NCBI GenBank assembly: GCA_002238965.1
Contig: MPNJ01000001.1
Span: 186,001-250,000 of the forward strand
Length of the DNA stretch: 64,000 bases
Reading direction: 5' to 3'
Source of the DNA: Nitrospinae bacterium bin107
Lineage (GTDB): Bacteria > UBA8248
Shown here piece by piece: positions 1-64,000 of this stretch (the stretch's first letter is position 1; each line of letters starts with the position of its first letter). The notes under the pieces were generated by a model. That model was not told the DNA's origin and made no database searches. It saw only the letters and a program-made list of their open reading frames with translations. Position numbers and translations under genes: made by a program.

Positions 1-2
1 GG

Positions 3-1139
3 CGCATGGCGCGCGCGGGAATGGAAACCCGCTTGCAGGAGGTCGACCCCGGCAGGCCGAACGCGGTCGGCGTGCGCGAGGGCGCGGGCGACGGCGCGAA
101 CCTCCTCTTCACCGGTCACATGGACACTTCTTATGACGGGAATGAGGACTACCTGAACGGCGAGGGATTCAAGCCCAGGGCCGTCCACCGGGACGGCTGG
201 ATATGGGGTCTGGGCGCGAACAACATGAAGAGCGGGCTTGCGGGCGCGCTGGCGGCGATTGAAGTCATCTGCCGCGAAGATGTCTCTCTGCGCGGGGACC
301 TCACCCTCGCGGGCGTGGTGGGCGAGATAGAAAAAGCGCCGATCGATGAATTCTCGGGCAAATCCTACTCGGGCTACGGGACGGGCACGCGCCACCTTAT
401 TCTCCACGGCGTGACGGCGGATTGCGCCATCCTGGCCGAGCCGACGGGGCTCAAGGTCTCGAACGCGAACATGGGCGTCGTGTGGGCGAAGATCACGGTG
501 AGCGGCACGATAAGCCACAGCGTTTTCTCGAACCGCCCGGGGGTCACGAACGCCGTGCGCGCCATTCACAAGATACAAACCGCGGTCGAGCGATGGATAC
601 CCGATTATGAAGCCAGACATTCCTGCATGAGCGAGCACCCCAACGTGACGATAGCCGCCGTGCGGGGCGGCTGGCCCTGGCGGCTATCGAGAAACCCCGC
701 CGAGGCGAGCCTTTACCTGGACATCCGCACCGTGCCGGGCCAAAGCACCGAGGACATCAAGCGTGAGCTGCGCAGTGTGCTCGATGAGGCGGCGGATGAA
801 GCCGGGCGCGCCGCTCTCTCGTTCTATGTGAACGACCCGCCCACGCTCTTAGATGCGGACGCTCCTCTTGTACAGGCTGCGCTTGCTGCGCACGAGGAGG
901 TGACGGGCGAGGCGTCCGCACCCGTCATCAGGCGGCCTGCGGCCGATTCCACCCACTTCAACCGCTACGGCATCCCGTGCATCTGCTACGGCCCCGGCGG
1001 GCGGATGCACCCCGACGCCGCACAAAAAGGACTGATGCACGCCGTAGGCGAGCACGTTCTCGTCGAGGACGTGGTGACTGCAGCGAAAGTCTACCTCGCC
1101 GCAGCACTCTCGATTTGCAGCGTTCAAGCTTTTTCATAG
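3..1139 (+). CDS. M20-family metallohydrolase, 5'-truncated by window edge
   Basis: Probable dinuclear-metal amidohydrolase/peptidase of the M20 clan (ArgE, DapE, carboxypeptidase G2), which cleaves an N-acyl or peptide bond in the cytosol. The frame is open to the left edge, so the true start lies outside; the visible part is about 378 codons against roughly 400-430 for the family. Visible motifs, numbered from the first Met in the window: GHMDT (residues 37-41, first metal His and Asp), GLGANNMKSG (68-77, where most members have DMKGG), AEPTG (later metal acid) and the late His in DSTHFNRYG. The usual bridging Asp therefore reads Asn, and the catalytic Glu-Glu pair is replaced by GEIEK. The acyl-CoA dehydrogenase follows 88 bp downstream on the same strand. 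The fold is confident; the substrate cannot be named. Confidence 0.85.
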   Translation, partial: RMARAGMETRLQEVDPGRPNAVGVREGAGDGANLLFTGHMDTSYDGNEDYLNGEGFKPRAVHRDGWIWGLGANNMKSGLAGALAAIEVICREDVSLRGDLTLAGVVGEIEKAPIDEFSGKSYSGYGTGTRHLILHGVTADCAILAEPTGLKVSNANMGVVWAKITVSGTISHSVFSNRPGVTNAVRAIHKIQTAVERWIPDYEARHSCMSEHPNVTIAAVRGGWPWRLSRNPAEASLYLDIRTVPGQSTEDIKRELRSVLDEAADEAGRAALSFYVNDPPTLLDADAPLVQAALAAHEEVTGEASAPVIRRPAADSTHFNRYGIPCICYGPGGRMHPDAAQKGLMHAVGEHVLVEDVVTAAKVYLAAALSICSVQAFS

Positions 1140-1227
1140 GGCTTGGGAAAGTGTGACATCAATAATTACGGGGGAGAACGCGAACGCTTCCATCTCATGA
1201 CGCGCATAAACTGACAAGGAAACCCGC

Positions 1228-2403
1228 ATGGATTTCGAACTGAGTGAAGAGCAAAAGAGCCTCCAGCTTCTCGCGCGGAAATTCGCGATGGAGGAAATGC
1301 TTCCCGTCGTGGCGGAACTGGAAAAGCGGCCAGACGGAGAGGACAAGTTCGCCTACGACCTGGTGAAGCGCGGCGCCGCGCTCGGGTTTCATTCCCTGGG
1401 CGTGCCCCAAGCGCATGGGGGCGACGGGGCCAGCGTTCTCACCCAGTGCATCGTGATGAGCGAACTCTCCTCCGGCTCGCCCGCCGTCTCCAAGGTGTAC
1501 AGCCACAACTGGAAGGCGATTGCGGGCCTCATCGCCGTGGCGAACGAAGAGCAACTCGCCCGCGTTATCCCCGACTACCTGGAAGACCCGCTCTATTGCA
1601 TCGGCATCGCCATCACGGAGCCCAACGCCGGCAGCGACAACGCGCTCCCCTTCGACGCGGACCCGGCGGCCGGCCCCGCCCTGAGCGCTGTGCGCGACGG
1701 GGATTCCTACGTCCTGAACGGGATGAAGCAGTTCATCGCCATGGGGGCGCAGGCGAAGTACGTCACCGCCTTCGCCCGGACCGACAGGAGCGTCCCGTGG
1801 ACGAAGGGCGTGACGGGGTTCATGCTCTTCCCGCCGCACGAGGGCTTCGAGGTCGGCAGGCTGCACGAGAAGGTGGGACTCAGGTGTTATCCCCAGCACG
1901 ACCTCATCTTCCGCGACGTGCGGGTCCCGCTGGAAAACCGCCTGGGCGAGGAGGACAAGTTCCAGGAAGGCAGGAGGAGCGTCGTCAACGTCGGCACCCT
2001 GGAGGCGACGTCCACGGCTCTGGGAATCGCCCAGCGGGCTTACGATCTGGCGCTGGGCTACGCGCGCGAGCGGGTGCAGGGCGGGAAACCCATCATCGAG
2101 CACGACTTGATCGGCTCGCTCCTCCTCGATATGTACACGCGGCTCGAAGCTTCGAGGACGCTGCTCTGGCGCGCCGCCTGGGGCATCGACAATGGGCTGA
2201 ATGACCAGAAACTCGCGCGGGCGACGAAGGTGCTCACCGTCGAGATGCTGAATTACATGACCATGCGGACCGTGGAGATATGGGGAGGCATGGGCGTGAT
2301 GAAGGACGCGCCGGTCGAGAAAGTGCACCGCGACGCGATTCAGCTATTCCACATGGGCAACACGAACCAGGTGAACGTCCTGAAAGCCCTGCCCCACCTG
2401 TGA
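1228..2403 (+). CDS. Acyl-CoA dehydrogenase family protein
   Basis: FAD-dependent acyl-CoA dehydrogenase-fold protein, 391 aa, the usual family length. The N-terminal helical domain starts at MDFELSEEQ. The middle beta domain has the flavin-contact segment AITEPNAGSDN, and the C-terminal helical domain includes YARERVQGGKPI, the family's R-x-Q-F/G-x-x-I region. ATG follows AAGGAA at good spacing. Oddity: the C-terminal segment that in short/medium-chain enzymes reads IYEGTNEIQ and supplies the catalytic Glu reads LFHMGNTNQV here, and I see no obvious Glu at the alternative isovaleryl-CoA-dehydrogenase position. It could be a dehydrogenase using another base, or a member with a different reaction (nitroalkane-oxidase-like or monooxygenase-like). 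Family assignment is firm; chain length and reaction are not. Confidence 0.88.
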   Translation: MDFELSEEQKSLQLLARKFAMEEMLPVVAELEKRPDGEDKFAYDLVKRGAALGFHSLGVPQAHGGDGASVLTQCIVMSELSSGSPAVSKVYSHNWKAIAGLIAVANEEQLARVIPDYLEDPLYCIGIAITEPNAGSDNALPFDADPAAGPALSAVRDGDSYVLNGMKQFIAMGAQAKYVTAFARTDRSVPWTKGVTGFMLFPPHEGFEVGRLHEKVGLRCYPQHDLIFRDVRVPLENRLGEEDKFQEGRRSVVNVGTLEATSTALGIAQRAYDLALGYARERVQGGKPIIEHDLIGSLLLDMYTRLEASRTLLWRAAWGIDNGLNDQKLARATKVLTVEMLNYMTMRTVEIWGGMGVMKDAPVEKVHRDAIQLFHMGNTNQVNVLKALPHL

Positions 2404-3085
2404 GGAATCCATCTACTGCGCGCCTCTTGTCTTTCGCGCGGTTTTTGAGGATTCTGTCCGTTAGAGGCGTTCAACCGATGAGCGTATTTTGGAAAACCGG
2501 CCTATATTGAAATCCGTAGGGGACGCATACAGGGTTGTTGATTAAGTCCCCTTTTCAGGGGTAGGGAAAAAGCCCCTCTCGACTGGAAAAGCACCCCCCC
2601 CTACCCCCCCTTGTCAGGGTCAAAACCGACCGAAGAGGGAGGTTTTGCGAGCCGATGTGTTTCTCGTCAATGGCTTATGCAAACGCTCGTTCCTCTCTCG
2701 CGTTTGACCCCTGTTAAGGGGGGGTAGGGGGGGTTGCTTTTATGGGGTTTCCCTTTCAAGGGGGTTGCCTTTACTCACTCAAGGGCTTTTTCAACAGCCC
2801 CTGACAAGGGGGGTTGGGGGTTACTGCATTGACAAAGTCTTTTTCAACAACCCTATTCGATCGTCCCGCACCATGGACCGAATATGAAGTTCGATCGCTC
2901 AACGCCGCCGGGAGAGACTCGTAGGGACACATATATGCGCGGTTGAAAAACCCCCGAACGGCAACCGTAGGGACAGGCCTCCGTGCCTGTCCGAAACCCT
3001 GACAAAGGACAACCACGGAGGGCAGGACAACCCCGTGGAGGGGTTGTCCCTACAGGCGAACCAATTAGTATGAAGGAGTACCGAC
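2404..3085. repeat. Intergenic repeat cluster (MITE-like element plus GTAGGGACAGG palindromes)
   Basis: No gene seen in these 680 bases. From about 2590 to 2800 there is an element bounded by opposing tracts (CCCCCCTACCCCCC TTGTCAGG on one side, CCTGTTAAGGGGGGTAGGGG on the other). These enclose a GGTCAAA...TTTGACC pair and a spacer with AGAGGGAGGTTTTGCGAGCC. A near-identical copy lies at about 50280-50490. It is followed by CTTTTTCAACAGCCCC and CTTTTTCAACAACCC caps (2788, 2850). From about 2966 to 3052 there is a second repeat type, GTAGGGACAGG...CCTGTCC, ending with an inverted GGTTGTCCCTAC. Confidence 0.7.
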
Positions 3086-3484
3086 ATGATAGAGAAAACG
3101 GATGCGGAGTGGCGCGAGCAACTCACGCCCGAGCAGTACCACGTCACCAGGGAGGCGGGCACCGAGCGCGCCTTCAGCGGGAAATATTGCGACTGCCACG
3201 ATGACGGCATCTATGCGTGCGTGTGCTGCGGGGCGGAGCTTTTCGACGCCGAGACCAAGTTCGACTCGGGCACGGGCTGGCCGAGCTTCTACCAGCCGCT
3301 CAAGCCCGAGAACGTGGGCGAGAAGGAGGACAACTCCTTCTGGATGCGCCGCGTGGAGGTGGTGTGTTCGAACTGCGACGCGCATCTGGGCCACGTGTTC
3401 CCGGACGGCCCGGCGCCCACCGGTCTTCGCTACTGCATGAACTCGGCATCGCTGGACCTGAAACCCAAGTCCTCTTCTGAATAA
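3086..3484 (+). CDS. msrB: Peptide-methionine (R)-S-oxide reductase MsrB
   Basis: Cytosolic repair enzyme that reduces methionine-R-sulfoxide in proteins, using thioredoxin as electron donor. At 132 aa it is a normal single-domain MsrB. The structural zinc site is visible as Cys45/Cys48 ([10 protein letters not shown]) and Cys94/Cys97 ([12 protein letters not shown]). The substrate-site signature is GTGWPSF (62-68). The catalytic cysteine is Cys117 in [12 protein letters not shown], an ordinary Cys codon and not TGA. The start is set by AAGGAG eight bases upstream of ATG. A strong terminator follows at 3512. It stands alone between repeat-rich DNA and a VOC gene. Confidence 0.96.
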
Positions 3485-3511
3485 GAGCGGGCGGGGAACG
3501 CATACATCCAG

Positions 3512-3548
3512 GGACGCTTCGCGCGCGAGCGGCGCGGAGCGTCCTTTT
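3512..3548 (+). terminator. Rho-independent terminator after msrB
   Basis: GGACGCT pairs with AGCGTCC around an inner CGCGC/GCGCG stem, giving a long GC-rich hairpin followed directly by TTTT. It begins 28 bases after the msrB stop codon and ends before the next gene's ribosome-binding site. Confidence 0.75.
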
Positions 3549-3572
3549 CACGAATGACGGGAGAATTTATCC

Positions 3573-4016
3573 ATGACGATTCAACGCTTTCATAACGTAT
3601 CGCTTACGGTCAAGGACGCGGACGCATCTTCGAAATGGTACGCCGATAACTTCGGCTTCGAGGTGGAATCCGATTCCGAGCGCACGCCGGAGTTCTCGGC
3701 CCAGGTGACGGGCGTTCCCGGCGCGCACCTTCGCGTGGTGCACATGGGCGGCCACGGGCTTCATCTCGAACTCATGGAGTACAAGGGCGCTGCCGGCGAG
3801 GCGATAGACACCGACCCCAACAACACGGGCTGCCTGCAAATCGGCTTCGTGGTGGATGACGCCGAGGCCCTCTACGCGAAACTCCAGACGGACGGCACCA
3901 CCATGTGCTCGCCGGAACCCGCCACGGTGCCGAGCGGCCCCATCCAGGGTTCCAAGATATTCTTCTGCAAGGACCCCGACGGCGTGGTGCTCAAGTTCTT
4001 GTCGATCAAGAAGTAG
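3573..4016 (+). CDS. VOC (glyoxalase/dioxygenase superfamily) protein
   Basis: Vicinal-oxygen-chelate fold protein of 147 aa with two beta-alpha-beta-beta-beta modules, as in lactoylglutathione lyase and methylmalonyl-CoA epimerase. The first module begins RFHNVSLTVKDADASSKWYAD with the usual metal His. The acidic ligand region is LHLELMEYKG. The second module ends with FFCKDPDGVVLKFLS, the family's DPDG...E/K-F motif. A Lys stands where a final Glu ligand is common, so the metal site may be altered. GGGAGA precedes the ATG. Nothing nearby identifies the substrate. Confidence 0.85.
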   Translation: MTIQRFHNVSLTVKDADASSKWYADNFGFEVESDSERTPEFSAQVTGVPGAHLRVVHMGGHGLHLELMEYKGAAGEAIDTDPNNTGCLQIGFVVDDAEALYAKLQTDGTTMCSPEPATVPSGPIQGSKIFFCKDPDGVVLKFLSIKK

Positions 4017-4366
4017 TTTTCATAAGGGACGCGAATCGGTCTTTCGCCTTGCCTGGGCAGGGGCGGAACTGCGTGTCTGTCCTGTTGGCGCTATTTCCTT
4101 CTCATTCCCATTGGGATGAACCTGCAGGGGCGGCTCGCGAGCCGCCCCTACGGAATCTTTCCTCATCATCCGTAATGTATCTATCGTGTCGTCATTCCGG
4201 CGGATACCGGAATCCAGAACCGACCGGGACGGCCGTATCGCAGAACGACCATCAAAAACGATAAAACGAAAAGATCAAAACAAAGATAAAGTCGCTGGGT
4301 TCCGGCATCCGCCGGAATGACGCTCAAAAACGAACAGCCTGCGCCAGGAGGATTTCCGCTCCCCCT
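4017..4366. repeat. Gene-free stretch with palindromic repeats
   Basis: The 350 bases hold GGGGCGGCTCGCGAGCCGCCCC (about 4128-4148), a near-perfect palindrome of a type also present at 7113-7138. They also hold an inverted pair of CGTCATTCCGGCGG...GGAATCC units: GTCATTCCGGCGGATACCGG at 4190-4209 and its inverse ending CCGCCGGAATGACG at 4322. The pair brackets an AT-richer centre of about 90 bases. Related units occur at 15009-15036 and 32179-32207. Confidence 0.65.
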
Positions 4367-4762
4367 TCAACTATCTCCTTGCGCCGAAGGCGCGGACGTG
4401 CGGCGGATGAGTTCCATCAGCGCGTTGTTTTGGCCTTCCAGCGCCTTCATGGTTTCTCGATGCTGTTCTCTTTGCGCATCACGCTGAGCCTGGAGCGCCG
4501 CCATGGTTTCCTGATGCAGTGCGTCGCGTTGAATCGAGGCCTGGCGCATGATGTAGAGTCCAAACCCGATGAGGCTGCATTGCGCGGCCCCGACGAGGGC
4601 GGCGACCCATACGGAAGCTTGCTGCACGGCGAGGGAGGCTTCTTGCAGGGCGAGGGAGGCTTTCTGCAGGGCAAAGGCAGATTGTTGCAGTGCGAGCGTG
4701 TCTTTTTGCAGGGCAAGGGCGGCTTGCTGCACGGCGAGGTTTGCGGCTTCGTATTCCGTCAT
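4367..4762 (-). CDS. Heptad-repeat coiled-coil membrane protein
   Basis: A 131-residue protein of unknown function with a striking architecture. After MTEYEAAN come six nearly perfect heptads of the form (L/F)A(L/V)Qxx(S/A), for example LALQKDT, LALQQSA, FALQKAS and LALQEAS, about residues 9-50. A hydrophobic segment of about 20 residues follows (WVAALVGAAQ...FGLYI). A second, charged coiled coil rich in Gln and Arg ends in LMELIRRTSA. The heptads are also a 21-base tandem repeat at DNA level. The start at 4762 is preferred because AGGAGAG precedes it; a longer frame upstream has no such site. A tail-like or DUF-type scaffold is possible; I do not recognise the family. A decayed partial copy lies just upstream (4880-4978). 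Confidence 0.7.
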   Translation of the reverse strand: MTEYEAANLAVQQAALALQKDTLALQQSAFALQKASLALQEASLAVQQASVWVAALVGAAQCSLIGFGLYIMRQASIQRDALHQETMAALQAQRDAQREQHRETMKALEGQNNALMELIRRTSAPSAQGDS

Positions 4763-4879
4763 TCGGTTCTCTCCTGTCTGTCCTCTTGGAGCAGCCAGTC
4801 CGGCCAGTCTCGCCCAGTGCGGAGGATAAGTCAAAGAGTCGTACCCAACCGATGAGGGAGAGTTCGCTGCGCGCGCTCC

Positions 4880-4978
4880 TCAACCATTCTCCCGCGTGGA
4901 CGCGCGGCGGATGAATTCCATGAGCAACTTGTTTCGATCTTCCAGCGCCTACATGGTTTCCGGAGCCATTCGTGATGC
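4880..4978 (-). pseudogene. Degenerate 3' fragment of the heptad-repeat gene
   Basis: Read on the minus strand, this stretch gives ETM, a TAG stop, then ALEDRNKLLMEFIRR and a C-terminal tail ending in a stop. It matches the end of the neighbouring gene (ETMKALEGQNNALMELIRR) at both base and residue level. Only the last ~30 codons are present and one is a stop, so it is a non-functional remnant of a tandem duplication. Confidence 0.7.
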
Positions 4979-5003
4979 GTTCCTCGGATGAACTCAGGAT
5001 CAC

Positions 5004-6314
5004 CTATGGCCAGCGCCTGTGCAAATCATCGATCACATATGGATGAACGTGTTCGCGCCCGCCGCGCAGGTGCGGATGACCGGGCGGGAGGTCGTCATGA
5101 CGATGCGCTATCTCGAGCGGATCGGAGTTCGGCCACAGGCGCAATGCGAGCACCGCGCCGAGGAGAGCCAGCGCGCTCAATCCGGCGAGCGCGGCGAACG
5201 CTCCAAAGGCTGTCATCAACCAGCCCGAGAGCGGGTAGGTCATCAGCCAGCAGGCATGGCTGAGCGCGAACTGCGCCGCGAAGAGGGCGGGCCGGTCCCC
5301 GGGATTCGAGGAGCGCCGCAGAAGCCGCCCCGACGGCGTGAGTACGCCGGAATAGCCGATACCTACCGTGACCCATGCGCCGAGCAGGAGGGGCCAGGAG
5401 AGCCCGACGCTCGGGATGATCACGGCAAGCGCACACAGGCCCGTGATCATCAGCGCCGCGCCCGTCAGCATCACCACCCGCTCCGGCGCCCGGTCCAGCA
5501 GACGCGGAAGGACGAACGCGGAGAGCATCGAACCTCCTCCGAATGCGCCCATCGCCCATGCCACGGCGCTCTCGCCCAACCCCAGGCCGCTTCGCACCAG
5601 CACAACGGTGTTGACCAGCACCATCGCGCCCGCAGCCGCCGCAGCGAGATTCAGCGCCAGGAGTCCACGGAGCCGGGGCGTGGCGAGATAGATGCGGACC
5701 CCGCGGGTCGTGCGCTCGTAGACGCCTCGTGTGGCCGCAGTCGCAGGACTCGGCAGAATCACCGAGAGGACCAGCAAAGCCGAGGCGAGAAATCCGGCCA
5801 CCGTGCCGATGAACAGGGCGTCATAGGACATCACCGCCAGAAGCAGCGCCGCCAGGGTCGGGCTGAAGATGTTCTCGAGGTCGTAGGCGAGGCGTGAGAG
5901 CGACAGCGCGCGGGTGTAGCGGGATTCTTCGGGCAGCACGTCCGGAATCGTCGCCTGGAAGGTCGGGGTGAAGGCGGCGGAGGCCGATTGAAGGACGAAG
6001 ATCAGGAGGTAGAGCTGCCAGACCTGCGTCACGAAGGGCAATGCGAGGGCCGCGGCGGCGCGCACGATATCGAGCGCCACGAGCAGCGCCCGGCGCGGGA
6101 CCCGGCCGGCGAAGGCGCCTGCGATGGGCGCGACCCCGACGTAGGCCACCATCTTGATGGTGAAGACGGCGCCGAGCACCATCGCCGCCTCTTCATCCGC
6201 GAGGTCGTAGGCGAGAAGGCCCAGCGCAATCGTGGCGAGCCCCGTGCCCACAAGGGCCGTGACCTGTGCTGCGAAAAGATGGCGATAGGTGCGGTCGGCG
6301 AGGATATCCAGCAC
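5004..6314 (-). CDS. MFS transporter (putative efflux)
   Basis: Inner-membrane major facilitator protein of about 436 aa with some 11-12 hydrophobic segments and no fused domain. The first helix region is HLFAAQVTALVGTGLATIAL. The loop after helix 2-3 carries the basic AGRVPRRALL, equivalent to the MFS motif-A region. The C-terminal tail is unusually His-rich (HRHDDLPPGHPHLRGG, then HVHPYVIDDLHRRWP), which could bind metal. The GTG start at 6314 is chosen because TGAGG precedes it and because upstream codons encode a low-complexity Pro/Arg stretch. Its direction and substrate are unknown; lone MFS genes of this type are often annotated as multidrug or metal efflux, which is only a guess here. 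Confidence 0.82.
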   Translation of the reverse strand: MLDILADRTYRHLFAAQVTALVGTGLATIALGLLAYDLADEEAAMVLGAVFTIKMVAYVGVAPIAGAFAGRVPRRALLVALDIVRAAAALALPFVTQVWQLYLLIFVLQSASAAFTPTFQATIPDVLPEESRYTRALSLSRLAYDLENIFSPTLAALLLAVMSYDALFIGTVAGFLASALLVLSVILPSPATAATRGVYERTTRGVRIYLATPRLRGLLALNLAAAAAGAMVLVNTVVLVRSGLGLGESAVAWAMGAFGGGSMLSAFVLPRLLDRAPERVVMLTGAALMITGLCALAVIIPSVGLSWPLLLGAWVTVGIGYSGVLTPSGRLLRRSSNPGDRPALFAAQFALSHACWLMTYPLSGWLMTAFGAFAALAGLSALALLGAVLALRLWPNSDPLEIAHRHDDLPPGHPHLRGGREHVHPYVIDDLHRRWP

Positions 6315-6495
6315 GGGTTGCCTCAGTGGAGACGGCGGCGGGAAACCGGCCCGGGCGCAGGGGTGGGGTGATTCTGCCGCACCGGAGGTATACTGCGCCG
6401 GTCTTGGAGCTTTTTCGGGGCACGGGCGGGAGAACCCGAGAGAGTTGTCCCTGTGTTCGGGAACCACTCACCACGCAGGCACGGGTCAGTACCCA

Positions 6496-7029
6496 TCATT
6501 CTTTCCCAGACCGCAGGCTCAACAGCAGCAGAACGAACGCCGCGAGGCTCGCGAGGGTGCGGACGTGGTTCCAGAGCGTCCATTGCGAGATATAGGCGAC
6601 CATCGCCCCGGCGTTTTCGGGCCGGGCGGGATCCAAAGGCGCGATTTCGGCGTTCAAGGGAACGTTGAAAAGCGTTGTCACGCCGAAGGCGCCGACCAGG
6701 TAGCTGAGGGCGGCGGAAAGTGCGAGCCGCCACGCGGGGGCGTCGCGGCGAATCAGCGCGTGAAGCGCCACGCCGATGCAAAGTATCAAGGCGCCGAAAA
6801 AACCGAGTGCGAAGACGGCGTTTCTCACGGCTAGGTTGATCGCCTGCATGGAAGCCAGGGCGGCAAGCGGCTCCATCGCCGAGAGGCCGGGCATCACCAC
6901 GAAGGAGAACGCGAAGAAAAAACCGGCCATCACGCCGACCCAGACGGCGCAGGCCAGATAGAGCCAGAAACCAAAGGACATCGACATCACACTACCCCAA
7001 AGACGGCGAGTTGGGCCGAGGTCGCTCAT
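6496..7029 (-). CDS. DUF1772 / anthrone-oxygenase-like membrane protein
   Basis: Small integral membrane protein with four predicted helices (WLYLACAVWVGVMAGFFFAF; AVFALGFFGALILCIGVALH; LALSAALSYLVGAFGVTTLF; VRTLASLAAFVLLLLSL). The family hallmark FNVPLNAEIA followed by WTLWNHVRT is present, as in the DUF1772 group related to fungal anthrone oxygenases. The longest start at 7029 has GAGG upstream; ATG codons at 6987 and 6981 are alternatives that begin just before the first helix. It lies 181 bases upstream of the MFS gene on the same strand and may be co-transcribed. Biochemical role unknown. Confidence 0.75.
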   Translation of the reverse strand: MSDLGPTRRLWGSVMSMSFGFWLYLACAVWVGVMAGFFFAFSFVVMPGLSAMEPLAALASMQAINLAVRNAVFALGFFGALILCIGVALHALIRRDAPAWRLALSAALSYLVGAFGVTTLFNVPLNAEIAPLDPARPENAGAMVAYISQWTLWNHVRTLASLAAFVLLLLSLRSGKE

Positions 7030-7843
7030 AGGCCGCCTCGCCCATACTCATTTTTCGCCATTGAGGGGACATAAGCAAGAAGCGACTCTGTACAGGGTCG
7101 ATTCATAAACCATAAGGGCGGCTCGCGAGCCGCCCCTACAAAAGCAAAACCGCAAGACTTCCCTCCAAGGGGCTGTTGAAAAACCCCTCTTTTCAGGGGG
7201 TAGAGGGGACGCCCCTCTCGACTGGAAAAGCACCCCCCTACCCCCCTTGACAGGGGGGTAAGAAAAAAAGCCCCCCTGACAAGGGGCTGTTGAAAAACTC
7301 CCGACCAGCGAATCTGGGTTGCGCGAACGCCTTTGAAGTTCACTCCCCCCTTGAGGGGGAGTCAGTGAACTGAGGGCGTAAGCCCGAAAGTGAACTGGTG
7401 GGGGGTATGATTCGGAATGGCAAGAAAACGCATTTTACCCCCCACCGCATCAGCCTTCGCACAAACCGCTCGGCTTCTGCGACTCCCCCTCAAGGGGGGA
7501 GTGGTTGGTTGGCGCTTTGCAAGGAAGGAGTAAAGTTTCATCCCTCCCAAGTCGGCTTCATACTTGGAATCAAGAAATCGGGGCTTTTTCAACAGCCCTG
7601 ACAAGGGGGGTTGGGGCGAACGCAACCGGGGAGGGAGCGTTCGCTCCCTTAACAAAGGCTTATTCAACAACCCCTCCAAGGTTGGAATTGACAACGGAAT
7701 GACGACCATCTGGAACAGGCGACCAGCGACCTTCCACCCAGCCTTGCGGTCGTCCCCTTGCGGGGCCACAATGCGCTCGCCTCATCTCAGGAACACAGCG
7801 GCCATTCACGAACCGTACTTCAAGAAACGAAAAGGGAGACGCC
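7030..7843. repeat. Large intergenic repeat cluster
   Basis: No credible gene in 810 bases. Contents in order: a GGGCGGCTCGCGAGCCGCCC palindrome (7113-7138); the CCCCTCTCGACTGGAAAAGC plus C-tract element (7205-7250), as at 2576 and, inverted, at 17945-17985; GGCTGTTGAAAAA caps near 7170 and 7285; an opposed pair CTCCCCCTTGAGGGGGAG (about 7345) and GACTCCCCCTCAAGGGGGGAG (about 7482-7502) bracketing a ~130-base spacer; then another TTTTTCAACAGCCCTGACAAGGGG (about 7587). Short frames here read through the repeats and look like no protein family. Confidence 0.65.
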
Positions 7844-8839
7844 ATGAACAAGCCTTCCATTGCGATAGTGACGACCGGAGGGACGATTTCATCCAAATAC
7901 GACACGCGCGGGGGCGAGAACGTACCCGCGGCGAGCGCAGAAGAGTTGATCGCGTCCGTTCCCGAACTTGAGGGTGCGGCCCAGGTGCGCGTCGTCGAGC
8001 ATTCGAACGTCACCAGCGACGTGATGGAGACGGCCACCGCCTTCGGCCTCCGCGACCGCCTGCGCGGGATACTGGCGGATGAGGAAACGGCCGGAGCCGT
8101 GGTCACCCACGGGACGGCCACGATGGAGGAGACGGCCTATCTCCTGGACCTGACACTGGGCGGGGAGAAGCCCGTCGTGATCACGGGCGCGATGCGCAAC
8201 TCCGTCGCCCGCGATGCGGACGGACCCCGGAACATCTTCTACGCCGCGAAGATAGCAGCTTCCCCCGAGGCGCGGGGCCGGGGCGTGATGGTCGCGCTGG
8301 ACGGCGAGATATTCGCCGCGCGCGACGTCATCAAGGTGCACAGTCAGCGGCCCCATGCCTTTGCGTCGAGAGACGGCGGGCCCATCGGCGTGGTTTCGGA
8401 TGAGGGCGTCTTCTTCCACTACCGCCCGGAGCGGCGTCTTCACTTCGAGGTGGACGCCGTGAAGGAAAACGTGCAGTTCCTCACCGTGACCCAGGGGGTG
8501 AACGACCTGCTCGTGCGCGCGTGCATCAAAGAGCGCGTGGACGGGGTCGTGGTGGAGGGCGTCGGCGCGGGCAACGTGAACGTGCCCTTCCACCACGCCC
8601 TGTGCGACGCACTCGATGCGGGCATCCCCGTGGTGATCGGGGTGCGCATCTTCGCCGGCGCGCCGCACCGCGCCAAGGCGCACGAGGGCTCTTTCCGCAG
8701 CCTGATAGAGCGCGGGGCGATATCGGCAGGCTATCTGAGCGGAATCAAGGCCCGGACCCTGCTGATGGTGGCGCTGGCGCACACGCAGGATTCAGGTGAG
8801 CTGCAGGAAATATTCGAGCGGGCGGGCGGACGAGCATAA
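7844..8839 (+). CDS. L-asparaginase-family protein (variant active site)
   Basis: Protein of 331 aa with the N-terminal nucleophile signature TTGGTISS (residues 10-17, catalytic Thr14) and the second signature THGTATMEETAY (88-99). Known bacterial asparaginases hydrolyse asparagine to aspartate and ammonia. There is no signal peptide, so it would act in the cytosol. The Lys of the second catalytic triad is present in RDVIKVHS. The residue after the second catalytic Thr (Asp90 in E. coli type II enzyme, which binds the substrate amino group) is Ala92 here, so the substrate may not be free asparagine. AGGGAG stands before the ATG. It lies alone between repeat-rich gaps. Confidence 0.87.
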   Translation: MNKPSIAIVTTGGTISSKYDTRGGENVPAASAEELIASVPELEGAAQVRVVEHSNVTSDVMETATAFGLRDRLRGILADEETAGAVVTHGTATMEETAYLLDLTLGGEKPVVITGAMRNSVARDADGPRNIFYAAKIAASPEARGRGVMVALDGEIFAARDVIKVHSQRPHAFASRDGGPIGVVSDEGVFFHYRPERRLHFEVDAVKENVQFLTVTQGVNDLLVRACIKERVDGVVVEGVGAGNVNVPFHHALCDALDAGIPVVIGVRIFAGAPHRAKAHEGSFRSLIERGAISAGYLSGIKARTLLMVALAHTQDSGELQEIFERAGGRA

Positions 8840-9326
8840 AGTCGGGAAATTCGCCGTCGCCTTCCCGGTCGGCAATGCCGAGTTCCTCACTCCGAATGCG
8901 CAGCCTTCCCCTCCCCGGAAAAGCCTGACCCTCCCCAGTCGGCGAACCCTCCCTCCCCAGTCGGGTTCGTCCTCCATCCTCGATCGGGTTCGACCAACGC
9001 ATTTCCTTGTAATCGGCGTCATGGTTTTTTACGCGGCGACGGGCATGCCGGAGAGGCCATCCGAAGCCCTCGTTTTTTCAGGACTGAGGACGATGCGGAT
9101 AGACGGCTGCGGTCGTACACTCAAGCAATGTGGAGTAGCTGATAATGCAAATAATAATTTCCGTAAATTTCGATAAATTCAGATAAATTCACGGGGTATT
9201 TCGATAAATTACCGACAATTTATTTTGCTGGGACATGACGCCGCAGAACCGCGACGCATGAGGATTCTGCCATGTTCCGCGCCTTCTGCGATGACGGCAA
9301 ATGCGCGGAACTGCGGGGAGTTGCGC
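8840..9326. other. Gene-free region between convergent genes, with short direct repeats
   Basis: Nothing coding recognised. From about 8905 to 8995 CTCCCCAGTCGG-type units recur, resembling 16965-17040. From 9150 to 9222 the sequence turns AT-rich, with TTTCGATAAATT twice and a shorter AGATAAATT between. At 9305-9320 GCGGAACTGCGGGGAG resembles the GCGGGG repeats at 11640-11672 and 12090-12115. Confidence 0.5.
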
Positions 9327-9782
9327 CTAGGAGACGCTCATCTTCCGCCCGCTCTCGTACCACTCCGGACCGGGCTGTTCGGGAGGATCGTCATAGCGCT
9401 TGATCTCGAGTTCGACGTTGTCGGGATCGTAGAAATAGGTGGCGTAGCCTACGCCGAAAGCGCCCAGGTTCTTCTCCTCGCCCCGGTGAGGTTCCCGGCC
9501 GCTCTCTCGTAAACGATTGATTACATTGTTGTATTCGGCATCGTCCATGCAAAACGCGAGATGGTCCATCCCGCCTTTCACCTCGACGTCATCGGACACG
9601 AAATCATCGGCGTGAAACAGGACGAGAATGTCCTCCCCCACACGGAAGACGACCTGATCGATCTCCCCATTGTGGATGAGCCGGCGTCCGACGGGCTTGA
9701 AGCCCATCACGTCTCGGTAGAACGCGATGGATTTATCGAGATTCGTGACGCGCAGGGCGACGTGTTCGATCATTCGTTTCAT
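9327..9782 (-). CDS. VOC-family protein (glyoxalase I / extradiol dioxygenase type)
   Basis: A 151-residue metal-binding VOC protein. The first module opens MIEHVALRVTNLDKSIAFYRD with the metal His in HVAL. The second has HLAFCMDDAEYN with the second His. The terminal acidic ligand lies in YFYDPDNVELEIKRY. All the usual ligand positions can be accounted for, so it is probably catalytic, unlike the member at 3573. Start: GGAGG seven bases before ATG. It ends a minus-strand run with the 2Fe-2S protein (28-base gap). Substrate unknown. Confidence 0.86.
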   Translation of the reverse strand: MKRMIEHVALRVTNLDKSIAFYRDVMGFKPVGRRLIHNGEIDQVVFRVGEDILVLFHADDFVSDDVEVKGGMDHLAFCMDDAEYNNVINRLRESGREPHRGEEKNLGAFGVGYATYFYDPDNVELEIKRYDDPPEQPGPEWYESGRKMSVS

Positions 9783-9810
9783 GGCGGCCTCCTTTACCGG
9801 AGGTGAGGGA

Positions 9811-10332
9811 TCAGTCGTCGTAGGCCTTCACCGTGGGAACCGTAATGGGGGATTCGGGTTCGGTTCTGCCCTCGGCCACGGCGCGAATCGCCGCGATGAT
9901 CTGGCGATACCCCGTGCAGCGGCAGAGGTTTCCGGTGAGCCAGTGCTGAATCTCGGACTCTGAGGGGTCGGGGTTTTCATCGAGCAGCTTTTTGGCCGAG
10001 ATGATCATCCCCGGCGTGCAATAGCCGCACTGCGTGGCGCCGTAGGAAGCGAATGCGGCTTGTAAGGGATGCAAGTCCTCGAGGCCGCCGAGGCCTTCTA
10101 TGGTCTCGACGTTCGCGCCGTCGGCGCGCACCGCCAGGACGAGGCAGGCACTGATGAGATCCCCATCCATGATGATCGAGCAGGACCCGCACGCGCCCTG
10201 ATCGCAGGCGCGCTTGGTGCCCATCATGTCCAAATCCTCGCGGATGAGATCCACCAGATAGCGGTTAACGGGAACCATCACCTCGACGGGCTCTCCGTTG
10301 AGAACGAAGGATATCATCTTTTTTTCAGACAT
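9811..10332 (-). CDS. (2Fe-2S)-binding small subunit, molybdenum hydroxylase type (CoxS/XdhC-like), orphan
   Basis: A 173-residue electron-transfer subunit of the xanthine dehydrogenase / CO dehydrogenase family. The plant-type ferredoxin domain binds one cluster through CDQGACGSCSIIMDG and a following Cys (about residues 40-70). The helical domain binds the second through CGYCTPGM and CRCTGYRQI. These subunits normally pass electrons from a molybdopterin large subunit to a flavin subunit. Neither partner is encoded here: the neighbours are a VOC protein and a luciferase-like monooxygenase. Either the partners are elsewhere or this gene serves a different oxidoreductase. All eight cluster Cys appear intact, so it is not obviously decayed. 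Confidence 0.9.
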   Translation of the reverse strand: MSEKKMISFVLNGEPVEVMVPVNRYLVDLIREDLDMMGTKRACDQGACGSCSIIMDGDLISACLVLAVRADGANVETIEGLGGLEDLHPLQAAFASYGATQCGYCTPGMIISAKKLLDENPDPSESEIQHWLTGNLCRCTGYRQIIAAIRAVAEGRTEPESPITVPTVKAYDD

Positions 10333-10520
10333 TTCGATCCCCCACTTTTTGCGGTCATGCGCTGTTTTTTGGTGACCTCAATATACCACGTTTCACCCGT
10401 CTATGCACGAGGGATAATCACGGCCCAAAGCTTGAGTCCGAAGCCTGCGGGGCCATGACATACTGAGGAGCCAGGCTTCACCGCCCGTGAATTCCCCCCC
10501 GTCGGCAAAACGGAAATCCC

Positions 10521-11534
10521 TCAGATCTTCCTGAGCTCCGGGATGAGTTCGTCCGAGATCATCCGCATGCTGTGAAGCGCCGTGGAAAGCGGCATTCCCG
10601 CCCAGTGCGTACGGATGATGAGATGGCTCATGCCCACCTCCTCCCAGTAGGGGCGAAGCTGCTCGTAGCACTCCTCGGGCGAGCCGATGATGAAGCGATC
10701 TTTCAGCAAATCGTCGAATTCCTGATCGAAGCTCTCATCATCCGGCATGGCGTCGTCCTGTCCCCACTTGGCGTAATCCTGGTACTTGCCGAACAGATAC
10801 GGCCCCGCCATCTCGAGGGCGGTCTTTCTGTCGCGGCTGCAGAAAATCTCCTTCATGCAGGGGAAATCCGCCGGGAACGGCTTGCCGCAGCGGTCCAGTT
10901 CCGCGCGGTAGAGCGTCATCTGCCGCTTGATGGTCGCCGTGGTCGAATGCGGGTTGATGAACCAGTTGTCGCCGATGCGCGCGGCGCGCTCGATGGCCTT
11001 GTCATTATTGGCCGCCACCCATATCGGCGGGTAGGGCTTCTGCACGGGGCGGATGTTCATGCGCACGCCGTCGAGCTTGCAGATCTCATCCTCCCAGGTC
11101 ACCTCTTCCTCCGTCCAGAGGCGTTTCACGAGTTCGAGACACTCCTCGAAGCGGCGCACGCGCTGTCCCTTCGGCACCTGGAAGGCATCGAACTCCGCCT
11201 TGCGGTAGCCCAGCCCGATCCCGAACACGAAGTTCCCCCGGCAGAGCACGTCCATCGTCGCCACCGTCTCGGCCACGTAGACCGGGTTGTGCAGGTTGAT
11301 GAGCAGGATGCCGAGCCCGAGCGTCATCTCGCCCGCTTCGGCCTGCAGGCGCGCGAGGAACGGCACTATCTGGAGCTGCTTGTTGTCGCCCTCGTTCAGG
11401 TAGTGCTGCCCGGTGAAGAGCGAGTCCCAGCCCTTGTCGCGCGCGAGGCGCACCATGGCGTACTGCTCGTCCAGGGCGCTGACCATGTCGGTTTCCAGGT
11501 GCTGCTGGTTGGTGATGAAGAGCCCTACTTTCAT
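10521..11534 (-). CDS. LLM-class flavin-dependent oxidoreductase
   Basis: Luciferase-like monooxygenase of 337 aa with a TIM-barrel fold that uses reduced FMN or F420. It begins MKVGLFITNQQ and contains RLARDKGWDSLFTGQHYL, typical of the alkanal/F420-dependent group, then LGLGILLINLHNPVYVAETVATMD and FVFGIGLGYRKAEFDAF. A later substrate-loop motif is PPIWVAANNDKAIERAARIGD. The start at 11534 has AGGGAA upstream; the longer frame has no ribosome site. The orphan 2Fe-2S gene follows 188 bases downstream on the same strand, so functional pairing is possible but unproven. Confidence 0.88.
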   Translation of the reverse strand: MKVGLFITNQQHLETDMVSALDEQYAMVRLARDKGWDSLFTGQHYLNEGDNKQLQIVPFLARLQAEAGEMTLGLGILLINLHNPVYVAETVATMDVLCRGNFVFGIGLGYRKAEFDAFQVPKGQRVRRFEECLELVKRLWTEEEVTWEDEICKLDGVRMNIRPVQKPYPPIWVAANNDKAIERAARIGDNWFINPHSTTATIKRQMTLYRAELDRCGKPFPADFPCMKEIFCSRDRKTALEMAGPYLFGKYQDYAKWGQDDAMPDDESFDQEFDDLLKDRFIIGSPEECYEQLRPYWEEVGMSHLIIRTHWAGMPLSTALHSMRMISDELIPELRKI

Positions 11535-12166
11535 GTCGCGTTCCCTATATATAAGTGGATGGTTGGGGGCCACCATACCGCAAGGTCCTTCATATTTCTA
11601 TGCTGGGGAGTCTTTACTGCATGATGGAAGGGGGAGAGGGGAACTGCGGGGAGCTGCGGGGAAATGCGGGGTGCAAAAAAACTTTTTTTGTTCGATAATT
11701 TTCGAAAAATTATTCATCTTCTGCCTGAATCCATTCTCATAACCGACTGAAATAATATCGGTTACTCCTTCGATATCCTTTCCGTTCGCTGTCAGGTATT
11801 TATCGAAAAACCCCGTGAATTTATCTATATATACGGAAAATATAATTATTTGCATATTCATTGTGAGCGCCGAACCCATGACTACCCCTCCCCTGCTCAT
11901 GGTGATGAAACCCGAGAGAGAACCGGGGCCGAACCAGGCCAACGCGGTAGAAAACGCCGTCATCATTTTCGCCCCTGCACCTGATTCCATGATTACCCCA
12001 CTACCGTCAGTTCAATACCAACTCATGCGGGAGAAATCGTTTTCCCGCGACGCGCGCACGATAGCGGAATGCAAGGTTTCAGGGAGTACGGCAATTGCGG
12101 GGAAATGCGGGGTAAGGTCGAGCGAGTGAAAATGTGGGGTACACACCGCAGCAACTTATACAAATT
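11535..12166. other. Gene-free or unrecognised region flanked by GCGGGG repeats
   Basis: An AT-richer block (about 11670-12000) is bracketed by GAGCTGCGGGGAAATGCGGGG (about 11650) and AATTGCGGGGAAATGCGGGG (about 12094), which are direct repeats. Frames of 130 codons (11598-11990, minus) and 104 codons (11815-12129, plus) overlap each other. Neither resembles a family I know, neither has a clear ribosome site, and the minus one runs into the repeat. I do not call a gene. Confidence 0.45.
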
Positions 12167-13069
12167 TTATTGGCTGGTAGAAATGCGAGGCTCATAATCG
12201 AGTTGGGGTGCATCCGCGAGTTGCTTCAGCAAGTCGTCGTTGAACAAAGGCGAATTCGGGTCCCATTCAATACGAGGTGTTACGTTGCGCGTGGCAAAAA
12301 TAGGCGCCGCAAATACAAATCGCTCGTCATACCGGTTATAAATCGTTTCGAAGAATCGTTCGAAGCGTAAACGACTATCCTTTGGCGGGAATGTGTCGAG
12401 TAATTTCCCGGTATTCGGGCCGCTCGTTTCCACCAAAGCGAGGCTGACCGCTTCGTATTTGCTGATTGAATCACGCAAGTCAGCGCGTCCTTCTAGTTGT
12501 TTGAATGCTTCGTGATAGCGGACGATTCCGTCCACCGGATTTCCGTCTTGATGGAGTGCAACGTCGTTGACACCGAGCGCAGGGTCGCTACCGGCGCGGT
12601 GCGCCCGAAGTATTGAGAAGAATCCGATCACGAGTGCAGCGTAGGTCATGTGCAAGTTTGTGCACTCACCAACCGCCTCCTCCATTCGGTTGGTAAGATT
12701 GCGATACGCCTTGCCGGTGGTTTTGCATGAGATAGCAATAACGGGGCCAATGCCCGGTTTTTCCACGACTACGTCTACATCTTTGGTCTTCAGTCCACCT
12801 AATACAGTCGCCTCTTTACCGCTCGCCGCATTCGGATCGAAGTGCAACTCCTTTTTTACGACCTTGAACGGCGGACGTGGTTTTATCTCATCGGGTTGAA
12901 ACCCACCTTCAATGACCAGACGACAGGCGATATACCAATGGATTGGCTTGACGATGTGTTGACTTTGCGTTTTCTCTTTGGATGTGGCGAGATGATGGAA
13001 AGTTTCTTTGGCTCCGAGCCAATGACAGACTTGCCAATCTTTCTTCGTGAAATCTTCAAGCCGCTTCAT
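12167..13069 (-). CDS. Putative type II restriction endonuclease
   Basis: A 300-residue protein directly behind a DNA methyltransferase gene, whose end it overlaps by 14 bases. This is the classical coupled layout of a type II restriction-modification system. It has a plausible PD-(D/E)xK-type core: an Asp pair in KTKDVDVVVEK (about residues 97-99) followed about 15 residues later by AISCKTTGK (catalytic Lys116, with Ser in the usual Glu/Asp slot). The start at 13069 has GGAGG five bases upstream. It would cut unmethylated foreign DNA in the cytosol; the recognition sequence cannot be read from sequence. Base composition is clearly AT-richer than the flanks, consistent with horizontal transfer. 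Nuclease identity rests mostly on context. Confidence 0.7.
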   Translation of the reverse strand: MKRLEDFTKKDWQVCHWLGAKETFHHLATSKEKTQSQHIVKPIHWYIACRLVIEGGFQPDEIKPRPPFKVVKKELHFDPNAASGKEATVLGGLKTKDVDVVVEKPGIGPVIAISCKTTGKAYRNLTNRMEEAVGECTNLHMTYAALVIGFFSILRAHRAGSDPALGVNDVALHQDGNPVDGIVRYHEAFKQLEGRADLRDSISKYEAVSLALVETSGPNTGKLLDTFPPKDSRLRFERFFETIYNRYDERFVFAAPIFATRNVTPRIEWDPNSPLFNDDLLKQLADAPQLDYEPRISTSQ

Positions 13070-14558
13070 AATGCCTCCAGGCCTGAAGCGCTGTGATGCC
13101 GTCTTGAGCAATCTTTTTCACATCCTCTGAAAGCACAATTTCGGATGGGACCAGGATATTACCCGCTTCTCGCGGCTCCAACTTTAACATGCCTCCGCCT
13201 AACGGATGGCCTTCGATTTCGCAGCTAAACTGGAAGACTCCCGATCGAAGCGCCTTATGAATTCGTGACAAATTTGCTTTGTCCTTCAGTAGTACTGCAA
13301 GTAGTGAATTCGTGCACGCGCAACGCGCCGCATTCTGCACAAAGGAGACCCGTCGGCCGGACATATAAGTAAGGAAAAAATCGGGAATCTTGACGTCTGG
13401 GACTACATACCAGGGATTTCGTGTTCGACATTTGTATGCTTTAGCGGCTTTCATAGCTTGCGAAGTTCGCAGGTAATCCAGTACTGATTTGGGGAGTCTT
13501 TGTTCTTTTCTCAGGCGCAACAGTAGCGTTTTCTGATCCTCTCGGAGCCAGCGGCTGACTGTGGACGGATTAACCTGCACAGGCGGTAAAGAACGTGAGT
13601 TACGCACAGTTGTTTGCAAACAATCGTTCGGGATATGAAGTCTCTTGACCTCGGATGGACGCAAGTGAAAAAAGTCGTTCGCTCCCGAAACATAGCCGAT
13701 GTTCACTTGCGCAAATTCACGAAATCGTAAGCTGTTCTCGTCTGAAGCGAGTCGTTCGTAGAGATTCCGGGCCCCGGCGGGCAACAGAAAGGGTCGTAGG
13801 CGCTTGTTCCATGAGTTACGCCAAGTTTCAACACATACATCCGTTGTTTCGGTTGGCGGCATTTCATGGAAAGTAAACCGTTCCAGAGCACTCAGTTTAA
13901 TATGGGCAGTGGAGCCACCCTTGCCGTCAGCGTAGAGAAGCCAGCAGTCTTCCGATAGTTCCGGGAAAAGCTTTTTTCTAACCGCGACGATTTGCAGGTG
14001 GTCGAAACGTTCCGTCAGATATTCGATCAGCGGAGCGCTGTACGGCGCATGTCCGATCTCGGCCGGAACAACGAAGGCCATGCGTCCGCCACGATGCAGG
14101 AGGTGGGCCGTTACTATCAGGAAAAGCGGCCAGGAAGAGGTGAGTTTTGAGAAAGTGGCCCCAAGCTCGGCGCAAAGAGCGATGGCCCTTTGACGTTGAA
14201 CGCCTTTGAATCGCTGATAGCGGATGAAGGGGGGATTCCCGGCGGCGCATTCGAAACGCTCTCCGGCGTTGCTCGCCCACTCAAAAAAATCACTCTCGTG
14301 AACCATCGCATGAGGCGCGCGATGCATGGCAGTGGAAGTGGCAAATGTATCTAGTTCGATACCGACACTATTGGGATGGCCGGCAATAAAGCGTCCATCC
14401 CCGCAAGATGGATCCAAAAGGCGATCTTCGGGACTCCTGACAGCCCAACTAAGCAGACTACGTACTACCGGATCAGGGGTATAGTAAGCCCCTTTCTCTT
14501 TTGCGCCATTGGCATCGCTGGAGAGATATCCATTATACCCGTTGTCACCCGTGCTCAT
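13056..14558 (-). CDS. Gamma-class DNA adenine/cytosine-N methyltransferase (type II R-M)
   Basis: A 500-residue SAM-dependent DNA methyltransferase of the TaqI-like gamma order. Motif X is KGAYYTPDPVVRSLLSWAV (22-40), motif I LLDPSCGDGRFI (47-58) binds SAM, and catalytic motif IV is AAGNPPFIRY (NPPF at 108-111). The NPPF variant is typical of N6-adenine enzymes. About 350 residues follow, probably the target-recognition domain. It protects host DNA from the endonuclease encoded immediately downstream. AAGGGA precedes the ATG. The ends of the two genes overlap, implying translational coupling with modification made first. Confidence 0.93.
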   Translation of the reverse strand: MSTGDNGYNGYLSSDANGAKEKGAYYTPDPVVRSLLSWAVRSPEDRLLDPSCGDGRFIAGHPNSVGIELDTFATSTAMHRAPHAMVHESDFFEWASNAGERFECAAGNPPFIRYQRFKGVQRQRAIALCAELGATFSKLTSSWPLFLIVTAHLLHRGGRMAFVVPAEIGHAPYSAPLIEYLTERFDHLQIVAVRKKLFPELSEDCWLLYADGKGGSTAHIKLSALERFTFHEMPPTETTDVCVETWRNSWNKRLRPFLLPAGARNLYERLASDENSLRFREFAQVNIGYVSGANDFFHLRPSEVKRLHIPNDCLQTTVRNSRSLPPVQVNPSTVSRWLREDQKTLLLRLRKEQRLPKSVLDYLRTSQAMKAAKAYKCRTRNPWYVVPDVKIPDFFLTYMSGRRVSFVQNAARCACTNSLLAVLLKDKANLSRIHKALRSGVFQFSCEIEGHPLGGGMLKLEPREAGNILVPSEIVLSEDVKKIAQDGITALQAWRHYEAA

Positions 14559-15125
14559 TTAGCCATTCCCTTCCGCATTGTTTATTGCACCTGTTAAACA
14601 CTGCGGCCATTCGTCAAGTAGTCCAAATACTCACGATAGAGACCATGCACCTTTGTTTCCGCCTCCGACTCGCGTTCTTGACTATCCGTCTGCTGTTGAT
14701 CGACTTCGCGTTTCACGTCCTTCGGACGCATTCATTGCGATGGGTTTAGCATCAGAACCACTTGGAGCGCTTCATGATGCTTTTTTATCGCTCGGGGTCT
14801 CGTTCGGGCGTGGAGTAGTTCAATTCACCCATACTAATGGGCATTTGTCTTTCCGTCAAGCGCTTTCGTGATATTATCGCCCTTTCGTTATTGTTACACA
14901 ATCCTCCTCACCCCTGGATTCACCACTTTTTTGTGGGCGCGATACGGCTTTTCATCCGCCTTCGGTGAAGTCAGGATGCCGACAGAAAAGAAAGATTAAG
15001 GCCATCCCCTGGATTCCGGCATGCGCCGGAATAGCAAGGCTGGGAGTCAATTTCATGCGAGGAGGAAAATATCCCTTTAGAGCGAATGCTCCTCGCTAGA
15101 CGATGAGATAGAGTATCAAAAAGCC
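14559..15125. other. Intergenic gap inside the defence island
   Basis: No protein-like frame. The only structure noticed is a GGATTCCGGCATGCGCCGGAAT repeat unit at 15009-15036, of the family also at 4190 and 32179. The minus-strand methyltransferase promoter must lie at the left end, but no convincing -10/-35 pair was found. Confidence 0.4.
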
Positions 15126-16796
15126 TTAAGATGGAATTCCTTTGCGATTCGGATTTGAAAACCACTGCTTAATCTCTGCGAGGAATAACCACACGTCATC
15201 AATTCCAGGGCGGAGGTAAGAGTTTTTCACGTGGTCCTCTCCCATTTTCTGAAAAACGTCGACAAGCCAAGTTGGTCCATGTCCAGTGGCTTGCAAGTCC
15301 GGAAGCCAAGATTCCAACTCTCCCTCTCTTACGATGAACAAACCGTATTCACCTAATCGTTCACAAAGATTGGTGGCGGCTTCTTTGTCGTTTTCATCAA
15401 GAAGCTCAAGCCCCCCTTCAAGCTTCATATCCTTACGAGTAGCATCAAATTTTATTTTCACATTGCTCCTCAAAGCAGCTAGTGAGTTTCGCTCTAGTTC
15501 GGGCACAAAACCTCCTTCCAGAAATGCTTTCCAGTTTTGTCCACCATCTTTAAAGATATCAATGTCGACGATGGCAGCCGCAGGTATTCCAAGATTTCTA
15601 AGTGGCTTCAGTATAGTTTGAACAGTTTGCTTGTTCTGGGCATTCAAAAATAAGCAATTTGGAATACCCCATTCAGGTTTGAATCTCAGAAGCCGCTCGT
15701 TCACTTCTTGGTAGAATGCTCTATCAGCATCACCCTCGGTGACGATTACAAACTCATAGAAAAGCCCGCTCAGTACACCGGTCGATCTCAACAGCGGATT
15801 TCGCATTAGCGTGAGTAGTTCTTCACTAGCCAACAAGCGTGCAGTCGCCACATTGTCACGGTATGTAAGCCGCACGATGTTTATCGGAGCGCCAGATTGA
15901 ACACAGCCCATAACGAAGTTTGGGCTGTGGGTAGAAACGAAAAGCCGTTTTTCAGATCCAGAACCCGATAGCGCTATTTCTTTCCCCAAATTAAATGACA
16001 ATGCAGGATGCAGAAAAGCTTCAGGTTCATCGATTAGAAGGATAGCGGGGTCACCAGCTACGATTTCTGTGATGATCCCGGAGAATGCTTTTACACCATC
16101 ACTCGCATATTGAATCAACTGGGCGGCATTATGGAACTTGACTGATTCGTCGTCGATTCCTTTTTCTTGTGAAACGGAAGTAGGCTCATTCGGGGAGAGG
16201 CGGAGACGTAACCGTCCTAAATTCGTTGGATCAATAACCAAAAATTCACCGAACGCATCGTGGACAATTCGACGTACTATCTCTCTCTTTTGGTTGTCAT
16301 GAAACAGTGTTTGAAAACTTGTTAGTGGACTCTCTTGCAGATCTCCTGCTGATTGCTCGTTTATTAAGCTGATACGATTTTGCCCATCAAGTATTAGTGT
16401 GTTGTACGCGAGATACCAAGGGCAGAAATATTCTGCTTGAGCGTTTGTTTTGAGAAAACTATCAATCAATTGCTGTTTAGGTACTTGATGGCGTTGCCCT
16501 TGTTTACCTACAATTAACTGTTCAGGCTGAATTGTCTCATGCGCGTTTGGACGTAAAGTCACGCGTTGAATCCGTTGCTCGGCATATTCTCTAGAAAAAG
16601 ATTCGAATTCGATCTGATCGACGAGAATATTAGAAACATTCCTCTGACCTGTAGTGCAAAATTGGTAAATCTCCGAGAGGATTTTACTTTTGCCAGAGTT
16701 ATTTGGGCCAACGAATACAGTAACTGGAGTTGTTTGAATCGTTTCTGGCGAAAGGTCTAGAGCCCGGCCGAATTTCAGAGATAGTGTCTTGAACAT
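15126..16796 (-). CDS. OLD-family ATP-dependent nuclease (AAA ATPase + TOPRIM)
   Basis: A 556-residue protein with an N-terminal ABC/SMC-like ATPase: Walker A GPNNSGKS (30-37), Walker B LLIDEPEAFLHP (253-264) and switch STHSP (288-292). A C-terminal TOPRIM domain follows, with the metal Glu in VTEGDADRAFY (Glu354) and the DxD in IVDIDIF (Asp411/Asp413). This is the overcoming-lysogenization-defect architecture, used in anti-phage nucleases such as phage P2 OLD and GajA. No UvrD-like GajB partner is next to it, so it is either a solitary (class 1) OLD or part of an unusual system with the adjacent restriction-modification genes. Codon use is AT-rich compared with nearly all the rest of the window, suggesting acquisition. 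Confidence 0.87.
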   Translation of the reverse strand: MFKTLSLKFGRALDLSPETIQTTPVTVFVGPNNSGKSKILSEIYQFCTTGQRNVSNILVDQIEFESFSREYAEQRIQRVTLRPNAHETIQPEQLIVGKQGQRHQVPKQQLIDSFLKTNAQAEYFCPWYLAYNTLILDGQNRISLINEQSAGDLQESPLTSFQTLFHDNQKREIVRRIVHDAFGEFLVIDPTNLGRLRLRLSPNEPTSVSQEKGIDDESVKFHNAAQLIQYASDGVKAFSGIITEIVAGDPAILLIDEPEAFLHPALSFNLGKEIALSGSGSEKRLFVSTHSPNFVMGCVQSGAPINIVRLTYRDNVATARLLASEELLTLMRNPLLRSTGVLSGLFYEFVIVTEGDADRAFYQEVNERLLRFKPEWGIPNCLFLNAQNKQTVQTILKPLRNLGIPAAAIVDIDIFKDGGQNWKAFLEGGFVPELERNSLAALRSNVKIKFDATRKDMKLEGGLELLDENDKEAATNLCERLGEYGLFIVREGELESWLPDLQATGHGPTWLVDVFQKMGEDHVKNSYLRPGIDDVWLFLAEIKQWFSNPNRKGIPS

Positions 16797-17034
16797 TGCG
16801 AAGCATACTTTCTGGGCGGAAATTACAGAGACTTGATTTATTCTAAAAATAACTTATCTAGTTGATTCAGAAACTTAAGGTGTCTGCCACTTAGCGATGA
16901 ACTCGCTCGGCGTTTCTAAAAAAAGCTCACCCGTTCACATTTTACCAACATACCGACCCTATCCTTCCCCGGCAAGCACAACCCTTCCCTCCTCGGTCGG
17001 GTAATCGAACTCCCCCTCCTCAGGGAAGTCCGAC

Positions 17035-17805
17035 CTACACAAACAACCTAACCCCCGGAAACACCTCCTCCCTCCTCAAATCCGTCTCGTCGTGTCCGGC
17101 GAAGATGAGGTCGGGCGCGTCGGCCAGGTCCTTCACGGTCTCGAGCGCGCGCAGGGCGTCGTCCACGTGGATGTGGATGCCCGGCGGTATCATGGATTCA
17201 AGGCTCCGGTAGAGATAGGCCGCGTCCACGGCCAGCACCGCCCAGCCCCGCGCCGTTCGAAAGCGGATAATCTGGTGGCCCGGTGTGTGGCCGCCCACCC
17301 AGTGGACGTGTACGCCCTCCGCTATCTCCGCCTCCCCGTCCACGAGATTCATGCGGCCTGCTTCCAGGAGCTTCTCGGCTTCTTCCAGGTCGCCCAGGAA
17401 ATGGTTGATGAAGTGGTATTCCGCCGCGTCGCTCCGCCAGAAATCGAGTTCGCGCCTCTGAAGAAAAAAGCGCGCCCCGGTGAACAGCCTCGGCGAGGCG
17501 AAATGATCCCAATGCAGATGGCTCACGATCATCGTCTCGACTTCCGAGGGCTTCAAACCGAAATGCTTTAGAAGCTCATGCTGCGGGCGGTAGTCCGCGT
17601 AATCGGGGTTTCGCGCCTTCTGGGATTCCTCGCTGAAGCCGGTGTCGATAACGATAGGCGCACCGCCATCTTCGGGCATCAGCACCCAGAAGAAATAGGG
17701 GAGCGTGCGTGTCCGCCCCGATTCGCTCAGGTAAAGGAGCCAGGAGGCGTCGCACGCGCGCGAGCCCTGGCACAGGGCGTAAAGATTGTAGGTCGTCTCG
17801 CTCAA
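17035..17805 (-). CDS. Metallo-beta-lactamase-fold hydrolase (lactonase-like)
   Basis: A 256-residue MBL-fold protein with the dinuclear zinc motif SHLHWDHFAS (HxHxDH). A later ligand His lies in WVGGHTPGHQIIRF, a metal Asp in VLAVDAAYL and the last His in IFAGHDETD. The arrangement matches the AHL-lactonase (AttM/AiiA-like) subgroup, but many of these act on other esters or lactones. No signal peptide. I place the start at a TTG (17805), seven bases after GGAGG. The upstream in-frame ATG at 17862 lies inside an intergenic repeat and would add repeat-encoded residues. Stands alone. Confidence 0.82.
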   Translation of the reverse strand: MSETTYNLYALCQGSRACDASWLLYLSESGRTRTLPYFFWVLMPEDGGAPIVIDTGFSEESQKARNPDYADYRPQHELLKHFGLKPSEVETMIVSHLHWDHFASPRLFTGARFFLQRRELDFWRSDAAEYHFINHFLGDLEEAEKLLEAGRMNLVDGEAEIAEGVHVHWVGGHTPGHQIIRFRTARGWAVLAVDAAYLYRSLESMIPPGIHIHVDDALRALETVKDLADAPDLIFAGHDETDLRREEVFPGVRLFV

Positions 17806-18160
17806 GATGATACCTCCGTGTTTTCCCGTTCGGATGGGGGTTGTTGAAAAAACCTTCGTCAAGAGATTAACCCCCCAACCCCCCTTGTCAGGGGGGCTTT
17901 TCTTCCACTCCCTCGTCGGGGGTATTGCCTTTACCCCCCTGTTAAGGGGGGTAGGGGGGGTTGGTTTTCCAGTCGAGAGGGGGTCCCCTCTGCCCCATAA
18001 AAAAGATCTTTTTCAACAACCCCGATAACCCAGGCCACAGTGTGCATGGCGATGCGGCGCTTCGTTGTCCGCAGGGTGAGATTATGCCATTATCACCGAT
18101 GCGCAAAACGTAAATTTCGGTATTCGGTTCACAGAAAACCATTCCCGAAGGGCGCTCGTT
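17806..18160. repeat. Divergent intergenic gap filled by GC-tract repeat
   Basis: From 17838 to 18024 there is a copy of the repeat family bounded by GTTGTTGAAAAAA on the left and TTTTTCAACAACCCC on the right. Inside are CCCCCTTGTCAGGGGGG and CCCCCCTGTTAAGGGGGGTAG tracts and CCAGTCGAGAGGGG. The ends are inverted repeats of each other, so the whole unit is palindromic. The remaining ~135 bases must hold the mrpA leader; no clear promoter seen. Confidence 0.6.
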
Positions 18161-20506
18161 TTGGACAACACCTTCATCATCGTGTTCTTCCCGTTCGCAA
18201 CCGCCCTCATCATCCCCTGGTTCGCAGAGCGTTTCCGCAAAAACGCCGCGTGGTTCGCCATGGTCGCGCCCATCGTCAGCACCTGGGCGCTCTTCAATCT
18301 CTACGGCGAATGGGCCGCCGGCGGCCGGCAGACTTTTACGCGCGCCATCGCCTGGGTCCCCGCGGCGAACGTGGAAATCTCCTTCATGGTGGACGGCCTG
18401 AGCCTCATGTGGGGCCTCCTCGTGGCGGGCATGGGCGCGCTCATCGTCCTCTATTCCCACTGGTACCTGCACGAGCACGAGGCGCTCGGACGCTATTACG
18501 GCTTTCTCATCGCGTTCATGGGCTCGATGCTGGGCGTCGTGTTTTCCGACCACCTGATATCGCTCTTTATCTTCTGGGAGCTCACGAGCATCACCTCGTT
18601 CTTCCTGATCGGCTTCTGGTCGGACAGGGACGCCTCGAACTACGGCGCGACCAAGGCCATCCTCATCACGGGCAGCGGCGGCCTCGCCATGCTCGGGGGA
18701 TTTTTACTCTTAGGCGACGTGGCGGGCGAATGGCGGCTTTCGCAACTCGTGCTCATGCCGGACATCGCGAGCCAGATATCGCTCGGCGTCTTCCTGCTCA
18801 TCATCCTGGGCGCGGTGACGAAGAGCGCGCAGTGGCCCTTCCACATCTGGCTGCCGAACGCCATGGAAGCGCCCACGCCCATCAGCGCGTTCCTGCACTC
18901 GGCCACCATGGTGAAGGCGGGCATCTACCTCCTGTCGCGTTTCTACCCCATCCTCGGCGCGCACCCCGCCTGGGGCTACGTGGTGACAGGCTTCGGCATG
19001 ACGACGATGATAGCGGGCGGCCTGCTCTCCCTGCGCGCGTATGACTTAAAGGCGATTCTGGCCTACGGCACCATCAGCCAGCTCGGCCTCATCGTCACCT
19101 TCCTGGGCTTCGGCGGCAAGGGGGCGATCATCGGCGCGACGCTCCATCTCTACAACCACGCGGCGGCCAAGGCGGCGATGTTCATGACGGTGGGCATCAT
19201 CGACCACGAGGCAGGCACGCGCGACGTGCGGCTCTTGGGCAATTTGAGAAAGCTCATGCCGAAGACGCACATCCTGGCCGTCATCGCGGCGCTGAGCCTC
19301 ATCGGCATACCGCCCATGGGCGGGTTCATCACCAAGGAGATGCTCTACGAAGTCAGCCTCCACCCCGGCGGCCCCGGATCCTGGAGCTGGTTCTGGCCCT
19401 ATATCACCGTATTCGCGGGCGTGTTCACCGCGCTTTATCACTTAAGGTTCCTGAGCGAGCCCTACTGGCAGGCGGCGGAAGGCGAAGCGCCCAAACATCC
19501 CCACGACCCCCCTATAGGGATGCTGGCCGCGCCCGCGATACTCGTTCTCTTGGCACTGGCTTTCGGTCTCGCGCCCGGCCTGATCGAAAACGCCATCGTC
19601 GCGCCCGCAGCAGAGGCCACCCTGGGCGGAGGGGCGCAACTGGAACTCCACCTAGGCCTCTGGCACGGGGTGAATGCGCCGCTCATGATGTCGATCATCA
19701 CCATGGCGCTGGGGCTCGCGCTTTATTTCGGCTTCGCACATGTGAAGACGGTACTCGACACAGTCGCCCGCGCCTGGGGCAATGCCCCCTCTCCCAACAG
19801 GATATATGACGCCTCCATCTCCTGGCTGAGAAACGGCACCTGGGGGATTCTCCTCCTCATCCAGGACGGGAATTTAAGAAGATACATGCGCTTGATGATG
19901 GTGCTGCCCACCGCCGCCGCCCTCTACCTCGTCTGGCGGATGGATTGGGGGGCGAACGTTTTCCCCGGGAATTTCGCGGGCGCATCGTTCCTGCTCGTCG
20001 TGATCGCGCTCATGATCACGGGCGCGGCCTTCGCCACGGCGCTCTTCAAGCGGAGAATCGCCGCCATCCTCGCTCTCGGCACGATGGGCTACGGCATCGC
20101 GGGGCTTTATTTACTCTTGAAAGCGCCCGACTTGGCCCTCACGCAGATTATGGTCGAATCGGCCTCGGTCGTGCTGTTCCTGCTCGTGTTCTACTACTTG
20201 CCCGAGCTCAAGCCCGTACCGTCATCGACCGCGAAGAAGATTCGGGATTGGGGTATTGCCGTCGGTCTCGGCGTCTGCACGACGCTCGTCATGGCCGCCG
20301 CCATGAACACGCACAAGTTCCGCACCATTGCGGACTACTTCATGCGCACGAGCAAGCCCGTGGCCGGGTTCAAGAACGTGGTCAACGCCATCATCGTCGA
20401 TTACCGAGGGTATGACACTTTAGGCGAGATCACCGTGCTCGTCATCGCAGGGATAGCCGTCTACGCCCTCTTGCGGCTGGTGGGAGATATGAAATGCGAT
20501 CACTGA
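18161..20506 (+). CDS. mrpA: Mrp-type Na+(K+)/H+ antiporter subunit A
   Basis: Largest membrane subunit (781 aa, many transmembrane helices) of the Mrp/Mnh/Pha complex, which exchanges cations for protons across the inner membrane. The first ~480 residues are NuoL-like, with [16 protein letters not shown] and the proton-channel segment [20 protein letters not shown]. The C-terminal part carries the MbhD-like [20 protein letters not shown] and the MbhE-like [17 protein letters not shown], which are fused in MrpA. Start is TTG at 18161, the only one giving the expected N-terminus. It overlaps mrpB by 13 bases. Confidence 0.95.
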
Positions 20507-20928
20507 TCCTCCAGACGATAGCGCCCGCCGTGCTGCACCTGACGCTGCTCTTCTCCATGTTCCTGCTCATCTACGGCCACAACCAGCCGGGCGGCGGCTT
20601 CATCGCGGGCCTCATGACCTCGGTGGGCATCGTGCTCCAGTGGGTGGCGGTGGACGCCGAAGAAGGCCGCAGGCGGTTCAACTGGCCCTACGAGGGGATA
20701 TTCCTCGCGGGGCTGGCGCTCTCCACCTTGACAGGGGTGTGGGGCTACATCAAGGGAGCGTATCTCAAAAGCTCGATATACCACTTCGCCCTGCCCTTCA
20801 TCGGCGACGTGGAGCTGTTCACCGCGTTCATCTTCGACGTGGGCGTGTACGGCGTGGTGGTCGGGGTGGTGATGTGCATCTTCACCAACCTGTACGAGAG
20901 GGAAACGCAGGAGCCGGAAGAGGGGTAG
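20494..20928 (+). CDS. mrpB: Mrp antiporter subunit B
   Basis: Membrane subunit of 144 aa with four helices and the MnhB hallmark [14 protein letters not shown] (about residues 28-41), followed by [13 protein letters not shown] near the C terminus. Starts inside the end of mrpA (ATG 20494 against the mrpA stop at 20504-20506), so translation is coupled. It is separated from mrpC by 360 bases of repeat DNA, an unusual break in an otherwise tightly packed operon. Confidence 0.95.
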
Positions 20929-21288
20929 TCACTCCCCGGTTGCGGGGGTTGTTGGAAAAGTCTCGGTGAATGAGGATTCGACATGACCGACGAGAAAAAG
21001 AGAATCACTCCCCCCTTGAGGGTTGGGCTTCCCGAGGGGAAAGCCCAACGAAGAAGCCGAGCCCTATGGGCGAAGGCTGATGCGGTGGGGGGACGGTTCT
21101 AAATGAAAAACTCCCCCCACCGGTTCGGTTTCGGGGAAAAACCCCCTCACCTCACCGACTCCCCCTCAAGGGGGGAGTGAAAAAATCCGAGTCTGGGGAA
21201 TGTTTTTTGAAAGGGAATCATGAATGCAACAAGAAGTCGTCATCTCGAATACATGATTCCCGGCGCAAAGAAACGCAGGAGTAAATAA
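20929..21288. repeat. Repeat insertion within the mrp operon
   Basis: No gene. Contains GGGGGTTGTTGGAAAAG (about 20945), then an opposed pair CACTCCCCCCTTGAGGG (about 21007) and GACTCCCCCTCAAGGGGGGAG (about 21159-21179). The spacer between them contains GTTGGGCTTCCCGAGGGGAAAGCCCAAC, itself a hairpin. The same opposed-pair layout is at 7345-7502 and partly at 50182. The last 60 bases contain the mrpC ribosome site AGGAG. Confidence 0.65.
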
Positions 21289-21639
21289 ATGCTCTGGATA
21301 CTGGCGATGATCATCGGCGCCCTGGTGACGGTGGCTTCCTACCTCATCATGCAGCGCAGGATCATACAGGTCGTGCTCGGCATGGCGGTGCTGAGCCACG
21401 CCGCGAACCTGATGATCGTCGCCTCAGGCTGGGTGGGGGACGGCAAAGCGCCCATCGTTCCCAAGACGGGCGGCCCGCTCGACCCGTTCGCCTACGTGGA
21501 CCCCCTGCCCCAGGCCATGGTGCTGACCGCCATCGTCATCAGCCTGGCCGTGACGGCCTTTCTGCTCGTGCTCGCTTTCTTCACGTATAAAAAGTTCGGC
21601 ACCGACGACATCGACGAGATCAGGAGGCTCAAGGGATGA
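21289..21639 (+). CDS. mrpC: Mrp antiporter subunit C
   Basis: NuoK-like three-helix subunit, 116 aa. It starts MLWILAMIIGALVTVASYLI, with QVVLGMAVLSHAANLMIVA in helix 2 and VDPLPQAMVLTAIVISLAVT in helix 3, the standard MnhC pattern. AGGAG is nine bases before the ATG. The stop overlaps the mrpD start (ATGA). Confidence 0.95.
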   Translation: MLWILAMIIGALVTVASYLIMQRRIIQVVLGMAVLSHAANLMIVASGWVGDGKAPIVPKTGGPLDPFAYVDPLPQAMVLTAIVISLAVTAFLLVLAFFTYKKFGTDDIDEIRRLKG

Positions 21640-23111
21640 ACGCCATATTCCCGCTCTTCGTCGTCCTGCCGCTGGCCACGGGCACGTTCCTGTTCCTGGT
21701 GAGGAAGAACCGCGCGCTCCAGGAATCGGTGAGCATGCTCGCCCTGCTGGTGAACCTCATCCTGGCGGGGATACTCCTGAGCGCGACGGCGGACGGGACG
21801 ATTTTCGTCCACCGGATGGGCCTCTGGCCCTTCCCCTACGCCATCGTCCTGGCGGCGGACAGGCTCACCGCCACGCTCTTGTGCCTCTCCTCCTCCATCG
21901 TGGGGGCGTGCGCCGTCTTCGCGGGGAGCTATCTCACGGATGCGCAGCGGAAAGAGGCCTTTCACCCCCTGCTGCATTTCCTGCTCATGGGGATGCAGGG
22001 CTGCTTCATCACGAGCGACCTGTTCAACCTCTTCGTCTTCTTCGAGGTCATGCTCATGGCCACCTACGCATTGTTGGGCTTCTACTACAACCTCGACCAG
22101 CTCGAGATGGCCTTCAAGTACACCTGCATGAACTTGATCGCATCGGCGCTTTTCCTGCTGGGCGTCGCGCTCCTCTACGCGCAGGTGGGCACGGTGAACA
22201 TGGCGGACCTGGCCGTGAAGATAAAGCTCCTGGGCCCCACGCCGCTCATCGTGGTGACGGCCCTCATCTTCGTCTTCGTGTTCAGCGTCAAGGCGGCGAT
22301 CTTCCCGATGCACCTGTGGCTGCCCTCCGCGCACTCAATATCGCCAACGCCCATCAGCGCGATCCTGGCGGGCGTGCTCGTCAAGGTGGGCATCTACTCC
22401 ATCATCCGCTGCGCCACGCTCATCTTCCCGGCCGCTTTCCTGATATTACAACCGGGGCTGATACTCCTGTGCCTCCTGACCATCGCCATGGGCGCGCTCG
22501 GCACCCTGCCCCAGACGAGTCTGAAGCGCATCCTCGCCTACAGCACCATCAACCAGCTGGGCTACATCGCTTTCGGCATCGCCCTGCTCTCACAGGCGGG
22601 ACTTGCGGCGGCGGTCTTCTACATCGTCGGCCACGCGTATCTCAAAAGCGCGATGCTGCTCGGCGCGGGCCTGAACCAGAAGCTCACCGGCACGGTGGAC
22701 CTCGAAGAAATGGGCGGCATGATGGGCAAGGCGCCCTTCGCAAGCCTGCTCATGCTCGTGGGGTTCCTCTCCCTGGCGGGTTTCCCGCCCTTCACGGGCT
22801 TTTTCGCCAAACTCTTCGTGCTCCAGGCGGGGTTCTCGCAAGGCGCGATACTTGCGACGGGCATCGCCCTGGGATTCGGCGTCATATCGCTTTATTATAA
22901 TTTCACGACGTACCAGCGCTACGCCTGGGGGACGGGCGGCGGCGAGGTCGGCGCGGCGGGCGCAGGGATATACGGCTCGGTCGCCTTTCTCTCGGCCTTC
23001 GCGGTCATCTTCGGACTCGGCGCCTACTGGCTCTTCGAGTGGGCGCAGCTCGTGGCCGCCCAGATCACGAAGCCCGAACTCTACATATCCGCCATGCGGG
23101 ACTTGGGCTAG
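21636..23111 (+). CDS. mrpD: Mrp antiporter subunit D
   Basis: NuoM/NuoN-like proton channel subunit of 491 aa with about 14 helices. Channel motifs include FFEVMLMATYALLGFY (essential Glu), SVKAAIFPMHLWLPSAHSIS (Lys and His) and LPQTSLKRILAYSTINQLGY. With MrpA it forms the ion-translocating core. Overlaps mrpC by four bases; mrpE begins 11 bases after its stop. Confidence 0.95.
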   Translation: MNAIFPLFVVLPLATGTFLFLVRKNRALQESVSMLALLVNLILAGILLSATADGTIFVHRMGLWPFPYAIVLAADRLTATLLCLSSSIVGACAVFAGSYLTDAQRKEAFHPLLHFLLMGMQGCFITSDLFNLFVFFEVMLMATYALLGFYYNLDQLEMAFKYTCMNLIASALFLLGVALLYAQVGTVNMADLAVKIKLLGPTPLIVVTALIFVFVFSVKAAIFPMHLWLPSAHSISPTPISAILAGVLVKVGIYSIIRCATLIFPAAFLILQPGLILLCLLTIAMGALGTLPQTSLKRILAYSTINQLGYIAFGIALLSQAGLAAAVFYIVGHAYLKSAMLLGAGLNQKLTGTVDLEEMGGMMGKAPFASLLMLVGFLSLAGFPPFTGFFAKLFVLQAGFSQGAILATGIALGFGVISLYYNFTTYQRYAWGTGGGEVGAAGAGIYGSVAFLSAFAVIFGLGAYWLFEWAQLVAAQITKPELYISAMRDLG

Positions 23112-23122
23112 GGAGACGCACG

Positions 23123-23596
23123 ATGCCGCTCGCCACGCTCGCATTCACCATCGCCACCATCTGGATATTCCTGCACGGGAGCGCGACACCGGGGCACTTC
23201 TTCGTAGGCCTTGTCATGGCGTTCTTCATCATCCGCTTCCTTAAGAAATCCTACTACCAGGACAGGACGTTCTTCCGCATCGGCAGCTATTTCAGATACT
23301 TGCGGAGCTTCACCTGGGAGCTTCTAATCGCCAACGTCCAGGTGCTGAAGATCGTGCTCTCGCCCCGGCTGTCGATCCGCCCGGGCATCATCCCCTACAA
23401 GACGGTCTGCAAGACGCCTTTGGGCGTGACGATGCTGGCGAATTCCATCACGCTCACGCCCGGCACGCTGAGCATCGACGTGTCGGATGATGATGAGACG
23501 ATTTTCGTCCACACGCTGGACATCGACCACCCCGACGAGGTGGCCGAAGGCATCCGCAAGGGGCTGGAAGAACCCATTGTGGGAGCGGTGGAATGA
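23123..23596 (+). CDS. mrpE: Mrp antiporter subunit E
   Basis: A 157-residue MnhE-type protein with two N-terminal helices and a soluble domain. Family signatures are ELLIANVQVLKIVLSPRLSI, RPGIIPY and LANSITLTPGTLSIDV. The start at 23123 follows GGGAG; a longer in-frame start inside mrpD is not supported. Overlaps mrpF by four bases. Confidence 0.94.
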   Translation: MPLATLAFTIATIWIFLHGSATPGHFFVGLVMAFFIIRFLKKSYYQDRTFFRIGSYFRYLRSFTWELLIANVQVLKIVLSPRLSIRPGIIPYKTVCKTPLGVTMLANSITLTPGTLSIDVSDDDETIFVHTLDIDHPDEVAEGIRKGLEEPIVGAVE

Positions 23597-23862
23597 TAGA
23601 GATCGCCGTTCAGATAAGCCTCGTCATGATGGGCGCCTCGGTGCTCCTGGCGTTCATCCGGCTGATAAAGGGACCGACGACGTCGGACCGTGTGGTGGCG
23701 GCGGACACCCTCGCCACGAACGTGCTCGGCGTCATCGCGCTATTCGCCATCCAGACGCACAACAAGCTGTTCATCATCGCCGTGCTCGCACTGGCCATCT
23801 TGAGCTTCGTCGGCACGACGGTGTATGCGAAGTTCCTCGAGAGGGGGAAGATCATTGAGTGA
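23593..23862 (+). CDS. mrpF: Mrp antiporter subunit F
   Basis: Three-helix membrane subunit of 89 aa with the MnhF signature IKGPTTSDRVVAADTLATNV (residues 27-46). The start overlaps the end of mrpE and the stop overlaps the mrpG TTG, so E-F-G are translationally coupled. Confidence 0.95.
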   Translation: MIEIAVQISLVMMGASVLLAFIRLIKGPTTSDRVVAADTLATNVLGVIALFAIQTHNKLFIIAVLALAILSFVGTTVYAKFLERGKIIE

Positions 23863-24226
23863 AGCACTCGCCGCCGTCCTGCTGCTGGGAGGCTCGTTCT
23901 TCATGCTGGTCGCCAGCATCGGCCTCATCCGCCTGCCCGACGTCTACTGCCGCATGCACGCCGCCACCAAGGCGACGACCTTCGGCATGGGCGGCATCCT
24001 CCTGGGCGCGAGCCTCATCTTCCAGAACGCCGCCGTCACGACGCAGGCGCTCCTGGCCATTTTCTTCCTCTTCCTGACCGCGCCCGTCGCCGCGCACCTC
24101 ATATCGAGGGCGGCGTATAAGCGCGGCCCCGACCTCTGCGCCGAGACCACGCACGATGAGTACGGCAAATACCTGGAGGGACAGAAAGCGGAGGAAGAGT
24201 CCCCGGAAAGGTATGGCGACGCATAG
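23855..24226 (+). CDS. mrpG: Mrp antiporter subunit G
   Basis: Three-helix MnhG/PhaG subunit of 123 aa, with ASIGLIRLPDVYCRMHAATKA-type sequence in the first loop, followed by TTFGMGGILLGASLI and LTAPVAAHLISRAAY. I use the TTG at 23855, preceded by GAGAGGGGG and overlapping the mrpF stop by eight bases, because it gives the normal N-terminus (SEALAAVLLLGGSFF). The last ~35 residues are a charged tail. This completes an A-to-G set for Na+ or K+ efflux and pH homeostasis. Confidence 0.93.
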   Translation: MSEALAAVLLLGGSFFMLVASIGLIRLPDVYCRMHAATKATTFGMGGILLGASLIFQNAAVTTQALLAIFFLFLTAPVAAHLISRAAYKRGPDLCAETTHDEYGKYLEGQKAEEESPERYGDA

Positions 24227-24292
24227 CAGAACATCGCAGATTAGAGGGAATCGCCGCCGTTTTCACATCTATTCATTCGGAGAACGAGACTC

Positions 24293-24892
24293 ATGAAACG
24301 ATTTGTGAAACTTGCAGCAATGATAATCGCGGCGGCATGGCTGACGACGCCCGCCCTCGCACACGCCGCTGAGTGGAGAATCGACCCGACCCACACGACG
24401 GTGAGCTTCAAGGTGCGCCACCTGGGCGTCACCTGGGTGCAGGGGGAATTCCAAAGAGTGTCGGGCACGGTGCGCTACGACCGAAAGAACCCCGGCGCCG
24501 CGGCGGCGGACATCGTCATCGACGCCGACTCGATCAACACGCGCAACGCGCGGCGCGACAACCATCTGCGGACCGACGACTTCCTGCTCGTCGAGAAGCA
24601 TCCCTCCATCACGTTCAAGTCCAAGGCCGTGAAGAATGCGGGACCGGAGGGCCTCGACCTCATCGGCGACCTGACCATCCGCGGCGTCACGAGAGAAGTA
24701 GTGCTGAAGGTGGCCGACATCAGCGGGGAGGTCAGAACGGGGCGCGGGACCGTCAAGATGGGGGCGAGCGCCACCACCCGCATCAACCGCAAGGACTTCG
24801 GGGTGAAGTTCAACCGCCTGCTCGAAGCGGGCGGGCTCGTCGTGGGGAACGAGGTGCGCATCACCATCGACGTGGAGTTGAACAAGCTCTAG
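24293..24892 (+). CDS. YceI-family periplasmic lipid-binding protein
   Basis: Exported protein of 199 aa. A signal peptide (MKRFVKLAAMIIAAAWLTTPALAHA) is followed by the YceI lipocalin-like barrel beginning EWRIDPTHTTVSFKVRHLG. Further family segments are NARRDNHLRTDDFL and HPSITFKSKAV. YceI proteins bind isoprenoid chains such as ubiquinone precursors in the periplasm. It stands alone 66 bases after mrpG on the same strand; there is no strong terminator between, so partial read-through is possible. Confidence 0.93.
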   Translation: MKRFVKLAAMIIAAAWLTTPALAHAAEWRIDPTHTTVSFKVRHLGVTWVQGEFQRVSGTVRYDRKNPGAAAADIVIDADSINTRNARRDNHLRTDDFLLVEKHPSITFKSKAVKNAGPEGLDLIGDLTIRGVTREVVLKVADISGEVRTGRGTVKMGASATTRINRKDFGVKFNRLLEAGGLVVGNEVRITIDVELNKL

Positions 24893-24988
24893 CGCGAGGG
24901 CGCTCTTTGAACTCTCGCGAGCCGCCTGACGGCGCGCGTCACGCTTGCGTCTACAGCATAGTTTTCGCCGCTTTATTCGCATGATTTG

Positions 24989-24997
24989 TGGTATAAT
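24989..24997 (+). promoter_or_regulatory. Extended -10 promoter for the ABC operon
   Basis: TGG directly followed by a perfect TATAAT (24992-24997) in an AT-rich patch 90 bases upstream of the solute-binding protein gene. A consensus -35 is not obvious, which fits an extended -10 (TGn) promoter. Confidence 0.5.
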
Positions 24998-25086
24998 ATT
25001 ATGTTCCAGTATATCTCTGAGCCATCGGGTATCATTGACGCCTCAACACACAACTCCCCTTAGGGAAAACGAGGAGGAATAAACCA

Positions 25087-26436
25087 ATGACCAACAGGAA
25101 AACCACTTTCTGGACCATCGTCTTCGGCCTCGCTCTGGCCGTCCTGGCGGCGCCGCTCGGTGCGGTCGCGCTCGAAAAGAAGCTCGTCATCGTCACGTCC
25201 TACCCGCCGGACACGACGACCACCGTCAAGAAGGCTTTCGAGAAGAAACACCCCGGCGTCAAGGTCGAGATGCTCAAGAAAAAGACCACCGCCGGCATCA
25301 AGTATTTACAGGAGACCGCCTCCAACAACCGCTCCGACATGTTCTGGGCATCCGCGCCGGACGCCTTCGAAGTGCTCAAGGGCGACAACCTTCTCCAGAA
25401 ATACAAGGTCAAGATAAAGGGCATTCCCAAGAATGTCGGCGCCTTCCCGATCAACGACCCCGAGGGCTACTACAAGGGTTTCGCGGCTTCGGGCTACGGC
25501 ATCATGTGGAACACCCGCTACCTGAAGGCCAAGAAGCTGCCCGCGCCCAAGACCTGGGCCGACTTGGCCATGCCCGTCTACCACGGCCACGTCGGCATGA
25601 GCGCGCCTTCGCGTTCGGGCACCACCCACCTCACCGTCGAGACCCTCCTGCAGGGCAAGGGCTGGGAGAAAGGCTGGGCCGAGTGGAAGGCCATCGCCGG
25701 CAACTTCAAGACCGTCACCGAGCGCAGCTTCGGCGTGCCCGACGGCGTGAACTCGGGCCAGTTCGGCCTCGGCATCGTCATCGACTTCTTCGGGCTGTCG
25801 TCCGAGGCTTCGGGCTTCCCCGTCAAATTCATCTACCCGCCGGTGACGACGCTGGTGCCCGCGAACATCGCCATCGTCAAGAACGCGCCGCACCCCAAGG
25901 CGGCGGCTGCGTTCATCGAGTTCCTGCTCTCGCCTGCGGGACAGGAAGTGCTGCTCGACAAGAAAATCCGCCGCCTGCCCGTCAACCCGGCGACCTACGC
26001 CAAAGCGCCCAAAGACTTCCCGAATCCGTTCAAGGACAAGTCCATCGGTTCAGCGGTCAAGTTCGACCTCCAGCTCTCGAAAAACCGCTACAACGTCATC
26101 AACTCGCTGTTCGACGTGATGGTCACCTACCGCCTGAACGACCTGCGCGCGGCGACCAAGGCCATCCAGACCGCCGAGGCGCAAATGGGCGGCAAGAAGA
26201 ACATGGCGGCGAAGAAGCTGATCGACGAGGCCAAGGCGCTGGTGGCCAAGGTGCCCATCACCGCGGCCCAGGCGAGCAAGAAGGAATTCAACGCGATCTT
26301 CAAGAAAAAGCGCAAGAAGGCGACAACGAAGGTGACGGGCCGCCAGGCCGAGGTCGAACGTGAATGGGACGCGCAGGTCAAGGCGAATTACGCCAAGGCC
26401 AGGGCGCTGGCCGAGAAGGCGGCGTCCATGCTCTAG
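25087..26436 (+). CDS. ABC transporter substrate-binding protein (iron/2-aminoethylphosphonate type)
   Basis: Periplasmic solute receptor of 449 aa with a Sec signal peptide (MTNRKTTFWTIVFGLALAVLAAPLGAVA). The mature start KKLVIVTSYPPDTTTTVKKAFEKK and the NRSDMFWASAPDAFEVLK, GIMWNTRYL and FIEFLLSPAGQEVLL segments match the Fe(3+)/AfuA-PhnS family. It is about 110 residues longer than a typical ~340-residue receptor. The extension (after residue ~340) is Lys/Ala-rich and helical, with KKEFNAIFKKKRKKATTK. AGGAGG lies before ATG. First gene of a three-gene operon with permease and ATPase. Ligand is inferred from family only. Confidence 0.9.
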   Translation: MTNRKTTFWTIVFGLALAVLAAPLGAVALEKKLVIVTSYPPDTTTTVKKAFEKKHPGVKVEMLKKKTTAGIKYLQETASNNRSDMFWASAPDAFEVLKGDNLLQKYKVKIKGIPKNVGAFPINDPEGYYKGFAASGYGIMWNTRYLKAKKLPAPKTWADLAMPVYHGHVGMSAPSRSGTTHLTVETLLQGKGWEKGWAEWKAIAGNFKTVTERSFGVPDGVNSGQFGLGIVIDFFGLSSEASGFPVKFIYPPVTTLVPANIAIVKNAPHPKAAAAFIEFLLSPAGQEVLLDKKIRRLPVNPATYAKAPKDFPNPFKDKSIGSAVKFDLQLSKNRYNVINSLFDVMVTYRLNDLRAATKAIQTAEAQMGGKKNMAAKKLIDEAKALVAKVPITAAQASKKEFNAIFKKKRKKATTKVTGRQAEVEREWDAQVKANYAKARALAEKAASML

Positions 26437-26465
26437 CCTGAAGCCTGCGCGGAGAAGGGGAAAGA

Positions 26466-28181
26466 ATGTCTCTGGAAGCGATGGCGCGCGGCCAGTGGGG
26501 GCCGGCGGCGGTGGGCCTCATTGTCGGCCTGTTCCTGCTCGCCTTCCTGGTCGTGCCTGTCGTGAACGTGATCTACGTCGCTTTCCAGGACCCCAACACG
26601 GGCGCGCTGACGCTCATCAACTTCGTGGATTTCTTCAGGAACAACCTGTTCCAGGAATCCGCCATCAATTCGATCTACGTCGCCCTGATGTCTGTGGTGC
26701 TGGCGTCGTGCTTTGCGCTTCCGCTCGCCTACTTCACGACGCGCTTCAATTTCGGCGGCGCCATCCTCATCCAGACCCTGGGCGTGCTCCCGCTCATCAT
26801 GCCGCCCTTCGTCGGCGCCGTGGCGATGCTCCTGCTCCTCGGCGAGAACGGATCGGTCAACCTGCTGCTGGATGAATGGTTCGGCTTTAAGGTCCCCTTC
26901 ATGGAGGGGTTGAACGGCGTCATCCTGGTCGAGAGCATCCACTATTTCCCGTTCATTCTCATGAATCTCTCGGCCTCGCTCAACAACATCGACCGGTCGA
27001 TGGAGGAATCCGCCCAGAACCTGGGAGCCAGCGGAATGCGCCTGTTCCGCCGCATCGTGTTCCCGCTGGCCATGCCCGGCTACGTCGCGGGCGCATCACT
27101 GGTGTTCCTGAAAGTGTTCGACGACATCGGCACGCCGCTGCTGCTCAACATCAACAACATGCTCGCGCCCCAGGCCTACCTGCGCATCGCCTCCATCGGC
27201 ATCTCGGACCCCATGGGTTATGTGATCTCGGTCATCCTGGTAATTTTCTCCCTGCTGGCGCTCTGGACCTCGTTTCTGGCGCTGCGGAACAAGGACTACG
27301 CGACCGTGCAAAAGGGCGGGGGCGGGCTGATGAAGCGCGACCTGAGACCCTGGGAGAAGGCCGCCTGCTACGGCGTCGTCGTCTTCATACTGCTGCTGGT
27401 GCTCTCGCCGCACTTCGGCCTCGCCATCCTGTCTCTCGGCACGGTCTGGTCGTTCAGCGTGCTGCCCGACGCCTACACCTACGCGCATTACCTGCGGGTG
27501 ATCTCGGACTCATCGGAATTCATCACCAACACGTTGCTCTACGCGGGCCTCGCCGCGGGCATCGACGTCGTATTCGGCACGGCCATCGCCTATATCGTCC
27601 TGCGCACCGGGCTGGCCGGCCGGCAGTGGCTCGATTACGCCGCGATGGGGGCGGTGGCGATTCCCGGCGTGGTGCTCGGCATCGGCTATCTGCGCACCTT
27701 CTACGCGTTCAACGTGCCGATTATAGATAAACCCCTGGCCTCGTGGTGGGTCATCATCGTCGTCGCCCTCGCCATCAGACGCCTGCCCTACGCGCTGCGC
27801 GCCTGCATGGCGGCGCTGCAGCAGCTGAGCGTCATGCTCGAAGAGGCCGCCGAGAATCTGGGGGCGACCAAGGGCCGCACCATCTACCGGGTCGTCGTGC
27901 CGCTCATGTCGGGCGGCATCGTCGCGGGCTTCATCACCAGCTTCGCCACCGCGGCGGTCGAGCTGTCGACGACCATCATGCTCGTCTCGCAGGAATCGGA
28001 CGCGCCGCTCGCCTTCGGGATTTACGAGTTCATGCAGTCGGCGGCGGGCCGCGGCCCAGGCGCCGCGCTCGGCATCATCGCCGTAGTCATCGTCGGCGTC
28101 GCCACCTACGTCTCGCACCGCTTCATCCAGCGCAAAGAGACGCGCCAGACGCCTGACATGGCCATCGTCGCGGGAGTATGA
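26466..28181 (+). CDS. Fused-duplicate ABC transporter permease (iron type)
   Basis: Inner-membrane permease of 571 aa made of two BPD_transp_1 halves in one chain, as in FbpB/AfuB iron transporters. Each half has an ATPase-docking EAA loop: EESAQNLGASGMRLFRRIVF (about residues 178-197) and EEAAENLGATKGRTIYRVVV (about 459-478). About twelve helices are seen. It forms the whole membrane channel with the ATPase that follows; the stop overlaps the next start (ATGA). Start follows GAAGGGGAAAG. Confidence 0.94.
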   Translation: MSLEAMARGQWGPAAVGLIVGLFLLAFLVVPVVNVIYVAFQDPNTGALTLINFVDFFRNNLFQESAINSIYVALMSVVLASCFALPLAYFTTRFNFGGAILIQTLGVLPLIMPPFVGAVAMLLLLGENGSVNLLLDEWFGFKVPFMEGLNGVILVESIHYFPFILMNLSASLNNIDRSMEESAQNLGASGMRLFRRIVFPLAMPGYVAGASLVFLKVFDDIGTPLLLNINNMLAPQAYLRIASIGISDPMGYVISVILVIFSLLALWTSFLALRNKDYATVQKGGGGLMKRDLRPWEKAACYGVVVFILLLVLSPHFGLAILSLGTVWSFSVLPDAYTYAHYLRVISDSSEFITNTLLYAGLAAGIDVVFGTAIAYIVLRTGLAGRQWLDYAAMGAVAIPGVVLGIGYLRTFYAFNVPIIDKPLASWWVIIVVALAIRRLPYALRACMAALQQLSVMLEEAAENLGATKGRTIYRVVVPLMSGGIVAGFITSFATAAVELSTTIMLVSQESDAPLAFGIYEFMQSAAGRGPGAALGIIAVVIVGVATYVSHRFIQRKETRQTPDMAIVAGV

Positions 28182-29266
28182 GAATGGCATCGCAAAACGC
28201 CGCAAGCGTCGTCATCGAGCAACTGAGCCTCGCCTACGACACGACCGACGTGCTGAAAGACGTGGACCTTCGCATCGAACCGGGCGAGTTGTTCACCTTC
28301 CTGGGCCCGTCGGGGTCGGGCAAATCGACTCTCCTGCGCGCCGTCGCAGGCTTCGGCCCTGCGCCCCGGGGGCGCATCCTGATAGGCGAGGACGACGTGA
28401 CGCGGCTCCCCCCCTGGCGGCGCAACGTCGGCATGGTGTTCCAGTCCTATGCGCTCTGGCCGCACATGACGGTGCGCAGGAACGTCGCCTTCGGCCTCGA
28501 GGAGCGCAAGACGCCCGCCGCCGAAATTCCCAAGCGCATCGACGCCGCACTGGACATGGTCGGACTCCTGGAGCTTGCCGAGCGGCGCCCATCGCAGCTG
28601 TCCGGCGGACAGCAGCAGCGCGTCGCCCTGGCGCGCACCATCGTCGTCGAGCCCCGCGTGCTCCTGCTCGACGAGCCGCTCTCGAACCTGGACGCCAACC
28701 TGCGCGTACAGATGCGCCGCGAGATTCTGGACTTGCAGCGCGAACTGGAACTGACCACCATCTTCGTCACCCACGACCAGGAAGAGGCCAACACCATCTC
28801 GGATCGTATCGCCGTGCTCGACGACGGCATACTCCAGCAGGTGGGAGCGCCCATGGAACTCTACGACGAGCCGGTGAACCGCTTCGTCGCCCACTTCCTG
28901 GGCACGGCGAATCTCATGGACGGGCGGATCGAGACGGGGGCCGACGGCGCGCGCTTCGCCGCGGCCGGCGGCATTGCCGTGCCGCTTTCGGGTGAGGTCC
29001 ACGCGCCCGGTGAGGAGCATACCGCCGTGTTCCGGCCCCAGGATATCGCCATCGCCAAACCGGGCGAGACGCTCCCCGGTATCGTCCTGACCGGCCGGGT
29101 GCAGCACCGCGAGTTCCTTGGCAACCTGCTGCGCTACTCCGTCGTCATCGGCGAGGACACCCTGCTGGTCGACGACACCCACCATCCGGGCCGCCGCGCC
29201 TTCGCCGTGGGAGATGATGTCGCCGTGGGCCTCCGCGGCGAGCAGGTGCGCATCCTGGAGCGTTGA
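28178..29266 (+). CDS. ABC transporter ATP-binding protein
   Basis: ATPase of 362 aa energising the importer encoded with it. Walker A is GPSGSGKST, Q-loop VFQSYALWPHMT, signature LSGGQQQRVALAR and Walker B VLLLDEPLSNLD, with switch His in VTHDQEEA. The C-terminal third is a TOBE/MOI-like domain (VFRPQDIAIA, VQHREFLGNLLRYSV) as in FbpC/PotA-type proteins, which often bind regulatory ligands. Coupled to the permease by a four-base overlap; ATG at 28184 is an alternative start. Confidence 0.95.
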   Translation: MRMASQNAASVVIEQLSLAYDTTDVLKDVDLRIEPGELFTFLGPSGSGKSTLLRAVAGFGPAPRGRILIGEDDVTRLPPWRRNVGMVFQSYALWPHMTVRRNVAFGLEERKTPAAEIPKRIDAALDMVGLLELAERRPSQLSGGQQQRVALARTIVVEPRVLLLDEPLSNLDANLRVQMRREILDLQRELELTTIFVTHDQEEANTISDRIAVLDDGILQQVGAPMELYDEPVNRFVAHFLGTANLMDGRIETGADGARFAAAGGIAVPLSGEVHAPGEEHTAVFRPQDIAIAKPGETLPGIVLTGRVQHREFLGNLLRYSVVIGEDTLLVDDTHHPGRRAFAVGDDVAVGLRGEQVRILER

Positions 29267-29627
29267 GAGGAGCGCTCTCCCGCAGGATTCCTGGTAAACC
29301 CGATTGGACCCTGTAGGGACAGGCCTTCGTGCCTGTCCTGACGAAGGACAACCACGGAGGGTAGGACAGGCACGGAGGCCATAAAACCATCGTGCTTGCG
29401 CTGCGGAGCACGGAATAAGAAATCCCGGAAAACGGGCCGCTTGATTTGATCTCGCCGCCGAATTGGGCTACATGATTTCCGGGCGGCCCGGTGGAGATTC
29501 CACCCCCCGATAAAATCCAAAACTCAAAACGACATCCTGAAACTGGAGCGAGGCGAATCCCGGAAACTGAGAGCGTTTTCTAGTGAGGGGATCGTCGAGT
29601 TCCAGACGACGAGACGAGGGAGATTCC
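29267..29627. repeat. Intergenic gap with GTAGGGACAGG palindrome
   Basis: A family-A unit at about 29312-29380 reads GTAGGGACAGGCCTTCGTGC, CTGTCC, GACAAGG-like ACGAAGGACAACCACGGAGG, then GGACAGGCACGGAGGCC. It is nearly the sequence at 2966-3040. The rest (29385-29610) shows nothing recognised. The arsC ribosome site GAGGGAG ends the gap. Confidence 0.55.
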
Positions 29628-30104
29628 ATGCGCCATATTCTCGTTCTTTGCACGGGCAACTCGGCACGCTCGATACTCGCGGAAGCCGTCCTGAACCGCG
29701 ACGGCGCGGGGAGGGTGCGGGCCTATTCGGCGGGTTCCCGCCCGACGGGCCGGGTCAATCCGGGCGCGGTCCGCCTCCTCGAGCGGCTGGGCCTGCCGAC
29801 GGAAGGCTACCGCTCGAAGAGCTGGGATGAGTTCGCCGCCCCCGGCGCCCCCAAAATGGACCTCGTCGTCACCGTCTGCGATTCGGCGGCGGGCGAAATC
29901 TGCCCCGTCTGGCCCGGCGCACCGCTCACGGCGCACTGGGGAGTGGACGACCCCGCCGCTGCGCCGGAAGACCAAATCGACCGGGCGTTCCGGGTCGCCT
30001 ACCACCGCCTGAGCGCCCGAATCAACGCCTTTCTGGCCCTTGACTTCGAAGACATGGACCGCGCGGCGCTCATGACGCGCCTGGACGCCATCGCCCGAAT
30101 ATGA
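29628..30104 (+). CDS. arsC: Arsenate reductase ArsC, LMW-phosphatase (thioredoxin-coupled) type
   Basis: Cytosolic protein of 158 aa. The P-loop CTGNSARS (nucleophile Cys8) is followed by a long family body and the redox Cys pair in VTVCDSAAGEICP (Cys84, Cys92), as in S. aureus ArsC, where the cysteines relay electrons from thioredoxin. Reduces arsenate to arsenite. The start at 29628 has GAGGGAG nine bases upstream; an upstream in-frame start is unsupported. An aquaporin gene follows after 12 bases, giving an exit route for arsenite. A plain tyrosine phosphatase is unlikely given the C-terminal Cys pair. Confidence 0.9.
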   Translation: MRHILVLCTGNSARSILAEAVLNRDGAGRVRAYSAGSRPTGRVNPGAVRLLERLGLPTEGYRSKSWDEFAAPGAPKMDLVVTVCDSAAGEICPVWPGAPLTAHWGVDDPAAAPEDQIDRAFRVAYHRLSARINAFLALDFEDMDRAALMTRLDAIARI

Positions 30105-30116
30105 GGAGGTAACCCG

Positions 30117-30770
30117 ATGAGCCGTAAACTCCTGGCCGAAGCCATTGGAACCGCGTTCCTGCTCGCCGCCATCACAGGCTCGGGCATCATGGGCGACGCC
30201 CTCTCGAACGGGCAGGCGGGCGCGGCGCTATTGCCGCATTCACTGGCGATCGGCGCGATCCTCTTCGTGATGATCACCCTGCTCGGGCCGGTCTCCGGCG
30301 CGCACTTCAACCCCGCGGTCACCATGGTCTTCGCCTTGAATGGGGAGATGGAACAGCGCGAGGCCGCGCCCTACGTCGCCACGCAATTCCTCGCGGGTAT
30401 CCTCGGCGTGCTCGCCGCGCACCTGATGTTCGACCTGGACATCGCCCAGGTCTCGGCGAAAACGCGCAGCGGCATCGGCCAGTGGTCGGCGGAAGTCATA
30501 GCGACGGCGGGGCTCATCTTCGTCATCCTGGGCGGACTACGCACGAACCCCGCCCTCATCCCCGCGATGGTCGGGCTATACATCATGGCGGCCCTCTGGT
30601 TCACGGCCTCGACCAGCTTCGCCAACCCGGCGGTCACGATCGCGCGGGTTTACACCAACACGTTCTCGGGCATTCAGCCGTTCGACGCGCCCGCCTTCAT
30701 CATCGCCCAGTTCTTGGGCGCGCTCGCGGGCTGGCGCCTGGCGTGCGCCGTATGGCCCGAGGAGCGTTGA
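30117..30770 (+). CDS. MIP-family channel (aquaporin/aquaglyceroporin), probable arsenite exit channel
   Basis: Inner-membrane channel of 217 aa with six helices and both half-helix motifs: NPAVT at 65-69 (GAHFNPAVT) and at 170-174 (SFANPAVTIAR). The Arg of the selectivity filter follows the second NPA. It is the gene directly after arsC, GGAGG precedes its ATG, and no ArsB or Acr3 pump gene is nearby. In rhizobia the ArsC plus AqpS pair disposes of arsenite by channel-mediated downhill flow; the same is inferred here. Confidence 0.9.
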   Translation: MSRKLLAEAIGTAFLLAAITGSGIMGDALSNGQAGAALLPHSLAIGAILFVMITLLGPVSGAHFNPAVTMVFALNGEMEQREAAPYVATQFLAGILGVLAAHLMFDLDIAQVSAKTRSGIGQWSAEVIATAGLIFVILGGLRTNPALIPAMVGLYIMAALWFTASTSFANPAVTIARVYTNTFSGIQPFDAPAFIIAQFLGALAGWRLACAVWPEER

Positions 30771-31137
30771 AGCCTGGAACCCGAACGCATTTCAAAAGAC
30801 TGTTAAGAAACCTGATTTTGTGATTCGGCGTATGTAGCCGACCGGGGAGGGTATACACACCCACCCATGTTTTGAGACGTAGGGGCGGCCCCCAGTGGCC
30901 GCCCATATCGGATATGTCCAACTCCGTGGTTGTGCTTCGCATGGACAGGCACGGGGGCCTGTCCCTACAAACCCTCTACTTGCAGGGGCCCTATTCGGGC
31001 TTTTTCAACAGCCTCCTAAGCACTGTCCACTCCCCTGAAACACCGCCAAATGAGCAAGCAGGCTTGCCATTCGCGCGCTGATGGTGGATTCTCCCCCGAA
31101 ATCTGAAACGGCCTCATCATATCCGGAGTCAAGACGA
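30771..31137. repeat. Intergenic repeats
   Basis: From 30879 to 31012 several repeat units are chained: GTAGGGGCGGCCCCCAGTGGCCGCC, then CGTGGTTGTGCTTCGCATGGACAGGCACGGGGGCCTGTCCCTAC (inverted family-A unit), then GGGCTTTTTCAACAGCCTCC (family-B cap). No gene seen. Confidence 0.55.
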
Positions 31138-32010
31138 ATGTCGGAACCAAAGAGCGTATTCATCGAAAGAGACGGCGTGCGGCTTCACGCCCTGGACCAC
31201 GGGAGCGAGGGCGAGGACAAACCCGTCATCCTGATGCTGCACGGCGCTGCGGCCCACGCGCGCTGGTGGGATCACATCGCCCCCGGTTACACGGACATGC
31301 TCCGGCCCGTGGCGACGGATCACCGGGGCCACGGGGACACCGGATGGCAGGATGAATACGTCTTCGAGGACCTGCTGCGCGACGTAACGGCCTGGGTGGA
31401 ATGGGCGGAAGATGAAAGCGGACGAAAGCCCTGGCTCCTGGCGCACTCGATGGGCGGCGTCATCGCGCTGAACCTCTTCGCCCTCGAGCCGCCAGACGTC
31501 GAGGGCATCATCATCGTGGATTCCCCGCTCCGGACGACGGACGCGATTCTCGCCGAGGTGCGCGCCTTCGGGAACCGGCCCGCCAGACCCTGGGCCTCGC
31601 AAGATCTGTTCGTCGAGAAATTCAGGCTCCTGCCCGCATCTGACAAGGTGAACCCTGAGACCATCGCCCATATCGCGCGCCACGCCGTGCGGCGAAACGG
31701 CGACGGCACATGGACGGTCAAGGCGGACAGGCGCTTTCACGCCGCGCGTCCCGAGACGGATCAGCGCGCGGGCTGGCAGCGGGTCGAGACGCCCGCCCTG
31801 CTCGTGGCAGGGGAACTCTCCGACCGCCTGAAATCGGATTCCCTCGAATGGGTCCGCGAGAAGGTTCCGCATGTGGAGACAGCCGTCATCCCCGGCGCGC
31901 ACCACCACGTCTTCATGGACGAACCGGACGCCTTCATCCGCGTGACCCGCGAGTTTCTTAAGAGGAAGATTTCTTCAATCAGCGAGCCGAGCGCGTCACG
32001 GACGGTCTGA
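31138..32010 (+). CDS. Alpha/beta-fold hydrolase
   Basis: A 290-residue cytosolic alpha/beta hydrolase. Oxyanion motif is LMLHGAAAHARWWDH, the nucleophile elbow AHSMGGVIAL (catalytic Ser), and the catalytic His lies in IPGAHHHVFMDEPD. The acid is probably the Glu or Asp near LLVAGELSDRLK. ATG at 31138 is chosen (GGAGTC upstream); an in-frame ATG at 31081 would add an unconserved 19 residues. The reaction (ester, C-C bond or epoxide) cannot be told. Convergent with the ThDP-enzyme cluster. Confidence 0.87.
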   Translation: MSEPKSVFIERDGVRLHALDHGSEGEDKPVILMLHGAAAHARWWDHIAPGYTDMLRPVATDHRGHGDTGWQDEYVFEDLLRDVTAWVEWAEDESGRKPWLLAHSMGGVIALNLFALEPPDVEGIIIVDSPLRTTDAILAEVRAFGNRPARPWASQDLFVEKFRLLPASDKVNPETIAHIARHAVRRNGDGTWTVKADRRFHAARPETDQRAGWQRVETPALLVAGELSDRLKSDSLEWVREKVPHVETAVIPGAHHHVFMDEPDAFIRVTREFLKRKISSISEPSASRTV

Positions 32011-32320
32011 ATCTGATACGCCTCTTATTTCCACACGTCTTCACGTGACCACCTCGGAATGACAAACATAACCGCACCGCCTCGTGGGGACAGGCCCCTG
32101 TGCCTGTCCTATGTCAAGGTGGATACGACCAGGGCGGCCACGGGGGGCCGCCCCTACGGGTGAATGCGCTTTTGATCGTCTTTCCGGCGCATGCCGGAAT
32201 CCAGGGACTTTGTCATTTCGTCTCTGTCACGTCCTCACCCCGCACGTCGTTTTGGTCGTAAGCCTGGTGTATGTAGCGCTCCCATCTTTGGAGCGCTACA
32301 TACAAAACCGCCGCGCCCCC
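32011..32320. repeat. Convergent intergenic gap with repeats and a perfect hairpin
   Basis: Contains a family-A unit (32090-32158, GGGGACAGGCCCCTGTGCCTGTCC), then GGCCACGGGGGGCCGCCCCTAC, a TTTCCGGCGCATGCCGGAATCC unit (32179-32207) and the separate 14-bp hairpin listed at 32269. Confidence 0.55.
32269..32303. terminator. Perfect 14-bp hairpin between convergent genes
   Basis: GTATGTAGCGCTCC and its exact complement are separated by a seven-base loop (CATCTTT). No T-run follows on either strand, so it is not a textbook terminator. Its place between two converging operons still makes a bidirectional transcription or mRNA-end function the simplest idea. Confidence 0.45.
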
Positions 32321-34000
32321 CTACTCCGTAACAGCCAACGGCGCCATGGCCTCGATGTCGCTCACGCAGTCGATGACGACGGGCCGGTTCGCGCTGAAGG
32401 CCTGGTCGAGCGCGCTTTTCAGCTCACCCGGTTTTTCCACCCGGATGCCCAGCGCGCCCATGGATTCGGCTATCTCGGCGAAATTCACCGCGTTCAGCTT
32501 CCAGAGCTCATGGGCCTGCTCGGTCTGCTCGCCGCCGTAGGCGCGATCGAAGCCGCGCTTGGACTGGTTGCCCGAAGCGTTGTTGTTCACCAGCGTCACC
32601 GCGTTTATCTTCCAGCGCACGGCGGTCTCGATCTCCGAAAGATGGTACCAGAAGCCCGAATCGCCGTTGAAGGCGAGCACCGGCCTGTCCGGTACGGCGC
32701 ACTTGGCCCCCAGACCCGCCGAGAAGGCCCAGCCCAGGTGGCCCGCGCTCCGTATGTAGCTTTGCTCGGGGTGCGAGAGGTCGTACATGCCGCCCATCCA
32801 CATGCCCGAATGGCCCGTATCGCCCAGCACGACGCAGTCCGAAGGCAGCGAATCCGTCAACTCCTGGCAGATGCGCTCGGGACGCATGGGTGCTGCGTCC
32901 GATGCGAGATATTCGCTGAATTCATCGCGCCATCCCTGCACGAAGCCCTGTGCTCGCTCGACCCAGCCCGCGCGCGATGCGGCGGAATCTCCACCCGCCG
33001 CATCGGTCATCTTCTTTAAACTCACCCTGGCGTCGCCCAGAACCGCGGCTTGTAAGGGATAGTTCCGCGCCAAGGCTTCGGGTTCGATGTCGAGCTGGAT
33101 GGCGGGTGTTCCGATGGGTGGCACGGCCCAGAAATGCGTCGTCATGCCGCCCGTCTCGGTGCCGACGAAGAATACCAGGTCGGCTCCGTTCACGACGCGG
33201 TTCGCGCTCTTTCTCGAATAGGTGCCCACCACGCCGACGGAGAGCGGATGGTTGCCCGGAATGTTGTCCTTGCCGTTCAGCGACGTCGCCACCGGGATAT
33301 TCAGCTTCTCGGCCAGGGCGATGAGTTCTTTCGAAGCCCCCGATGAGCGAACCCCGCCGCCAGCGACGATGACGGGGCGCTCCGCTTTTTCCAGCAACTC
33401 GACCGCTTTTTTCACCCGCGCCATTTCAGGTTCGGGCCTATATGGAGGGAGTTCCTTGAAATCTTCTTCGATGATCACTTCCATCTCGGCCTCTCCGATG
33501 TCGAGCTGGCCCTCGTTGCCTGCGAATTGCAGGTGCACAGGACCCGGACACCCCGAGGTGGCCACGCGGAAGGCTTGCCGGAGCATGTCCGGGAAGCGCG
33601 AGACGTCGTCCACCGTGGCGTTGAACTTCGTCACCGGCTCGAAGGCGGGCACGTCGTCCACCTCCTGGTAGACCTTGCGGAACTTCGTCTCGGGCACGCG
33701 CCCGCCCGTGAAGGCCAGGACGGGAGCCTTCGCCAGATAGGCGTCCCGCAGGCCCGCCGCCAGGTTCAGCGCGCCGATGACCTGCGCCATGCAGACGCCC
33801 GGCTTCTTGCCCGCGCGGGCGTAGCCGTCCGCCATGTAGGCGGCGGATTTCTCGCCGTGCGTCTGGATGCGGGCGATGTTCGTGCGCTCTTCCATCTCGG
33901 CCATCGAGCGCCTGAGAACAGCGGGAACCAGAAAAGTGTGAGTCACGCCATAGCCCTTGAGCATCTCGGCCATGACCTGGGCGCCTGTCATTTTCGGCAT
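32321..34000 (-). CDS. Thiamine-diphosphate-dependent enzyme (acetolactate-synthase-like)
   Basis: A 559-residue ThDP enzyme with the three-domain POX/AHAS fold. The catalytic Glu sits in IQTHGEKSAAYMADGYAR. The central domain has VPVATSLNGKDNIPGNHPLS-like sequence. The ThDP/Mg motif is FNGDSGFWYHLSEIETAVRW...VNNN (GDG-like GDS). It presumably decarboxylates a 2-oxo acid or oxalyl-type thioester, or condenses aldehydes. The neighbouring CoA-ligase subunits and cyclase point to a catabolic route, not branched amino-acid synthesis, and no regulatory IlvN subunit is present. Start 34000 has AGGAG upstream. Confidence 0.85.
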   Translation of the reverse strand: MPKMTGAQVMAEMLKGYGVTHTFLVPAVLRRSMAEMEERTNIARIQTHGEKSAAYMADGYARAGKKPGVCMAQVIGALNLAAGLRDAYLAKAPVLAFTGGRVPETKFRKVYQEVDDVPAFEPVTKFNATVDDVSRFPDMLRQAFRVATSGCPGPVHLQFAGNEGQLDIGEAEMEVIIEEDFKELPPYRPEPEMARVKKAVELLEKAERPVIVAGGGVRSSGASKELIALAEKLNIPVATSLNGKDNIPGNHPLSVGVVGTYSRKSANRVVNGADLVFFVGTETGGMTTHFWAVPPIGTPAIQLDIEPEALARNYPLQAAVLGDARVSLKKMTDAAGGDSAASRAGWVERAQGFVQGWRDEFSEYLASDAAPMRPERICQELTDSLPSDCVVLGDTGHSGMWMGGMYDLSHPEQSYIRSAGHLGWAFSAGLGAKCAVPDRPVLAFNGDSGFWYHLSEIETAVRWKINAVTLVNNNASGNQSKRGFDRAYGGEQTEQAHELWKLNAVNFAEIAESMGALGIRVEKPGELKSALDQAFSANRPVVIDCVSDIEAMAPLAVTE

Positions 34001-34100
34001 TTGCAATTTCTCCTTGTCTTTACACAATATTTTCTTGGGACGACGAAATACGAAACCACCAGTTTCGGATTTTTCAGGGAATACCGCATAGAATTATCAG

Positions 34101-35018
34101 CTAAGGAGCGAAAAATCCAGCGCCCAAGGCATCGCGCACGGCGTCTGGAATCTCGCGCATATCCTCCACCACGGCGGCCCCCGCCTCTCTTAACAGCGCC
34201 TTTTTCCGTGCGGGAGAACCTTCGCCGCGCTCGATGATGGCCGCCGCGTGGCCGAAGCTCACACCTTGGGGAGCAGACTCGTTCACCATCCCCGCGATGA
34301 AGGCGACCACCGGCTTGGTGAATCCCCCCTCGCCCATCAGGCGCGCCGCGTCTTCTTCGGCGCACGAGCCCGGCTCGCCGAACAGGACGACGCATTCTGT
34401 CTCGGGATCTTCCTCGAACAAGGGCATGAGTTCCGAGAAGGGCGCGCCCACCATGGCGTCTCCCCCCACGCTCACGTAGGTGCTCTGGCCGACCCCCTCG
34501 CGGCTCAGGAGCCAGCATGTCTCGCTACCCATGCCCCCGCTTCTGCTCAGCACGCCCACCGGCCCGCGCCGGAACAGGAGGTTCGTGACGGGCAAGTCCC
34601 CTCCCGTGCCGCCCATCTTGGCGCGTCCGGGGCTGATGATCCCCTGGCTGTTGGGACCCACGAGCCGCACCCCTGCGCGCCGTGCATGGGCGATCATCCG
34701 CGCCACGTCGTGCTGGGGTACGCCCTCGGCGCACACGAGGATCATCCCGACGCCCGCCACCGCCGCTTCGATGGCCGATTCCGCCGCCGCGGCCGCGGGC
34801 ACGAACAGGACGGCCGCGTCCGCCGGGTGTTCACCCAGAGCGGAGGCGAACGAGTCGTATACGGGTACGCCGTCGCAATCCTCGCCTCCGCGTCCGGGCA
34901 CTACGCCCGCCACTACTCGGGTACCGTACGCCCGCATGAAGCCCGTGTGGGCGCGCGCCTGCCATCCGGTGATGCCCGCCACGACGACGCGCGTTGTCTC
35001 GTCAACCAGAATGCTCAA
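34101..35018 (-). CDS. CoA ligase (NDP-forming) alpha subunit, SucD-like
   Basis: A 305-residue CoA-binding subunit. The N-terminal Rossmann domain has VVVAGITGWQARAH, VLFVPAAAA and VGPNSQGIISP. The phospho-His loop ends in SFGHAAAII, whose His would be phosphorylated during catalysis. With the beta subunit it would join an acid to CoA at the expense of ATP. The TTG start overlaps the beta stop (TTGA), so the two are made together. Longer ATG-started frames run through the beta gene and are not real. Succinate, malate or another dicarboxylate are candidate substrates. Confidence 0.87.
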   Translation of the reverse strand: MSILVDETTRVVVAGITGWQARAHTGFMRAYGTRVVAGVVPGRGGEDCDGVPVYDSFASALGEHPADAAVLFVPAAAAAESAIEAAVAGVGMILVCAEGVPQHDVARMIAHARRAGVRLVGPNSQGIISPGRAKMGGTGGDLPVTNLLFRRGPVGVLSRSGGMGSETCWLLSREGVGQSTYVSVGGDAMVGAPFSELMPLFEEDPETECVVLFGEPGSCAEEDAARLMGEGGFTKPVVAFIAGMVNESAPQGVSFGHAAAIIERGEGSPARKKALLREAGAAVVEDMREIPDAVRDALGAGFFAP

Positions 35019-36262
35019 GGCGCGCCTCCCGCGCTCATCCACGACTCCCCGCGCTTCACGGCCTCGACCTGGGCGATGATGCGCTCGGCGGCTTCTTCGA
35101 GCGTCACCTCGTCTCCCAGGTACTGAAGGCCCGGACAGCCTGCGGCGATCTCCCGCGCCTCCTCCCCGCCCGCGCCCGCGAAGCGCACGATGAAGGGAAA
35201 TTTCGCGAGGTCGACCCCCGTCTCCTCCACCGCGCGAGCGATGGCGCGGACTTTGAGCTGAACGCGCGAGAAACTCGTGATGTTGCTGCCCGCAAGCGCG
35301 CCCTTCACGTTCGGCATCGCGAGGATCTCTTTGGTGATCTCGAAATACTTCTCCTCCAGCGGTCCCGGCGTGATGTCGAACGCCGTCGCGGGCTTCCCCC
35401 CCAGGCGCGCCATCGTGTCCAGCAGATACAGGCCGCCCCCGCCCCCGCTCCACATGAGGGCGATCTCCCCGTCCTCGATTTCCGTGAAGCGCGCCGTGTT
35501 GATCGGAGGAATACTGGCGTCGATCTCCGCCACCCTCGCCTCCACGGGCGTGGGCGGACGCCAGCCGCCGTCCGAATCCTCATCGAGCAGTTCTTTGAGG
35601 TCTGCGTGGCGAAACAGGGCGTCCGCGTCCAGGTCGAGCACACACGCGGCGGCGATCACTTCGTCCGTATCCGTCAGGACGAGCGGATTCACCTCCAGTA
35701 CCCGCGCCTCGGTGCGGCGAAATAGCGCGTAGCAGGCCTCGAGCGCCATGGCCGCGCGGTAGAGGCCCTCCCCGTGCACACCCATCGCGCGCAGGAAGGA
35801 GACGCACCGCTCCTCGGAGAGTCCCTCCAGGATATCGACTTCCATCCGCCTCAAGGCGTCCGGGTTTTCTTCTAAAAGCGACTCGATCTCCACGCCGCCC
35901 TCGGCGCTGAACATGACGAGCGGCCCGCGCGATGCGCTGTCGAAGGCGACCGAGAGATACCACTCCTGCGCGATCGCGACGCGCTCCTCCACCAGCAGGC
36001 GCTTCACGGGGAAATGGTGCACCACGCGGCCCAGGAGTTTCTTGGCCGCTTCTTCCGCCTCATCGGGCGTATCCGCAGCGAGGATCGCCCCCGCCTTGCC
36101 GCGTTTTCCCGCGGGCACCAGTGCCTTCACCATCACGGGGCCGCCGATGGCGCGCGCCGCCTCCGCCGCCTCTAAGGGCGTCGTCACGGAGTGTCCCTTG
36201 GGGACGCGCACGCCCGCGCTATTCAGAAGCGCTTTGGCCCTGTCCTCGAACACGCGGGGCAT
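35015..36262 (-). CDS. CoA ligase (NDP-forming) beta subunit, ATP-grasp, SucC-like
   Basis: A 415-residue ATP-grasp subunit beginning MPRVFEDRAKALLNSAGVRVPKG. ATP-grasp features include PVMVKALVPAGKRGKAGAI and VLEVNPLVLTDTDEVIAAACVL (metal Glu-x-Asn). The C-terminal CoA-ligase domain has ALMWSGGGGGLYLLDTMARLGGKPA and LAGSNITSF, where succinyl-CoA synthetases have NGAGLAMAT and the FGGI repeat. The substrate loop therefore differs from housekeeping SucC, arguing for another acid. ATG at 36262 follows GGTGAGAT. Confidence 0.86.
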   Translation of the reverse strand: MPRVFEDRAKALLNSAGVRVPKGHSVTTPLEAAEAARAIGGPVMVKALVPAGKRGKAGAILAADTPDEAEEAAKKLLGRVVHHFPVKRLLVEERVAIAQEWYLSVAFDSASRGPLVMFSAEGGVEIESLLEENPDALRRMEVDILEGLSEERCVSFLRAMGVHGEGLYRAAMALEACYALFRRTEARVLEVNPLVLTDTDEVIAAACVLDLDADALFRHADLKELLDEDSDGGWRPPTPVEARVAEIDASIPPINTARFTEIEDGEIALMWSGGGGGLYLLDTMARLGGKPATAFDITPGPLEEKYFEITKEILAMPNVKGALAGSNITSFSRVQLKVRAIARAVEETGVDLAKFPFIVRFAGAGGEEAREIAAGCPGLQYLGDEVTLEEAAERIIAQVEAVKRGESWMSAGGAP

Positions 36263-36293
36263 GACTATCTCACCGAATTCAGAAAAGGTGGGA

Positions 36294-37088
36294 TTACAGG
36301 ATAGCCACGGGACGGACGGGCGAGCCCGTGCCGCCGCGCACCTTGAGCGGCAGGCAGACGAAGAGAAACTCATGGGCGCGCGCCTGGCTCAATTCCTCGA
36401 GCACGGACACTTCGAGCAGATGGATTCCCCTGTCCACCAGCATGTGGCAGTGCACCGGCATCGTGGGGGCGGGCAGCACCTCGACCGCGAAGGTATCGCT
36501 CCCGACCATGAAGATTCCCTGATCCGAGAGCCATTTTGCGGCATCCAGGTCGATTCCGGGCACGCCGCCTTTCTGGAAATAATAATTCCGGCCCGGCCAG
36601 TTTTGCATGTGGCCCGTGCGCACCAGGACGACGTCTCCCTCTTCCACCCGGACACCTTGGGCGACTGCGGCGGCTTCGAGTTCTTCTTTCGTGATGGGCC
36701 GGCCCGCCTCTAAAACGTCTTTTTTCAAGTAAGCCGCCACGTCGATAAACACGCCGCGCCTCACCACGGGCGCTACGGTCTCGATGCCGTGGGCTTTCAT
36801 GCCTTCCGTCTTGCTCTGGTGCTCGGTGACGTCCAGGCCGCCGTGGAGCTTCATGTCCCTTGCGACGTGGCCCAGGGCGTCGATGTGCGTGCCGGTGTGG
36901 CCGGTGCAGAAAATCGCCTCAACCGCCGAGCACGCCCCGCCTGAATACATGTGGTCGCCGTGTTCCCTGATCATCGAGAACCCGAACGGGCCGTGCAGCG
37001 GCACGTGGGGCATTCCGGGAAAAAGCTCGACGCCCAGATCGAATACTCTGCTGCCGCGCGCGATGGCGCGTACGTCTTCTAAGTTCAT
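36294..37088 (-). CDS. Cyclase-family protein (kynurenine-formamidase-like metal hydrolase)
   Basis: A 264-residue cytosolic hydrolase with the family signature HTGTHIDALGH (metal His/Asp ligands) and the conserved GVFIDVAAYL, DVVLVRTGH and GSDTFAVE segments. Relatives open formylkynurenine, isatin or lactone-type bonds. First gene of the minus-strand cluster with the CoA ligase and ThDP enzyme (31-base gap to the beta subunit); it may supply their acid substrate by hydrolysis. Start: the ATG follows GAGGGAACC. Confidence 0.88.
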   Translation of the reverse strand: MNLEDVRAIARGSRVFDLGVELFPGMPHVPLHGPFGFSMIREHGDHMYSGGACSAVEAIFCTGHTGTHIDALGHVARDMKLHGGLDVTEHQSKTEGMKAHGIETVAPVVRRGVFIDVAAYLKKDVLEAGRPITKEELEAAAVAQGVRVEEGDVVLVRTGHMQNWPGRNYYFQKGGVPGIDLDAAKWLSDQGIFMVGSDTFAVEVLPAPTMPVHCHMLVDRGIHLLEVSVLEELSQARAHEFLFVCLPLKVRGGTGSPVRPVAIL

Positions 37089-37188
37089 GGTTCCCTCACT
37101 CGATAATTCAAGGGACTGCGGCCGATGGCCGGATTCGCGTTTCGGCTACTATAGCTTTGCGTCTGCCCATCGGGCAAGGTAAACAGGG

Positions 37189-37656
37189 GTGGAGATGAAC
37201 GCGAGGTTTCTTGACCCCCCGGAGCGCGAACGCATGAATTTGGCGGCCTACATTCACCCGGCTTTTCAGATCGCGACGCTCTCGCTCGGCCTGATCACGC
37301 TGGCGAACGGCCTGCGCGTGAGGCGCTCGCGCAAGTTAGGAGCCGGCCCCGAGACGGTGCGGGTCGCCCGCCTGCACATGCGGCTCGGGCGTTGGTTTAT
37401 CGCTCTTTTCTCTGTGGGCTACGCACTGGGTCTTGGCGGCATGCGCTTCGCCCTGGAAGGCCCTCTCTACGAGACGGCGCACAGCTATTTCGCCACCCTG
37501 GCGCTCGGCCTTTTCTGGACGACGGCTTATCTGGGCCGAAGGCTGAGGCGAAACCTGGGCAACGAAGATTTAAGGCAGATTCACTCCTATTGCGGGTTCC
37601 TGGCAGTGTTTATCGCCCTGTTCGTCGCCGTTCTGGGGATGCGGCTGCTCCCCTAG
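37189..37656 (+). CDS. Four-helix membrane protein (DUF4079 / b561-like)
   Basis: A 155-residue integral membrane protein with four predicted helices and several His in or near them: YIHPAFQIATL, RVARLHMRLGRWF, YETAHSYFATLAL and RQIHSYCGFLAV. Paired His in helices recall di-haem cytochrome b561-type proteins and the DUF4079 group. It lies directly upstream of two cytochrome c genes on the same strand, so a membrane electron-transfer role is inferred. GTG at 37189, ATG at 37195 and ATG at 37234 are all possible starts. Confidence 0.65.
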   Translation: MEMNARFLDPPERERMNLAAYIHPAFQIATLSLGLITLANGLRVRRSRKLGAGPETVRVARLHMRLGRWFIALFSVGYALGLGGMRFALEGPLYETAHSYFATLALGLFWTTAYLGRRLRRNLGNEDLRQIHSYCGFLAVFIALFVAVLGMRLLP

Positions 37657-37770
37657 CGCCCTCGATTCTGATAGAATCGGGAGGAAGCCGCCGCCTCACG
37701 AGGCAGAATCCATGACCCTGTTCCTCTTCCTTTCGCCGCATCGAATCCATTCCTCAGGGGAGAGAAGACC

Positions 37771-38769
37771 ATGCTGAGAAAATCGAGGTTCGTCCTCCTG
37801 GGCGTGCTCCTGAGCGTCTCGATATGGGCCGTCATTCCTGTCCATGCGGCGAACCCATCCAAGAATCCTTGCGCGTCCAAGAACCCGTGCGCAGCCCAGA
37901 ATCCCTGCGCACCGAGTAACCCCTGTGCGCCCCAAAACCCATGCGCGGCCCAGAATCCGGGCGCGGCCAATAACCCCTGCGCGGCGAAGAATGCCTGTGC
38001 CAGGACGGAGAAGAACCCGCGCATCGTCAAACCATTCACCCCCTCTGCGGGCGGCAAGGCCCCGGCGGGGAGCAAGGCGGCGGGCATCACGAATCCGCCT
38101 TATTCCTTCACCCGGAAGCGTGACGTAAGCGTGAAGGACGCCGTCGCCCGGGGCAGGAAAATCTTCCGCGGCATAGGCTGCGTCAGCTGCCACCCCAGGG
38201 GACGCACCATCCGGGGCACGGTAGTGGACGTAACGGGCGCGAGACACCCCGTTCCGGTTCCCACGCTCATCGGAGCGGCGGAGCATTTCCCGCGCCTGAG
38301 CCCTACGGACCATGTGGTGAGCGTCGGGCAGTTCAACGACTGGTGCGCCACGACGTTCATCGGCAACCCGCCCATGAACCCCAAATCTCAGGACTACAAG
38401 GACCTGGAAACTTATGTGGTTTCGCTCTCGCCCGCGCGCTACAAGCGCATGCTCGAGTGGGAGGCGAAGCGCAAGGGGTTCATGAAAACGCTGCAACCCG
38501 CCGCCGGTGGCGGTAATCCCGGCGTAAGCGATCCGGGCAAGCCGAAAATTCCTGGTGGGGATGCTCCCGTCGCCAAGAACCCTTGCGCACCCCAAAACTT
38601 GCCCGCTGCGAAGAATCCCTGCGCGGGAATAATTCCGCCTGCTTCCAGCAACCCATGCGCCGCCAAAAATCCATGTGCGAACAACCCCTGCGCGCCGAAG
38701 AACTCCTGCGCAGCGAAAAACCCGTGTGCCGCCAAGAATCCGTGCGCCAGAAATCCTTGCGCGAAGTAA
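37771..38769 (+). CDS. Exported monohaem cytochrome c flanked by NPCA hexapeptide repeat arrays
   Basis: A 332-residue exported protein with a signal peptide (1-26, ...VIPVHAA). An N-terminal array of eight hexapeptides of type KNPCAA follows (residues 30-78; seven Cys, one unit with Gly for Cys, one NACA), then a Pro/Gly/Lys linker. The cytochrome c domain has GCVSCH (haem site 137-141) and a probable distal Met202 in NPPMNP. A second array occupies 269-332, with about eleven units, nine Cys, two degenerate units (NLPA, IPPA) and two five-residue units. Sixteen array cysteines spaced mostly six residues apart could bind metal, crosslink the protein or carry haem-independent redox chemistry. 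I know no defined function for such arrays. It sits between a b561-like membrane protein and a dihaem cytochrome. Confidence 0.8.
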   Translation: MLRKSRFVLLGVLLSVSIWAVIPVHAANPSKNPCASKNPCAAQNPCAPSNPCAPQNPCAAQNPGAANNPCAAKNACARTEKNPRIVKPFTPSAGGKAPAGSKAAGITNPPYSFTRKRDVSVKDAVARGRKIFRGIGCVSCHPRGRTIRGTVVDVTGARHPVPVPTLIGAAEHFPRLSPTDHVVSVGQFNDWCATTFIGNPPMNPKSQDYKDLETYVVSLSPARYKRMLEWEAKRKGFMKTLQPAAGGGNPGVSDPGKPKIPGGDAPVAKNPCAPQNLPAAKNPCAGIIPPASSNPCAAKNPCANNPCAPKNSCAAKNPCAAKNPCARNPCAK

Positions 38770-38876
38770 TAAAATAACGGAGACTTGGCCGATATAACCG
38801 GGTGGGCATCCCGCGCGCCCGCGTTTCAGAAGCGCCTCTAACCCGTATCGACGAGACCGCTGGAAGAGAACAGAAA

Positions 38877-39677
38877 ATGAAGTTTTCGAAGAAAACCGGC
38901 TTATGGATCGTCGTGGCTTGCTCGTTGAGCCTCGCAGCGCCCGCCGCCTCCCTTGCGGCCAGGAGAATCCCGCCCAATCCCGAGACGGCGAAGCAAAATG
39001 GCGGGGACTACTGGCGGGGCAAGAAGATATACGGGGAAATCTGCTTCTCCTGCCACGGGGTCAAGGGCGACGGCAAGGGGCCAATCTGGCGGACGGTGAT
39101 GCCGAGACCCCAGGTGTTCATCAGCCCCTACATGAAGCGCATGACGGACGACTACATGTTCTCCGTCGTCAAGTTCGGCAAGATGAACGTGCTTAAAAAC
39201 CGGACGAAGGGCCACAATGTAATTAACGGCGTCCCCACCGCCATGCCCTCCTTCGGCGAGGCGCTCGAAGACGCTCAGATAAGGAAGCTCGTCAAATGGG
39301 TGCGCAGCTTCGGCAAAAGCGAACAACCGAAAGATGCGCAGAGTAGAAAAATCTTCGCCGACGCCTGCTCCCAGTGCCACGGGAAAAAGGGCCTCGGGGA
39401 CGGAACCCGCCCCGTGGAGGATCAGGACCCCGAAAAGCCGTTCATCAGCCACATCCAGCCGCCGCCGATGAACTATCACCTGAAGGAGCAGATGGCGCGC
39501 TTCGACGACGGGTTCTTGTTCTGGAATATCAAACTCGGCCGCATTGAAGTGACGGAGCTTAAGAAATACGACTTCATGAAGTCCTACGGCCACCTGCTGA
39601 ATGACAAGGATATCTGGTCGGTCGTCCGCTACGTCCGGGAAGCGTTCATCAACGGAAAGCCGCGAAAGAAAAAATAG
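38877..39677 (+). CDS. Exported dihaem cytochrome c
   Basis: A 266-residue periplasmic protein with a signal peptide (ending about residue 28, ASLAA) and two class-I cytochrome c domains. Haem sites are CFSCH (56-60) and CSQCH (164-168). The distal Met of the first is in TAMPSF (Met123); the second probably uses a Met in PPPMNYH or FMKSYG. It lies 107 bases after the NPCA-repeat cytochrome and is likely its redox partner. The start at 38877 has GGAAGAG upstream. Confidence 0.9.
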   Translation: MKFSKKTGLWIVVACSLSLAAPAASLAARRIPPNPETAKQNGGDYWRGKKIYGEICFSCHGVKGDGKGPIWRTVMPRPQVFISPYMKRMTDDYMFSVVKFGKMNVLKNRTKGHNVINGVPTAMPSFGEALEDAQIRKLVKWVRSFGKSEQPKDAQSRKIFADACSQCHGKKGLGDGTRPVEDQDPEKPFISHIQPPPMNYHLKEQMARFDDGFLFWNIKLGRIEVTELKKYDFMKSYGHLLNDKDIWSVVRYVREAFINGKPRKKK

Positions 39678-39726
39678 GGGACGCGCAGGGTTCCTCCCGA
39701 ATTTGGCCGACGCAGGGTATAACAGA

Positions 39727-40155
39727 ATGCGCTTGTGGAGTCTGCATCCCGAATATCTGGACGCCAGGGGGCTGGTCGCCCTTTGGAGAGAAGCCCTGCT
39801 CGCCCAAGCCGTTCTGTCGGGCGATACGAAGGGCTACCACCGCCATCCCCAACTCGAGCGTTTCCGCGCAGGAGGCAGGCCTGCCGCACTCATCGCCGAA
39901 TACCTGAGAGCCGTATACGCGGAATCCATAAAGCGGGGTTATCGTTTCGACTCGGAGAAAATAGGCCGCAGCCGCACTACCGCTCAGTTAGATGTAACGA
40001 GCGGCCAGCTCGACTTCGAATGGCGGCATCTGATGAACAAGCTCGAAACCCGCGCGCCGGAACTGCACGAAAAATATCTGGCGGTGGATGCTCCCCTCCC
40101 CCATCCCCTCTTCCGCGTCATCTCTGGTGAAATCGCCGACTGGGAGCGGCCGTAA
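39727..40155 (+). CDS. Pyrimidine-dimer DNA glycosylase (endonuclease V / DenV family)
   Basis: A 142-residue protein beginning MRLWSLHPEYLDARGLVALW, a highly conserved start in bacterial members annotated as Pyr_excise. HPQLERFR and the C-terminal WRHLMNKLETRAPELHEKY continue the match. T4 endonuclease V cuts at UV-induced pyrimidine dimers; bacterial members are assumed to do the same. The start at 39727 matches that N-terminus. It follows the cytochrome genes by 49 bases but need not be functionally related. Confidence 0.85.
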   Translation: MRLWSLHPEYLDARGLVALWREALLAQAVLSGDTKGYHRHPQLERFRAGGRPAALIAEYLRAVYAESIKRGYRFDSEKIGRSRTTAQLDVTSGQLDFEWRHLMNKLETRAPELHEKYLAVDAPLPHPLFRVISGEIADWERP

Positions 40156-40241
40156 GGTCCCGTTTCAGGGCGAGACGCAGGGCGTTGTTTGTGAGAAAAT
40201 ACGCGCGTTGTCCGAAATCTCCGTTTCCAGGGAGTTTCATC

Positions 40242-40580
40242 ATGCGCCTGAACGTCGAGGCATCGCGAGAAGAGATCGCCGCCTTTTGCGAACGCTGGCA
40301 AGTCACGCAACTCGCCGTATTCGGCTCGGCGTTGCGCGAAGACTTCGGGCCCGAGAGCGACGTCGACCTCCTCGTCAGCTTCGATGAGAATGCACGCCAT
40401 ACGCTCTTCGACATGGTCCGGATGGAGGAGGAACTCAAAAAGATATTCGGGCGCGATGTCGATCTCGTCAGCCGGCGCGGTATCGAGAGAAGCCGAAATC
40501 ACCTGCGCCGAAAGGCTATCCTGGAATCTGCTGAGGCGATTTATCCTCCATCCCCCGCCCAGAGTTTGACGAGGGTGTGA
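40242..40580 (+). CDS. MNT-type minimal nucleotidyltransferase (MntA-like), orphan
   Basis: A 112-residue small nucleotidyltransferase with the pol-beta signature FGSALREDFGPESDVDLLV (GS...D-x-D). A third Asp lies in GRDVDLVS. MntA antitoxins AMPylate HEPN (HepT) toxins. No HEPN gene is adjacent: the next gene is on the other strand and the tail of this one overlaps its 3' end by 40 bases. GGGAG is eight bases before ATG at 40242. It may be solitary, or pair in trans with the HEPN protein at 42487. Confidence 0.82.
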   Translation: MRLNVEASREEIAAFCERWQVTQLAVFGSALREDFGPESDVDLLVSFDENARHTLFDMVRMEEELKKIFGRDVDLVSRRGIERSRNHLRRKAILESAEAIYPPSPAQSLTRV

Positions 40581-41365
40581 AACTCCCCGTTTTCCCCGAA
40601 CCGGTCGATTCTTTCTGGCAGACTTGTCATCATCGCGCGGTCGAAGCGCTGTCCAACGCGCACGACGCCTAGAGCTTCTTCCGTCACCGCCGATACTTCG
40701 CAGACGGCGCCGCTTGCCTCTAAATCGTTTATCAGCGCCTCATACGGCGCGCCCCAAAGCGGGAAGTGGAGCGATGCGCCTAGATGATCGGCCAGTTCCC
40801 GGAATGCCTCCACGCGCCAATCGCGAATGTGCTCGAGGTGCAGGTCGCCGAAGACGAAGCGCGCTATGTGCGGAACCATGCGGGCCGCCTCGCCAATGCG
40901 GACCTCATACGCCTCTCCCGGATGGAGGGGCACGCCCAGCAGCGGGACTCCCATGTGCCCGGCTTGTCGCGCCACCAGTTCGACGTCGAGTTCCTGGTGC
41001 GCGATCTTGCGGCTCGCCGCGTCGAAGGTGGTGAGCAGAACAATTGACCTTCGGCCTTCGCGCCGCAAGGCCCGGTAGGTGAGAAAGCTGTCCTTCCCGC
41101 CGCTCCAGAAGAGCACGTCGGCGGGTTCGGTGGGAGGCTGAACGCCGCTCATCCAGGCGGGCCGGCGGACGAGGCGGGGGCGTTCCTCCACCGGGACCGC
41201 CTCGTGCGCATAGGGACAGTGGCGGCAGCCGCTTCCGCAGCAACTCCCGCGCCGCCTGAGCCCGACTTCAGTGAAGACGCGCCAGCCCGTTTCGGGGTCG
41301 ACGTAGAACTCCTCCCCATCGCGGCAGGCGCGCTCATGGAGAGTCGACCAGTTATTCTCGTTCAT
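40541..41365 (-). CDS. DUF5522-like Cys domain fused to DPH6-like ATP pyrophosphatase
   Basis: A 274-residue protein. The N-terminal ~60 residues hold a Cys/His-rich motif, CCGSGCRHCPY (about 42-52), resembling the DUF5522 group. The rest is a PP-loop ATPase, with SGGKDSFLTYRALR as the P-loop and a diphthine-ammonia-ligase-like body (VPLLGVPLHP, FVFGDLHLEHIRDW, FPLWG). In archaea and eukaryotes the DPH6 domain amidates diphthine on EF2; bacterial relatives have unknown substrates. The cobalamin-binding-like gene lies 39 bases upstream on the same strand, which suggests a link. Start ATG 41365. Confidence 0.8.
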   Translation of the reverse strand: MNENNWSTLHERACRDGEEFYVDPETGWRVFTEVGLRRRGSCCGSGCRHCPYAHEAVPVEERPRLVRRPAWMSGVQPPTEPADVLFWSGGKDSFLTYRALRREGRRSIVLLTTFDAASRKIAHQELDVELVARQAGHMGVPLLGVPLHPGEAYEVRIGEAARMVPHIARFVFGDLHLEHIRDWRVEAFRELADHLGASLHFPLWGAPYEALINDLEASGAVCEVSAVTEEALGVVRVGQRFDRAMMTSLPERIDRFGENGEFHTLVKLWAGDGG

Positions 41366-41404
41366 GATGGTTAGGATGTCCGGGAAACGGCATCTTTGCG
41401 CCTA

Positions 41405-42334
41405 TCAGGCCGCATCCGCTTCAAGACGCTCCCAGCCCGCGCCCTCGTGGCCGAAGGAGATGGCGTCGGGATGGAGAATCTCCGCCAGTATCTCGGCGGA
41501 TTCGACCAGCCTCGGCCCCGGTCGGTTGAAGAACTGATTGCCGTCCGTGACGAACACTGCTCCCCGTTGCACGGCTTCCAGGCGCATCCACTCCGGCCTT
41601 CCGGTGAGCGCTGCCAACTCGCGGCGCGAACGCGCGATGTCGAAACCACACGGCATGAGTACGACCGCCTCGGGCTTGGCCTCTTCCAGCGCCTCCCATT
41701 CGAGCCAGGCGGAGTGTTCGCCTCGGACGCCCAGGACGTCCTCACCGCCCGCGATCTCCACGAGTTCGGGCACCCAGTTGCCCGCCGCCATGAGCGGATC
41801 GTACCACTCGATGCAGGCCACTCGCGGCCTGCGGCCTATCTCACGTGCACGCCCGGCAATGGCGTCGAGCCGCTCATGCAAATCCGAAAGAAGCTCATCG
41901 CCGCTCTCGCTGACTCCCAGCGCCTTAGCAACCGAGGCGATATCTCGCCAGACGTCTTTTAGTTCATTGGGTTCGAGTGAGAGAACCTCAGGCCTGGAGC
42001 GCACCAGTTCGCGCACGGCCGCCTGAACGTCCGCCAAGCTCACGGCGCAGAGTTCGCACTGTGACTGCGTGACCACCAGATCCGGCGCCAGCTCGTCGAG
42101 CAGTGCGGTATCGACGCTGTAAACCGACACGGCATCTTGCAGCACCGCCTTCACGCGCTCGTCTATCTCGCGGCTCGTGCCGTTCGTGTCGAACTTGGGC
42201 GCGGTGCAGGGAGGCAGCGCCGTGATTCCGGCGGGATAGTCGCACTCGTGCGAGCGGCCCACGATGCGCTCGCCGCACCCCAGGGCGTGAATGATCTCCG
42301 TGCTGCTCGGCAGAAGCGATACGACGCGGTTCAA
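41405..42334 (-). CDS. Cobalamin-binding/BtuF-like protein without signal peptide
   Basis: A 309-residue periplasmic-binding-fold protein of the cobalamin/iron helical-backbone class. It has MNRVVSLLPSSTEIIHALGC at the start, VGRSHECDYP, APDLVVTQSQCELCAVS and EWYDPLMAAGNWVPELVEIAGG. There is no signal peptide, as in a common cytosolic subgroup annotated cobalamin-binding. I take a TTG start (42334): GGAGGG is seven bases upstream and the first residues then fit relatives. The longer frame from 42352 has no ribosome site. Probably co-transcribed with the DPH6-like gene. Confidence 0.82.
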   Translation of the reverse strand: MNRVVSLLPSSTEIIHALGCGERIVGRSHECDYPAGITALPPCTAPKFDTNGTSREIDERVKAVLQDAVSVYSVDTALLDELAPDLVVTQSQCELCAVSLADVQAAVRELVRSRPEVLSLEPNELKDVWRDIASVAKALGVSESGDELLSDLHERLDAIAGRAREIGRRPRVACIEWYDPLMAAGNWVPELVEIAGGEDVLGVRGEHSAWLEWEALEEAKPEAVVLMPCGFDIARSRRELAALTGRPEWMRLEAVQRGAVFVTDGNQFFNRPGPRLVESAEILAEILHPDAISFGHEGAGWERLEADAA

Positions 42335-42486
42335 GAACCCGTCCCTCCACATACGATGAAGTTCGACCAGATAAATCCTAACACACCACGGGCGCTTGCT
42401 CCGCCTTCGGTTCCTCTAAACTTCATCATAAGCCGAAAGAGAAAAAGGGGCAGGATTTTCCAAAGCCATCCAGAAACGATTCCAGT

Positions 42487-42906
42487 TCAAGACATCATCC
42501 CGTCGCGCACGCGCTTCTCCACTTCCCGCGCCACCCGCAACAATGCGGCGATGAGTTCCTCACCCACGTCCAAGACACCCTCATACTCGGCGAGGTTGCG
42601 CTTGCGGTGGGCGTTGTCTAGCACGCGCCACTGGGCCTGCGGCAAATCGACGGTGTGCTGGAGACACTGAAAAACCAGATAGCGCGAATCGGAACGGTAG
42701 CCCCGCATGCGCAATGCGGCGAGCGCCAGCGAATGGGCCGCGTTATAGGCCAGATCGAAACGACTCTCCAGGCTCAGATCTTCGCGCTCGGCATCGCTCA
42801 GACGGCGAACCCCCGAGCGGACCAGACCCTCGATTTCCTCATCGGCAGCCGGCTCGCTCTTGAGCCTGCTGATGCGCACCAGATTATCGAGTTGCGGGTG
42901 CGTCAT
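42487..42906 (-). CDS. HEPN-like protein (probable toxin partner of wHTH-MNT)
   Basis: A 139-residue all-helical protein encoded immediately after, and overlapping by 23 bases, a nucleotidyltransferase gene. The central segment SRFDLAYNAAHSLALAALRM and the C-terminal DNAHRKRNLAEYEG resemble HEPN domains, where Arg and a later polar residue form an RNase site; the classical Rx4-6H is not exact here. In such pairs the HEPN protein is an RNase toxin and the nucleotidyltransferase the antitoxin. ATG at 42906 directly follows GGAGAGGGAG. Confidence 0.7.
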   Translation of the reverse strand: MTHPQLDNLVRISRLKSEPAADEEIEGLVRSGVRRLSDAEREDLSLESRFDLAYNAAHSLALAALRMRGYRSDSRYLVFQCLQHTVDLPQAQWRVLDNAHRKRNLAEYEGVLDVGEELIAALLRVAREVEKRVRDGMMS

Positions 42907-43546
42907 CTCCCTCTCCGATGAGGATGATGTGCTCACCGGCCAGCACGTTCGTCACGAAAGGATTTCCGGCGGCTCTGCGTTCATCGTATTCATGGGAAGT
43001 ATAAAGCGTGGGGCTGATCCGCCGGGCGAGGCCGGTCTCCACCGGCGAGAGCGCCTCGTAGAGCTCTTCCAGCATCATGCCGTCAGCGACGACGAGCAGG
43101 TCGATGTCGCTTTCCGCTGTATCGGTCCCCTGTACGACCGACCCGTACACCAGGGCGAGTTCGACGCGATCAGCGAGCGGTTCCAACGCCCGCCTGATAG
43201 GTTCCGCCGGGGCGAGCGTCTTGCGTACGATGCCGCTCATCTCCTCGAACACCGGACATTCCGGATTGGCCTGATAATGCTTCTGCCTGCCGATGGAAGT
43301 AACGCTCACCAGACCGCTGGATGCGAAGCGCTTCAGTTCACGCTGCACGGCGCCGGAACCGGATCCCGTCAAGCGGATCAACTCGCTCGCGAAATAGCTC
43401 CGCCCGGGCTGGCCGTACAGCAGTGCCAGGAGCCGTTGCTGGGTGGTGGTGAAAAGCGCATCCGCAAGACCGGTAGATGCGGCGTCGGACCCGGATTCTT
43501 TACGGCGAGTCATGCGTGAGAGATGTGTTGTCGATATATTTCCCAT
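42884..43546 (-). CDS. Winged-helix + nucleotidyltransferase protein (probable antitoxin/regulator)
   Basis: A 220-residue protein. Residues about 28-95 form a winged helix (TQQRLLALLYGQPGRSYFAS, SGAVQRELKRFASSGLVSV, GRQKHYQAN). Residues about 105-160 are an MNT-type nucleotidyltransferase with LVYGSVVQGTDTAESDIDLLV. The pairing with a HEPN gene makes it the likely antitoxin and autoregulator. A perfect TTCCCAT-A-ATGGGAA palindrome (43540-43554) overlaps the first ATG, so the ATG at 43513 may be the true start, with the palindrome as its operator. Confidence 0.82.
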   Translation of the reverse strand: MGNISTTHLSRMTRRKESGSDAASTGLADALFTTTQQRLLALLYGQPGRSYFASELIRLTGSGSGAVQRELKRFASSGLVSVTSIGRQKHYQANPECPVFEEMSGIVRKTLAPAEPIRRALEPLADRVELALVYGSVVQGTDTAESDIDLLVVADGMMLEELYEALSPVETGLARRISPTLYTSHEYDERRAAGNPFVTNVLAGEHIILIGEGDDAPATR

Positions 43547-43554
43547 AATGGGAA
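43540..43554 (-). promoter_or_regulatory. Palindromic operator candidate for the wHTH-MNT/HEPN pair
   Basis: TTCCCAT A ATGGGAA, a 7+1+7 perfect palindrome in an AT-rich leader, immediately upstream of the second possible start codon (43513). The gene it precedes encodes a winged-helix domain, so autoregulation is the natural reading. Confidence 0.5.
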
Positions 43555-43747
43555 TGATAATGCCTGATATGAGTATATTACAAGCGGGGATTTCGATTTG
43601 CCCCGCTGCTTGACGTACGTCGAGTCGCTCCCTCTCCTTGCCGGGCCGCCCACGCCACGCCTCTGATGGACGATGCCAATCCCGAAAAAATCGTGATGAG
43701 CGCGCTCTTCATCATCTGCTCCTTGGCACATTCCAGATTTTTTGCGC

Positions 43748-44134
43748 TCAAGCCGCCTCGATGTCGGTTTGGGCGAAGTCCTCGCCCTTGAACAGCAGCG
43801 GCTCGTCCATGAGGTCGGCGAGCGCATAGGCGAAGCAATCGCCGAAATTCAGCGAAGCCGGATGATTCCCCTTCCCGAAGCGCCGCCAGGCGCGCCGGGC
43901 CGCTTCCAGATGCTCGACAGTGACGGGCGCCAATTCGATTTCGGCATCCCTCAGGAACAAATCGAGTTCATGGCCCGCCGCCTCACCGCCGCGACCTTCC
44001 AGGACGATGGAAGTTTCCAGTAGGTTGGCGACCGACATGCGGGGGTGCGCGGCCGAGGCGATCGCCCTCTCGTAGCGTTCCGCGTCCTGCTCACGGTAAA
44101 GAATGGCAAGCAGAGCCGAACTGTCGACAATCAC
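43748..44134 (-). CDS. vapC: VapC-type PIN-domain ribonuclease toxin
   Basis: A 128-residue PIN domain with the acidic metal-binding set: Asp4 in IVDSSALLAIL, Glu in NLLETSIVLE, Asp in NFGDCFAYALA and a final Asp in FKGEDF. VapC toxins cleave tRNA or rRNA and are held inactive by VapB. The GTG start overlaps the vapB stop (GTGA). Fits the usual VapC length. Confidence 0.93.
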   Translation of the reverse strand: MIVDSSALLAILYREQDAERYERAIASAAHPRMSVANLLETSIVLEGRGGEAAGHELDLFLRDAEIELAPVTVEHLEAARRAWRRFGKGNHPASLNFGDCFAYALADLMDEPLLFKGEDFAQTDIEAA

Positions 44135-44388
44135 TTCGGCAATCCCCGTTCATCGTAGAGCATATCTCCGTGCTCCACGGCGGACGGCCCCGGACCCAGA
44201 AGCTTCGCACAGCGTTCCGCGATGGCGCGCATTTTTTGAGCGCGAACGTCTGCGCCGCGCAGCCTTTTCTCGCGTTCGAGACGTTCTCGCAGGGCGACCG
44301 TGATCGCGCCGGTCTTCGTCTCGCCGGTCAGTCGGGCCAACTCCCCGGCGAGCCGGCAGGTTTCGTCATTCTTGATGTTAAGACCCAT
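44131..44388 (-). CDS. vapB: VapB-type antitoxin
   Basis: An 85-residue antitoxin. The N-terminal MGLNIKNDETCRLAGELARL is the ribbon-helix-helix-like DNA-binding start seen in the VapB/Rv0623-type family. The charged C-terminal half (HGDMLYDERGLPK) wraps the toxin. GGAGG precedes the ATG. An inverted repeat and a -10 TATAAT lie just upstream (44403-44450). Confidence 0.9.
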   Translation of the reverse strand: MGLNIKNDETCRLAGELARLTGETKTGAITVALRERLEREKRLRGADVRAQKMRAIAERCAKLLGPGPSAVEHGDMLYDERGLPK

Positions 44389-44402
44389 CGCCGCCTCCCG
44401 AA

Positions 44403-44450
44403 GGTAGAAAGAAACTCTTACTTTCTACCCTACATAAAACCTCCATTATA
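44403..44450 (-). promoter_or_regulatory. vapBC promoter and operator
   Basis: On the minus strand a perfect TATAAT (44445-44450) is followed by the inverted repeat GGTAGAAAG-9 bases-CTTTCTACC (44403-44429), which lies between the promoter and vapB. This is the expected layout for autorepression by a VapBC complex. No good -35 was found. Confidence 0.6.
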
Positions 44451-44588
44451 TGCAACGACATGGTGACGGGGACGGAGATTGCGCGAGATCCGAGAAAGTC
44501 GTTAGACGAGTCCCTCCCCTTGCCGGGTCGCCTCCCCTCTGCTAATTTTTTGGAAAACCCAACCATTCTTTTCAGGAGGACGTGCGCG

Positions 44589-45113
44589 ATGGCGGAATTC
44601 ACCGTAGCTAATTTCAGGGACGTATCCGGGGGTCTGCAAGAGGGCCAGTTCGCAGTCGGCGAGAGGAAGAAGGCAAGCGGTCTGGCGGATCTGGACCCGA
44701 TTTACAGAGATTTGCTCGATAAGCCGATTACGGTCACGCTGGGCCTCATCGGCCCCGACGGGCGCGTGAACATGACGCCCATGTGGTTCGACTACGAGGG
44801 CGACACAATTCTGGTGAACACCGCCGCACATCGCGCAAAATGCGGATGGATACGAAACAACCCACAGTTGACGATCCTGCTCGTGAACCCCGAAAACCCC
44901 TACCACTGGATGAGCATCAAGTGCACGGTGGTGAACGAGATACGAGAGGACGCGCCGGGCGGCGAGCGGGCGACCGAACAGCTCGACCGCATCTGGACGA
45001 AATACACGGGCGCGGATCCGCCCTACGCGCTCAGGGACCCAGTGATTGACGAGAAGCGCGTGCTCTTCGAGTGCCGCGTGGACAGGGTCGCCACGTTCGG
45101 AAAACCGGCATAG
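44589..45113 (+). CDS. PPOX-class (F420/FMN-binding) split-barrel protein
   Basis: A 174-residue flavin/deazaflavin-binding split-barrel protein. After a leader, PITVTLGLIGPDGRVNMTPMWFDYEGDTILVNTA and RNNPQLTILLVNPENPYHWMSI match the PPOX class of probable F420-dependent reductases. The start at 44589 is set by AGGAGG eight bases upstream, not the longer frame from 44460. No operon partner. Cofactor is inferred from family. A similar protein is at 58162. Confidence 0.87.
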   Translation: MAEFTVANFRDVSGGLQEGQFAVGERKKASGLADLDPIYRDLLDKPITVTLGLIGPDGRVNMTPMWFDYEGDTILVNTAAHRAKCGWIRNNPQLTILLVNPENPYHWMSIKCTVVNEIREDAPGGERATEQLDRIWTKYTGADPPYALRDPVIDEKRVLFECRVDRVATFGKPA

Positions 45114-45339
45114 GGGTACGGTCTTGTAGGGACCGCATCCAATCTTCCCGGGGTTGTTGAAAAAGCCCCCCTGACAAGGGAAGCTGGGCTCCGTAGGGAC
45201 AGGTCGCGACCTCGGACAGGCACAGGGGCCTGTCCGCTACATTCTTGTTTATCAACCGAGCAAAGGCATCGTCATTCCGGCGGTGGTCAATTTCGACCGA
45301 GGAGGATTTTTTCAACAGATCCCATCGGTCGGGGCTGAA

Positions 45340-46470
45340 CTACCAGACGCAGCCGCGCGCGGCCACGGGGATCACGGCTTCGAGGACGCCCTCTTCCATA
45401 CCGCCGCGGACGCCGTGGTAGACGTCGTAGAGGTTGATGGTCGGGTCGCAGTGGCTGGGCTGGAACAGGAGCGTCTCGCCGATTTCGGGACGCCTCGAGG
45501 CCGGGGAGAGTTCCAGCACGCCGTGCTCATCGGACGCCCGCGCGTGCACGGCGCCCTCGAGTTCCAGGCAGGGCGCCAGCCCGCTGTCGGAAGAAAGCGC
45601 CTTGTGGCCGGCGTCCATCACCACGTGTCCGGGGCCGGGCGCGCTCACCACGGTCGTCAGCACGAACAGGCTGGGCCTGAAGTCGTCATAAGTGTCCGAA
45701 TTCTTGCCGCCGATGCTGCCGTAGTGTGAATCCATGAAGAGATAGCTGCCCGCCTGAAGCTCGTTCAGCACGCCCGATTCCGCGTCCCAGCGCCATGAAC
45801 CCGTGCCGCCGCCGCTACGTATCTCCAGTGGAAGCCCCGCGGCCCCGAACGCCTCCACGGTCTCGCGCATCCGCGCTATGGCGTCTGCGTAAACCGCGCG
45901 CCGCTCGGTGAATCCATCCACGTGCTGGGCCCCGCCCTGGTACGCCTGAATCCCCTTGAGTTCGAGTCCCTTCGCCGCGTCCACGCGCCGGGCCAGCTCC
46001 GCCGCCGTTTCGCCCGGCGCCACGCCGCAGCGCCCCTGGCCCACGTCCACGTCGACGAGCACGCCGATTTCCGCCCCCGCCGCAGTAACGGCTTCTGCGA
46101 GCATCGCCACCCCCTGGGGGTGATCCACCACCACCATCAGCTTCGTATGGCGCGCGAGCGCGGCCAGACGCTTGAGTTTCGAGACGGCCGTGACCTCGCT
46201 GCTCACGAGCACGTTCTCCACCCCGCCTTCCACCATCACCTCGGCCTCGCTCACCTTCTGGCAGCACACCCCCACCGCGCCGAGCGCCATCTGCTTTCTT
46301 GCGAGCCAGGGACTCTTGTGCGTCTTGGCGTGGGCGCGGAGCCTCACGCCCGTGCCTTCCAGGCGCTTCGCCATCAGGGCGAGGTTCTCCTCCATGACGT
46401 CGAGGTCGACTATCAGGGCGGGCGTTTCGATTTCACGCACCGGCGTTCCGATGCTCTGGGTGGGGGGCAT
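45340..46470 (-). CDS. DSD1-type D-amino-acid dehydratase/aldolase (alanine-racemase fold)
   Basis: A 376-residue PLP enzyme with the N-terminal alanine-racemase barrel. The PLP Lys is in RAHAKTHKSPWLAR, with VCCQKVSEAEVM, VDVDVGQGRCG and a C-terminal beta domain containing the metal-binding LFQPSHCDPTINLYD. The fold is shared by D-threonine aldolase and D-serine dehydratase, which need PLP plus Zn or Mn. Start 46470 has GGAGGAAGG upstream. Stands alone, divergent from the DUF6282 gene. Confidence 0.87.
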   Translation of the reverse strand: MPPTQSIGTPVREIETPALIVDLDVMEENLALMAKRLEGTGVRLRAHAKTHKSPWLARKQMALGAVGVCCQKVSEAEVMVEGGVENVLVSSEVTAVSKLKRLAALARHTKLMVVVDHPQGVAMLAEAVTAAGAEIGVLVDVDVGQGRCGVAPGETAAELARRVDAAKGLELKGIQAYQGGAQHVDGFTERRAVYADAIARMRETVEAFGAAGLPLEIRSGGGTGSWRWDAESGVLNELQAGSYLFMDSHYGSIGGKNSDTYDDFRPSLFVLTTVVSAPGPGHVVMDAGHKALSSDSGLAPCLELEGAVHARASDEHGVLELSPASRRPEIGETLLFQPSHCDPTINLYDVYHGVRGGMEEGVLEAVIPVAARGCVW

Positions 46471-46640
46471 GGGAAACCTTCCTCCAGGGTAGACCGTCTT
46501 TTTCACCGTGAGAACATTTTGGAAAGAATATCACCTGAATGATGCGGCGGGAACCGGCTTGCCCGCCGCCCCCTCATGGCGCATGATTGATTTTCCTGAT
46601 CTCAGGCGATTTTTTTCTTGCATCCGGAGGGTTTTTCCTC

Positions 46641-47531
46641 ATGCGCACCAAGGCGGACGATCTCCTCGAAGGCGCCATCGACGTTCACGCCCACATCTTC
46701 CCCCAGGTATTCGTAGAGGAACCCGGGCGCGTGCTGGACCATGAATGGGCCGAACTCGCGCGCGACGTCGGCATGCGCGGCTTCGTGATGAAGAGCCACC
46801 TGTGGCCCACCATCGCCCAGGCCCGGATTCTGAACGAGGTCTATCCGGGCGTCACGGCCTTCGGCGCCATCACCCTGAACGCCAACGTGGGCGGGCTTTC
46901 GCCCTTCGCGGCGGAAAGCGCGGTGCGCCTGGGCGTGAAAGTCATCTGGATGCCCACCTACTCCGCGGCGAACGATATCGAGGTGGGGGCCTACAGCAAA
47001 CGCATCGCGGAGGCCTATAGCCAGCCCCCGCCTGCGCAGGGCCTGACGATTCTCGACGGAAACGGCGCGGTATGCCCCGAGGCGGACGCCATACTCGAAA
47101 TCGCCCGCGACGGGGACGTGGCCGTGGCCACGGGACATCTCTCCGCGGAGGAGGGCGTCGCCCTGGCGAGGCGCGCGAAGGAGATCGGGGTGAAAAAATT
47201 CATCTTCACCCATCCGATCATCTTCATCGTCAACGCGAGCGAGGCCCAACTGCGCGAGGTGGCGGATTTGGGCTATATCGTCGAATTCACGTGGATATCG
47301 GCTTTTCCCATGTGGCGCGACCTGGATCCGGTGAAAGTGGCCGAAACCGCGCGCGCGCTCGGCCCCGAGCGATGCGTGATGAGCACCGACGCGCAACTCG
47401 ACCTCAATCCCCCGCCGACGGAGATGCTTCGCATGTTCATCGCCACGATGCTGCGCCTGGGGTTCGAGGACGAGGAGATTCGCTGGATGGTGCAGCGTAA
47501 TCCCGCCCGGCTCATGGGCCTCGAAGAATAA
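46641..47531 (+). CDS. DUF6282-family amidohydrolase-like protein
   Basis: A 296-residue TIM-barrel protein of the amidohydrolase superfamily type. The first metal site is IDVHAHIFPQV; later ligands lie in FIFTHPIIFI and MSTDAQLD, and it ends RNPARLMGLEE as many dihydroorotase/PHP-like amidohydrolases do. The DUF6282 group has no assigned reaction. The start at 46641 has GGAGGG upstream; the track-length frame from 46587 does not. Its promoter region is shared with the DSD1 gene. Confidence 0.82.
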   Translation: MRTKADDLLEGAIDVHAHIFPQVFVEEPGRVLDHEWAELARDVGMRGFVMKSHLWPTIAQARILNEVYPGVTAFGAITLNANVGGLSPFAAESAVRLGVKVIWMPTYSAANDIEVGAYSKRIAEAYSQPPPAQGLTILDGNGAVCPEADAILEIARDGDVAVATGHLSAEEGVALARRAKEIGVKKFIFTHPIIFIVNASEAQLREVADLGYIVEFTWISAFPMWRDLDPVKVAETARALGPERCVMSTDAQLDLNPPPTEMLRMFIATMLRLGFEDEEIRWMVQRNPARLMGLEE

Positions 47532-47611
47532 ACAGCATTCGCGCAGCACACCCCGATGGATGACGAATAAGGGGGTTGCTACACCTCTGCTCGCCTCGTC
47601 TCGATTTTTTT

Positions 47612-47639
47612 CTTGACTCCCTCAATAAATTCCTTACAA
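47612..47639 (+). promoter_or_regulatory. Promoter candidate for the two-component operon
   Basis: TTGACT, a 16-base spacer, then TACAAA, in an AT-rich stretch about 70 bases before the response-regulator start. CTTAC and CTTAA recur ten bases apart at the -10 end, as expected of an OmpR/PhoB-type half-site, so autoregulation is possible. Confidence 0.4.
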
Positions 47640-47709
47640 AATCTTAACGTTATATCGCCGCCTTCGTTGATACCATATCAACAGGTATTCAGGCGGGAGA
47701 AGCAATAGC

Positions 47710-48420
47710 GTGATTCAAAAAGATTCCATTCTCATCGTCGAGGATGAGAAGAACATCGCATCGCTCATCGACAAGTCTATACGCCGGGAAGGTTTCCACA
47801 CCATCATTGCTCATGACGGGGAGCGAGCCCTGCAACTGGCGCGCGAGTGGGCACCCGTTTTCGTCGTGCTCGATCTGATGCTCCCGAAAACGAGCGGGTG
47901 GGAGGTCTGCCGGCAGCTCCGGGAGGAATCCGACGTACCCATTCTGATGCTCACCGCCAAGGAAGGAGAGGTCGACAGGCTTTTCGGCTTCTCGCTCGGC
48001 GCGGATGATTACGTAGTCAAACCCTTCAGCCCGAGAGAACTCGTCGAGCGCATCAAGGCCATCCTCAGGCGCACGAAAAACGCGTCCATGCTCAGAAAAA
48101 CAAAACTCTCTTGCGGCAACCTGCTCATGGAGCCTGAAAAACACAAACTCACCCGAAACGGCGAACCCATACCGCTCACTCCCTCGGAATACGTACTGCT
48201 CCTGACGCTCATGAGCGCGCCCGGTCGCGTTTTTTCCCGCCACGAACTGCTCACCAGGCTCTACCAAACATCGGACGCCGTCGTCGCCCGGGTGGTGGAC
48301 GTCCACATCGGAAAGCTCCGTCAAAAAATCGAGTGTAACCCCGCCAACCCCCATCTTATCCTCACAGTACGAGGCGTGGGGTATCGATTTGCCGACAGTG
48401 AAGAACAAGGAGGTAGCTAG
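47710..48420 (+). CDS. OmpR/PhoB-family response regulator
   Basis: A 236-residue DNA-binding response regulator. The receiver domain has acidic pair Glu11/Asp12, phospho-acceptor Asp55 (VVLDLMLP), Thr82 and Lys104. The C-terminal winged helix has LTPSEYVLLLTLMSAPGRVF and VVDVHIGKLRQKIE. Start is GTG at 47710 after GGGAGAAG. The cognate kinase begins one base after its stop. Likely targets include the small exported protein at 49669. Confidence 0.95.
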   Translation: MIQKDSILIVEDEKNIASLIDKSIRREGFHTIIAHDGERALQLAREWAPVFVVLDLMLPKTSGWEVCRQLREESDVPILMLTAKEGEVDRLFGFSLGADDYVVKPFSPRELVERIKAILRRTKNASMLRKTKLSCGNLLMEPEKHKLTRNGEPIPLTPSEYVLLLTLMSAPGRVFSRHELLTRLYQTSDAVVARVVDVHIGKLRQKIECNPANPHLILTVRGVGYRFADSEEQGGS

Positions 48421-48421
48421 C

Positions 48422-49486
48422 ATGAAAAGCCGGTTGCTTTGGAAACTGCTCGCCGTCAACCTGCCGGTCATCGTTCTGGTCATTCTGTTTGTCTGGCTGT
48501 CGATCGATTTCCTCGCCGCCGATTATTTCGCCGCCCTGATGCGCAAATACAACATCTCGCCCAATGAAATACACCAGATGTTCCTGGACGCCGTGCATCG
48601 CTACATCATCAACGCGAGCCTGCTCGCCATGATCATGGCCGTCACCTTGAGTTTCATCCTTACCCGGAGGGTGCTGCGCCCGCTCTACGCGATGTCGGAA
48701 GTATCCAGAAAAGTATCGCTGGGCGACTTCACCGCGCGCGCGGAGGTCTCTTCAAAAGACGAGGTCGGCCAGTTCGGTCTGATGTTCAACCAGATGGCCG
48801 ACAATCTGGAGAAGACCGAAAACTTAAGAAAAACCATGCTCGTGGATATCGCCCATGAGCTGAGGACCCCGCTCACCACGGTGCGCGGCTATCTCGAAGG
48901 ACTGTCCGATGGCGTCATCCCGCCCTCCAAGGAGATGTTCTCCATGTTGAAGGAGGAAATCTTGCGCCTCGTGCGCCTGGCCCAGGACCTTCAACAACTC
49001 ACCCGGGCCGAGGCCGCGAAGATCTATCTCAAGCGGGAAGAAATTGCGTTGCCCAATCTGGTCAAGCGCGTCATCGAACTCTACCGGCACGATTTCGAAG
49101 CCAAGAGTATCGGGGTGAAATTGGATATCGGCGGTGACGTACCCGCCGTGCAGGCGGACCGCGACAAAATCATCCAGGTTCTGGGAAACATCGTTCAGAA
49201 CGCGTGCCGATACACACCCGGGCATGGGGAATTCCGTGTACGAACGGAGAAGCACAAGGGCGGGGTGAAGCTCATTTTTTCAAATACCTGCCAGGATTTA
49301 CATAAGGAAGACGTGGGCCTCATCTTCGAGCGGTTCTACCGTGCGGAAAAATCGCGTTCGCGTGAAAGCGGGGGGGCAGGCATCGGGCTGGCGATAGTGA
49401 AGGCTCTCGTCGAGGCGCATGGGGGCGAAGTGGGCGCATCGTATGACGAAGGCGTAATCCACGTCTGGTTCAGCCTCACCGCCTGA
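48422..49486 (+). CDS. Sensor histidine kinase
   Basis: A 354-residue inner-membrane kinase. Two helices (about 8-30 and 61-82) flank a short ~30-residue periplasmic loop, then a HAMP domain, an H-box DIAHELRTPLTTVRGYLEG (phospho-His145) and an ATPase domain with N-box VQNACRYTPG and G-box GAGIGLAIVKALVEAHGG. The tiny sensor loop suggests it senses a membrane signal or a partner protein. AGGAGG precedes the ATG and overlaps the end of the regulator gene. Confidence 0.95.
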   Translation: MKSRLLWKLLAVNLPVIVLVILFVWLSIDFLAADYFAALMRKYNISPNEIHQMFLDAVHRYIINASLLAMIMAVTLSFILTRRVLRPLYAMSEVSRKVSLGDFTARAEVSSKDEVGQFGLMFNQMADNLEKTENLRKTMLVDIAHELRTPLTTVRGYLEGLSDGVIPPSKEMFSMLKEEILRLVRLAQDLQQLTRAEAAKIYLKREEIALPNLVKRVIELYRHDFEAKSIGVKLDIGGDVPAVQADRDKIIQVLGNIVQNACRYTPGHGEFRVRTEKHKGGVKLIFSNTCQDLHKEDVGLIFERFYRAEKSRSRESGGAGIGLAIVKALVEAHGGEVGASYDEGVIHVWFSLTA

Positions 49487-49493
49487 TCACTTC

Positions 49494-49548
49494 GTTCACG
49501 ATTTGTTCAGAGTTTTTTGAGGAATTCACCGCATCATTTTGGTATGAT
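49494..49548 (+). promoter_or_regulatory. Direct-repeat activator site plus extended -10
   Basis: Two 11-base direct repeats, GTTCACGATTT and GTTCAGAGTTT (49494-49515), are followed by TGG-TATGAT (49540-49548), an extended -10. Eleven-base tandem spacing is what OmpR/PhoB-type regulators bind, and this lies directly after the kinase gene and 120 bases before the next small gene. Confidence 0.45.
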
Positions 49549-49668
49549 CCTCGGAGTGGGTTTGAGTAAGGGATCACACCGATCATCTATATCAGCCGCC
49601 GGCTCATGAATCCATAGTCATCTAAATCCGGGAAGAGTCGAAAACACACCCGAAAAAGGAACAAGGCC

Positions 49669-50133
49669 ATGGAAAACGTCCACAGAATGCTCCTGATCCT
49701 CCTTGCGACATCTTTGCTCTCCCTCGCACCGTCTTCCGTGAACGCCGCCGAGCCGACCGTCATCACCCTCACCCAGACGGGCTGCCAGTTCACCGAACCC
49801 GAGGGCAAGGATCATGGCTACAAGACTATGGGGGCGGCCGATTGCAAGAAGATCAACTCCCAAAGCGGGGAAAAGCGCCTCGCCAATGCCAATACCATCA
49901 CGCTGAAGCCAGGCGCCTACATTTTCCGGGTGAAGAACAAGAACGTACCCTATCAGCTCGGGTTTTATCTCAGAGGCGCAGGGGTCGGACGCCTCACGCT
50001 GCCGAAGGTCTCGGGAGGCGGCCTCGTCAAGGGGAAATCGAGGGACTACCATATCACGCTCAAAGAGGGCGACTATCATTTTTCATGCCCGCTGAACCCG
50101 ACGCCCGACTACAGGCTGAAGGTGACGAACTAG
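49669..50133 (+). CDS. Small exported cupredoxin-like protein
   Basis: A 154-residue protein with a signal peptide (ending SSVNAAEP, about residue 27) and a beta-rich body whose end, GDYHFSCPLNPTPDYRLKV, resembles cupredoxin C-termini (Cys140). The Cys-x-n-His-x-n-Met copper loop is missing, so type-1 copper is doubtful. Cys39 (TGCQF) and Cys59 (ADCKK) could pair or bind metal. It follows the two-component genes, with a repeat-type activator site upstream, so it is probably their regulated output. The family (DUF) was not identified. Confidence 0.68.
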   Translation: MENVHRMLLILLATSLLSLAPSSVNAAEPTVITLTQTGCQFTEPEGKDHGYKTMGAADCKKINSQSGEKRLANANTITLKPGAYIFRVKNKNVPYQLGFYLRGAGVGRLTLPKVSGGGLVKGKSRDYHITLKEGDYHFSCPLNPTPDYRLKVTN

Positions 50134-50672
50134 AACCTGTACGGGGTAGTTGAAAAAGCTCAAAGAAGGAGCGCGCTAAAAATCACTCCCCCCTTGAGGG
50201 GTCGGGCATCCCAAGGGGAATGCCCGATGAAAAAGTCCCCTTTTAGAGAGTAGGTGGGACACCCCACTCGGCTTCAAAACCACCCCCCCCCTACCCCCCC
50301 TTGTCAGGGTCAAAACCGACCGAAGAGGGAGGTTTTGCGAGCCGATGAGTTTCTCAGCAATGGTTTATGCAAACGCTCGTTCCTCACTCGCGTTTGACCC
50401 CTGACAAGAGAGGTAGGGGGGGTTGCCTTTATGAGGTTTCCCTTTCATGGGGGTTGCCTTTACCCACTCAAGGACTTTTCCAACAGCCCCGACCGTACGC
50501 CACGCCCCAAATCCGTTTCTCGTGTTATCATGCTAAAAAGCCAACTGAATAATACCGGACGCGCTAGAGTCGTACGCCACCATAATTTATAATCAATTCT
50601 TAATCTCTCATTTACGTGGAATTTGACCGGTAATGACATACCCGTCCACATGAAGTCGTACGGAGAAGCCTT
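50134..50672. repeat. Intergenic repeat cluster with second MITE-like copy
   Basis: No gene in 540 bases. GGTAGTTGAAAAAG (50147), CACTCCCCCCTTGAGGGG (50184), then from about 50280 to 50490 the near-identical copy of the element at 2590-2800, including TCAAAACCGACCGAAGAGGG and TATGCAAACGCTCGTTCCTC. It ends CTTTTCCAACAGCCCC. The remaining 180 bases hold the leader of the TTG-started dehydrogenase gene. Confidence 0.7.
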
Positions 50673-51578
50673 TTGAACCTGGAAAATCCTCCCACCGTCT
50701 GCGTCCTGGGGTTCGGCATGGCGGGCAGGCCCATCGCCCGGGGACTGGCGGGGGCCGGCGCGGCGAAAGTTCACGTCTGGAAAAGAGCACCTTGGCGACC
50801 GGAACACCTTGACGCCTCCGCTCATCCGGCAATATTGATGACGCAGTCCATGGAAGAAGCGCTCGACGGCTCGGACTTCGTTCTCTCGCTCGTCACGCCG
50901 GAAAGCGCGCTGGATACGGCGCGCAGCGCCTCTTCTTTCGTCCAGGATGCCGTGTATCTGGATTTGAACACCACGACGCCCGATACCAAGAAGGAGATTG
51001 GCCGCGTCATCGAGGCGGGCGGGGGCCAACCTGTTGACGGGGCGATATGCGACCCGGCGGAAGTATACGGACACGAGGTCGTCACTTTGATCTCGGGGCC
51101 CGAGGCCAGACGCCTGAGCGAGTCCATGGCGCGCTACGGGATGCAGCTTCAGGTGCTCAGCGAGCGCGTGGGAGACGCCTCGGCCCTCAAGGTCGTGCGC
51201 AGCGTGTTCACCAAGGGGCTGATGATGACTTTTCTGGAAGCCATCGAGGCGGCGAGGCGTTGCGGGCTGGTGGAGGAAATGCTCGAGTCCATCGCGGGCA
51301 CAGTGGAGGGACTTCCTCTCAGAGACCTGGCGCTGAGCCTCGCGGGCACGAGCCTTATCGTCGCAGAGAGGCGCGCGCAGGAGATGGAGGACGTCGTCTC
51401 TACCCTCGAATCACTGGGCGTGGACTCGCGCATCAGCGCCGCCTCGCTCGAGAAGTTCCGATGGCTCCAGGGGTTCGATTTTCACGAAGAACTCGGTGGC
51501 GTGCCCCCCGAATCGGTCGAAGCCATGCTCCACGCACTCGAAAAAATCTTTGACTCTTCGCCGAAACCGGGAACTTGA
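50673..51578 (+). CDS. NAD(P)-dependent beta-hydroxyacid dehydrogenase-like protein (DUF1932 type)
   Basis: A 301-residue two-domain dehydrogenase. The N-terminal Rossmann domain VCVLGFGMAGRPIARGLAGAG is followed by the 6-phosphogluconate/3-hydroxyisobutyrate DH region (DLNTTTPDTKKEIG, VDGAICDP) with LKVVRSVFTKGLMMTF in the catalytic helix, where family members have Lys. The C-terminal helical domain is of the DUF1932 kind. TTG start follows GGAG at good spacing. Substrate unknown; a hydroxyacid or phosphogluconate-like compound is expected. Confidence 0.86.
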   Translation: MNLENPPTVCVLGFGMAGRPIARGLAGAGAAKVHVWKRAPWRPEHLDASAHPAILMTQSMEEALDGSDFVLSLVTPESALDTARSASSFVQDAVYLDLNTTTPDTKKEIGRVIEAGGGQPVDGAICDPAEVYGHEVVTLISGPEARRLSESMARYGMQLQVLSERVGDASALKVVRSVFTKGLMMTFLEAIEAARRCGLVEEMLESIAGTVEGLPLRDLALSLAGTSLIVAERRAQEMEDVVSTLESLGVDSRISAASLEKFRWLQGFDFHEELGGVPPESVEAMLHALEKIFDSSPKPGT

Positions 51579-51775
51579 ATAAATCCCGCCAACAGGTAAA
51601 AGAATCCGGATTTTGTGCTTCTCTACCCTTGATTTTCGGGAGCGGCATCTGCTAGCATCGCACTGCGCTTGGGGTATCCAGGTGAATTTGAATCTAATAA
51701 CCGCGAATCGCCAAGGGTCGTTCCCTCGGGATTCCAACCGGAAAAATCTTAAATCTTTGTAGGAGGGAATCATCC

Positions 51776-52087
51776 ATGACATTTGTCATCGGGGAAAAAT
51801 GCCTGGGCGAGCGCTATGCGACGTGCGTGAGCGTGTGTCCCGTGGACTGCATGCACCCAGGCGAGTACAAGGGGGAACCCTTCCTGATCATCGACCCCGA
51901 GGAATGTATCGACTGCGGCGTCTGTCAGCCGGAATGCCCGATTGACGCCATCCTGGAGAGCGAAGACGACGATCCCGTATGGGCGGAAATCAACGCGGAA
52001 CTCACCGATGAATTCAAGAACAACGAGCCGGTCGAGCCGCGCCCGGCGAACGACCCGCCGCGAAGAGCAGACAACACGCTGCGCTAG
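51776..52087 (+). CDS. 7Fe/2[4Fe-4S] ferredoxin
   Basis: A 103-residue soluble electron carrier of the FdxA type. Cluster cysteines lie in CLGERYATCVSVCPVDCMHPG (N-terminal part) and ECIDCGVCQPECPIDA (CxxCxxCxxxCP), with an acidic C-terminal tail. The N-terminal set has a longer gap between first and second Cys, as in 3Fe-4S/4Fe-4S ferredoxins. AGGAGG precedes ATG. A rho-independent terminator follows. No obvious partner next to it. Confidence 0.92.
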   Translation: MTFVIGEKCLGERYATCVSVCPVDCMHPGEYKGEPFLIIDPEECIDCGVCQPECPIDAILESEDDDPVWAEINAELTDEFKNNEPVEPRPANDPPRRADNTLR

Positions 52088-52106
52088 CTCCATCCTGCTG
52101 ATTCAA

Positions 52107-52138
52107 ACACCGCGGTCATCGGGCCGCGGTGTTTTTTA
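52107..52138 (+). terminator. Rho-independent terminator after the ferredoxin gene
   Basis: ACACCGCGG and CCGCGGTGT form a nine-base-pair stem with an eight-base loop (TCATCGGG), followed by TTTTTT. A good terminator 20 bases after the stop codon; it also excludes the in-frame GTG at 52129 as a start of the next gene. Confidence 0.9.
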
Positions 52139-52200
52139 TTGCGCACAGGCGCATTTTCATACACCTCACCTTCCGGCAACGGGAGCACCCTGAGGAAGCC

Positions 52201-53181
52201 ATGGTCTTAAGCCCGCCCGCAACAGACGGCCCGCTCATCGCCGTCGCCGGAACGCGCTTCGGCCCCCCTACGGTCGAGGAGGAGGTACTCTCGCCTCTGG
52301 GTCCCCGCTTGCGTCTGGGCATGGGGGCGGACTCTGAATCCCTGGTCGAACTCTGCGCGGAGGCGGAGGGCGTCATCATCGGCTCGATTCCTACTTTCAC
52401 GGCCGAGGTCATCGCGCAACTGAAACATTGCAAAATTCTCGCGCGCGGCGGCGTGGGTGTGGACAACGTCGACATGGAAGCCGCAACAGCCAAAGGGATT
52501 CACGTCACTTACGTGCCGGATTACTGCGTCGATGAGGTGTCGGACCACGCCATGGCGCTCATCCTGTACTTCGCCAGAAAACTGGAGCAGGGGATCGCGG
52601 AAGTCAAAAAGGGCGGCTGGGGAATCGCCTCCTTGAGGCCGATAGCTCCGCTTCGGGGCGCGACGCTGGGCGTGGTGGGAATCGGGAGGATCGGCGCGAC
52701 TCTGGCCGGAAAAGCGCGCGCCTTCGGGATGCGGATCATCGCGCACGATCCCTTCGCGCCTGAATCCGTTTTCGAGGAATCAGAAGCCCGAAACGCCGCG
52801 CTTTCTCAAATTTGGGAGGAGTCGGACTACATCTCCCTGCACGCGCCCCTGACGCCCGAGACGCGCGGCATGGTGAACGCCGAAGCGCTCGACCGCATGA
52901 AGACGGACGCCGTTCTGATCAACGTGGCGCGCGGCGAACTGGTGGACGAGAAGGCGCTGGCCGATGCGCTCCAGAAAAACGCCATCCGGGGCGCGGGCCT
53001 CGACGTGCTCGAAGAAGAACCCCCAAGGCCGAATCACCCGCTGATCGGGCTCCCCAACTGCCGCGTCACGCCGCACAGCGCGTGGTACAGCACGGCCGCC
53101 CTGGAAGACATGAGGCGAAAGGCGGCGACCGACGTGTTGCGCGTCCTGCGAGGCGAGGAGCCGCGCTATCCCGTGAAATAA
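52201..53181 (+). CDS. D-isomer-specific 2-hydroxyacid dehydrogenase (SerA-like catalytic domain)
   Basis: A 326-residue NAD-dependent dehydrogenase. The nucleotide motif is LGVVGIGRIGATLAGKARAFGM; the catalytic Arg lies in VLINVARGELVDE, the Glu in GLDVLEEEPP, and the His in TPHSAWYS. There is no C-terminal ACT/regulatory domain, so it is not a full phosphoglycerate dehydrogenase. Start at 52201 has GAGGAAG upstream. The product (a 2-oxo or 2-hydroxy acid) is unknown. Confidence 0.92.
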   Translation: MVLSPPATDGPLIAVAGTRFGPPTVEEEVLSPLGPRLRLGMGADSESLVELCAEAEGVIIGSIPTFTAEVIAQLKHCKILARGGVGVDNVDMEAATAKGIHVTYVPDYCVDEVSDHAMALILYFARKLEQGIAEVKKGGWGIASLRPIAPLRGATLGVVGIGRIGATLAGKARAFGMRIIAHDPFAPESVFEESEARNAALSQIWEESDYISLHAPLTPETRGMVNAEALDRMKTDAVLINVARGELVDEKALADALQKNAIRGAGLDVLEEEPPRPNHPLIGLPNCRVTPHSAWYSTAALEDMRRKAATDVLRVLRGEEPRYPVK

Positions 53182-53208
53182 TCCATACCGCAGAAACAAT
53201 CTGCCACG

Positions 53209-54057
53209 TTATTTTTCAATCGGAAAACCGACGATGCTCCCCCACTCCGTCCATGAGCCATCGTAAATCTTCACGTCTCCGTATCCCAGCAGATACCGCA
53301 TGGCGAACCAGACCAGACTGGCCCGGTGGCTGAGGCGTCAGTAAAGCACGAGTTCTATCTCGTCATCGGCCGCGGCGCCCGCAGCGCCGAGAATCCGCGC
53401 GAGTTCCCCTTCGTCCTTATAGGTGTCGTCCTCGTTCAGCAGTTCGCGGAAGAACAGGTGCGCGGCCCCCGGTATGCGTCCGGCGCGTTCGGCTCCGTGG
53501 TCGAAACCCGGCGGCGGCATCACCCGCTCGCCGCTGTATTCCTCGGGCGAGCGCACGTCGAGCAGCACCCTGCCCGGCGCGCCGAGCTTCTCGCGAATAT
53601 CGTCCCTGCCCACGCTCAAGACCTCGCCCCCATCCGGCGCGGGGTGAGAGACGGCCGCAGCATCCGGAGCCTCACTCGAAACGGGCATCCCGTCGGCAAC
53701 CCACTTTTTCTTCGAGCCGTCCAGGAGCTTCAAATTCGAAAAACCCGCCATCTTCAGCACCCAGAACGCATAAGTTCCAAACTGCACCGGCTCGCCGTAC
53801 AGGACGATTTCATCGTCCGGGCCGATCCCCATCTCGCCCAGACGCCCGGCCAGCGCTTGAGGCTTAGCGAACGCGCGGTCCGTCTCGTGCCAGAGCACCC
53901 CTTTCCAGAACCACCAGTGCGCGCCCGGTACGTGGGCTTCGCGGTAGGAAGCGTCGTCACTAGCGGATGAGACCTCGATGACGTGGAGATTCGGATTTTC
54001 CAGGTTTTCTGAGAGCCACGCCGTCGAAACGAGCGTGGAATTATCTGCTTGCATCAT
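53209..54057 (-). CDS. Two-domain rhodanese with in-frame TGA at the active-site Cys (candidate selenoprotein)
   Basis: Sulfurtransferase of 282 residues if the TGA at 53338-53340 is read as selenocysteine (residue 240). Domain 1 (about 10-120) has no catalytic Cys. Domain 2 has the usual [14 protein letters not shown]. The predicted catalytic strand reads ELVLY-[TGA][19 protein letters not shown], where relatives have a Cys at the TGA. After it the family sequence continues without a break ([18 protein letters not shown]) to a TAA at 53209. A shortened 239-residue protein would lack the active site, and a pseudogene would not keep 42 perfect codons. The hairpin at 53304-53325 fits a bacterial SECIS in position. 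Start ATG follows GAGGG. Confidence 0.82.
53304..53340 (-). promoter_or_regulatory. Candidate bacterial SECIS element
   Basis: Directly after the TGA (53340-53338) come 12 bases, then CGGGCCAG and CTGGTTCG, which form an eight-pair stem (two G-U) around a six-base loop TCTGGT (53312-53317). The loop starts 20 bases after the TGA, within the spacing known for bacterial SECIS. The loop G position is not an obvious textbook match, so the fold needs a dedicated model. Confidence 0.5.
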
Positions 54058-54106
54058 GTCTAAATACCCTCACAAGAAAAAGACTATGAAAAGCGTGTCA
54101 GGAAAA

Positions 54107-55531
54107 TCATCCGCCGCACATGGGCGGCTTCTTCCGCCGGATGTCCGGCGTGGCTTCCTCAAACGCATGGGACACCTGAAGCACGCGGGCTTCCTCCCAG
54201 GGCGGTCCCACGATCTGCACCGACACGGGCAGGCCGTCCGCGCTGAAGCCCGAAGGCGCCGACATGACCGGGAAGCCGAACAGGTTGTAAGGGCCCGTCT
54301 GCGGTCTGCCGAGGCCCGTGAAGGAGAGCTCTTTCCCGTTCACCGTGCCCATCTCCGTCGCAACGGGCCCCGCGGGGCAAGGGTAGCCGGGCGCCAGGAA
54401 TATATCGATCTCATTGAACACACTCTCCATTTCGCGGGTGAGCGTGGGCCGTTCTCTCATGGCGCGCGCGTATTCATCCAGCGTCACGCGGCTCGAAACT
54501 TCCAGGCGCTCGCGGACGTCGTCGCCGAATTTTTCGGGATGCGAGGCGAGTCGCTCGCGGTGAACCGACGCCAGTTCGGCGCTGGCGATGATGCGCCGCA
54601 CCTCTCTCATCCGTTCGGCGTTGGGATAACGCACATGAACGACCACGCCGCCCAGAGCCTTCATGGTCTCTATTGCATCATCAAAGCCTTTCTGCACCGA
54701 AGCGTCGTTTTCCGGGAGATAGAGGTCCTCGCAGATGCCGAAGCGCATGCCCCGGACGCCCTCGCCTATCAGGGCGCAGAAATCGGGCGTTTCGCGATCC
54801 TTGGAGCCAGCGTCCGCCGGGTCGTAGCCCGCCATGGCCTGGAGCATGATGCCGCAATCGCGCGCCGTCCGCGCGAGCGGGCCGGCATGGTCGAGCGTCG
54901 TAGAGTTCGGGAAAATGCCGCGAACGCTCACGCGGCCGTACGTGGGTTTCAGGCCCATCGTGCCGCATGCGCTCGCAGGCCCCCGGATGGAGCCGCCCGT
55001 GTCGGTCCCCACCGCGCCGGGGCACATGAAGGCCGCGACCGCCGCACCCGAACCACCGCTCGAACCGCCAGATACCCGCTCGGGATTCCAGGGATTGCGC
55101 GCCGGGCCGTAGTGGGGGTTCACCGTGGTGGAGCCCGCCGCGAACTCGTGCGTGTTGCATTTGCCGACGATGACGGCGCCCGCCTCCTTGAGCTTTCTCA
55201 CGCACTCGGCATCCGCCGCCGGGACGTTTTCGGGGAAGAAGCTCGACCCCTGCGTCGTGAGGACGCCCGCGGTATCGATGATGTCCTTGATCCCGACCGG
55301 CACGCCGTGCAGAGGGCCGCGGTAGCGGCCGCCCTGAATCTCACTTTCCGCCTTTGCCGCGTCCTCGCGGGCCTCTTCCGCGCACACGGTGATGAACGCG
55401 TTGAGCTCGGGATTCAGTGCCTCGATTTGCCGCAAATGCGCGTCCACCACCTCGCGCGGGGAGATTTCCTTGCCCTCGATTTGTTGGGCAAGTTCAGATA
55501 TTGAGAGAAAATTCAGTCCATCGGCGCTCAT
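54107..55531 (-). CDS. Amidase-signature family amidase
   Basis: A 474-residue amidase of the GatA/amidase-signature class. The Ser-cisSer-Lys triad is visible: Lys in GVPVGIKDIID, cis-Ser in SGGSSGGSGAAVAA and the nucleophile Ser in GTDTGGSIRGPA. Hydrolyses a carboxamide to acid and ammonia. No GatB/GatC partner, so it is an independent amidase. ATG at 55531 follows GGAGGTGAAA; a longer frame adds four residues. Upstream is the sarcosine-oxidase-like gene, transcribed away from it. Confidence 0.93.
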   Translation of the reverse strand: MSADGLNFLSISELAQQIEGKEISPREVVDAHLRQIEALNPELNAFITVCAEEAREDAAKAESEIQGGRYRGPLHGVPVGIKDIIDTAGVLTTQGSSFFPENVPAADAECVRKLKEAGAVIVGKCNTHEFAAGSTTVNPHYGPARNPWNPERVSGGSSGGSGAAVAAFMCPGAVGTDTGGSIRGPASACGTMGLKPTYGRVSVRGIFPNSTTLDHAGPLARTARDCGIMLQAMAGYDPADAGSKDRETPDFCALIGEGVRGMRFGICEDLYLPENDASVQKGFDDAIETMKALGGVVVHVRYPNAERMREVRRIIASAELASVHRERLASHPEKFGDDVRERLEVSSRVTLDEYARAMRERPTLTREMESVFNEIDIFLAPGYPCPAGPVATEMGTVNGKELSFTGLGRPQTGPYNLFGFPVMSAPSGFSADGLPVSVQIVGPPWEEARVLQVSHAFEEATPDIRRKKPPMCGG

Positions 55532-55781
55532 TTTCACCTCCATTCCAACTGAGTGAATTACATTCCGCTTCCACCTGTTTGATGAAACGCAAGCTTACCA
55601 CGACAAGGCGGCTTTCGCCTTCTCGGGAGGGGGTTTCTTGTTCTTTCAAGCCCTAGGCGCACTTGGCGGAATCACGCCGATTTGCTATGGATGATCCCAT
55701 ATAGATGATATGAAAAGGTCTGCCCGCACCGTGTAAGCGGAAATCTTGGTGCGCTACCACTATCCCACGAGGTCATCCCCC

Positions 55782-56933
55782 ATGAACGGCGATACTTACG
55801 ACGCCCTGGTCATCGGCGGCGGAATCAACGGGCTCTCGGCGCTCTATCACCTGAAGCGCCTGGGGGCCGAACGCGTCGGGCTGGTGGAGCGCTTCGAGAT
55901 CGGCCATGACAGGGGCAGTTCGCACGGCGCCGCCCGCGTGACGAGAAGCGCCTACGTCGCGCCCGAATACGTCCGCCTCATGCAGTGGGTGCACAAGGAG
56001 GAGTGGCCCAGGCTTGAAAAAGACTTGCGAAAAAAACTCGTCTATTCCAATCCCGGGATATACACCGGGCCGCCGTGTGAGCGTTACCATTCCTACATCC
56101 ACGCGGTCACGCAAGAGGGCGTGGACGTGGAGCTTCTCACCGCGGACGAGGCGCGGGGGAAGTTTCCCCAGTTCACCTTCGAGGGCGCCGAAAGCGCCCT
56201 GCTGGACAAGACGGGGGGTTTCATATCCTCGGTAGAGGCCATCGAATCGCTCGCCGCGCTGGCGCGCGAGAACGGCGCGCAAATCCATGAGAACACCGTC
56301 GTCCACGGAATCGACACGGCGTCTGACCCCGTAAAGGTCGAGACGAGCGGGGGGACTCTCGAGACCGAACGCCTCGTCGTGGCGGCGGGGGCGTGGGCGA
56401 AGGGTTTGCTCCCGTTCCTGAAACCCAGTCTCAACATCGCCCGGCAGACGGTAGGATACTTCACGCCCGAAGACGATCCGGACGCCTACCGGCCCGGCCG
56501 TTTCCCGGTCTGGGCCTACAGGGAGCAGGACGAGAACAACCTGTTCTACGGAATGCCTGAGTTCGGGCGCGCGGGCGTCAAGGTGGGCCGTCACCTGAGA
56601 GTCGGGGTGGATGACGACCCGGACAACCCGCCCGACGCCATCGACCAGGAGAAAATTGACGATGTGAAGCGCTTCATCGCGCGCTTTTTCACCTGCAAGA
56701 ACTGGACGCTCGCAGGCGCGGAGCACTGCCTCTACACCAACGCGCCGAACGAGGATTTCATCATCGACCTGCATCCCGAGAACCCGCGCATCGCGTTCGG
56801 GGCCGGCTTCTCGGGCCACGGATTCAAGTTCGGCCCCCTCACGGGAAGGCTTCTGGCCGAACTGGCGTGGGAGGGGAAAATTTCCATACCCGATGCCGAA
56901 CTGGCGAGGCGTCTTTTTTCACTCAAGAAATAA
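55782..56933 (+). CDS. Sarcosine oxidase / N-methyltryptophan oxidase-like flavoenzyme
   Basis: A 383-residue monomeric FAD amine oxidase of the SoxA/SolA (DAO) family. The FAD fingerprint ALVIGGGINGLSALYHLKRLG opens the protein. Mid segments include RLVVAAGAWAKGLLPFL, and the C-terminal AEHCLYTNAPNEDFIID carries the Cys that binds FAD covalently in monomeric sarcosine oxidase. GFSGHGFKFGP ends the fold. Oxidises an N-methyl amino acid with O2. The start at 55782 is favoured by GAGG upstream. Possible link to the HyuA/HyuB and amidase genes nearby. Confidence 0.9.
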   Translation: MNGDTYDALVIGGGINGLSALYHLKRLGAERVGLVERFEIGHDRGSSHGAARVTRSAYVAPEYVRLMQWVHKEEWPRLEKDLRKKLVYSNPGIYTGPPCERYHSYIHAVTQEGVDVELLTADEARGKFPQFTFEGAESALLDKTGGFISSVEAIESLAALARENGAQIHENTVVHGIDTASDPVKVETSGGTLETERLVVAAGAWAKGLLPFLKPSLNIARQTVGYFTPEDDPDAYRPGRFPVWAYREQDENNLFYGMPEFGRAGVKVGRHLRVGVDDDPDNPPDAIDQEKIDDVKRFIARFFTCKNWTLAGAEHCLYTNAPNEDFIIDLHPENPRIAFGAGFSGHGFKFGPLTGRLLAELAWEGKISIPDAELARRLFSLKK

Positions 56934-57349
56934 GGCTTTATCTCTCCTGATGAGGGTCCGCGTCCCTCTGGTGGCGTCGGGTATGGACACCCTCAAAGCG
57001 AACGAAGGAAAGCAAGTAGAGCCGCGTATTAGACAGCCCTGAAATTCCGTCGCACATCCCTATAATTTGATATTTCTGATTTTTCTTCTTGACAAGAAGA
57101 GGCTTTTGATAGATAGTTAAGTATCTATTAACTATATTTATTATAAATTAACTTAATCGCTTGTTTTGGATGATTCGCTGGTTGGAGGACATGCAAGTAA
57201 GCCAGATTGGCCGCCCAAAATGAATGAGCCGTGAGAAGAAAAATTTATCCCGCCCCGTTACCCTATCATCGTCGTATTACCCCCACGATTCGGCGACCGA
57301 TGCGGGTGGCGGGGCGGCGGTTTTTCCGAAAGCCTTATGACGCTTCATC
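56934..57349. other. AT-rich gap between convergent genes, with two short hairpins
   Basis: No gene. It holds CTTCTTG-A-CAAGAAG (57085-57099) and ATAGTTAA-7-TTAACTAT (57113-57135) in a very AT-rich patch, unlike the rest of the GC-rich window. Its location between converging genes argues against a promoter. Confidence 0.5.
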
Positions 57350-58159
57350 CTAAATGAGCGCCCTCAGATTCTCCGCCGCCAGCCGCGCCGCCGTCCGGAT
57401 GTCGGGCTTTGAAACAATCTGGCACGTCAGGTAGCCGCTGTACCCTATCGAGCGCAGCGCCCCGATGATTTCGCCGAAGGGAATGTGCCCGCCGCCGGGA
57501 TAGTAGCGGTTATTCTCGGCGATGTGCATGTGGCCCAGCAGCTCTCTCGATTCCAGTATGGGAGCCGTGAACGACGCTTCATCCACGTTCATGTGGTAGG
57601 TGTCGAGCATGAGCACGAACGCCTCGTGGCCGAGTTCCCGGCAAAAGGCCACGCCTTCGGCAGCCGTGGTCACGTTGTTGATCCAGTGGCTGCACAAGGG
57701 TTCGAGATAGAGCCTGGCCCCCCGCGAGGCGGCTTCATCCGAAAGACCCAATAGCGCTTCGCGCATCCAGCGGAGAGAATCATCGCGCCGCTCATCCTCG
57801 CAGAGATTCCCGCGCGAGGAGCCGATCACCATGCCGCACCCGAATCTCTGCGCCATATCGAGCGCGTCCAGGTGACGGCGGTAGGACACATCCCTGATCT
57901 CGGGCACGGGGTGGCACAGCCATATCCTGTCCTGAAAGCCCATCGCCGCCGTGTGGATCATCGAGACGGAAAGTCCCCGGCTGTTGATCTGCTTCTCTAT
58001 CTCGTCCAAATCGAGTTCATCGGGTTTTCGCACCGAAAGCTCCACGGCACAGAATCCCGCCTCGGCCACGCAGTCCAGGTTTCCCGCCAGAGTGCCCTGC
58101 GCGCTGGGGAGGTTGGGTGTGGAAATGTCCGGCGTGGCTATCTGATAGCTCAGCTTCAC
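57350..58159 (-). CDS. Sugar-phosphate isomerase/epimerase-like TIM barrel
   Basis: A 269-residue xylose-isomerase-like (AP-endonuclease-2) TIM-barrel protein. Motifs include CVAEAGFCAVELSVRK, RLYLEPL, FVLMLDTYHMNVDEAS and HMHIAENNRYYPGGGHIPFGEI with the usual metal Glu/Asp/His. The GTG start at 58159 has GAGGAG upstream and begins two bases after the PPOX stop, so it is the last gene of the hyuA-hyuB-PPOX run. Substrate unknown. Confidence 0.9.
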   Translation of the reverse strand: MKLSYQIATPDISTPNLPSAQGTLAGNLDCVAEAGFCAVELSVRKPDELDLDEIEKQINSRGLSVSMIHTAAMGFQDRIWLCHPVPEIRDVSYRRHLDALDMAQRFGCGMVIGSSRGNLCEDERRDDSLRWMREALLGLSDEAASRGARLYLEPLCSHWINNVTTAAEGVAFCRELGHEAFVLMLDTYHMNVDEASFTAPILESRELLGHMHIAENNRYYPGGGHIPFGEIIGALRSIGYSGYLTCQIVSKPDIRTAARLAAENLRALI

Positions 58160-58161
58160 AA

Positions 58162-58614
58162 TTAAAGCTCCTCTGTATTCATCGCGCCCCAGGATGCGGC
58201 GCGGTGCGGCGTTATCTCTATCATCCAGGCGTGGATGGTGATGGAGCCCCGGTACTGCGCGTATTTCTGCCTTAAGTGCGCCGCCGCCTTCTCATACGCC
58301 GCAGCGTCCGCCTCGGCATGGATGATTCGCGCGCTCCCGAAGATGAGGACGAAGCCGAGTTTCGCCCAGTCGTCCTCGTAATGATCCACCAGAAACGAAA
58401 CCTGCGCGTTCTCGCGGATGTTATCGAGCCGTTTCAGCCGCTCGATGTCATTTTTCTGCTTGCCGTCCACCGGAACGTATATTTTCCCGTCCAACACGGC
58501 GAAAACCACGGGCACGACGTGGGGCGCGGCGTCCCTGCCCGCCGTCGCCAGCCGCGCCACGCGCGCACGCTCCACGAACGCCCAGGCGTCACCTGAGAGC
58601 AGAGGCTTCGTCAT
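58162..58614 (-). CDS. PPOX-class F420-dependent-type protein
   Basis: A 150-residue split-barrel flavin/F420-binding protein, with VARLATAGRDAAPHVVPVVF, KIYVPVDGKQKN and VSFLVDHYEDDWAKLGFVLI. It starts with ATGA overlapping the hyuB stop, and GGGGAGG precedes it, so it is translated with the hydantoinase genes. It may reduce or oxidise an intermediate of that pathway. The minus-strand frame running on upstream to 59283 is a shadow of hyuB. Confidence 0.87.
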   Translation of the reverse strand: MTKPLLSGDAWAFVERARVARLATAGRDAAPHVVPVVFAVLDGKIYVPVDGKQKNDIERLKRLDNIRENAQVSFLVDHYEDDWAKLGFVLIFGSARIIHAEADAAAYEKAAAHLRQKYAQYRGSITIHAWMIEITPHRAASWGAMNTEEL

Positions 58615-60155
58615 TCCGCCTCCCCGTAGCCCCCGCCGCCCGGTGTGATGAGGGTGAGGGTATCGCCCGGTTCCATATCGGTAGTGACCTTGGGGTCGAT
58701 CTCTTGCTCGTTGATGCGCACCTGCCCCCGCCCGCCATGCCCGCCGCCGAACAGGCCAGGTGCGGGCGATTTCGTGCGCTCGGCCATGAACGAGACCGTG
58801 ATGCGCGCGGGCGAGTCGTTCCGGAAGACGATGCGCTGCCCGCAGCCGCCCCGGAATTTCCCCGCGCCGCCTGAGTCTCTCAGTATCGTCTTCTCGATGA
58901 GGGTGAAGGGCGTGATGCGCTCGATCACCTCGATGGGCGTGTGGGAGACGTTGCTGGGATAGCTCAGGCACGCATGGCCGTCTCCGCGCCCGGTGGCGCC
59001 CGTACCCCCGTTCTGGAAGAAAAGCCCTGCCGTCCGCACGCCGCGCTTGTCCAGCCCCGTGTAGTTCACGCACCAAAGCGGAGAGCCGCTCGCCGCGGGC
59101 ACCTCCTCGGGGATGACGGGTGCGAGCGCCTCGAAAACGGCGGCGGGCAGATAGTGGCCCACCAGCATCCGGCCGCCTCCGGCGGCGGGATGGAGCGGCT
59201 CCAAGATGCTGCCTGGCTCCGTCCGCACGTCGATTGGCCGGAAACATCCCTCGTTGTTGGGAACCTCGGGGCACAGGACGCACTTGATGGGGTAGACCGA
59301 ATAGGCATAGGTGTAGTTGTAGGCCACATTCACGGCGCGGTCGACCTGGGGCGAGGAGCCCGCATAGTCGATAACCAGGGAATCGCCTGACTTTTCTATA
59401 CGCGTCCGCACCCGGATGGGTTCCGCGAGACCGTCGGTTTCGATTTCGGACGCGAATTCCCCGTCGGGCAGGCGAAGCAGGGCGTCGCGCATGGCCTTCT
59501 CCGAGCGTCCCTGGATATCCTTCGTCAGCGCGCGCAGATCCTCCAGGCCGTATTCATCCAGCAGATCGCCGAGGCGCTTTTCCGCCAGGCGGTTCGCCGT
59601 GAGCTGGGCGTTGATGTCGCCCATTACCAGGTCGGGCACGCGCACGTTGTAGCGGATGAGGTCGATGAGCGTCTGGTCGGGCTCGCCGCGCCGGTACATC
59701 TTCATCATGGGAATCTGGAGGCCCTCCTCGTAGACCTCCCTCGGGTCGGGAGAGCGGATTTTCCCGCCGATGTCCGGCAGATGGGCCGTGCTGGCCGAGA
59801 ACCCGATGAATTTCTCACGGTAGAACACCGGCTTCACGATGTTCACGTCGGGGAGGTGGCCCGTTCCGTACCAGATGTCGTTGGTGATGAGGATGTCGCC
59901 GGGTTCTAAAGCCTCGGGCGGAAACGCTCTCAAGAAATGGCGAACCGTTATCGGCAGGGTGCCGATGAACGAGGCGATGCTGGCCGAGGACTGCACGAGG
60001 GAGTGGCCCTGATCGTCGGTGATCACGCAGGAGAAATCGTTCGACTCACGCACCAAAGTGGAAAACGAGGTGCGCACCAGCGTCGCCGCCGCCTCGTCCA
60101 CGATGCCGATGAGGCGCCGCCAGAGCACTTCCAGCGTGATGGGATCGAACGACAT
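58611..60155 (-). CDS. hyuB: Hydantoinase/oxoprolinase B subunit
   Basis: A 514-residue partner subunit of ATP-dependent hydantoinases (HyuB/N-methylhydantoinase B, oxoprolinase). It starts FDPITLEVLWRRLIGIVDEA. Conserved parts are ACLSYPSNVSHTPIEVIE, TPFTLIEKTILRDSGGAGKFRGG and GPGDTLTLITPGGGGYG-like MEPGDTLTLITPGGGGYGE at the end. It acts with HyuA on a five-membered cyclic imide. Coupled to HyuA by TAATG and to the PPOX gene by ATGA. Confidence 0.95.
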   Translation of the reverse strand: MSFDPITLEVLWRRLIGIVDEAAATLVRTSFSTLVRESNDFSCVITDDQGHSLVQSSASIASFIGTLPITVRHFLRAFPPEALEPGDILITNDIWYGTGHLPDVNIVKPVFYREKFIGFSASTAHLPDIGGKIRSPDPREVYEEGLQIPMMKMYRRGEPDQTLIDLIRYNVRVPDLVMGDINAQLTANRLAEKRLGDLLDEYGLEDLRALTKDIQGRSEKAMRDALLRLPDGEFASEIETDGLAEPIRVRTRIEKSGDSLVIDYAGSSPQVDRAVNVAYNYTYAYSVYPIKCVLCPEVPNNEGCFRPIDVRTEPGSILEPLHPAAGGGRMLVGHYLPAAVFEALAPVIPEEVPAASGSPLWCVNYTGLDKRGVRTAGLFFQNGGTGATGRGDGHACLSYPSNVSHTPIEVIERITPFTLIEKTILRDSGGAGKFRGGCGQRIVFRNDSPARITVSFMAERTKSPAPGLFGGGHGGRGQVRINEQEIDPKVTTDMEPGDTLTLITPGGGGYGEAE

Positions 60156-62245
60156 TACCCGGCAACCTCGATGACGATGTGGCCGCCCGCATCTTTACGA
60201 AATCGCGCGTCTCCGGGCACCACGATGGTGGATTCGCGCTCTTCGACGATGGCGGGGCCGGAAAATTCCCGCCCGGCGGGCAGCGAATACCTGTGATACA
60301 CGCGCGCCTCACTGAATCCACGCTCGGGACCCGCGTATATCTTTCTCCTCCCCTTCTCGAATTCCGCCTCGTCCGCAAGCGGTGCGACGTCCATGCCCTG
60401 GGGACCCGGCCCCAGCATCGTCAGCCGCCACGCGGCCACCTCCGCCGCCACGTTCTCGATTTTTCGCAAATACCGCCGCTCATAGGCGCGCTCGAAGGAC
60501 TCCTGCATGTTCGCGGCGTCGCGTACCGGCATCCCCCCCGCCTCGGGCAAGGAGACGCTCACCGTATCCGTCTGCCCCCGGTAGCGCATGTCGGCTGCGC
60601 ACAGAAATTCCCAGCGCCCGTCCACGCCGATTCTATCGCCCAGGGAATCCTTCATCTGAGCGGCCATCTCCCAATACAACGCCTCGACGCGCGTCCAGTC
60701 GACGGCATCCACGTCGGATACCAGGACGCGGACGGCGTCCGCCCTCGGCCTTGCCGCCAGGAGACCGGCCGCCGAGGCCACGCCCACGTCCGGCGGGCAG
60801 ACGATGCGGCGGATATAGAGTTTTTTCGCCATGTGGCAGGCGTGAAGCGGCGCGGCCCCGCCGGTGGCGATCAGGGCGTAGTTCCTGGGGTCACCCCCTT
60901 TTTCGGCGATGTGCACGCGCGCGGCGCTCGCCATCTGCTCGGTGATGATCTCATAAATCCCCCACGCCGCGTCCTCGACCCTCATGTCCAGCTTACCGGC
61001 CAGAGAGGAGACGGCCTCGCGCGCTTTATCAGTGTCTAACCGCATCGCGCCGCCCAGGAAGAATTCGGGATTGAGATAGCCCAGCAGCAGGTTCGCGTCC
61101 GTGACGGTGGGCTGCGCCCCTCCCTGATCGTAGCAGGCGGGCCCCGGGGTCGCGCCCGCGCTCTGGGGACCGACCCGGATCAGCCCCAGGTCGCTTATCC
61201 CGGCGATGCTGCCGCCGCCAGCGCCTATCTCGACCAGGTCCACCGTGGGCGAGAGGATGGGCAGTCCGCTCCCTTTCTGGAATCTCGACGTCCGCGCCAC
61301 CTCGAAGCGGTTCTCCGTCGCGGGTTCGCCGTCTTCGATCAGGCATATCTTGGCCGTGGTCCCGCCCATGTCGAACCCCAGGGCGTGGGCCTCGCCCAGC
61401 GAGCGGGCGATCTGCGCTGCAGCGAGCGCGCCGCCCGCGGGCCCCGACTCGATGATGCGCACGGGATGCTCGCGCACGCTGTCGATCGTGGCGAAGCCGG
61501 AATTGGAGAGCATGATGAAGAGATCGCCCGCGAAGCCCGAATCCCGCAGGCTGGCGAGCAGGCGCGTGAGGTACGCATCGGCGATGGGTCGCACGTAGGC
61601 GTTCGCCGCCGTGGTGGAGGTACGCTCGTACTCGCCCGTCTCGGGGGCCACCTCGGATGAGATGGAAACGGGCATATCGCCCGCGACTTCCTCGATAGCC
61701 GCCCGGGCCGCTCTTTCGTTCCCGGGATTCACGGGCGCATGGAGAAACGATACGGCGATGGATTCCGCCCCCAGCTTCAGGAGTTTTTCCGCCTCGCGCT
61801 TTACGGCCTCCACGTCCAGAGGAGCGACCACCTCGCCATCCACGTGGACGCGTTCGGGGGCCTCGGCCCGCAACTCTTCGGGAACAAGCGGCTCGGGCAT
61901 CTCCTGGTGCAGGTCGTAGAGGTCGAAGCGTTTCTCGCGGCCTATCTCGATGACGTCCGAGAACCCCTTTGTGGTGATGAGGCCCGTGCGCGCGCCCTTT
62001 CTCTCGATGAGCGCGTTTGTGATGAGGGTGGTGGCGTGAACGATGCTCGCGAGGCCGGATGCTTCAAGGCCTGCGGACTCCAATATGTTCTGAAAACCTG
62101 TAAGCGTGCCCTCCGCTGGGTCATCGGGCGTGGTCAGTACCTTGGCGATATGGACCGCGCCGCGCGCCTCGTCAATGAGCACGAGGTCGGTGAACGTGCC
62201 CCCGATGTCTATCCCCAAGCGGATTTTCATGTTTTTACTCATCAT
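60155..62245 (-). CDS. hyuA: Hydantoinase/oxoprolinase A subunit (ATP-binding)
   Basis: A 696-residue ASKHA-fold ATP-using subunit. Phosphate motif is LGIDIGGTFTDLVL; further ATPase segments are LGFDMGGTTAKICLIEDGE and the ATGGAAPLHAC region near the C terminus. The SVSFLHAPVNP and SISSEVAPETGEYERTSTTAANAYV motifs are the HyuA domain. ATP hydrolysis drives ring opening, for example of N-methylhydantoin to N-carbamoylsarcosine or of 5-oxoproline. Starts at 62245, 62242 and 62230 are all possible; none has a strong ribosome site. Confidence 0.95.
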   Translation of the reverse strand: MMSKNMKIRLGIDIGGTFTDLVLIDEARGAVHIAKVLTTPDDPAEGTLTGFQNILESAGLEASGLASIVHATTLITNALIERKGARTGLITTKGFSDVIEIGREKRFDLYDLHQEMPEPLVPEELRAEAPERVHVDGEVVAPLDVEAVKREAEKLLKLGAESIAVSFLHAPVNPGNERAARAAIEEVAGDMPVSISSEVAPETGEYERTSTTAANAYVRPIADAYLTRLLASLRDSGFAGDLFIMLSNSGFATIDSVREHPVRIIESGPAGGALAAAQIARSLGEAHALGFDMGGTTAKICLIEDGEPATENRFEVARTSRFQKGSGLPILSPTVDLVEIGAGGGSIAGISDLGLIRVGPQSAGATPGPACYDQGGAQPTVTDANLLLGYLNPEFFLGGAMRLDTDKAREAVSSLAGKLDMRVEDAAWGIYEIITEQMASAARVHIAEKGGDPRNYALIATGGAAPLHACHMAKKLYIRRIVCPPDVGVASAAGLLAARPRADAVRVLVSDVDAVDWTRVEALYWEMAAQMKDSLGDRIGVDGRWEFLCAADMRYRGQTDTVSVSLPEAGGMPVRDAANMQESFERAYERRYLRKIENVAAEVAAWRLTMLGPGPQGMDVAPLADEAEFEKGRRKIYAGPERGFSEARVYHRYSLPAGREFSGPAIVEERESTIVVPGDARFRKDAGGHIVIEVAG

Positions 62246-62258
62246 CTCGCATTCAGCG

Positions 62259-62795
62259 TTATTTATTGCACTTCTTCCTGCCGGCCAACCTTTCGGAAGT
62301 CGTCATGCCGAAGTGGCATTCCCTGATATAGTCGCCATTCCCGGAGCGGCCATACACCACGTCCCCGCTTTCGTCATAGACGGTCTGGGTGAGCGAGACG
62401 ACCTCGCCCCGATGATGCTGGACGATGAGCACCTGATCTTTTTCCAATCCCCCGACAAAAATATCGGTGCGGAGGTTCTCCGTGCTCGTGCTCGCGAGGG
62501 GGATGACGGCATCGCCCAGGAAACTGACCGCCACGGTGTTGTCCCGGTTCACCGTAACGGAACAGCTCTCCCCGGTGATTTCAAAACCCACCATGAGCCT
62601 TTGCATGAAACCCCTTGCGGGTATGTGGACGCAACCATGGCGCGTCCCCGGTTTTAATTTCTCCTGATCCCGGGGCGGATTCGAGAGAAGCCCCTGAAGG
62701 TAGCTTCTGGTCAAAGACTGGGCGGAGACGCTCTGACAGACCAGCGCATAGAGGAGAAAACTTACGAAAATGAAAACAAATTTCATATTATTCAT
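62259..62795 (-). CDS. Exported protein of unknown function
   Basis: A 178-residue protein with a signal peptide (MNNMKFVFIFVSFLLYALVC...SAQ). The mature part has single cysteines (HGCVHIPARGF, GESCSVTVNR, RECHFGM) and no recognised domain. It lies 13 bases upstream of hyuA on the same strand, and the sequence has clear coding character. A lipoprotein is unlikely because the Cys is inside the signal peptide. Function unknown. Confidence 0.72.
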   Translation of the reverse strand: MNNMKFVFIFVSFLLYALVCQSVSAQSLTRSYLQGLLSNPPRDQEKLKPGTRHGCVHIPARGFMQRLMVGFEITGESCSVTVNRDNTVAVSFLGDAVIPLASTSTENLRTDIFVGGLEKDQVLIVQHHRGEVVSLTQTVYDESGDVVYGRSGNGDYIRECHFGMTTSERLAGRKKCNK

Positions 62796-62856
62796 TCAAC
62801 GCATCTCATTGAATAACAATTTTCCATTTCCAGGCGAAACTGCAAGCGTTCAAATA

Positions 62857-63822
62857 TCATTCCGCGTTCAGGAGTATCTCGCCGTCTCTGATGATGGCCT
62901 CGCCGTCGAACCAGACCGAAGGCGCGCGGATGATGGCGTCGAAGTGGGTCTTGGCCTGCACGTCGCCGCCCAGCATGGCGGAGGTTCCGATTCCGATGTG
63001 GATCGTGCCGTTCACGCCCTCATCGTTCAGCATCTCGCCGGTGAAATCCTTGCATTCGGGATTGAGACCCATCGCGAACTGCGCGACGTTGTAGACCCAT
63101 TTATCATCCTGCGCGGCCAGAAGTTCAGCGAGGAATTCCGCCTGCCGCCCGCCCGAAATCTCCCGCACGAAGCCATCCTCGATACGAAAAGTAACAGGCT
63201 CCTCGATAACCCCCACGCCGTAATAGGGAATGCTGCCGTCCACCACGAGCGTGCCGTTCGTCGTCCCGTCCAGAGGCGACGTGTTGGCTTCGATATTCGG
63301 TACGGCGGTGAAGCCGGGACCGTCGAGCACGCAGGCGTGGCTGTTGCCCGCGCGTCCCTCGAGGCTGAGCAGGAGATCGGTGCCCGCCGGGTTAGTGACG
63401 CGCACTTCGCGCGCCTGGCTCAACCGAGCCGCCAGGGCGTCGCAAAGCGGTTTTCTGGCCCTGAAATCGGCCATCAGGCCGCCGTGTTCCATCTGGCCGG
63501 GCGTGAACGCCGTCATCGAGAGCACACGCGCGCCCGCGCCGACCGCCTCCCGCGTCGCCCGCGTATGGGCGAGGGCGTGGGTGACGGGCAGGAAAACCAC
63601 GTCGGACGCCCGCATCGCCTCGGCCACGGCGCGCGGGGGTTCCTCGTTGTCGATGCTTCTGGGTGGGCAAACGGCCATCGTGGCCCGAGCGCCCAAATCT
63701 CCCGCCTCGTCGCAAAGCGCCTGAGCGATGGGCAGACGCTCGGCGTCGGTGACGATGAGCACGTCCTCGCCTTCTTTCACGCCGGCGCAGTCGCCCACAA
63801 GAATTTTCGCGCCTTTTTTCAT
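62857..63822 (-). CDS. M29-like / NicX-like metallo-dioxygenase or aminopeptidase family protein
   Basis: A 321-residue cytosolic protein of the thermophilic-aminopeptidase (M29) fold, which also includes 2,5-dihydroxypyridine dioxygenase. Conserved segments are FLPVTHALAHTRATREAVG, PYYGVGVIEEPVTFRIEDGFV, QFAMGLNPECKDFTGEMLNDEGVNGTIHIGIG and HFDAIIRAPSVWFDGEAII (metal His/Glu/Asp). ATG at 63822 has AAGGA upstream; the longer frame to 63912 is unsupported. The exported-protein and hyuA genes lie downstream on the same strand. Aminopeptidase and ring-cleaving functions cannot be separated here. Confidence 0.8.
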   Translation of the reverse strand: MKKGAKILVGDCAGVKEGEDVLIVTDAERLPIAQALCDEAGDLGARATMAVCPPRSIDNEEPPRAVAEAMRASDVVFLPVTHALAHTRATREAVGAGARVLSMTAFTPGQMEHGGLMADFRARKPLCDALAARLSQAREVRVTNPAGTDLLLSLEGRAGNSHACVLDGPGFTAVPNIEANTSPLDGTTNGTLVVDGSIPYYGVGVIEEPVTFRIEDGFVREISGGRQAEFLAELLAAQDDKWVYNVAQFAMGLNPECKDFTGEMLNDEGVNGTIHIGIGTSAMLGGDVQAKTHFDAIIRAPSVWFDGEAIIRDGEILLNAE

Positions 63823-64000
63823 CGAACGTTCCTTATACGGAGTTGTGAATCCATGATTGCGAAACGCGGTTCGCCTGTATCGCCCATCCTGTGGCGTAAC
63901 GAAACCACGCAAGGGCTAAGGATGCGTCTTTGCGCTTCGGAGTCCGCCCATATAAAAGTAGGAATCTACACCACGGGCTTGAGTGAGGCGAGCATGAGCG

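Follow-up and report, generated by a model that had tools for sequence, protein, structure and literature searches.

The window, the 64,000-nucleotide stretch of DNA analysed here, carries on its minus strand a gene for a two-domain rhodanese (53209..54057; 282 codons, stop TAA) that is interrupted at codon 240 by an in-frame TGA (53338..53340, minus strand), very probably read as selenocysteine (Sec), at the position of the catalytic cysteine. Read directly on the minus strand, the frame runs from an ATG at 54057..54055 through the TGA at 53340..53338 to the TAA at 53211..53209, with 239 codons before the TGA and 42 more after it, giving a protein of 282 residues if the TGA is U and of 239 if it is a stop; were it taken as a stop, the active site would be lost. 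A putative bacterial SECIS hairpin (53307..53327, minus strand) follows, with a 9-bp stem and a loop, GUC, that starts after a 19-nt spacing from the UGA. The surrounding genes, given as context only, are an amidase gene just upstream of the rhodanese (PF01425; 54107..55543, minus strand), a 2-hydroxyacid dehydrogenase gene that lies tail-to-tail with it (52129..53181, plus strand) and, adjoining the dehydrogenase, a gene for a ferredoxin-like 4Fe-4S protein (51776..52087, plus strand); the pairing of dehydrogenase and ferredoxin is also present in the genomes G003 and G012.

The Pfam family PF00581 (Rhodanese) matches the protein in two stretches (8.4e-29), the better of which (residues 152–273) contains the TGA, and the protein shows the two rhodanese domains with the catalytic residue in the second that define COG2897/SseA-like proteins. 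The earlier note on this DNA had placed the TGA at the catalytic cysteine, had described an open continuation of 42 codons and had proposed an alignment of the full protein to rhodaneses; our direct reading returns the same lengths, and phmmer aligns the protein over its whole length with the Thermus rhodanese 1uar (E 2.2e-59), with U on the Cys of YCRIAERSS. This alignment and the Cys codons of the relatives described below bear out the placement. The C-terminal active loop reads U-R-L-S-H-R, and both this loop and the C-terminal motif YDGSWTEWG are retained, the latter invariant. An AlphaFold model computed from 29 aligned sequences, with U entered as C, has a mean pLDDT of 87.9 and a pTM of 0.89 and puts residue 240 in a loop between a strand (235–239) and a helix (243–256). 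Its top PDB match in Foldseek is again 1uar (TMq 0.86), and the predicted fold is that of a rhodanese. Scores stayed below the cut-offs of the models for 3-mercaptopyruvate sulfurtransferase (NF008557; 90.8 bits against a curated 250), ExtH (NF040901; 48.6 against a curated 200) and rhodanese-related (seleno)protein (NF041203; 36.9 against 115).

The TGA is a shared feature of the genus. Our phylum sample comprised 18 genomes, 7 of them from the window's genus, and six of these seven carry the rhodanese gene, with a TGA in all six copies that cover the codon (L105–L109 and L122); in G008 the gene is divided over two contigs, and no match was found in G009, which is 79% complete. Identity to the window rhodanese is 89–92% for the other four full Sec copies and 86–87% for the partial one. 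Outside the genus, the 10 copies of the CRLSHRA type that cover the codon, from 8 phylum genomes, all have TGC. In total, 102 loci of the family were fetched (L025–L126), and 100 of them, all except L118 and L124, cover the codon: among these matches listed, the 6 same-genus copies have TGA and the other 94 have TGC or TGT. Most of the 94 Cys copies are distant relatives (<45% identity), L025 and L114 encode identical proteins, and the count takes one place per locus, leaving out second places in L072, L080 and L081, which are all Cys. The relatives taken were the best 80 out of 588 confirmed ones, and rarer Sec copies may therefore have escaped notice elsewhere. Within these bounds, the Cys-to-Sec swap at this rhodanese appears limited to one genus, among the matches listed. 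The pattern is the one used to recognize bacterial selenoproteins, that is, an in-frame TGA aligned with a Cys of homologues and conserved across several sequences.

The remaining Sec machinery, which the earlier note had stated to be outside the window, indeed sits on other contigs of the genome (4.37 Mb in 60 contigs, 95.9% complete), with the rhodanese on contig C8, selA and selB on C14 and selD on C32; neither an Rfam scan nor a tRNA scan gave a hit in the window itself. A tRNA-Sec with anticodon UCA scores 75.9 bits against a cut-off of 47, in a search that is also positive for 5 of 14 control genomes, and selA (576 bits against 267.9), selB (385.7 against 242.25) and selD (333.9 against 125) all score above their curated cut-offs. 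The search for this machinery had been set beforehand as the main test that could refute a selenoprotein; with all of tRNA-Sec, selA, selB and selD in the genome, with TGA throughout the genus and with a Cys codon in the fetched relatives, the Sec reading of the earlier note is supported. Beyond the genus, SelB exceeds its cut-off in 14 of the 18 phylum genomes and in 7 of the 8 other-genus genomes with a Cys CRLSHRA-type rhodanese. SelD (L019, G000:C32:206681-207643), too, is a Sec protein whose catalytic position is encoded by TGA (AGGUGSK in the window genome); all 14 phylum copies found carry this TGA, and the synonymous depletion that follows it is weak (0.167 versus 0.20–0.23). None of the 17 formate dehydrogenase matches listed has an internal stop.

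Other readings of the codon can be judged against these data. A real stop, leaving a 239-residue truncated protein or a decaying gene, would agree with the use of TGA as a stop in this genome. Three of eight neighbouring genes in the window terminate in TGA, and in three of the six rhodanese copies (L106, L107 and L122) the frame itself ends at TGA where the other copies have TAA or TAG; TGA has thus kept its stop meaning and is not recoded everywhere, and on this ground we rejected global recoding. A protein truncated at codon 240, however, would stop short of the catalytic residue and of the invariant motif YDGSWTEWG, and the frame is conserved on both sides of the TGA in the same-genus copies. 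Among the five full Sec copies, nonsynonymous codon pairs amount to 2.9% in codons 241–282, compared with 9.9% in codons 1–153 and 8.1% in codons 154–239, and the part after the TGA is therefore under constraint at least as strong as the part before it. Given this constraint we rejected a dead gene, and we regard a real stop as highly improbable. A sequencing or assembly error would need to alter just the single base that separates TGA from TGC or TGT, but the same TGA stands in six separate genome records whose nearby codons differ; this contradicts an error, an explanation we rejected and to which we assign a negligible chance. Decoding of the UGA by a different tRNA, as Trp or Cys for instance, is compatible with the sequence alone, yet it is scarcely plausible in a genome with tRNA-Sec(UCA), SelA, SelB and SelD and at a residue that is the catalytic Cys of relatives. 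Selenium very probably replaces sulfur at the active site of the window enzyme.

The candidate SECIS hairpin spans nucleotides 11–31 past the TGA and is identical in all six Sec copies, and consequently offers no covariation. For bacterial SECIS elements, a review (PMC13188914) gives a loop of 3–9 nt, a stem of 4–16 bp, a G at loop base 1 or 2, a distance of 16–37 nt from the UGA and an energy no higher than -7.5. Applied through our own script, which requires an unbroken stem, these criteria pass all 6 Sec copies, 7 of the 94 Cys copies (among the matches listed) and 51 of 600 single-base shuffles, with the six Sec copies being close relatives that count as about one event. The folding z-score of the 50-nt region is only -1.3, and 17 of 200 shuffles fold as well. 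Synonymous change in the Sec copies drops to 0.075 in codons 241–256 from 0.184 in codons 154–239, and in the five orthologues the 11-codon run 244–254 is the sole such window of 272 without a DNA change. This observation is weakened by the Cys copies of genus g6, which are depleted to a like degree (0.119 downstream of the codon versus 0.320 upstream); since these Cys copies show depletion as well, we do not count it as proof of a SECIS. The hairpin is consistent with, and supportive of, a SECIS role, short of proof. A comparable 7-bp hairpin already forms at this position in two Cys copies, L115 (G003) and L120 (G010); that of L120 passes the SECIS criteria and that of L115 is without the loop G. 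One may speculate that a ready-made hairpin in the Cys versions eases the Cys-to-Sec swap.

Dehydrogenase, ferredoxin, amidase and an FAD oxidoreductase are kept as neighbours in the genus as far as the contigs reach; the gap between amidase and rhodanese is at most about 55 bp in five of the six same-genus genomes and about 2 kb in G004. The Cys rhodanese of G012 faces the same dehydrogenase and ferredoxin tail-to-tail; in G003 the gene order is identical, with about 1 kb between rhodanese and dehydrogenase. The dehydrogenase lies about 8 kb from the Cys rhodanese in G017, and neither it nor the ferredoxin was found in two G010 stretches and in G015; the neighbourhood is thus seen in 2 of 6 other-genus stretches, several of which end at contig edges. 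Cys relatives surround the Sec group in the trees, which suggests the direction Cys to Sec, and the observations would fit, without proving it, an in-place swap through a single base substitution, from TGC or TGT to TGA. The gene neighbours (amidase, FAD oxidoreductase, dehydrogenase and ferredoxin) gave no pointer to the sulfur substrate. A promoter scan found none, and the interval 53100–55800 holds 8 terminator-like sites where 2.4 are expected. Co-transcription of the rhodanese with the amidase is unsure because two of these sites, overlapping on the minus strand, lie at 54128–54111, where the amidase gene ends.

A PF00581 search of the genome also returned a second two-domain rhodanese, on contig C29, with an in-frame TGA at the same functional spot, the catalytic Cys (TAYUQTGYRAAHG; L154 1453-2289, G000:C29:77078-77914, plus strand). 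Its closest copies carry TGA in 16 of the 18 phylum genomes, the exceptions being G011, where the codon is TGC, and G012, where only a distant Cys copy was found. The SECIS criteria pass 16 of 16 Sec copies, 0 of 14 Cys copies and 157 of 1600 shuffles, and a 17-base hairpin recurs unchanged in 15 of the 16 Sec copies and with one altered end base in the other, while codons near the hairpin vary. In a tree of 65 proteins, well-supported branches force two separate changes for the two Sec groups, and Sec therefore very likely arose at least twice in rhodaneses, as judged from these sequences. The UxxG group is the more widely spread, and the UxxS group, to which the window gene belongs, is confined to the genus in our sample (among the matches listed). 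Counted over the BLAST-aligned span, this second gene has no Cys in its 7 same-genus copies and 2–3 in the 9 Sec copies from other genera. The Cys paralogue in the window genome (L200) has 3 Cys including the catalytic one; a Cys paralogue is located on C60. Elsewhere in the genome, a 543-residue open frame (L156, G000:C34:4999-6426) gives four consecutive rhodanese-domain matches.

What, then, might the window protein do? We think it probable that the UGA is decoded as Sec with help from the hairpin and that the product works as a sulfurtransferase through its Sec. The UGA at codon 240 would be decoded by SelA, SelB and tRNA-Sec, assisted by the hairpin 11–31 nt downstream, to yield a tandem-domain sulfurtransferase of the COG2897/SseA-like kind. 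The Sec selenolate would accept sulfane sulfur from a donor such as thiosulfate, a persulfide or a polysulfide, hold it as Se-S(-) and transfer it to a thiol or another nucleophile outside the protein. All five full-length Sec copies are free of cysteine; for comparison, eight neighbour proteins hold 41 Cys in 2415 residues, 8 of these in the ferredoxin. As the protein contains no cysteine, sulfur release would have to come from another molecule, for example thioredoxin or a low-molecular-weight thiol. We take the absence of cysteine as support for an Se-S intermediate that an external thiol resolves; it may also reflect chance or selection against internal Se-S bonds. From Sec insertion and the SECIS role of the hairpin through to substrate and activity, this scheme is one that we infer, and a sulfurtransferase holding sulfane sulfur on selenium is the most likely product.

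The same active site could instead serve a redox job, with the Sec reducing, or being oxidised by, a peroxide, polysulfide or oxyanion and being recycled by thioredoxin. One review (PMC9312934) describes a redox function as the presumed role of most selenoprotein families in prokaryotes, and the catalytic Cys of MST/TST is described as forming a sulfenate that is reduced by thioredoxin (PMC3276061). The cysteine count bears on this proposal in two ways: a protein with no other Cys fits a site resolved by an outside reductant alone, but it also has no resolving Cys of its own. With the rhodanese active loop and YDGSWTEWG preserved as well, we consider a redox role unlikely. A selenium carrier, in which the rhodanese would bind selenium at its Sec and feed SelD, finds a precedent in the Cys rhodanese reported to bind selenium in vitro as a perselenide (PMC9369223), and in a genome that makes Sec and has SelD. 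Against it, the rhodanese is not near selA/selB or selD, which lie on other contigs, and the eight other-genus genomes have a Cys CRLSHRA-type copy; as seven of these eight are positive for selB, Sec at the rhodanese site is evidently not needed where Sec is made, and a carrier role is very unlikely.

Returning to a Sec-dependent sulfurtransferase, we tentatively hypothesize, as a possibility we would not yet favour, that two rhodanese branches swapped Cys for Sec independently and, with no other Cys in the genus, became selenium-only sulfurtransferases. If true, the Se-S intermediate would be untrappable inside the protein, a distinct sulfur-moving chemistry, and the genus-limited swap beside Cys sister genera with Sec machinery would form a clean pair for testing the contribution of Sec. 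The locus bears on why evolution swaps Cys for Sec, as it offers a genus-limited swap, Cys sister genera mostly with SelB (7/8) and a second, wider Sec-rhodanese in the same cells. Among the open-licence papers listed by our searches, we came across no biochemical work on a natural Sec-rhodanese.

Predictions of Sec in COG2897 rhodaneses date back to 2005, when three sequences were reported from the Sargasso Sea (PMC1088965); related entries exist in GOS data (PMC2398784), and reviews of 2022 and 2026 list Sec-rhodaneses as predicted selenoproteins (PMC9312934, PMC13188914). The window gene is a further example, sharing with the COG2897/SseA selenoprotein described in the first of these reports a predicted Sec, a downstream SECIS-like hairpin and widespread Cys homologues. 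The two reviews distinguish several rhodanese forms, form 4 being UxxG and form 1 UxxS. Compared by motif only, the URLS of the window gene is UxxS and differs from form 4 as given in PMC13188914; the UxxG of that form occurs in the C29 gene (UQTG), which belongs to a clade apart. By the same motif comparison, form 1 (WP_010941598.1 in the table of PMC13188914) agrees with the window gene in having UxxS and PF00581. Thermus thermophilus rhodanese 1uar resembles the window protein in whole-length sequence and in fold, with Cys at the site. Cys rhodaneses of the CRLSHRA type, from sister genera and from assemblies of Nitrospinota UBA8248, Dehalococcoidia, Rhodospirillales and Burkholderiales, are 51–62% identical and have the same active loop but differ from the window gene in having TGC or TGT at the site. 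New relative to these systems are the Cys-to-Sec swap within the UxxS clade, which appears limited to one genus (among the matches listed), and a second, predicted Sec-rhodanese of the UxxG type in the same genome, with TGA in 16/18 phylum genomes.
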